64,000 nt of DNA from Chrysophaeum taylorii (taxonomy: Eukaryota; Sar; Pelagophyceae; Pelagomonadales; Pelagomonadaceae). Where the stretch lies: positions 149,398 through 213,397 of the forward strand of contig JAQMWT010000350.1 of assembly GCA_029834535.1 (NCBI GenBank). The letters are read 5' to 3'. Position numbers and translations under genes: made by a program. Under the pieces are notes generated by a model. It had not been told where the DNA came from and searched no databases. It saw only the letters and a list, made by a program, of their open reading frames with translations. Below are positions 1 through 64,000 of the stretch, piece by piece; position 1 is the stretch's first letter; the number at the start of each line of letters is the position of its first letter.

Positions 1-642
1 CTCGCTCACGCCCGCGGCATCGACGCCATCATCCCCCAGCCGGGTACAGCACCACCGCCTGGCTTCTTGGGCCCTGTCGAACAGCGGCTACGTAGCTACG
101 GCACCGTCGCCGGCCTCGTCTTTGGTGCCTTCGGTGAGGCCAGCGCGGCGTGCCACGCTCTCGCCCAAACATGCGCAGAGCGCATCGCTGCGCGAACCTG
201 GGTGACAAGCGGCTGCGCCAACTTCACAGAGGCAAAGGCGGCCCAAACTCGCCGCATCTACCGTGAGTGGGGGATCGCCAACGCATTAGGCCGGGCTCGC
301 TGTGCCCTCACCGCCCTCACCCATGTCGCCGCCTCGGGGAACCCCGCCCAGGCCGCCCGATCCCAGCAGGACGTCACCCTTCGTCGCACATACGTCCGGC
401 GGCAGCATGCGTACGACCTACGGGCGGGGCCCGTCCTCTCTTCGCCTGCCCCACGCCTCGGCGATGACCCCGACTAGGTCCCGCGTACTTATCTCCGCCC
501 GTCAAGCACATCCTTCATACCCCACAAACCCACCCACATCCTTCATGCTCCCCACACACACCCCCCCCTCTTAGCAGTCGACATTTAAAGACAAACAAAC
601 AGACAGACAAACAAACAAACATCTGTCGATTAGTAGTTAAGA
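1..642 (-). mobile_element. Helitron-like element, 5' part (runs off the left edge)
   Basis: The 5' end on the minus strand is at 642 and reads TCTTAACTACTAATCGACAG. It is followed by a CA-rich/GACA-type tract and a block (459-642) nearly identical to 1644-1835. Leftward of 459 the sequence differs from the helicase-bearing copies. It contains an open frame on the plus strand (67-477, no ATG at its start) whose last ~40 residues recur at 42138-42353 on the minus strand. I do not recognise that product. The direct neighbour is another copy whose 3' end lies at 649, leaving about 6 bp between them, so two copies sit head to tail. Calling it a Helitron rests on the shared 5' terminus with the copies that carry helicase remnants. 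Confidence 0.6.
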
Positions 643-648
643 AATAAA

Positions 649-1835
649 CAAGTGCAGGCCAGTAAGTTCACCTACTCCCAATCTCTAACCCCAGTAAGTT
701 CACCTGGTCCCAGTAAGTTTCATATAAGTTCACCTGGTCATTAAGTTCACCTAGCTCACACCAACTGCTTTGAGCTCGTCGCTCTCGCCTCCGCCAATCT
801 AAGCTGCTTTGATCCGCACGCGCCGCCAACCTTTGAGTTTACTCTAAAAACCCTTTACTCTGAAAACCCCAGTATGTTCACCTGGTCCCAGTTTCACCTG
901 GTCACTCAGTTCACCTAGTCCCAATCTCAAACCCCAGTAAGTCCACGTGGTCCCAGTAAAGTTCACCTATAGTGCGCGTGTAGACGCCGGGAGGGGGCTT
1001 ATCGGTATTGCGCAGCACGTGTGGGGTAGGGTGGAGTCGTCGACTCAGAAGAGCATATTCTCGGGGTTGCCGATCGACAGAGAGCCACGTAGAGCTGGAC
1101 GTGACAGAAGACGGGCTTGTGGGCAAGAGGACGCCGACCTCGCGGGGCGTCTGGCCCTGGCTCTTGGTGATCGTTTGGCGTCGGCGGGCCTTACGGGATA
1201 CAGGTTGGAGGAGCCTCGGTGACAACGACACGATCGATCATGTATCTGGTACCGTTGCAGTGGCCGTGCGACGGGTCGAGGTTGCGAAGACATTAAGCTC
1301 GCGATCAAAGTCAGCATGCCGTTGGTTGTCAGGGAGTTGAAAACTCTACTGTAAAGAGCGAGGCGTCGTCTTCCGACCCAGCCTAGTCAGCCGAAAAGAA
1401 CTCCGACGCCTCGTCTCCGGGAAAAAAAGGCCGCGGTCATGCGCGCGTTGTCAGCATCGACAACATCGTTTCGACGGGGCGTGAGAATGGCGCGCTGAAA
1501 GAGCCGCCGCGGGTCGTGGAAATAGTCTGCGAGGTCGCCGTAGACGGCTTGGAGGATCACTGTCTGGCTCACGGGCTTACCTGATACTTACTCTCGGGCC
1601 TACCTGATCCTTACCCTAAATCGAGGGACAGACAGACAGGCCTCGGCGATGACCCCGACTAGGTCCCGCGTACTTATCTCCGCCCGTCAGGCACATCCCT
1701 CATACCCCACAAACCCACCCACATCCTTCATGCTCCCCACACACACCCCCCCCTCTTAGCAGTCGACATTTAAAGACAGACAGACAGACAGACAGACAAA
1801 CAAACAAACAAACATCTGTCGATTAGTAGTTAGGA
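649..1835 (-). mobile_element. Helitron-like element copy A with helicase remnant
   Basis: On the minus strand it begins TCCTAACTACTAATCGACAG at 1835, preceded by A, and ends in CCTGCACTTG at 649, followed by T. This fits Helitron insertion between A and T with a 5'-TC. Inside (about 1590 down to 960) are pieces of a Pif1-type Helitron helicase in broken frames: RAILTPR, a TITKSQGQTPREVGV-like motif, and LYVAL. The 3' 300 bp carries repeated GTGAACTTACTGG units. The 5' end lies 5 bp beyond the stop codon of the sulfotransferase gene. Non-autonomous and decayed. Confidence 0.75.
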
Positions 1836-1840
1836 TAAAA

Positions 1841-2899
1841 TCATGGGGGTGCGAGGTAGAGGACGGGGGATAGGGTCTCGCAGTCGTCCTCGAGCATGCA
1901 CGCCTCAAGAAAGGGGGGTTCGACATTGTCGAGGATTTCGCCGACGTTGGCAATGTAGTGTTTCGGGGGGTATTTGTGGTGCTTGGAATTGGTGGTGATG
2001 TTGTGTTCCCACATCGGATAGGTGGGGTCGCGACAGAGATGTGTGCTCTGTTTGCAGACGACTTTCGTCAATCCCAAAAAGTTGAAGATGTGCTGGAAAT
2101 GGCTCGGGTTGAGGACGAGCGTCTCGTAGGTGACGTACAAAGTCGGTATCTTGGCTCGCCTGAGTCTCAGAATCGCCGCATCGTACTGCGACCGTCGCTG
2201 ACGTGCGCTCTTCTTGAGCATATCGATTTTGACGTCGATGCCGACTACCATGTCTTCGTCGGGATTTTTGAGCAACGCGGGTTCGGCTATATAGTGAGCG
2301 ACCTCGTTGTGACGCTCGAGGACGATAGCTCGGATTTTGTGGCGCTTGAAATAGGGAATCAAGTCGTCCAACTGATACGCCCAGCAGGGCGGCGTGCTGC
2401 TGCGCTGCCATTCGAAGCCGACGGCGCTCTGGGCCTGGAGCAGCCCCATTAGGTCCCCCAACTTGTGCGATCTGTCGTAAGGTCGACGCCGGACGCAGTG
2501 TTGCGCGCTGTAGGTGTCTTCCTTGTAGTAATGCGACCAGTCGGATATTCCGTAAATCAAATCCAGACGCTCTTGAGCGGTCAGGTTAGTCATCCCGACC
2601 TTGCAGGTTTCGGTGGGGAGGAAGAGCTCGTTCATGGCGGTCACGTCCCTTCTCGATCCGAGGATGCCCTGCACGAAGTTAGTCCCGGATTTCTGCGTCG
2701 ACATCAGGACGAAGCGCTGCGGCCCTGGCCCGCGTGCGATTTGCGCGGAGACGCCTTCCCCTAAGTGCCCCGCCGATCATTACGCGAGTCGAGGCTCGAC
2801 TGACTTACTTGAGGTGTGCGACATGTTCATACGTTTTCTCCACGACGACGCGGGGACGACGACTAGTGCGAAAACTGTTGAGTGGACGATGGGCGACAT
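1841..2899 (-). CDS. sulfotransferase-like protein, two exons
   Basis: Probable PAPS-dependent sulfotransferase. I read exon 1 as 2809-2899 and exon 2 as 1841-2760. The 48-nt intron 2761-2808 has a GTAAGT donor and CTTAG acceptor in phase 1, and joins a hydrophobic N-terminus (residues about 3-18, signal peptide or anchor) to the catalytic domain; product 336 aa. Without splicing the domain would start abruptly at its first strand. Seen: RFVLMSTQKSGTNF, the 5'-phosphosulfate-binding loop type; an AIVLERHNEVAHY stretch in the place of the 3'-phosphate-binding segment; and near the C-terminus TLYVTYETLVLNP followed by FNFLGL, typical of Sulfotransfer/Stf0 families. It likely acts in the secretory pathway on glycans or small molecules; the substrate is unknown. 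A Helitron copy begins 5 bp after the stop. Confidence 0.72.
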
Positions 2900-3137
2900 C
2901 GTTTTATTATTGTCACTCGTTGTTGTTGTTGTACATGGAGGGCGTTTGTTTTGTACGTTTCTTTGCTTGAGTGCCACAAAATTAATCAATCGACCCTCAT
3001 CCTTGATTGATAATAATTAACCCTACCCTAGTACGGAGCCAAAAAATTCATTTCCTTCTCGAATAAATCATAAATGAACTCGTAAAAAATAAATTAATTA
3101 ATAAATTAGTTCATAGACGGCCCGCATCTTCTTTTTT

Positions 3138-4607
3138 TCAGCAGAGAGGGGTCGGTTCGGCGGCGATGCGGAGGTGGCCCTGCTGAAGAGCCGTGGCGAG
3201 GGCGGAAACGAGGGCCGTGTGGAGCCTCGCATCGTCGGGACCGGCGTAGAGATGATGAAGATCGGAGAAGGTGTCGCGGTGGTATGCCCCCCCACGCGTA
3301 TTGGGGAAGACAAAAATACCGTCGCCCATGAGGAGGCGGAGACGGAGACGGAGACGGAGACGACGGCGGAGGTTTCGCCTCGCCTCGTCTTGGCGGTGTC
3401 TCTGACGGCGGCGGCGGGCGCGGCGGCGAGAGCGGAGGCAGGCGAGGCCGAGGCCGAGGCCCTCGCAGCGCGAAACGGCGCAGGGGACGGGGTTTTCGAG
3501 CAAAAATTCGAGCAAGCCCCAAGGTGTGAGATTCGGGCAAGACGCGAGGTCGATGTCGCACACGCCGGCCCTCGCAAGGTAGGCGAGAGCGCGGTCGGTG
3601 ACGGGGGTCTCCGAGAGGTCGAGGGTACGCAAGGCCGCGCATCCGTCGACGAGCGCACGCACGGCGTCGTCCGAGACGGCGGAGCCCGAGAGGTCAAGGA
3701 GCGTGAGGCGCGGACACGAGGCCGCGATCGCGGCGACGTCGGAATCGACGTCGTCGGACTCGACGTCGGCGAACACGAGCGAGTCGAGGCGGGGCGAGCC
3801 GCGGAGGAGCGCCGCGAGGGCGCCGCGCTCGACCGTCCAGCCGCGGAGATCGAGAGCGCGGAGCGCGGGGAGGGAGGTGGGGGCGGGCGTCAGGATCGCC
3901 CTCGAGGCCCTCGCGCTCACGAGCTCGAGGGCGACGCACCCTCCGAGCGCGGCGAACAAATTCTTCCTACCGAGAATCGAGCGGTCGACGCGGAGCTGAT
4001 CGAGCGCCCGGAACTCGAGCTCCTCGATTTGCGTGAGGTCGCAGGACGCGAGGACGAGGCGCCGGAGGTGGGGGCACGACGCGGCGAGCGCGGAGATCGA
4101 GGCCTGGGTCACCGCGACGCCGACGACGTCGAGGTTCAACAGCCGCGGACTCCAGCGTTCCAACACCTTGGACGTCAGCCGCGGCCCGCTCAAAGCGACG
4201 GTCCGGAGGTGCGACAGGTGCGCGAAGCCCTCGGGGCTGAGGTGGCACCCCCGCACGTCCACGACCCTGAGGGCGGGACACGCGATCGCGACGTCCTTCA
4301 TATCCCGATCGTTCAGCCGCGCGTTGTGCCGCGCCTCGAGAATCTCCAAGTGCGGGCAGGACCGCGCGAGAACTCCGACCGACACGTCCCTTCCCACAAC
4401 GAGCACCCGGAGCCGGCGCTTCCAGCGCGCCGCAACCAAGGCACACGTCCGGTCGAGCTCTCCGATTCTCGCAGCCCACCACAACGCGTACGAGAGTTCT
4501 TGCTCCGGGCACCGAAACACGATCCCCCCAAAAATCCGACGCTCGGCCTCCTCGGCCCGCGGCACCTCGAGGGCCTCGAGAATAACCGACGCCGCCCGCG
4601 AGTCCAT
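3138..4607 (-). CDS. leucine-rich-repeat protein (AMN1/cysteine-containing LRR type)
   Basis: A 489-aa single-exon gene with ATG in an ACGATGG context. From residue about 80 to 360 there are at least ten degenerate 24-27-residue LRRs of the cysteine-containing class seen in F-box/LRR and AMN1 proteins, with recurring elements such as ASCPHLRRLVLASC and ASCPRLTLLDLSG. No F-box is obvious in the first 60 residues, though a short divergent one cannot be excluded. After the LRRs there is an Arg-rich run (about 390-430) encoded by a GGAGAC-type simple repeat, then a short C-terminal segment. Likely a protein-protein interaction scaffold, perhaps a ubiquitin-ligase substrate receptor; the role is inferred from the fold only. 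Confidence 0.75.
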   Translation of the reverse strand: MDSRAASVILEALEVPRAEEAERRIFGGIVFRCPEQELSYALWWAARIGELDRTCALVAARWKRRLRVLVVGRDVSVGVLARSCPHLEILEARHNARLNDRDMKDVAIACPALRVVDVRGCHLSPEGFAHLSHLRTVALSGPRLTSKVLERWSPRLLNLDVVGVAVTQASISALAASCPHLRRLVLASCDLTQIEELEFRALDQLRVDRSILGRKNLFAALGGCVALELVSARASRAILTPAPTSLPALRALDLRGWTVERGALAALLRGSPRLDSLVFADVESDDVDSDVAAIAASCPRLTLLDLSGSAVSDDAVRALVDGCAALRTLDLSETPVTDRALAYLARAGVCDIDLASCPNLTPWGLLEFLLENPVPCAVSRCEGLGLGLACLRSRRRARRRRQRHRQDEARRNLRRRLRLRLRLRLLMGDGIFVFPNTRGGAYHRDTFSDLHHLYAGPDDARLHTALVSALATALQQGHLRIAAEPTPLC

Positions 4608-5459
4608 CGTGCTCTGGATGTCTATTGAACTTGCCTGACGCGCACTGACGCTGCCACACCACAGCTAACTAAATATTAAGAGGGGGGGGGGGGTGTTCAT
4701 ATGCTATGACACTATGTACCCCTGCTTCTCGGTATCTTGTAGCTTGTTGTAAAAGTGTGAATGAGCCAAATGAAATACAAAAAGTCAAAAGAATCGCCAA
4801 AGACCACCACAGAAAATGCCATAGAAAGCCACCTAAGACCACAGCAAAATGCCACAAAAGCCACAGACTCAAAAGCTGTAAATGTATGTGAAAGGGCCAC
4901 AAAATCAATCGGTTGTACCACAAACTACGGCCACTGAACCGAACAAAACGGACAAAACCGCATAGCCACAGAGCACAGAGCCGCAAATTTATGCGAAAAC
5001 ACCAGCAAAAAAAAAAGCTTATGATGAGAAGGCTGACGAACAATGTCAAGAGTCTGTCGAACACAAAGCCAGAATGAGTCTGTGTCATCAGGTCATCATT
5101 CCCTGTATAACAACTTATGCTAGCTATTCGTTTGTTAGTTCATCATGTATTCCTTCCCCTTTGTGTAGCTCACTCCTTTGTTTAGCTCACCCCTTTGTTG
5201 ATCCCTAACATATCGAGGCACGTCGCCTCGTATGTGCTGCAAGCGACGAAACCTCGCAGTGTTTTTTAATGGATGACAGCAGCGTTCTTTGTACACATTA
5301 CGCGAAGCTTTAGCTCTCACAAATCCCGAGCGACCTGAATGGCTGTAGACCATTGCCAAAGAATGTTACAACTTGGGTCGTCTTGGCTGCTGGAATGTTG
5401 TTCGTGTTGGACCAAATTTTACCGGCAATATCTCCACCTTACAGTGGACCTTACGCTAA
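4608..5459. other. gene-free stretch
   Basis: AT-richer DNA upstream of the LRR gene. It holds a G-tract at about 4681-4693 and short repeats around CACAAAA/CCACAAA at 4800-4960. I see no coding exon. From about 5460 the decayed copia fragment begins. Confidence 0.5.
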
Positions 5460-6640
5460 AAGGGCCATACGCAGCAGATTCACGGTGTTGATTTTCATGA
5501 TGCTTAACAGCGCCGCTGTCAACATTATCACTATCACTATACGCTTTTTCTTGACTTACGTTACTATTCACGATTGGGATCTGCATTAATAGGATGAAGC
5601 TCTGTGATGTAAGTTCCGCCTCATCATCCAAGCACCAATTGCAGAGGATATTTATGTATGGCCACCAGAAGAATATTCGCCTTCACAACCAAAACACGGC
5701 TCAAAAATCCTCTACGAAAGGTAATGTTCCTCGTATGGTTGCAAGCAAGCTTGTCGCGACTGGTGGATCTAACTTGAACGATTCCTTGCTAACGATTCTG
5801 GATTTACTCGAAGATCTGTCGACGTGTACAGCTACAAGCTTACTATCAACTGCCCAGTTGTTTAACGCTTTGTTTTAGTTGGTGATGACCTGCTTCTGGC
5901 TCATCCTCGCTATTGTCTTGGCCAGTTTATGACACGCTTCACTATCATGCCTTTATGACACGGTTCATGTCTTTTATCGACGTAAACGAAATTGACCTGC
6001 GCACTTATGTTGGCAAACGCATTACCCGTGATCGTTCACGTCGCACTCTTGCTATTGATCAGTCCCACGCGCTTCGGGAAATTCTAACTGAACACCGATT
6101 CATCCAATCCGAAGCAATAATTCACGCCTGCTCAGAAAGGTCTTCAACAGACTGTCCCCAAGATGCCCCCCCAGATCAATCCTACGCGCCTCGTATTCCC
6201 TATCGTCGTATTGTTGGTAGCTTGCTGCTTATTTCTGTTATGACACGCCCAGACATTACCTGGATTGTAAATGAGATAGCGCGTTTTGCTGCTGACAACC
6301 CTGTAAAGCCTTATTGGCGCGCTATGCGACATTGTCTCCGATACCCTAACGGCACACAAGATCTCGCCCTCGTTCTTGACCAAAGCTCTGAACTTCTTCT
6401 CCGTGGATACTCAGACTCAAGCTGGGATGACAATCCTGATGACCGCCATTCTACGTCTGGATACTTTTTCATACTTGGCGGCTCCCTCATTTCTTACTGT
6501 TCCTGAAACAAATGTATTCTCGCACGATCTTCTTTCGAAGCTGAACTTCTTGCATTTCATGCTGCCACTGCAGAACTTTCATGGATTCTAATTGAGTCTA
6601 AAGCTCTGTGACGATTTTGACCTTCGTATCTCTAGTATCC
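5460..6640 (+). pseudogene. decayed Ty1/copia reverse transcriptase-RNase H fragment
   Basis: Pieces in several frames match the copia element at the right of this window. About 5505-5590 matches the RT segment IRFFLT..VTIHDWDLH; about 5640-5710 matches DIYVWPPE; 5913-6506 is a longer open piece with DVNEIDLRTYVG, MTRPDITW and GYSDSSWDDNPDDRHSTSGY (RT end and RNase H). A further frame (about 6525-6600) keeps the RNase H tail with its SSFEAEL motif. At least three frame changes and a stop separate the pieces, so it is dead. No LTRs were found at its flanks. Confidence 0.85.
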
Positions 6641-8499
6641 TTATGATACGTAACTCCCTTATATCGCTTGTACTATAAAGCACAGTTTTGGTGCGTTGTG
6701 TTGGGGCATGAAGGATGTGCCTGAAGGGGGGGCGTAACTGCGTACGCGGGACCTAGTCGGGGTTTCCGAAACTCGACTGCTAAGAGGGTTGTAGACGTGA
6801 GGGGTGAGGCCGGTAAAAAGGCGGAGGTATCCCGTTCAGGGGTTTTTGGGTGAAGACGTGAGGGATACCCGTGGGGGTCTGCAGAAGCCGACTGGTACGA
6901 TGGGGGTTGCGAGCGGCTTTGGTGGGCTTTAATCTCACGGGTAGGTCCGGCCTGGCTCCCATGCTCGGGTGAGGTCTGAAGTTAGTTCGTTAGTTAGTTA
7001 TCCCACGGGTATGTTTACGGGGCGGTGTCAAGCTGCGAAGGGTGTTGTGAGGTCATCACAGCCTCCTCGTCGAATGCAAGGCGAAATTAATTAAATCGGG
7101 GGCGTCACCGAGGACGCCAAAGATGAGGCGGCCACGACGGTGCCGGAGCTGCGTAGGCGCCGATCGACGGGGGATCACGGGGGATAGCGCCGCGCCAGGC
7201 TGGCGTCGATGGTGCGACCTCGTCGAATGTAGGCGTTGTAGACTTGCGCTGCGCGCCGATCGGCAGGGGTAGATTGACAGGGGTGTTCGTTCAAAGGCGC
7301 GTCCCGGGAACATTTTAGCGTACTCCAATCGAAACGACGAACGTCTCGAAGTCGACGAATTTCTCACCGCCGAACTCGACGATGCCCAGAATGCCGGTAC
7401 GCGCGAGAGATGCATGCCGGAGAAGGATAGCCAAAGAAAGATTCATCTCGACCCAGCAGCAGTTGGGTATCGGAGCGAACCGGGCAACGAGCTGAGGTGT
7501 TGGAGAAGCGACCCCTCGAGGACGCGGCGACGAGCATCATTGATCGGGAGGGTGGTCACGGAATGACCCGCGCTGATTCGCGCCGAGAAAGTAAGAGCAC
7601 ATTGAAGCTTAGGCATGTGTCGGAACTCGGTTGGCCTGCGAGGACGCCCGCGGAGGCAAACTCGAGGACCGTTGAAAAGTTGGCGGGTTCGCCGGAACCA
7701 GCGCCGCCGCGAGAAGCCCGCGTCAGTCGTGCGGATATCGATCGCGAGGCTGCAACCGGGTGGTGAACAACTGCGCAACTCCTTTCCTGAAAGGAGTCGT
7801 CGGCACCCAGGGGTAGGTATCCAGAGACCTAGACGGTACCCGCCGGGTTGCAGAGGTCGGGACCGCCGAGGTCGGCTCGGGAGCGAATGCCGCCACGCTA
7901 ACCCCGTGGCGAACGTCGGGCGCGCGGCTGGCGTCAGCAGCAGGGAGATTGACTAGCGGAATGAGGGGTTACCGTCGTGGCGACGACGCGACGCCAGTCG
8001 GGCAACGCACCGCGAACGAACGAGGTGGTCTCACGGCTGTCGATTTTGTCCATCGCGTGCCTTGACGTTGCTTTGGAAGGGCTAGGAGAGGAGAAGTTCA
8101 TTGCAGCACTGTTCGGGGTCTGCACCCGCCTTCGAACGTGGAGCGCGCGTAGACCTCGCTCGCGGCAACCGAGAGCCTCGTATCGAGCCTCTACGGATGG
8201 TTGGGAAAAACGTGTCAATTTTTCTCCGCTATGCAGGCGGGGTGCATGGAAACGAGCTGGCGCATGATGTCTAGGTGGCACGGTCGGCGATGCGCCGAGG
8301 CTCGCGAGAATAAGGCATACTAGAGAGAGGTTACCAGATTTTGCGAGCCGTAGTGCGCGGAGTACCTCTGCGTCGTCGTCGGGGACGGCCCGTGAGCGTA
8401 CACGCACGCGAGCCACGTCGTGGGGGAAACCATCAATGAGGATGGTCGTCGCGCCCAGCGGCGAAGGCCACACACGCACGACGGCTCGAGGGTTTGAGG
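6641..8499. other. gene-poor stretch with repeat fragments
   Basis: No gene is supported. About 6700-6790 carries a short, diverged piece of the Helitron-like 5' region in reverse orientation (GGGACCTAGTCGGGG and the complement of TTAGCAGTCGA). At 6948-7003 there is a copy of a short repeat also found at 17582-17638. Open frames between 7056 and 8479 lack recognisable domains and coding bias. Confidence 0.5.
6948..7003 (+). repeat. short dispersed repeat, copy 1
   Basis: About 55 bp centred on CTGGCTCCCATGCTCGGG and followed by a GTTAGTT tract. It recurs in inverted orientation at 17582-17638 with few mismatches. The family is unknown. Confidence 0.7.
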
Positions 8500-9156
8500 A
8501 TGAAGCGCGACGCGGACGGCATTGTAATCATCAAGGGCGGGACAGGGCCTCCGGGGGAGGACGCGGTTACCGCCGCCGCCAACAACCCCGCGTCGTACCT
8601 GGCTATTCACAACATCAAGTCCCAGGACAACTTGGGGTCACTCCTCCGGACGGCCGGCGCCTTCGGATGCCGCGAGGTCCTGGTCGTCAATGCCGAAAAA
8701 ACTGCCAAACGCCTCCGCAAGTCGATGCCGACCTTCGGAGCCCACGGCGCCGAGCGCCGCGTCCCGATACGCGCCTTCGAGTCCTTGGACCTTCTCGTCG
8801 ATTTCGCAAAGCGCCAAGATTGCGACGTCGTCGGCATCGAGATACACCCCGACGCCGTACCCTCCTCGGCCGCTTTTTCCGAGGCCCGACCCTCCTGCTT
8901 CATGCCGGGCAACGAGGGCGACGGCTTGTCTGCCAAGCAACTCGCCCTCTGTGACCGCCTTGTCTACGTCCCCCACTACGGGACCGCCACGGCCAGCTTG
9001 AACGTCAACGCTGCTGTCGCCGTTGTCCTCTCGGCCTTCGCCACGGCTGCGGGCTACGCCGAGACCGACCGCACCGGGGCCAAGTTCGAGGTCAAAAACC
9101 CTCTTCGATTTCTGACGGACGACACCCCCCCACCCCAGGAAGCAGCCACTAGTTAG
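8500..9156 (+). CDS. SpoU/TrmH-family RNA 2'-O-methyltransferase
   Basis: 218 aa from the first ATG (a TTG two codons earlier is not needed). The product transfers methyl from S-adenosylmethionine to a ribose 2'-OH of tRNA or rRNA using a knotted SPOUT fold. All three SPOUT motifs are visible: motif 1 NLGSLLRTAGAFG (residues about 44-56), with the Asn and Arg used for catalysis and structure; motif 2 FMPGNEGDGLS (134-144); and motif 3 VYVPHYGTATASLNVNAA (155-172) that forms the knot. It is short, a minimal catalytic domain without an N-terminal RNA-binding extension. The substrate RNA cannot be told. The next gene starts 49 bp downstream on the same strand. Confidence 0.88.
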   Translation: MKRDADGIVIIKGGTGPPGEDAVTAAANNPASYLAIHNIKSQDNLGSLLRTAGAFGCREVLVVNAEKTAKRLRKSMPTFGAHGAERRVPIRAFESLDLLVDFAKRQDCDVVGIEIHPDAVPSSAAFSEARPSCFMPGNEGDGLSAKQLALCDRLVYVPHYGTATASLNVNAAVAVVLSAFATAAGYAETDRTGAKFEVKNPLRFLTDDTPPPQEAATS

Positions 9157-9205
9157 TTAAGTTGTTGTACAGCTGTGAAGGGCGTTGATTGTTTCAGCCG
9201 AACTG

Positions 9206-10222
9206 ATGGTAGTGCGCAAGGAGCGCGACTCACAGACGGCGGCGAGCAAGCACGAGGACTGGCCGGCAAAAAGATACCGGAAAAAAAAGAAGGCCGACGA
9301 CAAACCCCAGCGCATCGCGGCGGCCCCCTGGCCGGTCTTCATCGAGAGCGCGCACACATCGACGACGACAGTCGGCGACGTCTCTTCCACTAAACCCCCA
9401 AAAGCCAAGAACGTGCGGTTCAGCGACAGCGTCGCGGTCCGCGAGCTCAGTCCAGTCACCCCGCGTACCCAATCGGACAGGCGCGTGCGGCTGGCCGTGC
9501 GCCGAGCCGTCGACGTCGCGGCCGATGCCTCCAATACTGCGAAAAATGCGGCGGCGGGCGCTCTCCAGGCAGCGACCTCGGCGATCGACGGGGCTGCCAA
9601 GTACGACGCCTCCCGAACGGCGGCCGAGGAGGCGCGCGAAAGAGCGCTCCGCGTTGTGGTCGAGCTCGAGGAGGCGATCGTCGCCGTCGCCACCAACAAA
9701 AACGAGTGCCAGTCGTGCCTGAGGCCTCGGAGCGACACCTCCGGTGACGTGCTTCTCGATTGTGGTCACGCGGCTTCGGAGTGTGCCGACTGCGCGGGCG
9801 TCGACGTCGCCGACGACTTGTATTGCTTCGCCTGCGCCGCCGTGCGTCGCGTCGTCGCCATCAAACACCACGCCCACACGGTCGCGGCGGGACCACCCGA
9901 GACCCCGCCCACCGCCAAGAAGTGCAAAGTCCTCCGATCCTCCAACTCGCAGCCTACGCCGACTTCAAGCGTCGTCCTCAAGAAGCACCCCAAGAAGAGG
10001 ACGAGCCGCGATACGACGACGCCACCGCCGCCAATGTGCATCGAGCGCACGCCGGACGATAATAGTACGTCCCTCGAACTCATCAAGTCTGCGAAATCGT
10101 CTCGCTACGCGCCGCCATTTTTCGACGATTGCCTCGAAAATTTACGCCCACGTCGGCTCGTTGCCGACGACGATAAACCGCCGCCGTACTGGCTGGCCTG
10201 CGGCCTTTTTGGCACCTCCTGA
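9206..10222 (+). CDS. RING-like zinc-binding protein of unknown function
   Basis: 338 aa from the first ATG; an upstream TTG-initiated reading is unlikely. The N-terminus is basic, the middle (about 100-165) is Ala-rich and probably helical. Residues about 172-214 hold a Cys/His cluster with pattern C-x2-C-x13-C-x-H-x5-C-x2-C-x11-C-x2-C, which matches the ligand order of a RING-HC or related cross-brace finger. The C-terminal third is basic and low-complexity. It could be an E3 ubiquitin ligase, but no helper domain supports this. It follows the methyltransferase by 49 bp on the same strand. Confidence 0.6.
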   Translation: MVVRKERDSQTAASKHEDWPAKRYRKKKKADDKPQRIAAAPWPVFIESAHTSTTTVGDVSSTKPPKAKNVRFSDSVAVRELSPVTPRTQSDRRVRLAVRRAVDVAADASNTAKNAAAGALQAATSAIDGAAKYDASRTAAEEARERALRVVVELEEAIVAVATNKNECQSCLRPRSDTSGDVLLDCGHAASECADCAGVDVADDLYCFACAAVRRVVAIKHHAHTVAAGPPETPPTAKKCKVLRSSNSQPTPTSSVVLKKHPKKRTSRDTTTPPPPMCIERTPDDNSTSLELIKSAKSSRYAPPFFDDCLENLRPRRLVADDDKPPPYWLACGLFGTS

Positions 10223-10471
10223 ATAAATAAATCAATCCCCCATGCTTTTTTCTAGCTGCGTTAGCCGACGTCACTCTCCCTCTCGCTTCAGTTTGGCACC
10301 CAGGCAACACGCCAATTTAACGTCCCCTTTATCGAGCATTTTTGATGGATGAACGAAGCTCCCTTTTCGATTTATGTAATGTGCGCCGCCGCCTTTACGG
10401 AAGACTGTCGTGGGTTTCGCCCCTTGTGTGGTGAACTACACCCCACTGCCTCTGCAGAGTTATTCTATATA

Positions 10472-10645
10472 TCACCCGCCACCACCACCACCACCTGCCT
10501 GGTCCACGAACGCGACGCCGGCCCCGTAGTCGCGATTGACGTTGGGCTCGAAGAAAAATGCCGGACCTTGTTGTTTGGAGACACGCGTCGGGGAGGGGCG
10601 CGCAGTTGCATGGAGCAAGGTACCGTGGCGGGATCGGAATTCCGC

Positions 10646-10684
<39 letters not shown>

Positions 10685-12006
10685 AATCATCATCATCATC
10701 GCGCGTCGTGGATCTTCACGCATTGGTGATCTTGAATCGCTCAGCAAAACCCTGCGCGAAAGAGTCAACTCGCTCCCATTGAAGAAAGGCACCGCGACCA
10801 TGTCCTTGTAGCACTCGGCCGCTCGCTCTCGCGTGGCGTTGTTGGACTTGATATTCTCCGTCAGCACGCGTGCAATTTGACGGCGGTTTTCGTTGTCGGC
10901 GCTCGCACCACCGAGCGTACTGATGATCTCGGTGTAGATCTTGGCCTGTAAAAGACACGTCTCAAGCCTCGCATCAAGCACGCGCGGCTCCGCACCATCA
11001 ACTTGGTTAGCTCGAGGTTCTCTTTCATGACGTCCTCGACTTGCTCCTTGAGGTCCGGCATATCGGTCGTGACGATGGCCCGAAGCTTGACGAGCTCCTT
11101 GTAGCGGGCGTTTGCCTCGCTACACTTTTGCCGAAGCTCTTCGAACCGCTCGTCGATGCCGTGATGGTCTTGAGTCGCGTGCCGCGCGGCCGACGCGAGC
11201 AGCGCCGACGTGAGCGTCGAAACTTGCGCGCGGAGTCGCATGACCTCGTCGCTCACAACACCTGTCGACAGTTGCGTAGACTGAGACCCTTGTAAAGCAC
11301 GTTCCTTGACATCTTCCACGTGTTTCTTTGGGGCCCCTTCCCCGTCCTTGTTGTCAACATTATCCTCGCACGGCGGCGGCGGCGACGACAGCTTTTCGTT
11401 GCTACCGCCACCGTCGTAGAGCTCTTTGACGACGATTTCCTCGAGGCGTTGACGCAGCTCGTACATTTTACCATGGGCTTTCGTTCCGCGCGTCTTGAGC
11501 TCCCGCTGCAGCTCCCTGAAGGACATCTGAGCAATTGCAGAGTGAGCTTCCGACGATTCGCTCGAGGGCGTCATTTTGTACTCGCGCACCCATTTGAAGA
11601 GGTCGCGCTGGCCCATCGCGTGCTTGTCGGCGTGGTGCTCGAGAAAATGCTCCACATACCGTGGCTCGCACGCGTCGCTGCTCTTGTTGAAGTCGGTTCG
11701 GGGTGTTTCGAAGTCGGTTCGGAGCGTCGAGAACAACGCGCCACGATTCTGTAAGGTCTTGGCCGACAGAGGGCGGTCGAGATGCTTGTTGATCTCCGCG
11801 ATCGACTCGGCGAAGTTCTGGGACGATCTCAAATCGACGTCATCGTCGTCGGATCCTGCGCGCAGTTTCTGCCGCAGCATCTTGTTTTGCTTAATTGCGT
11901 GCATTAAGAGACCGGAATGCGTCACGAGAGTAAGGTAAGATGTCGAGGCGTCGCGTTCTATCTGCACGAGCAGCCGCGCTCGCGCTAGTATCGAGGCGCC
12001 GTCCAT
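10472..12006 (-). CDS. SAP-domain coiled-coil protein, two exons
   Basis: Exon 1 is 10996-12006 and exon 2 is 10472-10945. The 50-nt intron 10946-10995 has a GTGCGG donor and TTTTACAG acceptor and removes a run that would otherwise break the helical pattern. Product about 494 aa. Residues about 165-200 (MSFRELQRELKTRG and a following KMYELRQRL) match a SAP motif, usually DNA-binding. Residues about 245-345 form a coiled coil. Exon 2 reads through an ATG repeat encoding about 20 Met residues and continues in good codon usage to a Gly-rich end. Alternatively it ends earlier through another splice, so the C-terminus is uncertain. A nuclear role is likely. Confidence 0.62.
10647..10700. repeat. 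(ATC)n/(GAT)n trinucleotide microsatellite
   Basis: About 18 ATC units with one interruption. On the minus strand it lies in frame in exon 2 of the SAP-domain gene and would encode a Met run; on the plus strand it would encode His. Confidence 0.9.
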
Positions 12007-12345
12007 CGGATCCAAACTGCCACGTCTGCTGCTGCGCGTGAACCTCCACTTTTGTGCTTATTTAGAAGATAGTCGTCGACGTAGACATCTAGGGAATTCC
12101 TATACGAGGACAGGATTCGGGGGTCCCTGTGATCGACCCTGTGCACGACACTAATTCGAACAACCGGTCCAACTGCCGGTCCAACCGCCGATAGGGTCGT
12201 CATTCAGTAAGTTTCTATGTATCCTGGCACCCAACGGCGCAGGAGTTTTACAGCCTTGAAGATTCGAATCGGTGAGGTGGCAGTGAATGTTTCTAGGCCG
12301 GTACCTAAGGTACTGATGACGGTGGCTCGTGGCCAGTGATTTTGA

Positions 12346-13774
12346 ATGTCTCAACCCGGAGACGTCGTCGTTGGAAAATCAGAGGACGGCGTTATGGGGT
12401 CGGAGTCCTCCATAGTGAGCGCGGTCGTGGGACCGAACACGCCCGCGGCGAAAAAGTTCGGGACGCGGCAGATGATGCGCGCCGTTCGGCGCATGAAGGA
12501 CCTCCTCGAGCAGACAGAGTCCAATCTCTCGATGACGTCCGAGGAGAAGCGGGCGTTGGAAATTGAGCTCGAAGAGGCGCGGGAGGAGGTCCTCAAACTA
12601 AAGGATGAATATGACGCCGCGCGCGCCGCCGGGAAGGCGGTCTTCCAGGCGGCGCTGGCGACTGAGATCGACGCGGCGCAAAAAGCGTGCGACGATCTCC
12701 GGGCAGTCGCGCATAAGGCAGAGGCCGACAAGCAGGCCGTCGAGCAGGAGCTCAACGCGAGGAACGACGAGCTCGCCGAGGCAAACGACATCCTCTACAC
12801 CATTCAACAGGAGCTCAACAATCTCAAGGTTGTTGTTGTTGTTGTTGTTGTAAGTATGATTTTTTTGTTGAGGCCGTCGTCCGTCGCAGGACCAGACCGA
12901 GAAATTGAGCGAGGAACAGCGGCGCACGTCGCAAGCAAAGGAGATGATGAAAGACGCTCTGGAGCACAAGATAGAGACGCTCAAGGATGAGTGCGCCGGA
13001 AAGGAGGCGACGATTGCCGGGCTGCTCCGGTACAAGGTCGAGGCGGAGAGTCGGTCGACGGCGGCGAGCGAGGAACTGCGCGCGCTCGAAAAGGAGAATA
13101 TCGCCATATCAGCGGTCAACGAGGAGATGAAGAGGGAACGCAACGAATTGACGCTGGCCCTCGACAAACTCCAGCATAAGCTCGATGCTGCGACGGCCGA
13201 GCAGTGCGAGCGACACGCGCGCGCGCTCGCCGACCTCGAAGCTAGCCACGATCGCAAGGAAAAGGATCTCCTCGAGAAGCAGGCGACCTTCGAGAAGCGC
13301 GTCGAGGAAAAGTACAAGGCTCTCTACGACGAGAAGTGCCACCAGCTTGAGGAGATGGAGAAGGACCACGCCGCGAGGGTCGAGAAGCTCCGGGCCGAGG
13401 CCGACGCTGCCAAAATGGAGGCCGAGCAGGCCACCGTCGCGGCCAAGAAGGAGGTCAAGGCGGCCAAGGAGGAGGTCGCCAAGCACCAACAGAAAAGGGC
13501 GACGGCTCCGCCGCCGTTCGAGCAGCGTTACGTGCGGGACTTTACGGCCCAGCTAATGGACGCGTACGCGCAATCGATGGACTCGCGCAACCGCGATGCC
13601 GAGTGCATGCAGGGACTCGCTGCGGCGCAAAAAGCATCGCAGAGCGCCTTTGACAAGTTTGCGGATGCTTATGGTACGCTCGCCAGCATCGGCAAGATGC
13701 ACGCCGAAGCCACGGCGAACTGGAACGCCCGCCTCCAAAACATCACGCCCAAGAAGAAGTCCTCAGCCCAGTAG
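12346..13774 (+). CDS. coiled-coil protein, two exons
   Basis: Exons 12346-12828 and 12890-13774, phase 0, about 455 aa. The 61-nt intron would start at a run of GTT triplets (12829) and end CGTCGCAG. A stronger-looking GTAAGT donor at 12850 would instead leave seven Val residues in the protein and give a 40-nt intron; both are in frame. I prefer the first because Val-7 would interrupt a heptad pattern. Residues about 45-390 are almost entirely Glu/Lys/Ala-rich coiled coil. The C-terminal 70 residues (FEQRYVRDFTAQLMDAY onward) are less helical and may be a distinct domain. Function unknown; a cytoskeletal or trafficking role is a guess. Confidence 0.72.
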
Positions 13775-14421
13775 GTTCGTCGAGTATCCCCCCGTTTCCT
13801 TTCCACGTGCCCGCGCATCATTCGGCTCCTGTTGCGGGCTGCCCCCCTCAAGTCGACGTCCCGATTTTACACTTTTCTCGCCCACCACCACTGTCGTCAC
13901 TCTTCTTCTTCGTGAGACCGGAGGAGGAGGTCGACGCGCTCACACCACCATCTCGCGGCTGTGACTCCGAATCCTACAACGTCAACACCTCGATGATGAT
14001 TGTGATGATGATGATATGCCGAGGTGCTGCGCGCTGGTGACCTCGTGCGCAGTTCATCTTGTTGGACGGGCGGACGGCTTCGGGGACACGATGTTCCACG
14101 CCCCGCCACACTCTTGAGGGAATGACGAACTCCCGGCTCGCGCGCGTTCGCACCCCCTCTCAACACCTTCCCATCGAACGGGGCAGCGAGGTGAAGTGGG
14201 ATATCAAGCAATGACGCGCCGACCATCCCGCAACAAAGTCTCGCGCGCGAGCCTCGCCTCGCATAGCGACAAACCTGGCTAGATAAACTTTACGACGATG
14301 ATTGCAAGCATGGCTGGTTTTAGGGATTAATAGTAAACGCGCTAGCCCGAATCGCGCTGGCGTGAACGGAGAGCATTTTGATTCTTTCTCCGCGCACAAA
14401 GCAGGAGTGGTGTGGATATTC
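13775..14421. other. intergenic region between convergent genes
   Basis: This lies between the 3' ends of the coiled-coil gene and cytochrome c. It contains a short GATGAT repeat near 13993-14015. No exon is supported. Confidence 0.5.
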
Positions 14422-14733
14422 TTAAGCGGTCGCTTGCGTTAGGTAAGCGATGAGGTCCTTGCGTTCTGCGGGCTTCTTGAGTCCCGCAAAGACCATCTTT
14501 GTCCCCTTGATGTACTTCTTGGGGGCCTCGAGGTAATCGAAGAGCGTATTCTCGTTCCACATGATACCGGACTCCTTGTTGGCGGTCGAGTAGGCATACC
14601 CCGCTGCTTGGCCAGACTGACGGCCCATCAAGCCGTGGAGGTTGGGGCCCTGCTTGTGAGGCCCGCCAGCTTCGACCGTGTGGCACTGCGAGCACTTGGT
14701 CTTAAACACTTTGGCGCCTTTTTCAGCAGACAT
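14422..14733 (-). CDS. CYCS: cytochrome c
   Basis: A 103-aa mitochondrial intermembrane-space electron carrier between complexes III and IV. The heme-attachment motif is CSQCH at residues 14-18 (two Cys for thioether bonds, His18 axial ligand), and Met80 in GTKMVFAG is the sixth ligand. [10 protein letters not shown] and YLEAPKKYI are conserved family segments. Full length, single exon, no insertions. It starts 109 bp from the divergently transcribed GGCT-like gene, so the two share a promoter region. Confidence 0.97.
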
Positions 14734-14842
14734 CGTCGCTCGACAAAAAGAAGGTGACGTCAAAAGTCCACCACGTAAGCGTTGTCTCATCAACGGCCCA
14801 AGAATGTTCCTGAGGTAGTATCTTTTTTTTTTTCTCAACGGA

Positions 14843-15838
14843 ATGCTGCGTGCCGTCGTAGTGTGCGAGGCCGCGCGCACGGCGATCTGGCGCGAGGCGT
14901 TGCAAGGGAGCTTCGACGAGGTGGCCGTGGGCCTCGAAGCTGCCATGGTCGAGCCCCACCGGACGGTCGTGATTGGCGAAAGCGACTTGAGCTCGCTGCC
15001 GCGAGGGCTCTTTGGCTGGGCCGCGGTCGCGCCGGCGTCGTGGCCCGTCACACCGGCCACAAACTTCATGCTAGCCTTCTGCGAGTCTTTGGAGGAGGCA
15101 GTGGGATGCCCCCCGGGCACCGAAGTCGTCGTTTCCCCATATGACGTCATCAACACGCTCGAGCGAGCGTGCGCCGCGCCGCGCGCAAACCCTCGCGGCC
15201 CGTCCACTGTCTTGGGCTTTGGCAGCCTGCTCTCCGAGGCCTCGGCACGCACGACCTTTCCCAAACTCTCGAACTTTCGTCTCGTCCGATTGAGGGGCTG
15301 GCGTCGTGTTTTCGCGCACTCGCCCTCCGTCTTCTTCGAGCGCGGAATCGCCGACGCCGCGACTGGCGAGGTTGCCTCGCTCTCGGTCGAGGTCCAACCC
15401 GACGCCTCCATTATTGTTGCTGCCTTTGACGTCGACATCGACCAAGACGCCTGGGACAAATTTTGCGAACGCGAAGAGGAGTTCGACATCCTCGAAGTGC
15501 CTTACGACGACGCCCGCAATTCCGGCATCCTCTGCACGCGTTCTTCAGACGCCGCCTACGTCGCAAAATGGGGACGAGACCGCTACGACGCCAAGTACAA
15601 ACACCTTGGCAGCAACATCTGGGATCATCCCCGCGATTCGAACCTGCGACCCTGCGCCGTCTATCTCCGCCATTGCGTTCTCGCGGTCACCAAGGCCGGC
15701 CCCCTCGCCCTCGATTCCTTTCTGGACGACACCTTCCTCGTCGACCGCACCACCCCTCTGCGCGCCTACCTCGCCGCCAATCCCCACGTCATGGACGCCC
15801 GGCCGCCTCCGGACTTGGCCTCCCGCTACTCGGGCTAG
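14843..15838 (+). CDS. gamma-glutamylcyclotransferase-like protein
   Basis: A 331-aa single-exon gene with an ATG after a T-tract. From about residue 122 it carries the GGCT/AIG2-fold signature [10 protein letters not shown] (glycine loop that binds the gamma-glutamyl group), followed by [15 protein letters not shown], as in the ChaC/GGCT superfamily. An acidic stretch CEREEEFDI (208-216) is the likely site of the catalytic Glu. The first ~115 residues are an extension without a recognised domain. It probably cleaves gamma-glutamyl substrates to 5-oxoproline, linking it to glutathione turnover; the substrate is not fixed by the sequence. Confidence 0.72.
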
Positions 15839-18800
15839 TGTGTATAGTCAATAAGTGTGCTTGGGCGTGGCGAAAGTCGATCGAGAAGAAGCCCCTTCTC
15901 TTTTATTACCGCGCGACCTTTTCTTCTCCTTCTTCTTCTTCTTCTCAGGGGGGTACGTGTCTTGGTCCGATGGACAGTCTCTCTCTGCATTTTTGCCATT
16001 GCGACGATGCCATAACGTGCACGATACATTGCGCCTTATTACTTCTTCGCGGGAAGGTGCTGGCTCTGGATCTGGTGGTGAGCTCCTTGCTCTCCCCGAC
16101 ACGTGCCGTCGCGTCGACATGGCACGAGCGAGAAGGTGTGCGACGTCCAAATGAAAACCACGCACGGCTCGTAAAAGCAGCTGCTCTTTTCCCACGGAGT
16201 CTCAATTCCGCTTGAACGGGAATCTACCCGGCGGTGGCTCGCGAGCGAAAAGTGGTGTGGCGGCTCCGGTACTGAAATCGAGGATGTCGATGAGGCTGGC
16301 ACCTGCTGCTGTGCTTCACAAAACTAACTATGTGATGCGGACTATCAAGCGTGACCCAGCTTAATGCCAGGCTACAGGCGCTCACTACCGACTCCTTTTC
16401 AGAACCCTGGCTGCCCTCCGTGTCCCCAATCAAAAACTCTCGCTAAGAAAGTTTAAGATGTATCTTCCTCACCTTTATACAATTGTACAGAACATTATTA
16501 TGACTGTTCGCGATTTCGCGGTTTCAAAGATCTGCGTTGCTGATTTATGCTCGCCGGCACTTCGTGACGTGCGAGCTAGACGACTGCATGAACTTGAGCG
16601 ACGTCATCAACTGCAACATTTGCCAAGGCCAGACCTGTTGTTGCAGCAGCGACAGGTTTGACTAGTCTAACCCGCGCGCGATTTGGTCTTTTACCTCGCC
16701 GGCATCGACGACGAGAGGCGCGACACTCACCGAAAGAGCACGACGATGCGTCGACTTGAACCCACTCGATCAGCGCCATCACGCCGCGATCGACCAGTGC
16801 TACTTGGCTACTAAGACCTTTGCAATGTGCTCCGTGGCGAGAACTACATTGCAAAGATGCCCCAAAGACATATCTCGCCTATACGGCTCCGCGATGGCAA
16901 CGCTAGGATCGAGGGGTGATGTCGACTTGCGTGAAATTCGAGGCATTTTACCAATCTCGACTCGAAGGGAAATTTGAACTCGGGCGAGGCGAGATACTGC
17001 AGATGAACCCTCAGAGATACACTATGCCCTTCGATTGACCCCAACAAAACCCCGGAGGGGCTTGGTGGGGCTTCGGCGAGACGAGAGAGACTTCGATGAG
17101 CTCCCGGCGCCTTCGAGGGAGAACTCCAGAGGTACTTTGATATAGCGGAGACAAACTGGAAAATCCTTTCCACCTTTAGCTCCACACAGCCCTCCTCGTG
17201 TAGAGGGTTTCCGTTACAGGCGCCGCCTGCTTGTGATTGAAGCTGACAACAGCATCTGGCTAGTAAGAAGGGATCCCCGGTTCGTTTTGCGAAATTTTAG
17301 CTATTTTGAGTGTTCAGGGGTGTGGCCCTCAACACACGGGCGCCCCCTAGACGCAGACTGTGCCCATTTCATAGGCTGAAAGAAAGGACTCGAGCTGTCG
17401 GTGAAGAAAACAAAGGGGGGGTGACTGTGATATACGACGGAATGGCACGTAAAATGCAAACAGCTATCATCTCCAAATCTTGATCGATGAGGAGTGGGTC
17501 TTGAGTGAGTTGGGAACAATAAGGGAGTGAAGTCGATGTGCTGTATCGGGCCTCAAGTTCATATGGATATTGGGTGATATAACTAACTAACTAACTTCAG
17601 ACCTCTCCCGAGCATGGGAGCCAGGCCGGACCGACAGGTGCCAGTCCGGAATCACGGGCCTGTAGACGAGGAGCGCGGAAAGGTGGGTCGGCGGAGAGTG
17701 ACCATCAAGCTTGTCGCCATGCGACGAGGAGACCGCGATATAGGAGGGATTTAAGCTCATGTAAGACCAAAGGTACACGATTTAAGGGACTGAGCCAGGA
17801 TACGAGGGGAGGACGAGAGGCGCACGGGATTTGGCTAGTAGACACAAGGGGACTTCCTTGAGCTGAAGGCACTTCGATAGGACTTGATCGACGTACTTGG
17901 GAGCGACGTGCCACACTGTGAACCATAGTGGCTTGCGTCGTTTGTTGAGAATAAGGAAGCTCACTGACACAGGAATCGTCAGGTCGAATCCGCGAGCAGG
18001 CCGAAGACTGCGCCCGCGCCTGCTCGTGTCCATTCTTGGGGGAAATGCAGACACGGATTACCCGCGGACACGGACGACCTGCAGGTGTGGACAATGTGCA
18101 GACGCAGACATTTCTAGATGGCCGCGGTAAGCACGTAAATAATGTTGCTTGGGATATTGCCGGTTTACACACCACTCTTGCCAAGTGGTTTCTGGTGTGC
18201 GCGTTGGTTGATTCCGCGTGTGCATCGCCGTTTTAATTATCATCATTATGGTACGCTACTCCCAGGCTCAAAGATCCAGAATGGATGAGCGCAGAGGACG
18301 AGCAAAAAAACAGAAACGACCACAACAGAAAGACCACAGAGGACGGCGCAGAATGAGCAAGGAAGCGCAATGGGGGCGGTAGAAGCAGAGCATGAAGCCA
18401 AAGATAGAAAGGAGATGTCCAGCCGCTAGGCATTTTCAACTGGTTTCGTGTCCGCTAAGCGTGGTAGTCACTCTACACACGCTACAAACACGCGCAGCAA
18501 CCAGCGAAGATCGTGGACAGCTGAGTAAGCGCGTTGATGTTGAGGCGCGCATACGCGAATATTCGTGTGAGTGACGCATACGCTGCTGAGATGCGCCATC
18601 TCAAGGCCTCGGTAATATATATAGCCAACTCCCACACAGCCGCAATAATAGTAATGATAATAGTGCATACCGGTTCACATTGTATGAGCCTCCGGATGAA
18701 GAAGGGCTCCTCCATGGGTGGAACTTAGAGGCAGTCCTGACGCGCCTCGCTGATAGCGACGCGCGATTAAGCAAGCGCCCAGAGCACCTTACGGCACCCA

Positions 18801-19117
18801 TTTCCGTTTTTAGAGCTGGGACTCCTCTTTAGAAGTAAAGAACGCCGAGTTAACGAACTTGGCGTTGATCATGGTCATCAATTCTATACAGGATAATCTG
18901 GAACAACAAAAAAGGGCTTTACAGCGTCGCACACATTCCGTGAAAAAATCCTATTCCGAGAAAGTGCGTAGGATTCTAGGTGTACTCGCAGCTTGAAGCT
19001 TGTAACTGCCGTGCCAGAAGCGCGGCATCAACAACGAAGCGAAAACCAAACCACATCATCTCCTTCGCAAGCAGTCAACAAGGCGATCGGCAAGAGAACT
19101 CTCAGCAGCTGACGAAG
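15839..19117. other. gene-poor stretch with possible isolated exons
   Basis: About 3.3 kb with no full gene I can build. Two places look coding. The plus strand 16560-16663 reads a Cys-rich tail with INCNICQGQTCCC before a stop. The minus strand 17782-18054 has even codon usage and reads a segment with WFTVWHVAPKYVDQVL. Neither has a recognised domain or clear partner exons. A short dispersed repeat lies at 17582-17638. Confidence 0.4.
17582..17638 (-). repeat. short dispersed repeat, copy 2
   Basis: Inverted copy of the repeat at 6948-7003. The shared core includes CCCGAGCATGGGAGCCAG and an adjacent AACTAACT tract. Confidence 0.7.
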
Positions 19118-20515
19118 ATGAAGACATCGATGCATGCTGCGATGATGGTGGTGACCGTGCTCGACATCGGCGTCGTCATGGGGTTCTCCGGTTTTTACCT
19201 CGTCAATCCGCAGACTGGAAGCGACGAGCATCCGCTCATCGACGGCGACAGTCTCAACGGTCTTGTCGCCATTCGCGCCGAGTTCGAGATCTCCGGCATC
19301 GAATCGGTCAAGTTTTTTATCAACGGCTTGCAAGAGACCGTGGAAAACGTGACGCCGTGGACGCTGTTCGGCGACACGCCCGAGGAGGGCTACGCTTCGG
19401 ACATCCTACCAAGCGGCAATACCACCCTCAAGGCGATCGCTTATGCGGAGCCTGGGGGGCGTGGTGATGCGGTCGAAGAAATTGACATCACCCTCAAGGT
19501 GGCCGACGTGGTCGACGACGACGACGGCAATTGCATCGACGACAACAAGATTTGCGGCTTTGGTATTGGAACCGCGTGCTGTGGTGCCGGTTTCGCTTGC
19601 TTTCAAAAGAACGACGAGCGAGCGAAATGCAAAAGGGTGTGCATTGACGGCTGGGACTGTACGGTGTTGATCGACGACAACGTCAAGCCGCCCCGAGTTG
19701 CTTACGATTTCACCGCGGACCTGCTCGTGCTCCACTACGACAACGCGCCGGACCGCGACGACGTGATGTCGGCCGCACTGGACCGCACGGTGCTCGACGG
19801 TCTCGGCACGAACAAGGTGTGCGGGAACAATGCTTCGACTCGACTGCTCGCGGTCCAAGGTACTTACGGGCGATGCGATACGTGCAACGTAAAAACATAC
19901 CTATCCGAGTCCGAGGAGCCGATGCGCACCATATTGACGGGCTGCACCGACGAAGACGGGGAGGCGTACGTAGACGCCCACGACAACTGGGACGCGGCCG
20001 TCGGCGCCGCCAAGACGAAGTGGATCGCGACCCTCGCGGCGGGCAACAAAGTTTTTGTCAAGGAGGGTGGCCAGGCCGACTTCACCGCTGATGTCTTGCG
20101 GGCTGTCAAGAACGAGCTCAACGTCGACACGAAGAAGACGGTGATTGTGGTCCAACACTCGGTCTGGAATGAGAATATGTCGACAAAGGCCGACCTCGAC
20201 TACGTCAAGAAGAATGCCGCGTACATCAAGATTGCGGACGCCAACAAGGAGCTTCAAGTGTGTGGCGACACCAAGGAAAACGAGGACTTCATCGCAGCAT
20301 TTAAGGAAATAGCCACCAAACGGCCGGGGGGCGTCGGCGTCGCGTGGACTGCCGCCTTGGAATATTACAAAGGCTACCAATTCCGGGGTCATTCGTGCCC
20401 GTACAACTCGCCCATCCTCGATTCCAGCGACACTGGCGAGCTCTTCTACATTTTGGGCCTGGGTAAAATGGACTTCAGTGATGTCATGGAGGACTACTTC
20501 GGCGTCGTCGTCTAA
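19118..20515 (+). CDS. secreted protein: Ig-like domain plus unknown C-terminal domain
   Basis: 465 aa from the first ATG. The N-terminal hydrophobic segment (MHAAMMVVTVLDIGVVMGF) looks like a signal peptide. Residues about 25-125 resemble a cadherin/Ig-like beta domain common in bacterial secreted proteins (VRAEFEISG-type strands, VKFFINGLQE, an APY/TPW-LFGD turn, LPSGNTTLKAIAY). A Cys-rich linker follows (about 140-190, at least eight Cys). The last 270 residues form a domain with LVLHYDNAPDRDD, a GNKVFVKEGGQADFTADVLR block and VIVVQHSVWNE. I associate this arrangement with uncharacterised bacterial secreted proteins but cannot name a family. Possibly a secreted hydrolase; catalytic residues unknown. 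A long T-tract follows the stop. Confidence 0.7.
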   Translation: MKTSMHAAMMVVTVLDIGVVMGFSGFYLVNPQTGSDEHPLIDGDSLNGLVAIRAEFEISGIESVKFFINGLQETVENVTPWTLFGDTPEEGYASDILPSGNTTLKAIAYAEPGGRGDAVEEIDITLKVADVVDDDDGNCIDDNKICGFGIGTACCGAGFACFQKNDERAKCKRVCIDGWDCTVLIDDNVKPPRVAYDFTADLLVLHYDNAPDRDDVMSAALDRTVLDGLGTNKVCGNNASTRLLAVQGTYGRCDTCNVKTYLSESEEPMRTILTGCTDEDGEAYVDAHDNWDAAVGAAKTKWIATLAAGNKVFVKEGGQADFTADVLRAVKNELNVDTKKTVIVVQHSVWNENMSTKADLDYVKKNAAYIKIADANKELQVCGDTKENEDFIAAFKEIATKRPGGVGVAWTAALEYYKGYQFRGHSCPYNSPILDSSDTGELFYILGLGKMDFSDVMEDYFGVVV

Positions 20516-20664
20516 ATTTTGCTAGTTTTTTTTTTTTTTGCCGCAACGATTCGCACAATCATGATCGTCATCAAGCCTTTTAGATAGCCACATCATCGAG
20601 TCTCTTCAATCACACCTAGCGTAGTTAATTCTCTCTTATGGGATCCGCCGACCCGCACGGCCAG

Positions 20665-20897
20665 ATCCCTGCACCTTTGACTGCTGCCCTGCGGCAGGTG
20701 GACCAACGACCCCAACGCTCGTGGTCGTCGCGTCCGCCGACCCGGGCGATGACATGGACAGTCGAGAGACTCCAAGCCCCAAGATTCCGGAGGGTGATGC
20801 TCCATCATCCTGACTGTTGCCCCACGGCAAGTGGCCCAGCCGTCGTGACACTGATCTTCTTGCAACTTCTGCTGGTCCGCCGACCCGGGCGATTAAT
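20665..20897 (+). repeat. degenerate two-copy repeat
   Basis: Two diverged copies (about 20665-20752 and 20805-20897) share CTGYTGCCC..CGGCA near the start and TCCGCCGACCCGGGCGAT at the end. A partial third end-unit lies at 20640. Origin unknown. Confidence 0.55.
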
Positions 20898-21041
20898 AGT
20901 GAATCTCATTTTATTATTTCACACTCTCCAGGAGAGTGTCGATTTCAGGTCGAGGCGGGTCAGAGGAGTATCCTGCAAGTTTCGATCTCTGCCATGACCA
21001 AAAAATCGTTGATAGATCCAAGTGTCTGCAGTCGTGGGTAG

Positions 21042-21466
21042 TCAGCTCCAGAACACTACATCATCTTCGGCAACGCGGCTCTCACGACAAGCACGGGCGC
21101 GGACGAGAAGGTTCGCGAAGGTCCAGATGACGACGACAGTGAGTAGGGCGCCGACGACGACAGCAATGAGCGGTGCGAGTTTTGCGATCCACGAGGGATC
21201 TCTCCAGTCAAGTACAGATGTATCGGTTGTTGTTGTTGTTGTTGCAGTCAGTCATTGAGGCCAAGACCATAGTGGACGATGGGGGTAGAGACACGCGACG
21301 AAAAAATCCCATGACTCGCGCTGAAAGGTTGCGAGTTGAGTGCGTTGTCCACGAACACCACGACATAGTTCAAGCCGTGAACGGTGATGACGAGAGGCGT
21401 GGTATCGGAGTTGCCGTAGACGAGTAACCGATGACGAAAAAAGAGACTCTCGGGAAGCGCAATACT
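21042..21466 (-). CDS. probable single-pass membrane protein (partial exon model)
   Basis: Two stretches with strong coding bias on the minus strand suggest one multi-exon gene. The upstream piece starts at 21466 after a TTTTACAG acceptor and reads SIALPESLFFRHRLLVYG and YVVVFVDNAL, beta-rich as in an extracellular domain. The downstream piece ends at a TGA (21042-21044) and has a poly-Thr run encoded by an ACA repeat, then DWRDPSWIAKLAPLIA and a ~23-residue membrane segment followed by LLVRARAC. A TGA and a frame change lie between them (about 21240-21260), so an intron, a frameshift or a pseudogene is possible. The first exon is unresolved; hydrophobic sequence near 21520-21590 could be a signal peptide. 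Confidence 0.42.
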
Positions 21467-21778
21467 CTGTAAAACCAACGTCGTCTTGGCAAACCACGAT
21501 GCAGAAACGCCACGCTGGCGCGGTGGTCGTCAGCGCGGCTAAGAGCAAATAAAGGTCGACGACGACGACGACGACGACGACGAGGCTCGGGTGAGTAAGG
21601 TAAAAAATGGGCCAGTTAATGAGGTTTTTTCGAGCACCATAGAGAGAACACCAAACTGTGTGTCCGCCGACCATCAAATCGCACGTCGTGTCTGTTCGCC
21701 CTGAAGGCTGCCCAACATGGTGTTTCTGCGCACACCAAACCACACATGTTATTTTACAAGTCCTAGAAGAAAGAAGCT

Positions 21779-22355
21779 CTATGCCGGCGGGTCGTGTGGA
21801 AGCGACGTGCGGAGGCGCTGGACGTCCCTCGGCTCGGCCTTGAAAATCGCGATATAGGTCTGCGCGTGCGTTGAGGTGCGGCGAACAAGAGGATTCACCT
21901 GGGGGGTGAGGGGCATGGCGTTGGGGCCGACTAGGGCGTCGTTGCACTCGAGGAGCTTGGATCGGATGCCGCTGCGGCGAAAACCAAAAGTGGACTTTCG
22001 CAGCACCGCCAGAGCTCAAAACGCACCAGTAAACGAAGAAGGTCGAGTCGTCAGAGCACTTGATACGGCAGATGGGCGAGGTCGGCTGGAGTTGCATTGC
22101 TCCCTTCTTTTTTTTGCCAGTGAAGTCGACGTGAAGATCTTGGTCAAAGATGAGTTCTGTCGGCGAGCGTCCGTCGAAGACGCTGTGTGTGGTCGCGAGG
22201 CTTAGGACGCAGACGCTGTTAGGCGCGACGCGGAGGACCTGGTCGTGGCCGGGGCGTTCTGTCGCGTTGAACTCGATGACCGAGTAATATCGCGTCCAAT
22301 CCCCGGGCGCCGGCTTGACTTCTACTTCTTTTTCTTCTTCTTCTTCCCAGCTCAT
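21779..22355 (-). CDS. ABITRAM: Abitram (FAM206A/Simiate) homologue, two exons
   Basis: Exons 22027-22355 and 21779-21971. The 55-nt intron 21972-22026 (GTGCGT donor, CGCAG acceptor) is phase 2 and joins FFVY to CGIRSKLLECN, restoring the conserved core. Product 173 aa, close to the animal protein's length. Conserved features are the N-terminal YYSVIEF, the central PNSVCVLSLATTHSV, GAMQLQPTSPICRIKC and C-terminal IAIFKAEPRD, matching the lipoyl/GcvH-like fold of Abitram. The animal protein is linked to actin and nuclear speckles; the ancestral role is unclear. Its ATG is only 22 bp after the stop of the upstream MFS gene on the same strand. Confidence 0.8.
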
Positions 22356-22377
22356 AATACTTAACCCTCCTTTGCCC

Positions 22378-22439
22378 TTAAGTGGTCGTATCGAGGTCGT
22401 CGTCGGGGGTCTCGTCGTCGGTCAAGGCGACATACAAGC

Positions 22440-22470
<31 letters not shown>

Positions 22471-23694
22471 TTGCTGAGATGGTGGACATCGTCGTCGTCT
22501 TTGTCTTTGTAATAATGTATTCCGGCAGTAGGTGATGGGCGCGGCGGCGGCGGCGGCTCGAATGGCGAAGTGGAGGAAGACAGCGAGGGCGAAGGAGCGG
22601 TACATGAAACGCGCGTTCTTAAGGTGCCAGAGGTAGCCCCCGAGGAGTGCTCCGAGGCCGGGTCCGAAGGAGTAGTAGACGGTCTGGAGAAGGGACTGGA
22701 GGGTTGCGGCCCAGCCGTCCGGAGCGAGGTGCCTCGCGCGCTCGACGGCGGCGATCCAGAGCATGGCAAAGGTGCAACCGTGGAGTGTTTCGAGACCGAG
22801 GATGAAGTACTTGGTTTCGGGGGTGAGGAGGGTGTAGCCGACGACACGAGTAAAGTAACAGAATTGGGCGAGGAGCAGGAGATTTTCGGGCCCAAATTTC
22901 TCGAGCAAAACGCCCGCGTTATGGAAGACGGGAATATTGCACGTCGAGCTCACGAAAACTACAAGGCCACACAGGAGCGAATCGCCGTCGAGGTTGTCGA
23001 CGACGTACACGAAAATCAAGCGTTCGACCACGCCGACGGCCGTGCCAAATATCAAAATTTCGCCGAGAAACGCCAAAAGCGCGGGAGATCGGAGCACCGC
23101 TATCAGATCGGCTCGAATGGGTTTTTTGGTGTCCTCGGCGGCGGCGGGTTTGACGCAGGCGCCCACGAGCGCGATCCGAAGGGCGTTGCACGCGCCGTAT
23201 ATCAAAAAATTTGGACCAAAACCGTAGGCGTCGTTAATCGCGCCCATCGCGAGGCCGCCGCACCCCCACCCGAGGCTCCCCCAAAGCCGGAGCCGGCCGT
23301 AGAGTTTTGGCGCTTGGCTTCCGACAACTTCAAACGCGTAAGCGTCGAGGATCCCGCCGCACGCGAAGGCTTTCGATCCGAGGCTGACGCAGAGAATTCG
23401 CGCGAAACTGCGTCCGACCACCGCCTCGACGCCCAGCAGCAACAGCACGCACGTTCCCAAACTCGAGGTCAACAGGTACACCCCCTTCCTCGCGTGCCTC
23501 GCGTCGGCGACGACCGCCCACGCCGACTGGGCGAAAACACCAACCATTGGCATCAACCCCTCGATTAACCCAATCTCCGCTTTCGATAAACCCTTGTCGA
23601 GGTAGTACAACGTCCCGTACCGACCCCACGTCGCCGACGACAACGAGTTCAGCAAGTACAAACCACGCAGGAACCACATACCTTCTTCATCCAT
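22378..23694 (-). CDS. MFS transporter, MFS_1-like/MFSD6 type
   Basis: A 438-aa single-exon membrane protein with about 11-12 hydrophobic segments between residues 5 and 375. The start FLRGLYLLNSLSSATWGRYG and the segment following it (a GLSKAEIGLIEGLMP loop between TM1 and TM2) match the MFS_1-like family related to plant/protist MFSD6 and bacterial LacY-like permeases. The loop after TM4 with YGRLRLWGSLGWG is the usual conserved RxWGSxG motif. The C-terminus is a cytoplasmic tail with a nine-residue Asp run encoded by an ATC/GAT microsatellite (about 22443-22470). Substrate unknown. Confidence 0.82.
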
Positions 23695-23784
23695 TCATTA
23701 ATTACACGACGCGGCGTTGCGTCCTCTCAACGACACTAACCCTCATTGAGTTTTCTCCCTCCCTACCCAGAGGTTTGATTGAGG

Positions 23785-24054
23785 CTACGCCGCCGCCGCC
23801 GCCGCTATGGGGGGTGGGGCGAAGTGGCAGCCGAGGAGGCCGTCGCCTTCCCAGGTCTGCGGTGTGACGAGAAGGGAGACGCGGGTCCCCGCGCGCAGGA
23901 CGAGGGTCGGAATCGGCTCGTTGACGTGCTGGAGCGTCCAGGACTTGAGTTGGTCGAGAGCGGTCGCTTCGCCGTACTTGAGGAGGAGGTCCCCTGCTCG
24001 GAGCCCGCCGCGCCAAGCTGGCGAACCCGAGCGAACGGCGGAGATTTTCGCGAA

Positions 24055-24085
<31 letters not shown>

Positions 24086-24411
24086 AGAGTAGTGGGAGGC
24101 TCCGACCTCTCTTGAGGATGACGATCGGGCGCGAGGACGAGCGGCAGCAACTCCTCGATCCTCTTCATCGCCGCCTTGTGGTCAGTCTGGATGCAAGCGA
24201 GTCGATGTCTGAGTTGCCGGGCCCTGTAAACATCCATGTCGGCGCGGGGGAACCCCTCGCGGTCCACGAGGGGTCCCTTGACGGTCGCGGGGGGGGCGCC
24301 GTCGGGGCCGGGGGACTCGAGCTCGGAGGTAATGGCCTCGGCCTCACTTTCTAACTTGTCTCGCTGCGCCATCGCCTCGCGAAGTTCGACTTCCATCTTT
24401 GCGCCCATCAT
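23785..24411 (-). CDS. PSMD9: 26S proteasome assembly chaperone PSMD9/Nas2
   Basis: 208 aa from the first of two adjacent ATGs. The N-terminal helical part holds the family signature APPATVKGPLVDREGFPRAD followed by DVYRARQLRHRL and TDHKAAMKRIEELLP. After a poly-Pro linker (10 Pro) comes a PDZ domain (about 120-195) starting FAKISAVRSGSPAWRGGLRAGD. Nas2 binds the C-terminus of base ATPase Rpt5 during assembly of the 19S particle. A poly-Ala end is unusual. The ATG is 29 bp from the divergent LYR-protein gene. Confidence 0.92.
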
Positions 24412-24440
24412 TCACGCTTACTTACCCTTGTTGCAGCATC

Positions 24441-24833
24441 ATGGCCCTCCGCGTCTACCGCAGCCTTCTCCGCGTGAGCCGGACGATGGCACCACCCCAG
24501 CGCGAGGCCGTGCGCGTCCAAGCGCGGTCCGAGTTGGACTTTTTCAGAGACGTCACTGACGAGCGCGAGATCGCTCGGCTCGTAAATGTCTTCGAGGACA
24601 AGGTGTCGTTCGCGCGGATGACGACAACCACGAGGAGCACCGTCCAGCAGTCCGGGCGCACGCGCATCGTCTACAAGGACGGCCAAAAGGTCGACGTCGG
24701 GACCCCCAGAGAGAAGGCCAAGTGGTCCAACTGGCGCGGCGATAATTTGGACCCCGACTCGGTCTCCCGCCACTACAAAAACCTCAACAGGGCTGGATTT
24801 CGTGACAACGCCCACGCTAAGGGGTTTTTCTGA
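24441..24833 (+). CDS. LYR-motif (Complex1_LYR) mitochondrial protein
   Basis: 130 aa from an ATG in CATCATGGCC. MALRVYRSLLRVSRTM begins with the hydrophobic-Tyr-Arg triad of the LYR motif (here VYR), followed by a conserved Arg/Phe helix region (VQARSELDFFRD, ARLVNVFED). These small basic proteins act in mitochondria with acyl carrier protein in Fe-S cluster delivery or assembly of respiratory complexes. The C-terminal half (from about 70) has GTPREKAKWSNWRG and a Tyr/Asn/Gly-rich end that I do not recognise. Its last 17 bp overlap the 3' end of the convergent gene. Confidence 0.7.
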   Translation: MALRVYRSLLRVSRTMAPPQREAVRVQARSELDFFRDVTDEREIARLVNVFEDKVSFARMTTTTRSTVQQSGRTRIVYKDGQKVDVGTPREKAKWSNWRGDNLDPDSVSRHYKNLNRAGFRDNAHAKGFF

Positions 24834-25674
24834 TACTACTACTACTATCGTCCTCCATAGCACCACGACGACGACGACGACGTTCTTCCAGGGCCTTCGC
24901 CGCCTCCGCAGCGACGTCGGCCGCCTCCTCGGCGTCCATGATATTGTGGGCCTCCTCGGTATGATAGTCCATCTTGTCGGTCGCCGCGTTGCCCTCGGCC
25001 CCGGGGTAGATTTTGTACACGTCCTCGGGGGACTTGACGTCGGACCCATCCTGGTGCGTCTTCTTCCAGTACAACCGCCGTCGCTCGACCTCCCAGGACC
25101 ACGTGTCGTCCCCGGGAAACATGTCCTCGATGCTCTTCCTCTCCCGCAGTATCCACTCCCGTTCCTTGTCCAAGTCCTCGTACAACTCGAAAATCTCGTC
25201 GATGTCCTTGCTCGCCTCCTCCCAATACTCGCGGCTAATCTTGTCCCAAAACGCCGAGCTCCTGCAGTCCGTCTCGTCGCCCGTGTCGACGTAACCCTCG
25301 GGCCGATCGGGCTTCTCCGTCGGCCCCCTAATGAGTTCCTCCTTGGACATGCTCAGCGCATTTTTCGCGAGGCGGTCGAGCTCCTCCTCGAATTCCTTCG
25401 GCACGTCGGCAGCACCCTTCTCCAGCCGCTCCTCCCACGGCAGCGTCTCCCATTTGCATCCTCCCGTGAGCTCCTCGACGTTCCGCACCCAGTTCATCTT
25501 ATACATGTTCCGCGGCTCGTGCCCGCGCCGCGGGTGGAACGGCAGCGTGTCGGGCGGCTCGTCCTTGAACTCGTCGTCCTCATCCTCTTCGGCCATCGCC
25601 GCCGCCGGCCCTTGAGCCTCTTTTTCTTCTTCTTCGGCCACCACCGCCGCCGGGCCCTTCGTCTCTTCGGCCAT
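24817..25674 (-). CDS. acidic protein of unknown function
   Basis: 285 aa, single exon, good codon bias. The N-terminus is Glu/Asp-rich and low-complexity. Residues about 45-235 look globular, with motifs EPRNMYKMNWVRNVEELTGG, WDKISREYWEEASKDIDEIF and a Trp-rich WSWEVERRRLYWKK. The C-terminus is a Glu/Ala coiled coil followed by an Arg run. No domain recognised. Its 3' end overlaps the LYR-protein gene by 17 bp in convergent orientation. A Helitron copy starts 40 bp upstream of its ATG. Confidence 0.65.
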   Translation of the reverse strand: MAEETKGPAAVVAEEEEKEAQGPAAAMAEEDEDDEFKDEPPDTLPFHPRRGHEPRNMYKMNWVRNVEELTGGCKWETLPWEERLEKGAADVPKEFEEELDRLAKNALSMSKEELIRGPTEKPDRPEGYVDTGDETDCRSSAFWDKISREYWEEASKDIDEIFELYEDLDKEREWILRERKSIEDMFPGDDTWSWEVERRRLYWKKTHQDGSDVKSPEDVYKIYPGAEGNAATDKMDYHTEEAHNIMDAEEAADVAAEAAKALEERRRRRRGAMEDDSSSSIRKTP

Positions 25675-25713
25675 TCACACTAAATTTATCCTAAACCCTT
25701 AAACATGAACAAG

Positions 25714-26757
25714 TCTTAACTACTAATCGACAGATGTTTGTCTGTTTGTTTGTTTGTCTGTCTGTCTGTCTTTAAAAGTCGACTGCTAACAGTCTGTCTG
25801 TCTGTCCCTCGATTTAGGGTAAGGATCAGGTAGGCGCGCGAGCCAGTCAGTGATCCTCCAAGCCGTCTACGGCGACCTCGCAGACTGTTTCCACGACCCG
25901 CGGCGGCTCTTTCAGCGCGCCATTCTCACGCCGCGTCGAAACGATGTTGTCGATGCTGACAACGCGCGCATGACCGCGGCCTTTTTTTCCCGAAGACGAG
26001 GCGTCGGAGTTCTTTTCGGCCGACTAGGTTGGGTCGGAAGCCGACGCCTCGCTCTTTACAGTCGAGTTTTGAACTCCCTGACAACCAACGGCATGCTGAC
26101 TTTGATCGCGAGCTTAAAGTCTTCGCAACCTCGACCCGTCGCACGGCCACTGCAACGGTACCAGATATTTGATCGATCGTGTCGTTGTCACCGAGGCTCC
26201 TCCAACCTGTATCCCTTAAGGCCCGCCGACGCCAAACGATCACCAAGAGCCAGGGCCAGACGCCCCGCGAGGTCGGCGTCCTCTTGGCGAAGCCCGTCTT
26301 CTGCCACGTCCAGCTCTACGTGGCTCTCTGTCGATCGGCAACCCCGAGGATATCCTCTTCTGAGTCGACGACTCCACCCTACCCCACACGTGCTGCGCAA
26401 TACCGATAAGCCCCCTCCTGGCGTCTACACGCGCACTGTAGGTGAACTTCCTGGGACCAGGTGAACTTACTGGAACCAGGTGAACTTACTGGGGTTAGAG
26501 ATTGGGATTAGGTGAAATTAGTGACCAGGTGAACTTACTGAGACCAAGTGCGAACTTACTGGGGCTTTTAGAGTAAACTCAAAGCTTAGCGGCGTGTGCG
26601 GATCCAAGCAGCTTAGATTGGCGGGGGTGAGAGCGACGAGCTCAAAGGAGAGTGGGGTGAGTGGGTGTGGGTTTACGCCGAACTAAAGAGATTGGGTTTA
26701 CGCCGAATTTACTAGGGTTAGAGATTGGGACTAGGTGAACTTACTGGCCTGCACTTG
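25714..26757 (+). mobile_element. Helitron-like element copy B
   Basis: Complete by termini: 5' TCTTAACTACTAATCGACAG at 25714 and 3' CCTGCACTTG at 26757, followed by T. It contains the (TGTC/TTTG)n tract, the helicase remnant and a 3' region with about six copies of GGTGAACTTACTGG-like units. It sits between the promoter of the acidic protein (40 bp) and the ATG of the dynein-stem gene (45 bp). The 3' terminal tetranucleotide is CTTG, not the canonical CTRR. Confidence 0.78.
25850..26450 (+). pseudogene. Helitron Pif1-type helicase remnant (3' part)
   Basis: Fragments in order match the C-terminal half of RepHel helicases. A leading VYGDLADCFHDPRRLFQRAI piece leads into LTPR.DVVDADNARMTA (motif III/IV region). 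Then FLNSLTTNGM; NLDPSHGHCNGTRYLIDRVV in a second frame; RRQTITKSQGQTPREVGV (motif V); VFCHVQLYVAL (motif VI); and a tail with TPHVLRNT. At least three frame changes interrupt it, and upstream Walker A/B motifs and the Rep domain are absent. The same breaks occur in the copies at 649-1835, 50379-51408 and 57940-58992. Confidence 0.85.
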
Positions 26758-26801
26758 TAGGATTTACGAAGAAGAATTACTAAGATATACGCGAAACAAC
26801 G

Positions 26802-29800
26802 ATGGTCGCCTTTGACTCGACGGCCACGGAGCCGTCGCTCGACCAGATCCTCGGGCTGCCGACGCCCAAAACGGTCGCCCCCCCCGACGCCTCGACGCTC
26901 GAGGACGTCTTCGTCCGCTGCAGCACCCAGCACTACTCGAATTCGGTCGCCAAGAGGTCGGTCAAGTTTATCATGGATCCAAAGCACTACCGGTCCGCCT
27001 GGTTCGCGTTCACGAAATGGCTCCAAGAGGCAATGCTCGCCCCGGGCAGCACGAGAACTATCGTCGTGGGCGACATGGGTTTCATGAGCCACAGGCTCTA
27101 CGCGCTCGGGATTCGCGTGCCGGTCTTCGCGCTCGCGGACCGCTGGAAACGTCGGCACGACGTCGCCCAGGAGATCCTGTTGGACTCGACCCCCGACATG
27201 GCCAGCACGAGCCACCGCATCAGGTGTCCGACGCAAGCACTCGCTTCGGCGCTACTCCCCGATCCCGAGTGCGCCGCTTTCGCGCTCGAGTCTATTTTCC
27301 GCTCGATCGCCGCGATGGCGACCGAGGGCATATCGCTAGCTTTGAACTTTGGCGTGGGGACCTTGGTGGTGCACGATAAAGTCGCTCGCTTTGAATTCTC
27401 CCAAAAAGGCATTGAAGACACCAAGCCGCCGCAAACGCCGCCGCCGAAAAGGCCCGACGATGGCCCGCGATCTTCCAAAGCGACGCCCAACCGCCGCTCG
27501 CGCTGGCACATCGCCTCGGAGCCGCGCTACGGACGTTATTTGCAGCTGTCCTCCACTGAAGTATCGTCCGACGACAATCCTTCTTCACCACAAAAATCAT
27601 GCCGTGCCGTCGAGCAACGACAACCTTCCCGAGCCGAGCGGGTCGCGGCAGCGACAGCCTTCGAGCGCGGTCAGCGCGACTCCTCGACGCCGGCGCGCGC
27701 GATCGTCCTCGACCCCCACGCCCGACTGCGTGCAGCTACGTTCACGCACCCTGGCGCCTCGGCCTCGGTCTCGGCCAACGTGGCAGCGCACTACTCGTAC
27801 GTCGACGGACACCCCCCCAGCGAGAGAGCGCCCCTCGTCGACTTTGTACTCTCGCCGCGCGTGAGCGACGACCTCGTCGAAAGCCATTCATCAGCGGCAA
27901 CAAAATCATCATCATCATCAGATCGCTTTTTCTCTTCTCATTCTCCTCCTCCTCCTCCTGCTGCTGGTTATTCTTCCTCCTCTTCGTCTTTGGTCGCGGC
28001 AGCAGCAGCAGCAGCAGCATACCCGCCAGACCAGGCCGCGCTCTACGGCCACTACTTGACGCGAGGCATTCCCGAGGTCGAGGAAATGAAACCCGCGGCT
28101 GTCTCAACAATTGTCACCAGAGTTGCGGGCTCCTTGCCATTTGAGCTAAACGGCTGGTCCCAACTCCTCGACGACGACGACTGCCGCGCGGTGGTTCTCG
28201 CCGATCGGGGGAATAAAGAGGAGGAGGACGACGACGACGTACTCCGACGAATCGTTCGATCGATGCGCGCCGGCTATTGCAGGTCGATCAAGAAGGCCAT
28301 ACTCGACTACGTCCTCCTTTCAGCTTCCGAGCGCGTGCGCCTCGGCTTACCTCGCGGGACGCCTCGCGAGCTCGCGCTGCCGCCGAAACTTTCCTCCTTT
28401 TCGCCCTCCGCGAAAAGAGCAACCTACTACGTCGAAACAATTCCCGTGGGAGCGTGCCGCGCGATGCGCAAGGCACTGCGACACCGCCTTCTCCTGACGA
28501 CAACTCCTTTCGTCGAGTGTCATCGGGTCTGGCAAGACTACAAAGACGTTCTCCTTTTGAAGCTTCCTTCGACCGAGGACGTGATCAACGATATCGACGT
28601 CAAGGCATCGTGGAAGCCAAGCAGCATTGCCGAATTCGAGCGGCGGCAGTCCGAGTGCCTCGAGGAGGTGCAGAAGATGATCAAAGACAAGTGGCAGCCG
28701 CAGCTCGCGCGGTCCTTTTTCGACGGCATCGAGAAGGGTGACATCAAGCTGGGCAAGGACGACGTCGGCGCCGAGGCCTACTTCAACGTCGCGGCGCTCA
28801 TGATGGGCTCGCAGTTGAACCAGATCGTGAGGCGCACGATCGACGCCATGCTCGCGTACTTTGAAGAGTTCCTCCCCGAGGGCGGTCAGACCTTTCCGCC
28901 CGCCTTTGTTCTCGTGCCAAATCTGAAAGACTCGCGCGGAGCGCCAGGTATATCCCTCGAGACGACGGCGAGTAACCTGCGAGCGAGCGTCGTGCGGGTT
29001 TTCGATGGGGTCGTCACAGCATTCAACGACGTCGATCGCATCGAGCACTGGCAAATGCGAAACCTTCTTCGCGCGGGTCTCGAAGCCTCGTCGTCGTCGT
29101 CGCAGAGCACGCACCAAAAAACTAACGCAAACTCCCACCACGAGGCCATCCCCCGAGCGATTAAAAATTTAGACTTGCCGGACTTGACCGCTAAGCACAA
29201 GACCAAAGCTCTGCTCGCGGTCAACTCGGTCGATGACCCGCAGTTCGCCGACGCGCGGCGACGGATATTGCACGTTCTCGACGTCAACCTCGAGACTGCC
29301 GCCGCGAACATGCGGCTGTACCAGCCCTTTGAGTTCTTGTTGCAGACCCCCCGAGGAGACGAAGGCGGCCTCGCAAATCCTCTGATGACGGCGACGACAA
29401 CGTCTGGGAGCAGCGCCGTCCAGAACGACGACGACGACGACGTGACGCACATCGCCGAAATCGCGCTCTCGTCCGTGAGGCAGTCGACCCCAATCACAAT
29501 CAACGGCGGTCGCGACGTCGACGAGGAGCTCGAGGAGCTCCGGAAGACGGTCGCGCGGTACACCAAATCCGCTAGCGACGTCACGGCAATGCGCGTCTTC
29601 GAGCCCGTGCCGCTCGTCGAGTTGGACGTCGCGGGACTGCACGGGCTCTTGGGCGGCCACGCGCTCGAAAAGACCCAGCGCTTGTTTCAGGCGGTCGCCC
29701 ACGGCATCGCCTCCGACGTCCGTGCTGTCACGAAAAAGGCGCGTGCCATCATCTTGTGGCTCCAGCAGCGACCCAAGACGACGCGCGAACTCGCCGTCGC

Positions 29801-30772
29801 GCGCAAGAACCTCGACCAAGCAGGATCGGTCGATCTCGTCGACCTCCGCGACGCATTCCTCAAGATCTGGAAGAAGGTCGACTTCCTCGCCGATCACGAC
29901 GGACTCCAACCAAAGGTCCTCGACGCGGCTTGCCAAGCGCAACAGGCAGCGCGCGAGGTCCACGCCCAGGTCGAGCGCGCCGCCGACCTTTTGAAATCTG
30001 AGCGCGAAGCCCTCAAAATCGACCTCGCCAAGCGCGGCGAGCAAATAAAGGCGCAGCTCGCCGAGGTGAGAACCAAGGTCCGTAGCTTCGCCGACAAAGG
30101 AAACGCCAAGCTCATTCGCGAGTACATCGACCAGCTTATTGAGGTGCGCAAAGTGCTCGCCTCCGAGATCTCGGGCGTCGAGGCCTTTAATGACGAGGAG
30201 ACCAAGCTCGGCCTAGACTCCACCACAGATTTCCCAAGTATTCAGCTCGTCAGCTCCGAGCTGGAACCCTACGAGCAGCTCTGGACGACGGCCCTCAAAT
30301 TCCACACGAGTTACTCCACCTGGATCAAGGGCCCCATCCGCTCCCTCGACGGCCAGGCCGTTGCTAAGGACCATGCCGAAATGGTCGCCATATTCACGAA
30401 CCTCTCCAAGCGCCTCATCGACCTCGGCGCGACCGAACCAGCCAAATTTGCAACCTCCATCGCCGCCCAACTCGACCGGTTCAAGCCGAACATCCCCATT
30501 GTTCGCGCGCTCGCATCGAAAGCCCTTACCGAGGACCATTGGGCCGAGATCTCCGCCGTCGTTGGCTTCCAGATGACACCGGGCAGCCTTACCAACCTCG
30601 CCAATTTCCTGGTTAGTCGCTGTGCCCGTGTTCCCCGTTCACTGTCCTCCTCGCGTCACAGGAACTCAGCGAAAATCGACGAGACAAGTCAGAGCGCCTT
30701 GCCGACATTGCCGCTCGCGCAGAACAAAGACAACAGCAGAGTGAGGACGCGAAGGAACAAAGAGTCTATTAG
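26802..30772 (+). CDS. motor-less dynein heavy-chain stem/linker protein
   Basis: Exon 1 is 26802-30611; a 50-nt intron 30612-30661 (GTTAGT...CACAG, phase 0) is followed by exon 2, 30662-30772; 1306 aa. Residues about 30-200 (AWFAFTKWLQEAML, IRVPVFALADRW, LNFGVGTLVVHDKVARFEF) resemble the HU-like domain of CCDC81. Residues 200-400 are low-complexity. About 400-850 matches the axonemal dynein heavy-chain tail (YLTRGIPEVEEMKP, VLRRIVRSMRAGY, KAILDYVLL). About 930-1270 is the DHC_N2 linker (ELEPYEQLWTTALKFH, WIKGPIRSLDG, EDHWAEISAVVGFQM). The coding region stops there. No AAA+ modules, stalk or microtubule-binding domain follow, and the 410 bp before the next convergent gene cannot hold them. 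It may be a dynein-like scaffold or a truncated gene. Confidence 0.75.
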
Positions 30773-31182
30773 CAATCAGAGGCCTCAAGAATCTCCACGG
30801 CCACGTCGAACACGCACAAAAACCGCAGCGCTCAAAAGGACGAAAGCCATCAGAACAACAAGACGCAACAAAAATCGCACAGAGTCGAGCCCGGAGCACA
30901 ACATCCAGCTTTTTTTTTTCCTCCGTGTGCGATAGCGATACCACTGCGGCCCTGACAGCTCACCTCGAGTATTAAACAAAAATGTAGGACCGAATAATAG
31001 AGTGTACTAGCGACAATATTATATATCCCTCAGCTTTGCACATCGCACACGTGTGTGTTAAGAGATACGTGACTACTGTGGCGAATATGGAGGCTCCCTG
31101 ATGTGCGTTCACAACAAGAGCAGCAGCACGTGCTCGAAAGCACAACACTTCTGACGACGCGTGCGCATTCCGTGATATGGTA

Positions 31183-34100
31183 TTAGAGATGCGAGCGGGT
31201 TTTCTTCCGGCTCGCAAGGTGGCAAAGCAGACCAGCATGTTCTTGAAGTGCACTCAGGACGCTGGTCCGCCGATTAGCTTCTACGTGCCTTGCCAACAGA
31301 GTTTTGAATGCCTCGGGGTCGCGGACAGCGGTTGCTCGCAGAAGCGCGTCGAGTCTTGACCCGAAAGAGTCGTTCTTCTGGCACGTCGTGTCGTCAATGT
31401 CGGGAGGGAGCATAGGGAGCAAATCCGCTACGAACTCGGAGTAACCCAGAGAGTCTGGGTTGTTGGGGGTGTCGGTGGCGTCGTCGCGCACGAGCCAAAC
31501 AACTTCCCACATGATGTCAAGCGCCACGTCACGCAGCTTGTCGTCAGTGTCGTCGTCGTCCAGGAACAACTTGCTAACCGTCCTGTGCGCGTGCTTTGCG
31601 GCTGATTGAATGCAGTGCTCCGGCATCGTAGATTCTTCGAACGCAGGAAGCTGGCAGTACGTAAGTTTCGGGTGGCACGTGCTAAGGAGATGCGCAATAG
31701 CCCGCAAGACCTTCGTCTCGTCGAAGACATCGCCTTTCGTGTGAGCTCGCCGGCGGCGGAATTCTCTGGCATTGGAGACGTGTTGGGCAAGGATACCAAC
31801 AATTTTTGCAGCCACTTGTGGGGTGACAACCTCCGGCGGTACGAGACTCACGTCGCCCGTCGGGCACGTCAAAAGGACGAGCAGTTTCGAACGCACGATC
31901 CAAAGGAAACCTTCATGATGAGCACAGATGTCATTCCATCGAGTAGCCAACGTAAAATCCCGCAGCATGTTCGCGGCAACGGATGCAACGTCTGAGTCCT
32001 TCGCGTCCTGGTGTACGCGCGATGCGAGATTTAGTGGTCGCAAGAGTGCGTCGCTAAATCTTCTCAAAATTTGTTGGTACACCGCGTCATCGTTGGAATG
32101 ATCGACAGCGATAACGCGCTGGGCAACCTCATTTGCGCCGCGCAAGAACACTGCGAGTGCCTGCTCTGATCTCTTCCCGCACGCGACGGTCGTCGTTATT
32201 TGACTCAATAAAGGCTGCTGCTTCTGCTGCTGCTGCTGCTGGTCGACCGCGATGACGAGTAGAAGGCTTTGCTCTACAATGCGAAATCCATAAGAGTCCG
32301 GATCATCAAGCATATCGTGTTCTTCGCTAATCGCCTCATCGATCAACCTGGGACATCGATGGAGCACGAGCTTGGTCACCGGACTGATTTCGGTCGTCGC
32401 GGGGTCAAAATCGGCGTCGATCGACGCCAGAGACAAAAGCGCGCCGTCTGCCAATTGAGCGATAGTGGTGCGACACGCTGCATCCTCAGTCATTGCACCA
32501 CCGCGCAGCGCAAGTACTGCTCGCAGCAAAGAACTGATGGCGGCGTCTAGAGTGTCGAGCCTTCCGGTTGTCACGAACGTGGCCTCGAGCGTGGCGCGGC
32601 CGCGGGCGCTCAACACCCCCAAGAAGTGGTCGAGCACTTCGAGGACTGCGATCCGAAGATTCGGATCTTCGCAACGAGCAAGCTTGTCGTGCGTCAACAG
32701 GTTCACGAGCGGCATCGTGTGCGCCAATAACGTACTGGCCTTAGCACCGCGAAGGAGTGCGCCGAGAATACTCATCACGTCGGCGCGCGCGCACGAGTCC
32801 GTGCCACCCGGCATGAGCTCGATGTCGCCTTGGATGCGCGGGGTGAGAAATTGCAAGACAGACTCCGGAACGACGTAGCGCCCCAGAGTCCTACAGCAGT
32901 CGAGGACGAGGTCTCGGTGCTCGTACGCCTCGCGTCGAATGACGCGCAACGCGCGACACAAGGAGACGACGATCTTGTAGAGATCTTGCGTGAGGTGGTC
33001 CTCGGTGTAGACGACAATGACCCTCAATAACAATGCTGATTGGCGTCGCGCATCCGATCTCCAGTTGGCGAGCTCGTCGAGCGTCGGCTGGATAATTCTG
33101 TACGCGAAGGCGCGAACGATGAGGCGCGCCCCCAGAGAGGGTCTCCGCTCAAAGGGCCAAGGAAGGCCGGCGGGGTCGTGATTCGCGCGCTCGTCCCCAT
33201 CGACACCATATTGTAAGCGGTCGATGACGCGGTCGGATCGCTCCTCGTCCGCGAATTCCCGGCCCGCTGTTTCGATTCCCCAGAGCGCGACGCTCCGAAC
33301 GTCGTCGTCTTCGTCGATCGCGTAATTAAGCACGTAGGCCATCAAACGGGGTTGGTGGTCGCGGCGGTCGGGGAGTGTTGTGAACCAGTCTGCGAGGCAC
33401 TCGGCCGCGCGTCGCCGTACCAGTGCCGACGCGTCTCTCGTCAAGTCGGCGAGATAGTTGTAGCGAAGTTCGGGCTCGTAGAACGAGGCGGTCGGGATGA
33501 CGTTTTCTTCTCGGAAGGCGACCAAATCCGAGATCGCGTCCGTTCCCGCGCCGCGGCATTTCGCTTCGTGCCGGACGGCGACCGCGCGATGCAGAGCGTG
33601 GACCACGGCCGACCGCACTTTGGCGTGGCGATGCCGGAGACTCGGCATCACGACTCTCGCGAGCGCCGTCGCGTAGCCGACCAGAAACTCGTGGAGTGGG
33701 GGAATCTGACAGAGAGCGGCGATGCCGTCGGCGGCGCACGCCAGGAGGTCGGCGAAGGGGTCGCGCATCGCGCCCGCCAACAACGACACCGCGTCCTCGA
33801 GGTACGCGACGAACGAGGCGAGGGCGCCGCGGCGCGCGGGATTCAACACCACGACGAGCAAGAGTCGGCACGACAGCAGCCGGAGCTCCTCGCTCGGCTC
33901 GCGGACGCGCAAGACGCGCTCGCGCTCCAAGGCCATGTCGAAATCGGGCCGCTGGATCGCCTTGCCGCGCTTGAAGGCTTCAACAGCTTCGGCGTCGAAC
34001 ACGAACAGGCCGAGATCCTCGTCAAAGTCCGGACGCGATCCTCTGGCCATCAAAACGGGAAACACGTACGGCAGGTGCGGGCCGACGTCCACGACCCGTT

Positions 34101-34557
34101 CGACAATCCGCGTGTAGATTGCAATCGCCATCTCGCGGTGTCGCTCGACGTGGTCCTCGAACCGCCGCAGCAGCGGTCGCGACAGTACGTTCAACATCTC
34201 GGCGAGCGTCGGCTCGGGCAGGGAGTCTACTGCCGGTCCCTCGAGAAACACCGAGCACAACGTCTCGAGCCCGGTCCGACGGGACGATGTCTCGTCGTCG
34301 TTCACCTGCTCCACGGCGCGCGCGAGGCGACGAAGCAGCCCCAGCGCGGTGGGCGGCTCCTCCGCTACCGTCGTCGTCGTCGTCGTCGTCGTCGTCTCTT
34401 CCCGTGGTGGTGGTAATGATAATAGTGGTTTGGAGCCTTTCGGAGGTTTTCGTTTTTTCGTTTTGCCGCCGCCGCCGCCGCCGCCGTGGATGTTCGACAA
34501 GAGGCGATCGGCCTTGTCGGTTGGGGCGCGCATGTCTGCCCAAACATCGTCGATCAT
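31183..34557 (-). CDS. DNAAF5: HEAT-repeat dynein axonemal assembly factor 5-like
   Basis: A 1124-aa single-exon protein composed of HEAT repeats after a low-complexity N-terminus (Gly-7, Thr-rich run). The region around residues 460-560 (ERRPSLGARLIVRAFAYRI, then LDELANWRSDARRQSALLLR and VIVVYTEDHLTQDLYKIV) matches the diagnostic part of HEATR2/DNAAF5, which works in the cytoplasm to preassemble axonemal dynein arms with other DNAAFs and chaperones. It is longer than the animal protein (about 855 aa). It is tail-to-tail with the dynein-stem gene and 148 bp from the divergent G-alpha gene. Confidence 0.75.
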   Translation of the reverse strand: MIDDVWADMRAPTDKADRLLSNIHGGGGGGGKTKKRKPPKGSKPLLSLPPPREETTTTTTTTTVAEEPPTALGLLRRLARAVEQVNDDETSSRRTGLETLCSVFLEGPAVDSLPEPTLAEMLNVLSRPLLRRFEDHVERHREMAIAIYTRIVERVVDVGPHLPYVFPVLMARGSRPDFDEDLGLFVFDAEAVEAFKRGKAIQRPDFDMALERERVLRVREPSEELRLLSCRLLLVVVLNPARRGALASFVAYLEDAVSLLAGAMRDPFADLLACAADGIAALCQIPPLHEFLVGYATALARVVMPSLRHRHAKVRSAVVHALHRAVAVRHEAKCRGAGTDAISDLVAFREENVIPTASFYEPELRYNYLADLTRDASALVRRRAAECLADWFTTLPDRRDHQPRLMAYVLNYAIDEDDDVRSVALWGIETAGREFADEERSDRVIDRLQYGVDGDERANHDPAGLPWPFERRPSLGARLIVRAFAYRIIQPTLDELANWRSDARRQSALLLRVIVVYTEDHLTQDLYKIVVSLCRALRVIRREAYEHRDLVLDCCRTLGRYVVPESVLQFLTPRIQGDIELMPGGTDSCARADVMSILGALLRGAKASTLLAHTMPLVNLLTHDKLARCEDPNLRIAVLEVLDHFLGVLSARGRATLEATFVTTGRLDTLDAAISSLLRAVLALRGGAMTEDAACRTTIAQLADGALLSLASIDADFDPATTEISPVTKLVLHRCPRLIDEAISEEHDMLDDPDSYGFRIVEQSLLLVIAVDQQQQQQKQQPLLSQITTTVACGKRSEQALAVFLRGANEVAQRVIAVDHSNDDAVYQQILRRFSDALLRPLNLASRVHQDAKDSDVASVAANMLRDFTLATRWNDICAHHEGFLWIVRSKLLVLLTCPTGDVSLVPPEVVTPQVAAKIVGILAQHVSNAREFRRRRAHTKGDVFDETKVLRAIAHLLSTCHPKLTYCQLPAFEESTMPEHCIQSAAKHAHRTVSKLFLDDDDTDDKLRDVALDIMWEVVWLVRDDATDTPNNPDSLGYSEFVADLLPMLPPDIDDTTCQKNDSFGSRLDALLRATAVRDPEAFKTLLARHVEANRRTSVLSALQEHAGLLCHLASRKKTRSHL

Positions 34558-34705
34558 CCGGGATTTAGAGAGTTAGCGAGCGGCGTTAGTATAGTTGTTG
34601 CTGTCTCGTTGAACCCGAAAAATTGAATTTAAAACAGACCGAAACCCGCGTTGTTATTATTATACGAAATCTTGCTGCTGAGTCAGAGACCGAGGGCCCC
34701 GAACG

Positions 34706-35767
34706 ATGGGTGCCTGTGGAAGCACCTCGGCGGAGACCCAGGATGTGATGGCGGCGGAGAGGCAAGTCAGAAGGTCGCTCGAGGCTGCCAAGGCGGACGA
34801 TGCGAAGAAAATCAAGTTGCTGATCTTGGGGGCTGGCGAGTCCGGAAAGAGCACGTTGTTCAAGCAGATGAAAGTACTCTATGGCGCGCCGTTCACACCC
34901 GAGGAGGCCGAGTACATGCGCGACGTCATCAACGAAAATATCCTCGAGACCATGCAGGAGCTGTTATCGAACGTGACCAACTTTCTCGACGTGGACGTCG
35001 CAAACAAGGAATGGAAAGAGCAGGCGTTGGCGGCGACGGCCGACGAGGGCCTCCAGGGAGAGTTCGGGGGCGTCATCAAGGGCCTGTGGCACGACGACGC
35101 CGTCCAGCAGATGTGGGACCTCAGATCGCGGCTCCAGATCGTCGAATCGGTCCAGTATTTTTTCGAAAGGCTCGACGACATAACCGTGGACGATTACCTC
35201 CCGACGACCCAGGATATCTTGCACGCGCGCGTCCGGACCCACGGGATCGTCACGGAAAAGTACGCTATCCAGGGCAAAACCTTCGAGATGTACGACGTCG
35301 GCGGCCAGCGAAACGAGCGACGCAAGTGGGTCAATTGCTTCGACAACGTCACCGCCGTGCTCTTCGTCGTCGCCATTTCTGAATATGACCAAAAAATGTA
35401 CGAAGACGAAACCACGAATCGGATGGTCGACGCGATCGACTTGTTCGACGAGGTCTGCGTCAACAGGGCCTTTGACAAATCTTCGCTCATCTTGTTCTTG
35501 AACAAACGCGATTTATTCGAGCAAAAGATCAAGAAGTTTAGCATAAAGGATCAGGCTGCCTTCCGCGACTACGCGGGCAAGCCACACAGCTACGAAGACG
35601 GCTGTGCGTATTTCTTGCGCAAATTCATCACCTTGAACAGAGATCCCGAACGCCAGATCTATAGCCACGTTACCTGCGCGACCGACACTTCCAACTTTAA
35701 AGCCGTCTTCCTCTCCTGTCGCGACACCATACTGCGCAACATGGTCAAGGAATCTGGCTTTCTGTAG
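34706..35767 (+). CDS. heterotrimeric G-protein alpha subunit
   Basis: 353 aa, typical length. MGACGS gives an N-myristoylation Gly2 and a possible palmitoylated Cys4. GTPase motifs are all present: P-loop GAGESGKS (42-49), switch I RTHGIV (177-182, catalytic Arg and Thr-equivalent), switch II DVGGQRNERRKW (197-208, catalytic Gln201), NKRD (266-269) and TCATDT (323-328). The helical domain is complete. The C-terminus is ESGFL, without the Cys at -4 that pertussis toxin modifies in Gi. It couples membrane receptors to effectors; the partner beta/gamma genes are not in this window. Confidence 0.97.
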   Translation: MGACGSTSAETQDVMAAERQVRRSLEAAKADDAKKIKLLILGAGESGKSTLFKQMKVLYGAPFTPEEAEYMRDVINENILETMQELLSNVTNFLDVDVANKEWKEQALAATADEGLQGEFGGVIKGLWHDDAVQQMWDLRSRLQIVESVQYFFERLDDITVDDYLPTTQDILHARVRTHGIVTEKYAIQGKTFEMYDVGGQRNERRKWVNCFDNVTAVLFVVAISEYDQKMYEDETTNRMVDAIDLFDEVCVNRAFDKSSLILFLNKRDLFEQKIKKFSIKDQAAFRDYAGKPHSYEDGCAYFLRKFITLNRDPERQIYSHVTCATDTSNFKAVFLSCRDTILRNMVKESGFL

Positions 35768-36376
35768 GCGCGCACGCGTCACTCCCCCGGTAGGTGAGAC
35801 GCGCCGGTTTCTTGACCATCCATCCCCACCCACGCACCCAGTGTGATTCATTCACCGCGTGCGTGCCTCGACCACGACGGTGTCCTTCGCTCCCCAGGCT
35901 CGGCGCCTTGATGACGATGATGTGAACCCGCGGCGTCTCTGCTGCTTGTACCCCCTCCTCTCGGGGAGACAAATTTGTTCATCCCCAGGGGTTGGATGGG
36001 GAGTTCGTTCATTGTTGTAATTTTAAAGCCGTTGTTGCATAATCGTCGTCCTTTGTTGGTAGGACTTTTCGTTGGAGAGACGGAATTTGAAGAACGGTTA
36101 CGTCTCACCGAATCGTGTCTCGAGTTCTCGTTGCGCGAAGACGCCGCCAAAGCCGAAGAAGCAACGGTGTTGTGGAGCTCGAGTACGGCCGAAGAAAAAT
36201 CCTACGTTGTTGTCAAGGTAGTAGTAGTAGTAACTTGGCGATGCTGAGGCGACTCGAAGGGCGAAGCGAATCGATGACGTCGCAGGGTGACCATGACATG
36301 AGGGCATTCTTCCAGCGCGCGGTGCGATGCGACGCAGCGCCGTGGCAGCACACATCCGTAATCGTTCAACGGGCAG
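35768..36376. other. intergenic region with a possible small ORF
   Basis: About 600 bp. An ATG at 35996 opens an 83-codon frame to 36247 with moderate coding bias (ETEFEERLRLTESCLEF, DAAKAEEATVLW), ending in a GTA/GTT repeat that could be a splice region. It might be a small gene or an upstream exon of the J-protein. Not decided. Confidence 0.3.
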
Positions 36377-37186
36377 ATGTTGAAGTTTTGGGGCATCCTC
36401 CTCGTCGTTGGGACGGCCGCCTTGGCCGGATTCGGCGCGTCGACAAAGGCGAAGAAGCAAAGGACGTCGGCGGCCGTTCTGCTCCAGCGGTCCGAGAAGC
36501 GGTACGAGCAACTCGAGCGGGCGCACTCGGAAGAGGCCCCGCTTAGGGAGTTTGTGATCGCGCTTCGGTGCAGCGACGCGTCACCTGTCGGCCGCCAGCT
36601 GTGCGACTGGGTGCCGTTTTGTTCGCTGGGCCTCGTGTCTCGCGCCTCGAACGAGTGTGTCCCGTGGGCCATCAAGGAGCTGCGCCGGGAGATCGTCGAG
36701 GGGGCACGGAGCGTGCTCGGCGGAGCTGCCGCCAAGCAGCTCGCCTCGAGCCGCGTCGCCTTCTCTTACGAACTCATGGACGACTTCCGACGGCGCGTCA
36801 TCGACACCCTCGAGCGCGACCGCCGAGAGGCGATTGACGCCGCGCGCGGAACCCTTGCCCTCGACGACGCCGTCAGCCTCGACGACGCCGTCGCCGTCAA
36901 AGCGGCGTACCGACGGCGCTGTCGCGAGGCGCACCCCGACGTCGCCGGGGCCGAGGGCCTCGTCTCGATCGACGAGATCAAAGCGGCCTACGACCTACTC
37001 ACGGAGGACGCCACCTACGCTTCCCTCGGCGGCAGGCGAGCTGCCCGAACATTCTTTGGTCCCGTCGATCTTGACGCGCCCGCCCCGGACGACCTTCGAC
37101 TCGACGCCGCCGTCACGCGCCTCGACCCCGACCTCATCTCCCCTTTTCTCTACCGCAACGTCAGGCGCGCCTCTGCGCCGGCCTAG
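36377..37186 (+). CDS. J-domain protein with N-terminal membrane segment
   Basis: 269 aa. The first ~20 residues are hydrophobic (FWGILLVVGTAALAGFGA), a signal anchor or organelle-targeting segment. Residues about 150-210 form a J-domain: helix II with VKAAYRRRCREAHPDV containing the invariant HPD, and helix III DEIKAAYDLLTED. The short, C-terminal J-domain makes it a class C Hsp40 that recruits and stimulates an Hsp70. The region between the anchor and the J-domain is helical with Cys residues and no known fold. No zinc finger or G/F region. Compartment uncertain (ER, mitochondrion or plastid). Confidence 0.78.
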   Translation: MLKFWGILLVVGTAALAGFGASTKAKKQRTSAAVLLQRSEKRYEQLERAHSEEAPLREFVIALRCSDASPVGRQLCDWVPFCSLGLVSRASNECVPWAIKELRREIVEGARSVLGGAAAKQLASSRVAFSYELMDDFRRRVIDTLERDRREAIDAARGTLALDDAVSLDDAVAVKAAYRRRCREAHPDVAGAEGLVSIDEIKAAYDLLTEDATYASLGGRRAARTFFGPVDLDAPAPDDLRLDAAVTRLDPDLISPFLYRNVRRASAPA

Positions 37187-37548
37187 GAACTCCCACTGCG
37201 GAGAGAAATAATGACTGCTGGTTCTAGCGGCGTTTTTGGGCTGTTTAAGCGAGCTGGAGAGTTATCTTTCTCCGCGGTTTGCAGTCAGTGCGCACCCGTA
37301 TAGTATGTGCGCCCTTTTATTACTATCATCGTCGTGTCGTTTTGTTGGCCCACGACTTACGACGAGTTGTCACCATTTCCCCTATAGCTCCTCCGTGAAG
37401 CACGCGCGGTGCTGCTGCCATTCCCACAATTCATACTACAGCCGATCTCGACTCTCCTTCATTCTGTGGGAGGAGTCAGAGTGACACACGCTTTGATGTG
37501 TCATGACCAATCTGGCGCGATAACACAAGCGCGAAAAAGGCTTCGAGC

Positions 37549-37555
37549 TATATAA
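37549..37555 (+). promoter_or_regulatory. TATA-box-like element
   Basis: TATATAA followed by GGCGC, 42 bp upstream of the CS-domain gene ATG. If used at the normal ~30 bp distance, the 5' UTR would be only about 10-15 nt. Confidence 0.45.
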
Positions 37556-37596
37556 GGCGCTAAAGCGCTTTCTATTCACCCTTGAGAACAACGAAT

Positions 37597-38208
37597 ATGG
37601 ACGATCAGACGATCGAGTTGGTAATTGCCGGGCTCCGGAGCGTGTCTGACGCATTGATCTTGGATAAGAGGTGGTTGGATGTCGCGCGCGCCATTGACCG
37701 GGCGTGCGCGTTCATGGAAATGAACGACGCGGCTAAGGCGAGGTCCGAGCTGGACAAGGCGATCGGCGGGTTACCTACGCTCGCTGACGGGAGTCCCCGG
37801 TTCCCGGAACACGTGAAATTGGTTCAGGATGCGCGCGACGCGTTACCCAAGGGCGATCTCGTCAATCCCCGCGTTTCGAAGAAGCTGATGCGTATCGAGG
37901 ACGGGTTCACGTTCGAGCAGTGCATAGGCGAGCCGGAGAGTACCGTAATCATTCCGGTCCCGGAAGAGACCAAGCCGGAGGACGTTTGGGTCGAGTTTCG
38001 GGTGTCGCACTTGGTCGTGCGCGTGCGAGGCCACGAGAAGCAGCCGGCTGTCATCGACGGTCCGCTCTCGCAGCCGATCGCCCTCGACGGCTGCGCGTGG
38101 TCCCTCACCAGCGAAGGCCCGCAGCGCGTCCTGTACGTCGCCATCGAGAAGAAGGCCCCGGAGTTTGTTTGGTCCTCTTTCTTCAAGGAGGCGGGCCCCA
38201 TGAGATAG
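37597..38208 (+). CDS. CS-domain protein (NudC/p23-like)
   Basis: 203 aa from the first ATG. The N-terminal 80 residues are helical. Residues about 100-195 form a CS (CHORD/SGT1) beta-sandwich: TVIIPVPEETKPEDVWVEFR, VVRVRG, PLSQPIALDGCAWSL and VLYVAIEKK correspond to successive strands, as in NudC-like Hsp90 co-chaperones. The usual WxQT motif is replaced by FEQC (FTFEQCIGEPES). Such proteins help Hsp90 clients or dynein-complex folding. Purine (GATA)n repeats follow the stop. Confidence 0.82.
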   Translation: MDDQTIELVIAGLRSVSDALILDKRWLDVARAIDRACAFMEMNDAAKARSELDKAIGGLPTLADGSPRFPEHVKLVQDARDALPKGDLVNPRVSKKLMRIEDGFTFEQCIGEPESTVIIPVPEETKPEDVWVEFRVSHLVVRVRGHEKQPAVIDGPLSQPIALDGCAWSLTSEGPQRVLYVAIEKKAPEFVWSSFFKEAGPMR

Positions 38209-38350
38209 ATAGATAGATAGAGAGCACGACGACGACATATAATAATAAGGATCCACATCGAATCTTCTTCTTCTTCTTCTTCTTCTTCTTCTGAAGGGCG
38301 GTCGTCCTCATCACTTCTTTCTGTTTTGTGTGTCTTCTCTTCCTTCTTCT

Positions 38351-39787
38351 TCACTGGGAGGAGGCCCGCGCGGAAAAGGAGGAGGCGAGGGCGTCAAGAG
38401 CGTTGGCCCAGTTGGTGAGGGCGTCGTACCTTTTGTTCGGGTCGTCGTCGTGGGAATGGTGGTGGTTTTGTTGTTGTTGCTGTTGTTGTTGTTGTTGTTG
38501 CTGCTGCTGATCCGGGCCGGGGGGGGGGTGTTGCTTGTTGAGGAGGATGAGGTGGGCTTGTATCTGGTCGATTTTGCCGGAAATGCGGTCGTCGAGGATC
38601 ATGTCGACGAGGAGGGCCTCGACCTGGTCGAGATCGAGGTCGAGCTGCTTGGCGATGAAATCGAGCTTGACGCGCTTGTAGGGCTTGACGAGGGCCAAGA
38701 GGACTTGCTCGCGCATCTTGGTGCGGAGCGGGGCGACGAAGGACATGATAAAAGGGTCGTCGAGGATTCTAGACCTCTTGTCGCGAAGAGTGTGCTCGAA
38801 GGCCGTGAGATCGTTGGCATCGTAGGCGAGGCGAAGCTGTTTCATCGCCGTGATCTCGCGCTCCTCTTGGTAGGCCTTGGCCTCCCGGGCGTCAAAGGGA
38901 TTGATGTCCGAGAGGGCGAGCATGTTGGCGAGAACGACGTACTTCAAGCAGTCGCGCGCGCGCTGGTTTCCAGCTTCTTGGTATGCCCTAAAGCCCTCGT
39001 AGAACTCGTTGTAGGCGTCCTTCCACTCGCCGTCGGCCATGTACATCTTGCCCCCCTCCTCGCGAATGACGCCCATAATTCGCGGGTCGGCGACGGCCGC
39101 GTCGAGGTGTAACGTCCGCGGATATATAGCTTTCATGCGAGCCGAGTTGCCCGTCGCGGCGCAGAGCTGGATTTCGAGGGCGTAGGCTTCGAGCAGGGAG
39201 GTCCCTTTGCTCGGGTCGTCGGCGCCGTCGGGCGTCTGGCATGACTTGCGAAGGTCGCGGACGACGCGCGCTACCTCGTCGAAATTTTTTTTTTGGAGGT
39301 AGATTTTTCCCACTTTGACGTTCGTGTTGAACCACAACCGTTCGTTGTTGGCGGCCTTGAGGGCCTCGAAGGTGATCTCGTACATCTGGAGGTCGTTCGG
39401 GAGCTGGGCGTCGGCGATGGCCTCGAGCACGGCGTTGACCGAATCTCCGCATTCGTTCCGGGTCACCTGCGGCGCGTGCGACAGCATCTCCCGGTACTTT
39501 TGGGCCATCGTCTCGAAGTTTCCGAGCCGGAGATGGAGCACGACGAGGTGCTCGAGGGCCTTGAACCGCCACTTGACCTCGTCCCCGCGGGCGGCCTCGA
39601 GGCTCACGACGCGATCGAACATCTCGCACGCGCGGACAGGGTCGTCCAAACGACAATCGTCGCCTTCGTAAAACGCGTTCTCGATCTCGATCACCTCGTC
39701 GGACCCTTCCTTTTCATCCTCGTCGCTGTAGTTGTACTCGGCGTCGGAACCGTACTCGTAATCCTCCTCGTCGTCGTCGTCGTCCAT
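38351..39787 (-). CDS. CSN2: COP9 signalosome complex subunit 2
   Basis: 478 aa from ATG at 39787, giving the family's acidic start (MDDDDDEEDYEYGSDAEYNYSD). TPR-like helical repeats run from about 40 to 330 (EVKWRFKALEHLVVLHLRLG, then a RLWFNTNVKVGKIYLQ stretch), followed by the PCI winged helix (about 330-430; REQVLLALVKPYKRVKLDFIA, MILDDRISGKID). CSN2 scaffolds the complex that removes Nedd8 from cullins and contacts the cullin RING. A Gln run of about 15 near the C-terminus, from a TTG microsatellite, is lineage-specific. The promoter is shared with the zinc-finger gene 58 bp away. Confidence 0.93.
   Translation of the reverse strand: MDDDDDEEDYEYGSDAEYNYSDEDEKEGSDEVIEIENAFYEGDDCRLDDPVRACEMFDRVVSLEAARGDEVKWRFKALEHLVVLHLRLGNFETMAQKYREMLSHAPQVTRNECGDSVNAVLEAIADAQLPNDLQMYEITFEALKAANNERLWFNTNVKVGKIYLQKKNFDEVARVVRDLRKSCQTPDGADDPSKGTSLLEAYALEIQLCAATGNSARMKAIYPRTLHLDAAVADPRIMGVIREEGGKMYMADGEWKDAYNEFYEGFRAYQEAGNQRARDCLKYVVLANMLALSDINPFDAREAKAYQEEREITAMKQLRLAYDANDLTAFEHTLRDKRSRILDDPFIMSFVAPLRTKMREQVLLALVKPYKRVKLDFIAKQLDLDLDQVEALLVDMILDDRISGKIDQIQAHLILLNKQHPPPGPDQQQQQQQQQQQQQQNHHHSHDDDPNKRYDALTNWANALDALASSFSARASSQ
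38466..38508. repeat. (TTG/TTGC)n repeat encoding poly-Gln in CSN2
   Basis: On the minus strand it encodes an interrupted CAA/CAG run, giving about 15 Gln followed by His/Asp-rich residues near the C-terminus of CSN2. Confidence 0.85.
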
Positions 39788-39845
39788 CTTTTTTTTTCGA
39801 AACAATAAACGGATCTCTCTTTCTTCAAAAAAAAACAACAACGGA

Positions 39846-40178
39846 ATGTATCGTCGTCTCCTCCTCGTGTTGGTCGTGGTTGTGGCCTACACGAGGCCGC
39901 AGCAGCCGCCGCCGCGCAAGCCGGGGGACTGGGACTGCACGTGCGGGACCGTCAACTTCGCCAAGAGGCTCCACTGCTACCGCTGCGGCAAGCCCGGCCC
40001 CAAGAAAAAGCGGCAGCAATGGTGGGAGCAGGACTTCGACCCGCCGTCGGTCGCCGCCAAAGTCCTCGAGGACGCCGACGCGACTCGCCTCGGGGACGAG
40101 CATTTCAGGCAACCATCCTTCAACCCGCGCGTCAAGCCGCCCTCTCCCGCGCTTCCTGAGGTCTACGAGGCCATCTAA
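39846..40178 (+). CDS. small RanBP2-type zinc-finger protein
   Basis: 110 aa. The N-terminal hydrophobic stretch (RRLLLVLVVVVAY) suggests a signal peptide or anchor. Residues about 28-50 read DWDCTCGTVNFAKRLHCYRCG, a RanBP2-type (zf-RanBP) finger with W-x-C, N-F and R-x2-C-x2-C. The first Cys pair is spaced C-x-C rather than the usual C-x2-4-C. The C-terminus is Pro-rich. These fingers bind single-stranded RNA or ubiquitin; a targeting peptide in front is unusual and could mean organellar RNA binding. It is divergent from CSN2 and convergent with the helicase gene. Confidence 0.72.
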   Translation: MYRRLLLVLVVVVAYTRPQQPPPRKPGDWDCTCGTVNFAKRLHCYRCGKPGPKKKRQQWWEQDFDPPSVAAKVLEDADATRLGDEHFRQPSFNPRVKPPSPALPEVYEAI

Positions 40179-40257
40179 TTGTTTTGATGAGAGACCAGAC
40201 CATACCGCGTACCATGGCGCCACCACCGCACGAGGCAGGCATACTAAGAATTATTAT

Positions 40258-42003
40258 TTATGAGGGGCGACCGACCATGGCGCCCGTGACCACTACAAAC
40301 TTCCGCTTCGGTTTTGTGGCGAGGGGCTCCGCCACCAACGCGGCGAGCTCCTTCTTCTTCCTTTTCTTCACATCACCACCATCATCATCATCAACGGCAG
40401 CCTTGCTTGCTTTCTTCTTCTGCTTCTTTGCGGGAGGAGAGGTCTCATCGTCGCGGCCGGCGAAACGGGAGAGCCAGTTTGTCGCGGCGGCTTCTCTGCG
40501 CTCGGCGTCTTGGAGCTGCGCCACGTCGAGCGCGAGCCTCGCGCGCCGGAGCGCCGTCTCGAGGATTTTGGGGTCGAGGCGGAGCCGCTTGCTCAAGGCG
40601 CCGGGCGGGAGAACGTCCGCGTGCGCCTCGTGGCGCTTCGCGTCCTGCGGCGACACCAAAACAAGCGAGAGCCCGGCGTCCCCCGCCCGCGCCGTGCGGC
40701 CCGCCCGGTGCACGAAGAGCTTGAAGGTGGGCGCGACGTCGTAATGGACGACGAGGTCGACGTCGCGCGCGTCGAGACCTCTCGCGGCCACGTCGGTCGC
40801 GACCAGCACCGCGCGACTTTCGTTGCTTCGGAGTTTGTCCAGCGCGGACAGGCGCTTCTTCTGGGGCATCGAGGCGTGGAGCGCCGCCGCGGGGACCTCG
40901 AGGGCTTCGAGGGCCGCGCAGAGGCGGCGCGCGGTCGCGACCGCGTTGACGAAGACGATCGTCGCGCCGCGACGACGCGCTCGGAGGACCGCGTACAAAG
41001 TCGCGAGCTTGGCGGCGTTGTCGGCGACGGTCGCGACCTCCAGCGACAGCGTCTCGGGGAGCGCCAGGGTCTTGTCGACAATTTCGAGTTTCCGGGTCCC
41101 GCTCCGGAGCGGGTCGACCAGCGCTCGGAGGTCGTCGTCGCCGCCGCCGCTAGAACCGCCGTCGAGGTTCGTCGGTTTCTCCTCGACCGCCAGCGAAAGG
41201 GTCGCCGAGAAGACGAGGGTCTGCCAGCGGCCTTTGCTTAGAGACCTATCGCAAAAGGCCCGGAGGTCGGGGAAGGCGCCCGCCTGGAGCATGCGGTCGG
41301 CCTCGTCGACGACCAGGTATCGAAGTTCCGAGCAGTCGACGTCCTCCTGGAGATCGCGGAGCCGACCGGGGGTCGCGACCAGAATCGGGGGTTTGCGCGC
41401 CAGCACGCGTCGCTGCTTGTGTTCCGACAACCCCCCGGTCACGCACGCGACCACGGCGCTCAGCTTGGTCGCCGACGCCTCGGGAAGAAGCGATCTCGCG
41501 CGCGACGCCACCTGCAGAGCGAGCTCTCGCGTCGGCGCGACAACGAGCGTCCGGAGGCCAGACGCCTCCTGCTCGAGCGCGTCGTGGAGCGCCGGCAACG
41601 CAAACGCCAACGTCTTTCCGGAGCCCGTCGGCGACGCGCACAGCACGTCGCGACCGCGGACCATCGCCAGGGGCAACACGGCTCGCTGGATTTCCATCGG
41701 CGACGCAAACTTGTGTTTACACAGCCCAGCCAGGAGCGTCGGGTGCAGATGACACTCCCCACACCACGCGGCCGCGATCTCGGAATCATCACACCTCGCT
41801 TCTTTCGTCTTCTTCGTTCTTTCCGGCGCCTTAGCCTCCTTCTTCCGCTTCTTCGTGCCTCCGCTCGTCGCCGCGTACTCGCTCCCCGGCACCTCTTCCA
41901 GCCCCAAGAACGTCGCGTCCTCGCACCCCTCACCCATCTCGAGCTCGGAGACATTCGACCACGGCAGCGCCTCCCACGGAGCACCACAAGACATCATCGC
42001 CAT
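40258..42003 (-). CDS. DDX24: DEAD-box ATP-dependent RNA helicase, DDX24/Mak5-like
   Basis: 581 aa from ATG at 42003; the frame stays open upstream through repeat DNA, which is not part of the gene. Helicase motifs in order: Q-motif region (KFASPMEIQRAVLPLAM), I ASPTGSGKT, Ia PTRELAL, Ib TPGRL, II DEAD (VVDEADRM), III SAT, IV ATIVFVNAVATA, V VATDVAARGLDA, VI HRAGRTARAG. The Trp-containing segment before the Q-motif and the insert between SAT and domain 2 fit Mak5/DDX24, which acts in 60S ribosome assembly in the nucleolus. The C-terminus is Lys-rich. Confidence 0.88.
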   Translation of the reverse strand: MAMMSCGAPWEALPWSNVSELEMGEGCEDATFLGLEEVPGSEYAATSGGTKKRKKEAKAPERTKKTKEARCDDSEIAAAWCGECHLHPTLLAGLCKHKFASPMEIQRAVLPLAMVRGRDVLCASPTGSGKTLAFALPALHDALEQEASGLRTLVVAPTRELALQVASRARSLLPEASATKLSAVVACVTGGLSEHKQRRVLARKPPILVATPGRLRDLQEDVDCSELRYLVVDEADRMLQAGAFPDLRAFCDRSLSKGRWQTLVFSATLSLAVEEKPTNLDGGSSGGGDDDLRALVDPLRSGTRKLEIVDKTLALPETLSLEVATVADNAAKLATLYAVLRARRRGATIVFVNAVATARRLCAALEALEVPAAALHASMPQKKRLSALDKLRSNESRAVLVATDVAARGLDARDVDLVVHYDVAPTFKLFVHRAGRTARAGDAGLSLVLVSPQDAKRHEAHADVLPPGALSKRLRLDPKILETALRRARLALDVAQLQDAERREAAATNWLSRFAGRDDETSPPAKKQKKKASKAAVDDDDGGDVKKRKKKELAALVAEPLATKPKRKFVVVTGAMVGRPS

Positions 42004-42039
42004 CGGTGGTAGGGTTTGCGACAGATCGACTGCTGCTAA

Positions 42040-42353
42040 TAAGTATGTGGGGGGTGCTTGAAGGTTTTGGTGCGGCGGTGTTGTGTGCGGACATGAATGA
42101 TGTGCCTGCATGACGGGCGTAGATGGGTATGTGGGGCCTAGTCGGGGGCATAGCCGAGCCGCGGGGCAGGCGGAGAGAGAGGACTGACTGACCCCGCCCG
42201 TAGGTCGTACGCATGCTGCCGCCGGACGTATGTGCGACGAAGTGCGACGTCCTGCTGGGGACATATTAGAGTGTGTGAAAAGGTCGACCACCCGGAACAA
42301 GCGCTGTAACAACGCTCTTCGGTCGCCCCGCGCGTCCATACGATGAATGACAC
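42040..42353 (-). mobile_element. diverged Helitron-like fragment
   Basis: On the minus strand it matches the plus-strand segment around 360-580: the end of the unknown ORF (DVALRRTYVRRQHAYDLRAG), then diverged CTAGGCCC and TTAGCAGCAGTCGA sequence. About 75-80% similar by eye, so older than the other copies. It lies immediately upstream of the DDX24-like gene. Confidence 0.6.
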
Positions 42354-43318
42354 ACAAAAGTGCGGAAGGACTTGCCCGACTTTGGGAGCTGATCAACAAC
42401 AACAACAAGTCAGGCGTCGTAGTAAGCGACTCCCCACTCTCGTCGTTTAGAGATACCATGCCATCGTACCAGACACCAGCAACCTTCCCGTTCGTTGGTC
42501 AAAAAACCGCGCGTCGGCGTAGGTCGTCGTCACTCGTTCCCAGCGTCGAGCGTCGAAGGTTAGGGACCGTGCCATCCACGTCCTGTGATCCTCTCTGCGC
42601 AGGTTGCTTTCCAACAACAAGTTGGTTGTATCCTTTCGCATGACCCAGTGAAGGGATAGAAATACGAGCACGAGTCGCTTTGTTTTGGTGCAAGAGGCGT
42701 CGCACCACAAATTATTTTCTGACCGGTGCAGCATTTCGCAGCATAATGGAAGGACTGTATGTGCTGCACGCGAAGGAAGGAGCTTGCCCACCACAGCTCA
42801 ATATTACGACACAGTATCAGAAGCCGTGTCGTCCTTGTCACCACCACCCACAGACGCTGAAAGGTCAGGACGATTGGTGCGATCGCTAGCGCGCCGAGAT
42901 AAAACCGTACACTGCGCTCCAAAAAAAAACACCGAGATTGGATTCGATTGAGCCAAAACGCGATACACTACCTTAACATTTAGCCTTCGGCGACTCGAAA
43001 ACGGATAATGCCGATCAGCACTTCATCATCTGCGCCGGGTGAATGCTTAAGCGCCTGTCGCCGACACGATTACACCACACTGCCGGCGACGGATAAGGCG
43101 GCGCTCGACAACCGGCCCGTACGCAAATTGTACAGCCAGCTCGGTAAAGCCCGAGTCCCCGTGGATTGCAGGAGGTTGTTTGTTGTTGCAAGCCCACTCG
43201 AGACTCGGCTCACCGGAGATGATGGAGGATTGATTCGGAAGACTTATTAGTGTGTTAAGCCGAGGAGGAGGACCTGTATTCAAAAATTCAACAGTTCAAC
43301 AACATCAGGGCGTCAGGC
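42354..43318. other. intergenic region with a possible terminal exon
   Basis: About 965 bp. On the minus strand 42447-42590 has coding-like usage and reads MARSLTFDARRWERVTTTYA, then DARFFDQRTGRLLVSG to a stop, preceded by a CTGCGCAG acceptor-like site. No partner exon or family was recognised, so it is left as a possible gene end. Confidence 0.3.
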
Positions 43319-45115
43319 ATGACCGGCACCACCCAAAAAAGGCTGTACCGGTTGACGAAAAACTGTCCAACGACAAATATGGCAGCCCGCGGAGAACGCG
43401 TGTTCGTGGACGTTGCCAACAAGAATCCCCCGGCGTGTCTCCCGGCAATCGCTAGACGGCTCGCGGAGGGGGCATTGCCTTTTCCAAAAGAGGAAAAGAG
43501 CCTCGAGCAGCGCCTCTTCGACGCCGAGGTACGGCGCGATATCGAAATCGAGGCCATCAAGTACAAGGCCGCCCTCGCGAGCCAGCCACCGAGGAAGGCG
43601 AACGACGAGAATTTCGCATCCGAGATTTCGCTCCGAATTCAGACCAAGCTTGCGGCGGCGACGTCTCGACGCGAGGAGCAGCTCGCTCTCAAGGCAGCCA
43701 AGGGCGCGTTCCTCGCGACGCGGCGCACGACCGAGCCGACATCGGCGGCCTGGGCGGCGGAGTCAACGCATACCCAGCTCGAGCTCGAGACCAAGCTCAA
43801 CAACGCGTCCGCACGCAAGGCGGAGAGGCTCTACGAACGCGTCGAAAATGCTGCCGCGCTCGGCACGGAGCGCGTCCTCGGCGCAGCCATCAACCGCCTC
43901 AAGGCTGACGCCGCCGACGACTCGGCCCGATCGGATCTCAAGTCGGCCCTCGAGCTCGCGCTCATGGAGACCTCGCGACGCAAGGAGGCGACGCTCCTGG
44001 AGATAGCGACGAGGGCGTCGCGCAGCGGCGGCTCGGAGAAGGTTGCCTACGTCGTCGAACGCCTCGCCGCCGAGAAGCGCCTGCGCGAGCTCGCGCTCGA
44101 GACCAAACTCGACAGGGCCACACGCCTTAAAAAGGCGCAAGACATGGCGGCCGTCGAGAAGGCTGCCTTGACATCGACCGCCAAGGTCGCCAAGGTCCAG
44201 CGGACGCGCCTCGCCGAGGAGAACGACCGGAGGCTGCGGCTTCAGGATACCCTCGACGCGCGGAGCGACAAGGCCTACCACCGACGCGAAATGGAAACGC
44301 TCGACAAGGTGGTGCGCGCTGCATCGCTCGGGAGCGCGGCGGTGGCCAACGCGTCGAACAAGCGCGACGTCAAGGCCGCCGTCGAGCGCGCCGAGAAAGA
44401 GAATCGTCTCGAGACCAAGCTCGCGGCGTGCGCGCTGCGCCGCGGCGCCCAGGTCAAGCTCGTGGTCGAAAAGGCAGCCAAGCGCAGCGAGTTGGTCGCC
44501 GGAGCCGCCAAATTTCGCCAAGACGCGGCCGAGCACCGGCTCATCAGCCTCTCTACGGAGCGCGTCGCCGCGGCCGAGCGACGTCGCTCGCTGTCCCTCG
44601 ACGCCAAGGTTGCAGAAGCCGCGCAGCTCGGCTCCCAGCGAGTCAAGATAGTCCTCGAGCGTAAGAAGCAGCGCGTTGCGGACACGACCAAGTCCATCAA
44701 GGACATCCTCGAACGTTTCGCGGCGGCCCAGCGACGCCGTTCGCTATTGCTCGACGTCAAGGTAACCGGCGCGTGGCAGCTCGGCTCCCAGCGCGTCAAG
44801 ACCGTCCTCGAGCGCAAAAAGCAGCGGGAGATTCATACGGCGACAGCCATCAAGCATGCCATCGAACTCAAGCAACGCGCCGCGGCTGCACGCCACGCCG
44901 ATAACCTCGAAATCACGCGCCGGGGCCTCAACGGCAAACGTCATCCGGGCACCTACGTCCCGTTGCGCCCCATATTCAAGCGCAATCAGGAGAACAAGCC
45001 GCAGCCGGCGGTCACAACATCGAGCAACATCTTTGGATTCATTAGCCTCGGGATCAGCGCGGCGTTCATGGCGCTCGTCGGCGCCTGCGTCGCACGTTTT
45101 GGCACCGAATCTTAA
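43319..45115 (+). CDS. tail-anchored coiled-coil protein with ~65-residue repeats
   Basis: 598 aa, single exon; a second ATG at 43379 is also possible. After about 60 residues it is almost continuous alpha-helix made of diverged repeats with a core like L-E/D-x-K-L-x2-A-x3-R and A-x-LG-x-x-R-V (for example ETKLNNASARKAERLYERVE, ETKLDRATRLKKAQ, DAKVAEAAQLGSQRVKIVLE). At least seven units can be seen. The unit resembles stathmin-like tubulin-binding helices, which is suggestive only. The C-terminus (about 570-592) is a hydrophobic segment (FGFISLGISAAFMALVGACV) followed by a short tail, fitting a tail anchor. Function unknown. Confidence 0.72.
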   Translation: MTGTTQKRLYRLTKNCPTTNMAARGERVFVDVANKNPPACLPAIARRLAEGALPFPKEEKSLEQRLFDAEVRRDIEIEAIKYKAALASQPPRKANDENFASEISLRIQTKLAAATSRREEQLALKAAKGAFLATRRTTEPTSAAWAAESTHTQLELETKLNNASARKAERLYERVENAAALGTERVLGAAINRLKADAADDSARSDLKSALELALMETSRRKEATLLEIATRASRSGGSEKVAYVVERLAAEKRLRELALETKLDRATRLKKAQDMAAVEKAALTSTAKVAKVQRTRLAEENDRRLRLQDTLDARSDKAYHRREMETLDKVVRAASLGSAAVANASNKRDVKAAVERAEKENRLETKLAACALRRGAQVKLVVEKAAKRSELVAGAAKFRQDAAEHRLISLSTERVAAAERRRSLSLDAKVAEAAQLGSQRVKIVLERKKQRVADTTKSIKDILERFAAAQRRRSLLLDVKVTGAWQLGSQRVKTVLERKKQREIHTATAIKHAIELKQRAAAARHADNLEITRRGLNGKRHPGTYVPLRPIFKRNQENKPQPAVTTSSNIFGFISLGISAAFMALVGACVARFGTES

Positions 45116-45848
45116 TTTCATTCCCGTCGTCGCGGAGTTTATGGACGACGATCAAGAAAAATAAGAAGAAGCCCCATTCGATTTCTCTTTAAAAAACAAC
45201 ATCAAGAGATGTCGACACTTTGCACCGTCATTATTTTCCTCTCTACGGCGACGATCCCGATTTTGTTTTGGCGCACCTTGGAATGCGTCTTCTTCGTTTC
45301 GCAATTTGTATTATTTCTTCTTATCATTCGTTATGCCGCCCCTCTCCCTGCACAGCCGCCGATTCATGTTCGACTCAATGATCCCGACGTTTTTGACAGC
45401 AGAAGCTTCCGCGTACTCGAGGGCTTTCCACGCGCGCGCGCAGAGAGACGCCTCGACCCTCGCGTGCTTCATCTCGAATCCACCGCACGACGCCAGCAGA
45501 TAGATTGGTGTACGCACGGTACGTAGCTCAAGTTTTTGCGCGACACGAGTTGTTTGAAGCGCCGACCTCTTTCAAACACCTTTCTTCATCCAATCAAAAA
45601 TAGTGGGTGACGCGGCTGCCTCCCCACCCTTTCCGCTCGCTCGTCGTCGCCCGGCGCTACCCTCGTAGTAGATCGGCCATGGGCGATGATGCCCTAGAAA
45701 AATCACTAATGTTGTGTGCATTTGGACGGAAATTATAATATATAATAGTGTGTGCAGCTGACGAAGGGGATGTCGGCAACCGACCGACCGACCGACCGAC
45801 CAAAACGACAACGCAGAGCCGCTATGCGCAAAAAGCCACGCGCGCTCT
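45116..45848. other. intergenic region with possible small ORFs
   Basis: Two overlapping open frames on the plus strand: 45209-45526 (105 codons, two hydrophobic segments) and, in another frame from ATG 45333 to 45503 (56 codons), a piece with stronger GC3 bias. Only one could be real; neither is recognised. A (CCGA)n tract lies at 45779-45799. Confidence 0.3.
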
Positions 45849-46702
45849 CTAGGCTTGATAGCCCACTGCAATGGACCAGAGCCTCGGATCAGGGGGGAGC
45901 GCGAGGCCGCAGCCGGCGGAAAAGATGTCCCCGGCTTCCTTTTCGTCGTCGCCCTGGCCGAGGTCGAGGCGCGCAACGGAAGCGCCTGCGTGGGAAGATC
46001 GATCAAAGAGCATCAATGTACCACCTCACCAGCGATGCTCCCGAGGACGAGGGCCTCGCAGCAGGAGGAGAGCTGAGGCGGGTCGAAGAGCGAAACGAGG
46101 AGGCGAGCCCTGTCGACCGATGCAGCCGCGAGGACCTTGACAAGCCTGCACAGGCAGTCAACGCGATGATTCCTTCCGCGACTCACGGAAGCGTCGTGTC
46201 ATGCCAGCAGTCGGGTCTGGCGCCGTCGACGATGACGCACGAACCGGTCCGGAGGTCGGCGACGACGTCGTCTGCAAAGGGGGGTTCGAGGACGCTGATG
46301 GGGTCGCCGACCGTCGACGAGGACTGCGGCGCTCTTGCCTGCGGGCTGCGTCACGCGGTCCTCTCGGCTGCTTCGCACGAGCGAGCTCACGTCGCGGCCG
46401 CGAGGGTCGACGGCTACGACGGGCAGGTCCCCGAGACCGTCCGGCATCGGCGCTGCGGGATCGTGCCACATGACAACGCCAGTGATGCTGCCGCTGGGCG
46501 GCGTGCGATCGGTCGATCGGAGCTCGCGAACGACGCCGTCATACAATGTCTCGAGGACTGTGCTGGGGTCGCGGAGTGTCGTTCGCATGTCGACCCAGAG
46601 CTCGATGCTTGGGATCCCCGCCGCTTCCATGCGCACAGATTGCCGGCCCACTGGGGGCGGTACCAGCCCAAAAGCCAGGCCCACAAACGCGATGCGAAAC
46701 AT
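45849..46702 (-). CDS. four-exon gene, unknown protein with targeting presequence
   Basis: Exons 46379-46702, 46187-46323, 46030-46145 and 45849-45985. Introns are 55, 41 and 44 nt, with donors GTGCGA, GTGAGT and GTGAGG and acceptors CGCAG, TGCAG and CGCAG. Phases fit throughout and codon bias switches frame at each junction. Product 237 aa. The N-terminus MFRIAFVGLAFGLVPP is signal-like, followed by VGRQSVRMEAAG, which looks like an organelle processing site. The body has DMRTTLRDPSTVLETLYDG, SGSITGVVMWHDP, DLRTGSCVIVDGARPDC, RARLLVSLFDPPQLSSCCEA and FSAGCGLALPPDP. No family recognised. A plastid or secretory location is inferred from the N-terminus. Confidence 0.7.
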
Positions 46703-46799
46703 ATACCTATACCATTATCTCTTGATGTGCGCAAGACTGACGCAAGAGGTACATATCTTCAGCGTGAAGTTGTTGGTACCCTCGTTTCGCTTCACCGTG

Positions 46800-49700
46800 T
46801 CACCGGTCTGGCTCGTCGTTCGATATGGCTGCTTCGGCCCGGCGGAACTCGCGCACGACACGCCAGAGCGCCGTCTCGAACTCGGCGTAATCGAGGTCGC
46901 CGCGGATATTGAGCTGGGCGTCGTCGGCGCAGCGACAGAGGACGTCGTAGTGGCCGGCACGCTCCAAGGCTTGCTCGTAGGCGGCGGCGAGGCGCCTCGC
47001 GAGTTTCCGATCGTGGCCCGTTTCGTTCACGAAGACGCGCCTGTCCTTGTAGACAAAGCCGAGACCCTCGACAAGTTGCGGCTCCTCGGCGAGCGCGCGG
47101 AAGACGCCGTCGAGCGACACCTGGCCGAGGACAGAAGCACGCTTCGCGGCAGCGAAGGTCGTTTGCGCGCACCGGTCCCAACGACGCCGCATCTCTTGGC
47201 GCCGGATGTCGTAACGGTCGCTCATTTCGTAACGGTCTCGCGTCTCGTCGTCGCGCGCGGCGTCGTTAGATCGCTGCTTCGTCGCGCGGGTCGACGCGAA
47301 CGCCTCGCGCAGCTGCGGGGCGCTACTTCTTCCGGTCGTGTCCTTGAGGAAGTTTGTCACGATGCCGAGCGTGCTCGCCTTTGAGAGCGCGACCCCGAGG
47401 CGCGACTGGATCTTGCGCGTCGACTCGAGGGTTTTGACTACCAACAAAAACTCCTCGAAGTCGATGGCGCCGTTGCCGTCCACGTCGACCTCCTCGACGA
47501 TCTCGGCGATTTGCTTTTTGGTGAGTGGCATGGACAGCCGCCGGAAAAACTCGCCGAGCTCGTCGACCGATATGTAGCCCGAGCCGTCCTGGTCGATCTC
47601 GGCGAACGCGTCTTGGAGCTCGCGCAACGTTCGCGAGTCGAAAAGATCCTTTATGTCCGATAATGCCTTGTATCCGAGGTAGCGCCGCCACGACAGCACA
47701 ACTTTGCGAAACGCGCGGCGCGCCTGGGCGTCGCGCAGTCGAAACAGATTTTCCTCGACGACGTCAATCTGATTGAGGAGCACGAGGAGCTCAAATTTTT
47801 TGGCGCTTACCGCCTCATCGCGCGCGCTCGGGCCAGTGGAAACCGTTGTCGGGATCGCGAGGAGATCGTCGACGTATGCATCGCGCACGTAGCGATTTAC
47901 CCGTGGTTCGGAGCACAAGTTCAAAAGTGCGGCCAAGCCGCGCTCGCTTAACGTCGCCGACGTCGTCGGATGCGTGGCCATCTTGAAAAGCTCGCCGATC
48001 GCGTCCGGATGGTCGGGATGCCGCTCGCGAGAAGATTCAGCAGCGTGCGCCATCACGGCATCCTCCCATTTCCGCGGATTGATCTCGTCTTTCATCCTCT
48101 CGGTGGCCGAGCTTCGTGAGCTTCGTTCGCCCTCCCCTTCGCCTTTTTTGGAGGCGGCGCCGTTTATCTTTGCGGCGCGTCGCCGTTTCTTCAGGCCTTT
48201 GGCTCGGATCGCTTCGTCGCGGGCCGCGAGGAGCGCAGAAATCCACGCCCCTCGCAGCTCCCGGCTTACCTGCAGCCGATTTCGTTTTATTTTCGCGGGC
48301 GCGAGCGCGCTAAAGAAGACGGCTCGCGCGTTCGTGCGCGCGACGAAACATGTCTCCACGTCGATGTCGGCTGTGTCGGGCACGCCTCCGGTGACGAGCA
48401 CGTCAGCTGTCGCGGGGGCGCAATCCGCGATGTCGACGCAGTCTAACTCGCCACCGCGCGAGACCGGCACCTCGTTCGCCGTCGTCTGATTGAAGCTGCT
48501 TCGCTTGACCCGCGCCACCTCGCCTGTCGCCTCCTCGCGAGGTTGCCAACGCAGCACGCCGTCCTCGAGAGTCACGGCACGAGGCACCCTGGAGTTCGAC
48601 GGAGTATTCGATGAGTTGAGCACCGCTCGCTCGCTCGCGTCGAAGACGACGACGAGCTGCGGCGCCGGCGCCGTTGACGCTGTCGGCGTGCTTTTCTTCG
48701 TCCCCACGATGGATCCTGTGAGCAAAATGGCACCCCTGCGTCCCTGCTTTTTCATGTTCTTCGAAGTGCTGTTTTGCTTGGGGGGTCGCGTGCCGTAAAC
48801 GAGGTGAACGTATTCGCCTGGCTCGAGGTGGACGTCGCGAGACTCGTCGTCACAGTCCGTTTTCATTTTAAAACCGCCATCCTTCTTCTTCTTGATGCGC
48901 GACCCTTTGTCGTCGACGTCGACGTCGTCGCCGCTGCCGCCTAGCGCGACGAGGCGCCGCTCCGCGTTTGTCGCGTAGATCTCGGCCGCGCACGTCGCGG
49001 CTGCCGCGCGGACGGCTTCGGAATTGTCTGCCGACGAGAGGAGCGACACCACGAACGGAGCTGCACTGACGGCGAGCTCTCGACCCCAGGCGAGGTTTTC
49101 ATCAGATGTTGCTGCCGCCGACACAAACTGCTTCAGCAGCACGAGACTCGATTCGCACGGACTCTTGCTGACGTACGCTTCTCCGACGTCGAGGCCGGCG
49201 AGGACGATGTCCGACAATTCCTTCAAGTAGTTTTGCGAGAGAATCTCGATGCAGGGTGGGTGGCAGGCCAGCCGCGCGAGCGTCCAGAGCGCGCCCTGGC
49301 GGGACTTGACGGTCATTTCGAACCCGCCCGGCACGTTGCGCTGTCCCTTGCCATCGAGCGCCAGAGCGAGCAATGGTGGCGTTCCGCCCGCCTCGAGTAT
49401 CTTCACGGCGTCGTCCGGGTCGTTCGCGAGCTGCGATAGGATTTGGACCGCGATCAACCGACACAGAGGATGGAAGCGAGCCTCGAGCATGCGCACGAAA
49501 GGTTGGATACCCCCGTGGAGCGCGATGAGGTGCGATCGCCAAATCGCGATCGAAAGAAGCACACCCGCGGCCGCCTGCATGCAATCTAGCGGTGCGTGCT
49601 TGACCACGGTGAGTAGCGGTGGCACGGCGCCTGCGTCCGAGATCTGTGTTGCGCTCCAGCCGCATACGCAGAGCGAACGGAGGCACTGGCATACGAGGAG

Positions 49701-50339
49701 GCACAACTCGCGGTCGTCTACCTTCCACCCCAAGTCCGGCGCCGCCTTTCCTGATCGTGGGGAGAGTCGGGGCGGCCTCGCGACCAGTGCGGGGTCCACG
49801 CGCTGCTTGACGCTTTGTCGCGCCCAAAACGCGTCTTTGGCGTCGTCCCGGACCTCGGGATCCGAAGAGTGGACCTCGTGGCAAGCGACGGCCGCTTGAA
49901 GCCAAAATACGAGGCGGCTGAAGAGTCGCGCGTCTTTGCAGAGACTCTCCTGCCGGGTTGTTGTGTCGGTGGTGAGCGGGCACTCGTCGTCGGGCGCGGC
50001 GAGCGCGTTAACCAAGTTTGCCGCTGCCTTGCGCGCCGATGGCTTGAATTGGGGCGAGAAAAAGGGTTCGATCAGCGCCTCGGTATCTTTGTTCTCTCGC
50101 ACGAGGGCGTCCCGGATGGCTTTGACCGTCGACCCACTCCTTGCCGAACCTCGCGCCAACGAGACAATTGCCCTCAACGCTCTTGCGGCCCGCGTCTCGT
50201 CAAAATGCTCGACGCGCGGTAGCGCGAGCTCGTTTCGGACTTCGTCCTGGTGTCGCAAGGCGGCCGCCGCCGCCGCCGCCGCCGCCGCCGCCTCTGGCGG
50301 CTTGCTGATGTGATCATCGATTCGTGGTAGTGGCAGCAT
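46800..50339 (-). CDS. armadillo-repeat protein with C-terminal EF-hand pair
   Basis: 1179 aa from ATG at 50339. After a poly-Ala run, residues about 40-470 form armadillo/HEAT-type repeats (ISDAGAVPPLLTVV, GGIQPFVRMLEA, LEAGGTPPLLALALDG). A basic low-complexity middle follows, then more helical repeats (ALLNLCSEPRVNRYVRDAYV). Two canonical EF-hands lie at about 885-945 with loops DQDGSGYISVDE and DVDGNGAIDFEE, both complete for Ca2+ ligands. A helical C-terminus of about 200 residues ends the protein. The architecture suggests a calcium-responsive scaffold, possibly cytoskeletal or ciliary. The helicase-remnant element ends 40 bp upstream. Confidence 0.78.
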   Translation of the reverse strand: MLPLPRIDDHISKPPEAAAAAAAAAAALRHQDEVRNELALPRVEHFDETRAARALRAIVSLARGSARSGSTVKAIRDALVRENKDTEALIEPFFSPQFKPSARKAAANLVNALAAPDDECPLTTDTTTRQESLCKDARLFSRLVFWLQAAVACHEVHSSDPEVRDDAKDAFWARQSVKQRVDPALVARPPRLSPRSGKAAPDLGWKVDDRELCLLVCQCLRSLCVCGWSATQISDAGAVPPLLTVVKHAPLDCMQAAAGVLLSIAIWRSHLIALHGGIQPFVRMLEARFHPLCRLIAVQILSQLANDPDDAVKILEAGGTPPLLALALDGKGQRNVPGGFEMTVKSRQGALWTLARLACHPPCIEILSQNYLKELSDIVLAGLDVGEAYVSKSPCESSLVLLKQFVSAAATSDENLAWGRELAVSAAPFVVSLLSSADNSEAVRAAAATCAAEIYATNAERRLVALGGSGDDVDVDDKGSRIKKKKDGGFKMKTDCDDESRDVHLEPGEYVHLVYGTRPPKQNSTSKNMKKQGRRGAILLTGSIVGTKKSTPTASTAPAPQLVVVFDASERAVLNSSNTPSNSRVPRAVTLEDGVLRWQPREEATGEVARVKRSSFNQTTANEVPVSRGGELDCVDIADCAPATADVLVTGGVPDTADIDVETCFVARTNARAVFFSALAPAKIKRNRLQVSRELRGAWISALLAARDEAIRAKGLKKRRRAAKINGAASKKGEGEGERSSRSSATERMKDEINPRKWEDAVMAHAAESSRERHPDHPDAIGELFKMATHPTTSATLSERGLAALLNLCSEPRVNRYVRDAYVDDLLAIPTTVSTGPSARDEAVSAKKFELLVLLNQIDVVEENLFRLRDAQARRAFRKVVLSWRRYLGYKALSDIKDLFDSRTLRELQDAFAEIDQDGSGYISVDELGEFFRRLSMPLTKKQIAEIVEEVDVDGNGAIDFEEFLLVVKTLESTRKIQSRLGVALSKASTLGIVTNFLKDTTGRSSAPQLREAFASTRATKQRSNDAARDDETRDRYEMSDRYDIRRQEMRRRWDRCAQTTFAAAKRASVLGQVSLDGVFRALAEEPQLVEGLGFVYKDRRVFVNETGHDRKLARRLAAAYEQALERAGHYDVLCRCADDAQLNIRGDLDYAEFETALWRVVREFRRAEAAISNDEPDR

Positions 50340-50378
50340 CCATGAGATACCGTATCCTCGTGATAATAATAATAATAA

Positions 50379-51408
50379 CAAGTGCAGGCCAGTAAGTTCA
50401 CCTACTCCCAATCTCTAACCCCAGTAAGTTCACCTGGTCCCAGTAAGTTTCATATAAGTTCACCTGGTCAGTAAGTTCACCTAGCTCACACCAACTCCTT
50501 TGAGCTCGTCGCTCTCGCCTCCGCCAATCGAAGCTGCTTCGATCCGCCTGCGCCGCCAACCTTTGAGTTTACTCTAAAAACCCTCTACTCTAAAAACCCC
50601 AGTATGTTCACCTGGTCCCAGTTTCACCTGGTCACTCAGCTCACCTAGTCCCAATCTCCAACCCCAGTAAGTTCACCTGGCCCCAGTAAGTTCACCTACA
50701 GTGCGCGTGTAGACGCCGTGAGGGGGCTTATCGGTATTGCGCAGCACGTGTGGGGTAGGGTGGAGTCGTCGACCCGGATGAGTATATCCTCGGGGATGCC
50801 GATCGACAGAGAGCCACGTAGAGCTGGACGTGGCAGAAGACGGGCTTGGGAAAGAGGACGCCGACCTCGCGGGGCGTCTGGCCCTGGCTCTTGTTGATCG
50901 TTTGGCGTCGGCGGGCCTTAAGGGATACAGGTTGGAGGAGCCTCGGTGACAACGACACGATCGATCATGTATCTGGTACCGTTGCAGTGGCCGTGCGACG
51001 GGTCGAGGTTGCGAAGACTTTAAGCTCGCGATCAAAGTCAGCATGCCGTTGGTTGTCGGGAGTTGAAAACTCGACTCTTGAGAGCGAGGCGTCGTCTTCC
51101 GACCCAGCCTAGTCAGCCGAAAAGAACTCCGACGCCTCGTCTTTGGGGAAAAAAGGCCGCGGTCATGCGCGCGTTGTCAGCATCGACAACATCGTTTCGA
51201 CGGGGCGTGAGAATGGCGCGCTGAAAGAGCCGCCGCGGGTCGTGGAAATAGTCTGCGAGGTCGCCGTAGACGGCTTGGAGGATCACTACTGTCTGGCTCT
51301 CGCGTCTACCTGATCCTTACTCTCGCGCCTATCTGATCCTTACTCTAAATCGAGGGACAGACAGACAAACAAACAGACAGACAAACATCTGTCGATTAGT
51401 AGTTAGGA
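50379..51408 (-). mobile_element. Helitron-like element copy C
   Basis: Complete by termini on the minus strand: TCCTAACTACTAATCGACAG at 51408 (preceded by A) and CCTGCACTTG at 50379 (followed by T). It carries the same helicase remnant (QTINKSQGQTPREVGV, VFCHVQLYVAL) and the 3' GTGAACTTACTGG array. It lies between the ATGs of the ARM/EF-hand gene (40 bp) and the SERINC gene (109 bp). Confidence 0.78.
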
Positions 51409-51516
51409 TAATAATGCTTACCCCCGAGTGATGAAAGAGTTCTGAGCGTTCTTCCCCCCTTTGGCTTGCGCGCGAGAGGGGTCATAAGTTCCAGAGGTGG
51501 AGTGGAGACAAAGAAG

Positions 51517-52950
51517 ATGATCGCAGGCGCCAGCGCTGCCGCGGGAGTCGGGGCATCGAGCCTGGGTGTGTGCACCATGTGCTCGTGGTTATGCTCGGCG
51601 TGCTCGGCGTGCGCTTGTGCGTGTTCCTGGGCCAAAACGTGTGTGAACTGCTGCTCGGGGTCCATGTGCGCGTCGTCGGAGGGGAAAGGCATGAAAGCCG
51701 GTAAGATCGGGTCGTGTCTCGTGATGCTGAACGGGATCCTGATGGCCCTCTTGTGGCAATACGTGCTCGGGCCGCGGATGCGGACGTCGGCGTGGCTCGA
51801 AGGCGAGTGCAGCTCTCGCGGCGGCGGCGGGTTCGAGCACGCGTGTCTCGGGCAGCAGGGCGTGTTCCGGGTGTCGCTCGCCCTCGTCGCGTTCTACGGC
51901 CTCTGCGCCCTCGGGTGCCGCCTCTCCAAGATGTGGCACAACGCGTTGTGGTCGCTCAAGATGGTTCTCCTACTCGTCCCTCTCATGATCGCCGTCGTTT
52001 TTATTCCGGCTCGGATCGTCGAGGGCTACGTCTGGGTGGCCCGCGTCGGCGCGGCTATCTTCGTGATACTCCAGATGGTCGTCATAGTGGACCTCGCCTA
52101 CGCTGTCAACGACTGGTTCGTGGCCCAATCAAACGCCGCGGGGTATTCGAGCTACGGGGACGACGAGGGTTTATTCGCGAGTTGTGGCAGCCTCGACGAC
52201 GCTCTCAGCAACCTCTTGTACATTTCGTTGTTTTTGTTTGCCGTCGCCTTGACGGGCATCGTGCTCCTCTTCGTCTACTTTTCCGCATGTCCGGTGACGA
52301 CTGCGTTCATAGCCATGACCCTCGTCCTCTGCGTCGGCGCGACCGCGACGCAGCTCGTTTTTTCGGACAACGGAAATCTCCTCACGTCGGCCTCGGTTTC
52401 GGCCTACGCCGTCTACGTCGCGTACGTGGCGATCAGCCGCATCCCCAACGACCGCTGCAACCCCCTTCACCACGACCGCGACATCCTCGGGATCGTCGTC
52501 GGCCTCGTTCTTGCCCTCGTCTCGCTCGCCTGGACCACCCACTCCACCAGCGCCGCCGTCGCAGACCTTCTCGAGGGCGGCGACCTCTCGACTCCCGGCG
52601 ACATGACCCGCGAGCTCGTCCCGCGTGCCTCCAAGGATGACGACGACGACGACGACGACGAGGAATCGGGCTCTTCCTCCATAATCCCGCCCGCGCCCAT
52701 CGAGTGTCTCGACGGCGGCGACATAGAGAACACCCGCTTCAACCTCGCCCTCGCGCTCGTCGCGATGTACGTGGCCTGCTCCCTCACCAACTGGGGCACC
52801 TGGCCCGAGGCCGAGGCCAACGCCTCCGAGCCCCTCGCCGGCAAAGTCAACTCCTGGCTCAACATCGCGGCTCAGTGGGTCATGTTTCTCATCTACTTTT
52901 GGACTCTCCTCGCACCCATGCTCTTCCCAGACCGCGACTTTTCTTCTTAA
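51517..52950 (+). CDS. SERINC/TMS1 family membrane protein
   Basis: 477 aa from the first in-frame ATG. About ten membrane segments. The N-terminus is Cys-rich as in the family (CTMCSWLCSACSACACACS, then TCVNCCSG). Further family segments are MWHNALWSLKMVLLLVPLMI, a VEGYVWVARVGAAIF helix with Ala/Gly packing, DLAYAVNDWF, and the C-terminal FNLALALVAMYVACSLTNW with SWLNIAAQWVMFLIYFW. An Asp run encoded by (GAC)n (about 52637-52660) lies in the last cytoplasmic loop. SERINC proteins act as lipid scramblases/transporters in eukaryotic membranes. Confidence 0.92.
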   Translation: MIAGASAAAGVGASSLGVCTMCSWLCSACSACACACSWAKTCVNCCSGSMCASSEGKGMKAGKIGSCLVMLNGILMALLWQYVLGPRMRTSAWLEGECSSRGGGGFEHACLGQQGVFRVSLALVAFYGLCALGCRLSKMWHNALWSLKMVLLLVPLMIAVVFIPARIVEGYVWVARVGAAIFVILQMVVIVDLAYAVNDWFVAQSNAAGYSSYGDDEGLFASCGSLDDALSNLLYISLFLFAVALTGIVLLFVYFSACPVTTAFIAMTLVLCVGATATQLVFSDNGNLLTSASVSAYAVYVAYVAISRIPNDRCNPLHHDRDILGIVVGLVLALVSLAWTTHSTSAAVADLLEGGDLSTPGDMTRELVPRASKDDDDDDDDEESGSSSIIPPAPIECLDGGDIENTRFNLALALVAMYVACSLTNWGTWPEAEANASEPLAGKVNSWLNIAAQWVMFLIYFWTLLAPMLFPDRDFSS

Positions 52951-54434
52951 TGCACACATATACAAGCGGGTAGGTTTGAGCGAGCAGCATAAAACCGAAA
53001 ATTTCAGTTCGCGCTAAACGCCACCCCCCCCGGACGTGGCCGGTGACAGGGTCGTCGGAGGGGTGGTGTCTTGGGCGGTCCGCGAAGATTCGAACATGGG
53101 GCTCGGCGGACCCCCGATATCGTATTTTCTTTTTTTCCGTCCGGGGCGGCGATTTTGCGACTTACTAACTTCGCCGCCGAAGACTTCGGGGGAGTTAGTT
53201 TTTTTTCGCGGACACAACTCCTTTCGAAGCGGATTCGCGTGCGCGGGACAGCCACCAACGTGCCCTCCCGATCACCCTCGAGAAAGTGGCATCACAACAT
53301 GTGGCAGCTATGTATTATTAAAGTCGTGATGTGCTCCTGTTTCCGCCTCGTCGAGGCGAGAAAGCTCACTTTGGGGTTTGATAGAGCGATGCTTGTGGTG
53401 TTGTTTCCCGGCGGCGGAGTTTTTTTATAAATCTGCTTGGCGGCCTCGAGGGCGATGTTGTCCATCTCGGCGCCACCTTGGTTTGAGCTCACGCGCGAGG
53501 CGATGCTTGTTGACGAACAGGACGGCAACGGTGTCGTAGACGATCTCGGTCCTTCCTCGCTCCCTCTCTCGCTCGTGGTAGTCAAAGCACGCGAAGTACT
53601 CTCCCCGCGTGCTTGTGCGACTTCGAGTACTGCCCCACGCCCTGCCCCTAGTGGGTCAAAAGAGTCCTCTCGCACCGCCCTTTTGAGCCCAGGGCACGCT
53701 TCTGGTGTACCCCGTCTCTTCATCTCCGACTTCAGCTATGATGACGAAAGCCACCAGGCTGCGTGGATGCATCGACACTATCCGGGACACTATCCGGACG
53801 CGCTCGGACTGCGCGTCAGGCGTCAGACACGCCGCAACGCTTCTCCATTTCCATCATCATGAAACGAGGCACAATCGGTCCGTTGCGTGTTCTTTTTGAG
53901 TATGCGGTGCACCATATTTGATGTGCACCCGAAATGGGCGAAAAAGCTTCCCGCAGCCGAATATCGTCCATATCGCGCGTGTTCTGACGAAGCAAGCCCC
54001 CCCCAAGTCGACTAAGGGCTATCGATCGGCTCCGAGAGACCCGCGAAACTCGATGGTCTTGCCCCTGAAACCCCGTGACGTCACCGCTGCACAAAACTCG
54101 CTAATCGGGACATTTTCCTAGTCCCCAGGTGCCGATCGACGCCTTTTGAGGCGTACTCGAGAGTGGCCAAGCGACGTTGGTGGGGCGGTCGATCTGCAGT
54201 TGCGGGTTGAAACCGGGTTGGTTACGCGCTTGAAGGGAGGAAGGAGGGTACGATGAACGAGCCAAGAACCCCCACCCCCCTAGTAGTGAGTGTACTCTCT
54301 AACGGACAAGTTTCGGGCGTTTTGTTTGTTTTGTTAGTTTTGTTTGTTTGTTTGTTTGTTTTCCGGAACACGAACGAACGATGTTGTTGTCGATGTTCAC
54401 GTCGTGCGAGGACTTTTTTCTTCGTAATTAATTT
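52951..54434. other. intergenic region with unresolved minus-strand exons
   Basis: On the minus strand about 53635-53475 reads EYFACFDYHERERERGR and EIVYDTVAVLFVNKHRLA, and 53473-53425 in the next frame reads GAEMDNIALEAAKQIYKK, both with strong GC3 bias. The switch between them occurs at GTGAGC...CCAAG, only 16 nt apart. Either a very small intron, a frameshift or a wrong model. The family is not recognised and the ends are unknown. Small inverted repeats lie at 53165-53207, and GTTT tracts near 54330-54360. Confidence 0.35.
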
Positions 54435-56217
54435 ATGTTGCTGCCAGATGTGGTGCTCCCCGTGTTCAAGCTTGAGGAGTGCCGGAACCCCCCGAAGCAG
54501 ACGGGGCTCCCGGATTTTGACTTATGCGAAGCGCACGAGCGAGGTCATCATCGTCGGTCCGAAGAGCGCGAACCCCAACGGTCCGAAGAGCCGCCCGCTC
54601 GGCGGCGGCGGAAGATCTTGCCGCTCATGCGGTACCGCGCCCCGCCGCCCAGCAAGCCTCGCGTCAAACCGGTGCTGCGCCAGCCTCGGCCGCGCTCGCC
54701 GCGACGGAAGAAGGAGGCGTTTGATTACGCGTCGATGCACGGCGGTACGACCGGCTTTCGCGCGCTTGGCGACGGCTTCGGCGCGGCGAACGACGTCGCG
54801 AGCTGGATGCGCAAGTTCGCGCACTCGGCGCGCGACGAGCCGCCGCCGCCGCTGCCGAAGAAAAGCGTCGAGACGACGACGACGACGACGGCGGCCGTTC
54901 TCAGGAAGCCGCGACCTGCCGCGGTAGCGAAAAGGCGACCCCCTGTTCCCGCCCCCGCGCTGCCCCCCGATCATTCGTTGCGACTCGCGAGGGGACGCCG
55001 CGCCGAGGCCGCACGAAGGTCAAGAGACAGACAGCTCGCGGCGCGCGACGCGTTCCTCGACGCTCAGGTGGCCAAGGTGCAGCCGGAGTCTTTGATGATC
55101 GAAAAGCGCCAGCGCTACCTCGGCGCCCAGCCCAAGCCCACCCGAAGGGCACGCCGGCAGCTCAAAGATTCTTCGAAGACCGAGTCCGAACCGCATCTCC
55201 GTCGCCACCGCGAGCTCCTCGAGCGATACAAGGGAGCTCTGCTGCCGGGGGACGTCCGCGCTTGGCGCGAGGGCGACGCTGTGCTCGTCAAGTGGGACGA
55301 CGGTGCGCGCTACCCGGGTCTCGTCGCGCGCGTCGACGACCGTTCCGCCGACGTTCGTTTCGTCGACGGCGATTCCCGGGACGACGTGCCGTTGAGCGAC
55401 CTCGAGGCCCCGAGCTGGCGCGTCGGCGACGCGTGCCGCTGTTTGTGGGAAGAGGATGGCGAATGGTACTCGGGAATCGTCAACGCAGTCGCCGGGACAA
55501 CGGTCGACGTTCTCTTTGACGACGGCGACAGGAGGCACGGGGCTCCCCTCGCTCATCTCGCTAAGCCGGCGGATGACGACGAGTCGACCGACGTCGACGG
55601 TTTCGTCGCGTCTCGCAACGTGGTGGTCGATGCAGCAGCACCCTCCGAAGTCCCCCCAGCGGTCACTCCGTCCTTGTGTGATGCCGCCGTCATACCACAG
55701 CATGCCGTTCGCGATAAAACGGAAATTGTTGGCGAGGACGATGATCGTGACGAAGAGTACGAAGTCGACGACGAAAGCGGCGGCGGCGGCGGCGGCGATA
55801 GAAGAAAACACCAACCTGCTGCAGCGAGGTCATCGTCAAATCAAAACCACGTCGACGACGAGGCGTCGGCCAGGAGTCAGATAGTAGACCACCAGTACTA
55901 CCAAGTCGCCGCGACCCCTAGTGATAGTCGCGGCGCAAATCGAGGCCCTACGAGTTGGAACAGTAGTGCCGACGAAGATATCGGCAAGCCCCTGCCTTTC
56001 GTATCAAACCAGCGCGCTTCCGACTACGGGGTACCGGCGATTACCAGCGGCATGGTAGATCACCAAACCCCTGTCGCCACAACCCGGAGTGATGGCGATG
56101 GATTTTCTCGTAACCATCCATGGGGCAGAGACGGCGAAACTTCGACGCCACCACCTTCCGACGTGCCACCTGCTCGCGATGTCGGCAAAAACGGCGGAGA
56201 CTACGACGATGATGATT

Positions 56218-56249
<32 letters not shown>

Positions 56250-56285
56250 TATCACGATGACGATTTCGAAGAAGACGCCTCGTGA
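54435..56285 (+). CDS. protein with tandem Tudor-like domains
   Basis: 616 aa, single exon. The N-terminal half is basic and Pro/Arg-rich without clear folds. Residues about 275-315 and 325-370 are two adjacent Tudor/SMN-type barrels with the typical G-D-A-V/C-x-x-W-x-DG/ED-G-x-W/Y-Y pattern: EGDAVLVKWDDGARYPGLV, then VRFVDGDSRDDVPLSDLE; and VGDACRCLWEEDGEWYSGIV followed by VDVLFDDGDRRHGAPLAHL. Such pairs read methylated Lys/Arg on histones or proteins. The C-terminus is acidic with an Asp run from a GAC/GAT microsatellite (56203-56250). A chromatin or RNP role is inferred. Confidence 0.78.
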
Positions 56286-56593
56286 TGTGCATGCATGCCC
56301 CCCTGGCTTGAGATTAAATTTTAACGGCTGGAGCTAGTATTTGAATAATAATAATACTACCTAGTATTCGCAGAAGAAGAGTGCGTGTCGGTGTTCACAG
56401 CCGAATCGAGGATTCGAGCACATTGGTGGGAAAGTGCCTAGTCGACCTCATCGTGCTGTTGGCGCGTTGCAAAGAATACTTGAAGCCTCCAAGTCGTTGC
56501 GCTCGGCGCGCTCCGTACGAATCCGCAGTGAATCAAACCCCCCAGCGATCGACCTTGTGTCGTCCGGCATCGCGCGCTCTGGCCAGTGGCGGG

Positions 56594-56977
56594 ATGGAAA
56601 CACCAAAGCATTCGTGTTGCACGCGCGTCGTGCTCTTTGTCTTCGCGATCCTCGCGCTGATGGTGTGTATACCGACGAATCTTATATGGCTCGCCGTAGT
56701 CTGTTGCCTCGCGGGCGTCAAAGTGTACGTCTACAAGTACTGCGTCGACGACAAAGGCCGCGTCTACATGGAGGCGCTCGCCTGGACTCCCGTACGATGG
56801 ATCTGGATCAGCTGTACGGGCCGGGGATTCATCTGGCCCTCGGAGGCAGCAGCCGTCGCCTGGGAGAAGCGGCTCCGAGATCGAGAGACGCCCAGTAGCG
56901 CCCAAGCCCCGACATCAGAAAAGACCTCCGCGGCAACTACGGAGCAACCGCCGGCCGTGGAAGGAGACTTGGTATGA
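56594..56977 (+). CDS. small membrane protein of unknown function
   Basis: 127 aa from ATG at 56594; the frame is open further upstream without coding bias. Two close hydrophobic segments (VVLFVFAILALMVCIPTN and LIWLAVVCCLAGVKVYVY) form a hairpin or two TM helices. They are followed by a conserved-looking patch (YCVDDKGRVYMEALAWTPVR, WISCTGRGFIWPSEAAA) and a hydrophilic tail. No family recognised. Its 3' end faces the selenoprotein gene with 162 bp between stops. Confidence 0.6.
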   Translation: METPKHSCCTRVVLFVFAILALMVCIPTNLIWLAVVCCLAGVKVYVYKYCVDDKGRVYMEALAWTPVRWIWISCTGRGFIWPSEAAAVAWEKRLRDRETPSSAQAPTSEKTSAATTEQPPAVEGDLV

Positions 56978-57017
56978 TTATGGGCAATGCGGTTCACCGG
57001 CACTCCTGGCCCGGGGT

Positions 57018-57092
57018 CCATGCGTACAGTTCGCGTCGAACTGCGGCGCGCGCGAAAGGGAGGAGAGCGCCCTGCAGTTGTCATCCGCATGG
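57018..57092 (-). promoter_or_regulatory. candidate SECIS element
   Basis: In the 3' flank of the redoxin gene, 48 nt after its stop. On the minus strand: helix I CCATGCG (57092-57086) pairs with CGCATGG (57024-57018). An ATGA (57084-57081) faces a CGAC containing GA (57038-57035), as in the SECIS non-Watson-Crick quartet. Helix II AACTGC (57079-57074) pairs with GCAGTT (57044-57039), extended by GGCGC/GCGCC. The apical loop is pyrimidine-rich and lacks the usual AA at the expected distance (some SECIS use CC), so this is only a candidate. Confidence 0.4.
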
Positions 57093-57139
57093 GCCACGGG
57101 CAGTGTGCACGAAGAAGAGAGAGAGAGGGTTCATTTTAT

Positions 57140-57847
57140 TCAGAACTTTTTGATCGGTGCGAGCTTGATGGGGCGGCGCTCTTTGACGGAGGGTACGAGG
57201 TCCGAGATGACCGGGCGGAACGTGACGAGTGGGAATTGCTCGCCTTCGAACGGGACCATATCCATGGCCTGGCCATTGCTGTAGCCCATCTGCCGACCAC
57301 GTCTCATGAATAAACAACGCGAGAGGCTGCTGCTTACCGTCTTCCAGGACCACGTGCACTCCTTGACAGTGGCGCCGTTGGCGTCGAGGACGACGATCGC
57401 CGGTTGGACCATCTCGTAGTTTCCCGAAACTTCCCACTCGTGGGCCTTGAGGGTGTAGATATCCCCTGCATCCTTTACGAGGAAAGAGTGGTCGGGATCG
57501 GACTTGACCTCGAATTTGAGGTCGGCGACGCCGCGGTCGGCGAGGCGTTGCCGAACTGCCTCGTCGCCGCCCGGCTCCGCCGTGATGGCCGTGAGGGTCA
57601 TGCCCTCGGCAAGCACAGCGTCGTACACTCTGTTGAGGTCCGACAGCTGTGCGCGACACGGGGGTCACCACCTGCGGATCTGGTCAACACTCAAGCACGT
57701 TTTCGCTACGCACGACCCGCGGAAGTGGTAGTGGATACTAAAGCCGGTGCTTGACACCGACGACCCCATTGTCGTTGTAAAGCGGGCTGCAAAGCGGGCT
57801 GCAAAAGTGGTGGTCCGAACGAGAAAAAGCACGGACAACAGAATCAT
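57140..57847 (-). CDS. redoxin-fold selenoprotein with in-frame TGA (Sec), three exons
   Basis: Exons 57714-57847, 57338-57671 and 57140-57289. Introns are 42 nt (GTGCGT...CGCAG, phase 2) and 48 nt (GTAAGC...GGCAG, phase 0). Splicing exon 1 to 2 gives FRGSW-TGA-PPCRAQLSDLNRVYDAV, where peroxiredoxin/AhpC-like relatives have FRGSWCPPCRAQL. TGA at complement(57665..57667) therefore falls on the redox Cys and is read as Sec47, with Cys50 as partner (U-x2-C). The rest is a thioredoxin-like domain: MTLTAITAEPGGDEAV, SFLVKDAGDIYTL, VQPAIVVLDANGATV, and TWSWKTMGYSN across the second junction. 205 aa. The N-terminus is hydrophobic. Likely a thiol/peroxide oxidoreductase. A 3' hairpin may be its SECIS. 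Confidence 0.82.
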
Positions 57848-57939
57848 CAATCAAGTGGTGGAACCATCTCTGAACCTTCCTTTAGAATAAGGATTCTGGG
57901 GCTGCACGTTTGACCTCGAAACACGGGGTTAAATCAAAA

Positions 57940-58992
57940 CAAGTGCAGGCCAGTAAGTTCACTTACTCCAAATCTCTAACCCCAGTAAGTTCACCTGGTC
58001 CCAGTAAGTTTCATATAAGTTCACCTGGGCAGTAAGTTCACCTAGCTCACACCAACTCCTTTGAGCTCGTCGCTCTCGCCTCCGCCAATCTAAGCTGCTT
58101 TGATCCGCACGCGCCGCCAACCTTTGAGTTTACTCTAAAAACTTTACTCTAAAAACCCCAGTATGTTCACCTGGTCCCAGTTTCACCTGGTCACTCAGTT
58201 CACGTAGTCCCAATCTCAAACCCCAGTAAGTTCACGTGGTCCCAATAAGTTCACCTATAGTGCGCGTGTAGACGCCGGGAGGGGGCTTATCGGTATTGCG
58301 CAGCACGTGTGGGGTAGGGTGGAGTCGTCGACCCAGATGAGTATATCCTCGGGGATCCCGATCGACAGAGAGCCACGTAGAGCTGGACGTGGCAGAAGAC
58401 GGGCTTGGGAAAGAGGACGCCGACCTCGCGGGGCGTCTGGCCCTGGCTCTTGTTGATCGTTTGGCGTAGGCGGGCCTTAAGGGATACATGTTGGAGGAGC
58501 CTCGGTGACAACGACACGATCGATCATGTATCTGGTACCGTTGCAGTGGCCGTGCGACGGGTCGAGGTTTCGAAGACCTCAAGCTCGCGCTCAAAGTCAG
58601 CATCCCGTTGGTTGTCAGGGAGTTGAAAACCCTACTGTAAAGAGCGAGGCGTCGTCTTCCGACCCAGCCTAGTCAGCCGAAAAGAACTCCGACGCCTCGT
58701 CTCCGAGAAAAAAAGGCCGCGGTCATGCGCGCGTTGTCAGCATCGACAGCATCGTTTCGACGGGGCGTGAGAATGGCGCGCTGAAAGAGCCGCCGCGGGT
58801 CGTGGAAATAGTCTGCGAGGTCGCCGTAGACGGCTTGGAGGATCACTGTCTGGCTCTCGCGCCGACCTGATCCTTACTCTCGGGCCTACCTGATCCTTAC
58901 CCTAAATCGAGGGACAGACAGACAGACTCCCCACACACACCCCCCCCCTTAGCAGTCGACATTTAAAGACAGACAGACAGACAGACAGACAA
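57940..58992 (-). mobile_element. Helitron-like element copy D, interrupted
   Basis: The 3' end CCTGCACTTG at 57940 is followed by T on the minus strand. The same array and helicase remnant as the other copies are present. The 5' end is missing: the sequence follows the family up to the GACA tract at 58992 and then changes to the LTR of the copia element instead of continuing to the 5' terminus. Confidence 0.78.
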
Positions 58993-59083
58993 TGTTACGA
59001 ATGGTATGAGGCGTTAGACTAGCGATAGGAGAAAGACGTAAGGATACTGGATACGTGGTGCAGGGGTAAGTGTCATAGCTTCT
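58993..59083 (-). repeat. LTR (element's 3' LTR), at least this part
   Basis: Starts TGTTACGAATGG on the plus strand and matches 63911-64000 with one visible difference (GATAGGAG versus GATAAGAG). The inner boundary cannot be set because the other copy is cut by the window edge. Confidence 0.85.
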
Positions 59084-59182
59084 TCACACAGGTGCTGGAA
59101 AAGAAGGAAAAGGAAAAAGGGGTAAGTGAGGTCTTCACACAGGTGCTGGAAAAGAAGGAAAAGGAAAAAGGGGTAAGTGAGG
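59084..59182. repeat. ~50-bp tandem duplication
   Basis: Two near-perfect copies of a unit containing CACACAGGTGCTGGAAAAGA and a purine tract, directly beside the left LTR. It lengthens the out-of-frame tail of the RT/RNase H frame. Confidence 0.85.
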
Positions 59183-59189
59183 TCTTCAG

Positions 59190-60314
59190 CGAGCGGGAGC
59201 AGTAGGCTATCATAGAACCAGCAAGGAGAAAACAAAAACCAGTTGTAGAGTGGCGGTCATCAGGGTCGTCGGCCCAGCTGGAGTCGGAATAACCACAGAG
59301 ATGAAGGGTAGAATCGCGACCAAGAATAAGGGCAAGATCCTGAGTACCGTTGAGGTAACGCAGAGTGTGGGATAAAGCGTGCCAGTGGGGTTTACCAGGA
59401 TTGTGGGAAAAACGCGCACACTGATTGACGGACCAAGTGATATCAGGGCGAGTCATGATGGAGATGAAGAGGACACAGCCAACAATACGGCGAAAAGGGA
59501 TGCGTGCCATGAAAATGTGATCTGGAGAACCAGGAGCCGGACAATCAGCCGCAGAAAGATGAAGACCTTTGGGAGCGGGAGTGAGTTCAGGTTTACTGTT
59601 GATGAAGCGATGTTCGGTAAGGATTTCACGGATAGCATGGGATTGGTCAAGAGTGAGGGTTCTCCGAGGGCGATCACGCGTAATGCGAAGACCAACGTAA
59701 GAGGTGAGATCGAGTTCATTGACGTCAGTGAAAGCGCGGAAACGGAGGAAAAAGGCTTGGTAATGGCCAATGCAGTGAGGAGGGTGCGCTACAAGAAGAT
59801 CATCGACGACCAAAACAAGACGGAGGACCACGGTAGAATTGAGCACGAGCTTGTAATGGCAAGTGTCACCAGATCCGCGGACGAAGCCACAATCATTGAG
59901 AAGGAAGCGTTCCAAATAAAGCCACCAATTGCGACAAGCTTGTTTGCAACCATACCAAGAGCGACGGAGCTTGTAAACGATTTTGGAACCATCGGTGGGT
60001 TGGCGAGGAGCATAGCCTTCGGGTGGCCAGACATAGATGTCTTCGTCAATGGGAGCTTGAATAAAAGCGGAGCTAACATCCAACTTGTGCAAATCCCAGT
60101 CACGAACAGCGACAAAGGTCAGAAAGAAACGGATCGTGACGATGTTGGCAACTGGTGAGTAGGTGTCATGATAATCAATGCCGTGAACCTGGGTGTAACC
60201 GCGGACGACAAGGCGAGCCTTGTACGATTTGAAGCGGCCAGAGTCATACTTCTTGCGGAGGATCCACTTGAGGGTACAAATGTTGCCAGAAAAAGTCTGA
60301 GGGAGGCGAATCAC
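59190..60314 (-). pseudogene. copia reverse transcriptase and truncated RNase H
   Basis: Reads ARLVVRGYTQVHGIDYHDTYSP, WDLHKLDVSSAFIQAPIDED, SWYGCKQACRNWW and, at the catalytic site, LVLVVDDLLVAH (VVDD where copia elements usually have YVDD). Then MTRPDITWSVNQ and the RNase H start GYSDSSWADDPDDRHST. It breaks off after the first part of RNase H (AYCSRS): the usual SSxEAEY part, still present in the fragment at 5460-6640, is absent and replaced by the tandem duplication. Non-functional as it stands. Confidence 0.88.
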
Positions 60315-60558
60315 ATCCCAACAACCAAGTTGACCAAGAGAGCTGTATTCTTAAGCGATGGCTTGCAACCAACCAGGACGCTCAGGATTGGTCGGAGCTA
60401 AAGCTTCACGTAAATGGGTGGAAGTGATAGTGGTTTCGTCAAGGTCTGAATACTGGGACATTTCTTCGGAAGCAGAGTAATAAACGTGTGCATGAGGATC
60501 AACAAGGGTGCTAGCTAAACAAAGGGGAAGGAAGACATAATGAACTAACAAACGAAAG

Positions 60559-62126
60559 CTAACAGAAGAGACATACAAAGAGTGACAGGGGAAACAGAAG
60601 CGACAGAGGAAACAGAATGGCCCGTATCGACATCAGAATGGCCCGTATCAACATCGGAATGGCCCGTATCAACATAATGGCCCGTATCAACATCAGAATG
60701 GCCCGTATCAACATAATGGCCCGTATCAACATCAGAATGGCCCGTATCAACATGAGAATGGCCCGTATCAACATTGTAACAGGATGAAACATGGCCCGAA
60801 AAAAAAAGTTTGTTGGTTGGTCGACTTTGCGCGGTCGGCCCCGTTTGGCACGACGTAATGGTGCACGTTTCGTATTGGCCGGTAACATTGTGGGCAGTGA
60901 CGTTTGTGGGGTGATCAGTCCCGATAAGGCCGGCTCCGGAGCATCAAAAACATGGGCTACGGCCGAAGATAGACGAGGGTCGTAATAAAACAAGTCAGGA
61001 AAACGAGAATCTACGAGAGACGGAGGAAGGGGTTGGGTGGACAGTGACTTACGCAGAGCGAAATTTTCGTCAAAAACAACATCAATCGAGGTGTGGATGA
61101 CAGGACCCGTGGGGCGTTGAAGCAATATGCGATATCCAGGGCCGGCAGAGGGATACCCAATGAAGATACCGGTTATAGCTTTGGTAGGCCATTTGTCGCC
61201 AGTGAGAATTGCAGCAGGACAGCCCCAAACACGAAGAAAATCGACACGCGGGAGTGTTTCATGTAGCATTTCATATGGCGTCATATATCCAGGATTAGAG
61301 GCATTTGGCATACGCTCAGAGATGAAGTCAGCCGTTTCCATGGCCCAACGCCAAAAATCAGGTGGACGGTGCGCATGTACCAAAAGAGTGCGAGTAATAT
61401 CCGCGGTTGCACGATGAGAGCGTTCCACAACACCGGAAAAAGCGTGAGCTTGTGAAGTTTTGACTGTGCTGCCGGAGCGCGCCGAAGCGCAATATTGTTG
61501 CCCAGACAGAAGGTTTCGAATTGGCCCATAAGAGAGCGGTCACGATCGGTGTAGATGAGGGCAACGCGATATCCGAATGGGCGAACCACGGTAGACAGAA
61601 AAAGTTCGAGTTGTCGAGCGTTCGTAAGGGCATCGTGTCGTGGAGCAAAGTAACGCGTGCGGCGGCGCGTATGATCATCGACAAACGTGAGGATCGCGCG
61701 ATCGTGATATATGTAGGATGGGACGCCAGCAAACATGAGATCGGCGTGGATAATAAGATAGGGCGCAACGGCACGTGGACGAGACAAAGGCTCGGAGGAA
61801 GGAGACGAAGTGGAAGCATGAGCTTTACGTTGGCCAACATGCGCAGCATGCATTTTACCGAGAGCACAAGCAGGACAAAAAGAAAGCGACGCGGAGCTCG
61901 GGAAAAACGGTGCGCCGACAGGAAGAGAAGACAAACGCCGAAGATAGGCAGGATTATAATGACCAAGACGAGCATGCCAAAGATCGAAAGTTAGTTGAGT
62001 GCGTTGAGACACAGCGGGAAACGCACAAGGATCATGGACACGAGGGGAAGAAGAAAATGCCACAAAAGGTGAAACGTAGTCCGTGTAGGGCGCAGCGGTC
62101 GTATTGCCGATCCAACAGACGATCAA
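60559..62126 (-). pseudogene. copia integrase region, frameshifted
   Basis: One frame (61281-62126) carries the GAG-pre-integrase/zinc part LWHARLGHYNPAYLRRL with CPACALGKMH and the catalytic core start (IIHADLMFAG, ILTFVDDHTRR). A second frame (60559-61428) continues VERSHRATADITRTLL, MTPYEMLHETLPR and the GIFIGYPSAGPGYR end of the core. A frameshift lies at about 61440. The far end is a minisatellite-coded Ile/Arg-rich run. Confidence 0.88.
60610..60775. repeat. 18/21-bp minisatellite in copia pol
   Basis: About nine units of AATGGCCCGTATCAACAT with or without an extra CAG/GAG triplet. All keep the reading frame, giving (ML)MIRAI repeats on the minus strand. Confidence 0.9.
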
Positions 62127-62559
62127 AAGAAGACCACAGCGACGAAGCAGGGGAATAACGTGATGCGTTTGGCGGTGACGTAAAATACGTTGCGGATAAG
62201 CAGGATCAACGGCCTGAATGGTGTGGCAATCGTAACCAACTTGTTCAAGGGAATGATCCGAAAGAATCCGTTTGTCACCAAGGCCAGGAGAGATGAGGGT
62301 ATGCGGAAACGCGACATGTATACCATGAGGGGCGGAAAGAGTGGGTGCAGGAGAAGGAAGACCACGATTGTCAAGAGGACCAATTGAAGGGAACGTTAAG
62401 TGAGCAGTGCCAGAACCGGAAACAGAGCCAGTGCCGATAGCAGAAGTGATGGAATGCTGTTGAGTGTTGTCCAGGTCAGTGAAGCCAGCGGGAGAATTAA
62501 AAGGCTGACGTTGGCGCCGGTATCATAGACAACGAGACGAAGGTTGGTGCTGTGAAGGT

Positions 62560-63890
62560 AGTCACGCTCACGAGCGGTGAGCAGAGCGGTAAGGCGTTGG
62601 TGGAGGAAAGGACTTGGTGAATGGAGGGGGAGATGGAAAGAAGGTGGAAATTGTAGGACGGGTAGGTGGGTGCAGAAAGGGATGGGTCAGAAGGGTGACA
62701 GCGGTGAAGGCGGGACAGAGGGTGTGGTGGGGTGGCAACGCAAGAAGCGGCGGGAGGATTGAGATGGCGGCAAGGGTGGATTGGGGATGAAAGATGGTGT
62801 TGGTAGAAGGGTGGATGGGGCCTAGGTGGGTATTGGGAGTGGACCGAGGTGGGTATTGGGAATGCAACCGACGTGGGTATTGGTGTTGATGCCGTGGGCG
62901 GGCGGTAGCTTGTGAGTGCAAATAGCGCTGACGCTTATGACAATCTTCTGGTGATGGCCAGGAATACCACAAAAGTGACAAAGATCAGTATGGCGTTGGC
63001 GCTTGCGATGAAAACCACGAAGATGAAGGTGGGTGACGGAATGATGATCGAAAAGAGGGGCGTGGGCTAGAACGTTGTTGAGAGCGCAAAGCATTGAAGC
63101 GATGAAAATACTTTTCAGAAGGATGGCGACCATAAAAGTTGGAACGTTCACGATGACGGGGACTTTCACGGAACGTAGCATGGACGTGCACAGACTTGGT
63201 CTGAAGATAATCAAAAACTTTACTGTGGAGGCGATCAACGAAACCATCATATGTGCGCAATTTAGGATCAAGTGCAATGAGATCCTTAGACAAGAGCGAG
63301 GGATTTTCGTTTGAGCATTGCAATGCAGTTGAGTCAGGGAAATCTTGATGATGCCGAGCAACTTGAACACCAGTGATGAACTTGTTAAGAAAAGACTCAA
63401 GTTCATCGATGTTGTTGCACACCAAGGAATGCAGTGAAGCAATTGCAGACTGAGCGACACGATCTCCATGACCCATGTAAACATCAGTAATGCGTTTGTA
63501 AAGCCGCGTGAAGTTCATATCGCGGTTTTCACGGATATCCGCACGATCAGTATCATGCATTGGTAGTGCCATGAAGAGTGCACTGTACCAGCGTTGCTGC
63601 TTGAGACCAAATTCTTCTTCAGAGCAGCCAGAAGCGGAAATGCTAGTCCAAGTGTCAGTGGTCAAGATAATGCGATCACCGGTGGAAATGATCATGTTTT
63701 CCAGGCGCCGGGTCCATTGGTGAAAAGATGTCGCTCACCACTGAAAGCATCGAGTTTTTGCGAAAGCTTGCTATCCAATTTCGATCGAGGACATGATAAA
63801 CGATAACGAACCGAACACGTAGCAATGAACTGAAGCCGAGGAGGAGTCGCTGTTGTCCGAAGTCAAGCGGTCGTGCGACCGTGACGGACA
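62560..63890 (-). pseudogene. copia gag region, frameshifted
   Basis: The main frame 62985-63695 has gag-like helices (TRLYKRITDVYMGHGDRVAQ, ELESFLNKFITGVQVARHH) typical of UBN2/copia gag. Downstream a CCHC zinc knuckle CHFCGIPGHHQK-DC is split: the first three ligands (C, C, H) are in one frame and the last Cys in another, near 62945-62975. A third frame covers the N-terminus (63676-63890). Confidence 0.75.
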
Positions 63891-63903
63891 CCAGCTGCTA
63901 CCA
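63891..63903 (-). other. primer-binding site
   Basis: TGGTAGCAGCTGG on the minus strand, complementary to a tRNA 3' end reading CCAGCTGCTACCA, as with Met-tRNA-primed copia elements. It is directly beside TGTTACG at 63904. Confidence 0.7.
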
Positions 63904-64000
63904 TGTTACGTGTTACGAATGGTATGAGGCGTTAGACTAGCGATAAGAGAAAGACGTAAGGATACTGGATACGTGGTGCAGGGGTAAGTGTCATAGCTTC
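63904..64000 (-). repeat. LTR (element's 5' LTR), cut by window edge
   Basis: Matches the left LTR from 63911. A 7-bp TGTTACG directly before it (63904-63910) is a duplicate of the LTR's first seven bases, not present at the left LTR. Confidence 0.85.

Follow-up and report, generated by a model that had tools for sequence, protein, structure and literature searches.

Is the TGA codon that stands inside the reading frame of a redoxin gene of the pelagophyte Chrysophaeum taylorii a stop, or does it encode selenocysteine (Sec)? The gene lies on the minus strand of the window, by which we mean the whole stretch of 64,000 nucleotides analysed here, positions 149398-213397 of contig C350 in the 70.8 Mb genome of this alga. 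We approached the question through the structure of the gene, its relatives, the selenocysteine machinery of the organism and the sequence downstream of the stop, and conclude that this TGA very probably encodes Sec.

Structure of the gene and its copies

Three predicted exons, which join to 618 bases, make up the gene, and the single internal TGA is codon 47 when counted from the first ATG. The features, with the candidate SECIS element, are:

57714..57847, minus strand: predicted exon 1, with the first ATG at 57847 and a second in-frame ATG at 57769
57672..57713, minus strand: predicted intron 1, 42 nt, GTGCGT...CGCAG; its removal restores FRGSW, as in the paralogue and relatives
57338..57671, minus strand: predicted exon 2, carrying the putative active site W-U-P-P-C
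57665..57667, minus strand: in-frame TGA, read as Sec from the spliced sequence and the paralogue
57656..57658, minus strand: TGT, encoding the partner Cys in the UxxC motif, from the sequence and its translation
57290..57337, minus strand: predicted intron 2, 48 nt, GTAAGC...GGCAG, in frame; also left out of the deposited protein P0001
57140..57289, minus strand: predicted exon 3, with the terminal stop TGA at 57142-57140
57035..57084, minus strand: ATGAC-hairpin-CGAC at 55 nt past the stop, a putative SECIS element and the sole candidate in a scan of the 3' region

A preliminary description of this locus had removed a 42-nt intron with a GTGCGT donor to obtain FRGSW-TGA-PPCRAQLSDL, and had called the frame intact and coding on both sides of the TGA. 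Our analysis reproduces this predicted splice and places the TGA at 57667-57665; the joined exons hold no other internal stop, and third-position GC is 0.81 after the TGA and, before it, 0.85 between the second ATG and the TGA, or 0.67 if the first ATG is taken as the start. The second intron had gone unmentioned. The ATG at 57769, 20 residues ahead of the Sec codon, appears the likelier start, as in the relative P0040 the site is likewise preceded by 20 residues. The deposited protein (P0001, CTAYLR_005146, 137 residues) begins at a Met after the TGA and is thus devoid of the active site. Across intron 2 it reads SWKTMGYSN, where relatives have WSWKTMG; as it too omits this intron, introns of such size are evidently accepted in the annotation of this genome.

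A paralogue (L002, contig C558), 51% identical to the window gene in an alignment, encodes FRGTW-TGA-PPCR, followed by an intron starting GTGAGG and then by SQLTALN (joined by eye), with the codons TGG TGA CCG CCG TGC CGG at the same place as in the window gene. That the same TGA recurs at the same place indicates that the one in the window is there by more than chance. The two genes differ in the position of their introns, and the deposited model of the paralogue (P0007) joins FRGT to CSQL, by which the TGA and the active site are dropped. A third copy (L003, contig C555) is degenerate: its frames are broken, and no WUPPC stretch is visible.

The surroundings of the window gene hold a Copia-type reverse transcriptase open frame that adjoins it (59073-60350, minus strand; Pfam RVT_2, E 7e-37), repeated GTAAGTTCACC-like units between gene and retroelement (57940-58260, by eye) and, on the plus strand at 54432-56285, a 617-residue open frame with a Tudor/SMN-like match of 28.7 bits and an acidic tail.

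Domain assignment and relatives

The spliced window protein, translated with Cys at the TGA, exceeds the cut-off of 26 bits for the AhpC-TSA family (Pfam: PF00578) with 28.8 bits, and the paralogue does so with 40.2 bits. The open frame after the TGA scores 17.7 bits by itself, so that the stretch around the TGA is part of the domain. Two of six relatives also score above 26 bits, and four below (19.9-25.1). A structural model of one relative predicts a peroxiredoxin-like fold, and a sequence search of solved structures gave no credible match (best E 0.046). The typical peroxidatic motif of peroxiredoxins is PxxxTxxC; FRGSWUPPC stands where it would be expected, and we therefore do not file the gene as a typical peroxiredoxin. 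We read its product, from sequence, as a UxxC selenol/thiol oxidoreductase of the AhpC/TSA superfamily.

Three protein searches among candidates sharing short words yielded 23 proteins, the best 120 of 129 (from the 7995 best candidates, which were scored) and 18 proteins, 12 of them new. Together they gave 132 relatives, including two C. taylorii models, of which the first 120 were aligned. The site is spanned in six, with Trp in five metagenome proteins (WWPPCR in three, FWPPCR and WWPPDR in one each) and Cys in one (P0075, FRGVWCPVCR); 113 have a gap, and P0114 has F there, but in a misaligned stretch. Fully 105 of the 120 start 5-89 query positions downstream of the Sec column, and by eye the 12 found later likewise start downstream of the site. 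In this the relatives differ from the preliminary description, which expected Cys at the TGA position: Cys was encountered once, with five Trp and 113 gaps. The five Trp probably represent TGA translated under code 4 by a gene caller, and we infer that a site mostly absent or Trp among relatives fits a family that is mostly Sec-containing.

Among the matches listed are proteins from Cylindrotheca closterium (P0025), Lotharella globosa (P0070), Prymnesium polylepis (P0082) and Pelagophyceae sp. CCMP2097 (P0090), a diatom, a chlorarachniophyte, a haptophyte and a pelagophyte, respectively. The deposited models P0025 and P0090 lose the site, each in a different way, as the avoidance of a stop would give. 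An MMETSP transcript encodes a protein with 76% identity to that of the window gene. Searches of viral contigs and of prokaryote genome contigs gave five and six pattern matches, respectively, with no relative confirmed in either.

Selenocysteine machinery and candidate SECIS elements

The genome encodes a tRNA-Sec (60 bits, cut-off 47), with TCA in the anticodon loop by eye; ARAGORN, using the bacterial code, did not detect a tRNA at this locus. Genes for SepSecS and SelD were also found. The SelD match (L031) sits within a 930-residue open frame with no stop inside the match, so that the protein is possibly fused to another and of the non-Sec type.

In-frame TGA codons occur in 12 other genes (L009, L010, L011, L013, L014, L018, L019, L020, L021, L022, L023 and L028), namely three Rdx, two glutathione peroxidase, three SelM/Sep15, one MsrA and three SelU-type genes. 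From their motifs, we take the TGA in the GPX, SelW, SelM, SelU-type and other genes to be at known Sec sites. Two of the three SelU-type genes (L021-L023) carry the motif RRPG-TGA-PxC, and the TGA of L023 lies in an upstream exon in another frame, hence across an intron. A further MsrA locus (L029), with TGA and TAG inside the match, was judged to be intron-bearing and left out.

The paralogue, too, has a SECIS-like sequence downstream: ATGAC, a hairpin and CGAT follow 134 nt past its stop. ATGAC is the start of the SECIS core, and its first occurrence lies 24-58 nt past the stop in all 12 other TGA genes; among non-Sec controls, it occurs within 160 nt of the stop in one of 10 (L027), and 0.14 occurrences per 160 nt would be expected from the average of the window. 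The controls numbered 13 until L021-L023 were removed for their upstream SelU-type TGA, and since these three came to light as ATGAC-bearing controls, the comparison was in part a blind test. Control L024, taken in its proper frame, has no ATGAC. When the core is defined more strictly (ATGAC, four pairs, NGA), it is present in both redoxin genes and in four of the 12 other TGA genes; a scan of both strands of the window finds it three times, the window gene's own included.

The hairpins themselves are less uniform. Of the 446 ATGA sites that both strands of the window contain, nine satisfy the energy rule applied to the hairpin, the gene's own included, so that a single hairpin alone is unconvincing. 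The helices of the elements in the other TGA genes are variable; that of L011 is weak (-2.0 kcal/mol), and L013 has none under the energy rule. The hairpin of the window gene is not its minimum-energy fold (-23.6 kcal/mol when forced, versus -29.1), because the stronger pairing of GCAGTTCG/CGAACTGT, a competing hairpin, wins in the energy model. In an ensemble test under two settings, the pairs beside the quartet attain probabilities of 0.003 and 0.054 in the window gene and of 0.997 and 0.998 in the paralogue, whose hairpin is predicted to form. The same test on eight of the 12 other TGA genes, leaving out L011, L014, L021 and L028 with their weak, short or offset hairpins, also gave low values in the short-flank setting for L018 (0.016) and L020 (0.116). 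This competing fold is the main weakness of reading the TGA as Sec.

Neither gene has a match to the Rfam model SECIS_1 nearby, nor does the model match anywhere in the genome. It is built mostly on animal elements, and we consider its silence weak counter-evidence. The usual SECIS loop contains AA, as do the hairpin loops of L010, L028 and some others; by eye, those of L009, L014, L019, L020 and the window element at 57084-57035 are C-rich and without AA, and possibly represent a CC-type SECIS variant. In the SelW-type gene L009, ATGAC and the same upstream stretch appear both 24 and 155 nt past the stop, such that its 3' end seems duplicated. We regard 57084-57035 as a likely candidate for the SECIS element of the window gene.

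Alternative readings, proposed mechanism and known systems

Three other explanations of the TGA have to be weighed. A real intron might take it out, for example one running from GTAGCG at 57709 to ACAG at 57647 (63 nt), which would give FRGSC-LSDLN, similar to the FRGT-C-SQL of the deposited paralogue model. As many as 33 GT-AG introns of 30-250 nt would avoid the TGA with the frame kept open, P0007 avoids it in this manner, and, according to the available text of the genome paper (PMC10366177), gene calls drew on RNA-seq beside protein homology. All 33, however, end at 57647 or lower and so delete the UxxC codons, including that of the Cys at 57658-57656, while the six proteins that span the site keep this stretch (WWPPCR three times, FWPPCR, WWPPDR and WCPVC), ATGAC elements follow both genes, and the differing losses in P0025 and P0090 look like the product of stop avoidance. 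We regard such splicing as improbable.

That the TGA is a nonsense mutation in a pseudogene, or an assembly error, has a visible precedent in the broken third copy, but the presence of the same TGA in a paralogue of 51% identity speaks strongly against it: mutation or error would hardly produce diverged copies that share an in-frame TGA and have differently placed introns. The exons are moreover open apart from the TGA, with the high third-position GC given above, and the identity to the MMETSP transcript protein points the same way, leaving this explanation with hardly any likelihood. No better placed is a reading of UGA as tryptophan in C. taylorii. It would account for the five environmental relatives deposited with W at the site, but the gene's own terminal stop is TGA, the GPX, SelW, SelM and SelU-type genes have TGA where, from their motifs, Sec is expected, and the genome has a tRNA-Sec. 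Tryptophan is also incapable of the chemistry of the attacking residue.

The reading of the TGA as Sec, which the preliminary description had put forward, is therefore upheld by the TGA of the paralogue, the UxxC within an AhpC/TSA domain and the Sec machinery, and further by the 12 other TGA genes and the SECIS-like element after both redoxin genes. The product would be a small AhpC/TSA redoxin of the thioredoxin fold, of about 180-205 residues, with Sec as the catalytic residue in W-U-P-P-C, just ahead of the first helix. The tRNA-Sec would read UGA as Sec under the guidance of the 3' element, and the selenolate would then attack a peroxide or disulfide, the neighbouring Cys would form a selenenylsulfide bond with it, and a thioredoxin- or glutathione-type donor would reduce this bond. 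We consider this scheme of selenolate attack, selenenylsulfide formation and reduction reasonably likely.

Several known systems resemble the window gene. The available text of Jiang et al. (2020; PMC7539508) describes two algal forms, AhpC_a (TGGUT) and AhpC_b (UxxC, from Thalassiosira oceanica). Compared by description, the window gene shares with AhpC_b the UxxC, the AhpC_TSA domain, the Sec form and a marine microalgal host; the homologues of AhpC_b are there given as only prokaryotic and in Cys form, whereas the relatives of the window gene come from several algal groups and have Cys in one of the six that span the site. The same text also names an algal TlpA selenoprotein family; the family of the window gene may be the same as this one, or as AhpC_b. 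A bacterial Prx-like thiol:disulfide oxidoreductase selenoprotein shares pfam00578 and UxxC (also as UxxU), but, as far as the available text describes it (PMC9312934), is prokaryotic, while the window gene is eukaryotic and has its candidate SECIS 3' of the coding region.

As background to these comparisons, the SECIS of bacterial selenoproteins lies inside the coding region, and the active site of ResA/TlpA is of the W-C-P-P-C type; the window gene would have Sec in place of the first Cys. In NCBIfam, ResA and TlpA rank among the best hits of the relatives, but these hits are weak and fall far under the cut-offs (ResA at best 20.6 of 170 bits, TlpA 12.3-13.4 of 230). SELENOU (PF13911, AhpC-TSA_2) is, like the window gene, redoxin-like with UxxC, but of the three SELENOU-type TGA genes of this genome, two have a different motif flanking the TGA, the RRPG-TGA-PxC given above; PF13911 matched neither the window protein nor the paralogue at E 0.1, and the best of six relatives reached 13.2 of 27 bits.

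UxxC AhpC-TSA selenoproteins are thus already listed for algae and prokaryotes, and the window gene joins a known kind. The listings from our literature search contain no such protein of C. taylorii and nothing on WUPPC in connection with selenium; Gobler et al. (2013), on Aureococcus, may list a relative. Tentatively, at somewhat less than even likelihood, we advance the idea that the gene belongs to a redoxin family of marine microalgae that is undescribed and occurs almost only in Sec form. Such a family would have gone unseen because annotations either place the start beyond the UGA or splice it out, leaving nearly all public entries without the active site.

In the available main text of the C. 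taylorii genome paper (PMC10366177), no word starting with seleno- or selenium appears, and 82 selenoprotein genes are reported for Aureococcus, also a pelagophyte, in the available text of PMC7539508. The window gene, its paralogue and the 12 other TGA genes suggest that C. taylorii, too, uses selenium widely, and the ATGAC element they share offers a simple lead to further such genes in this genome. The relatives, with 113 of the 120 aligned lacking the site, suggest a redox family that depends largely on Sec and whose members are beheaded by automatic annotation.
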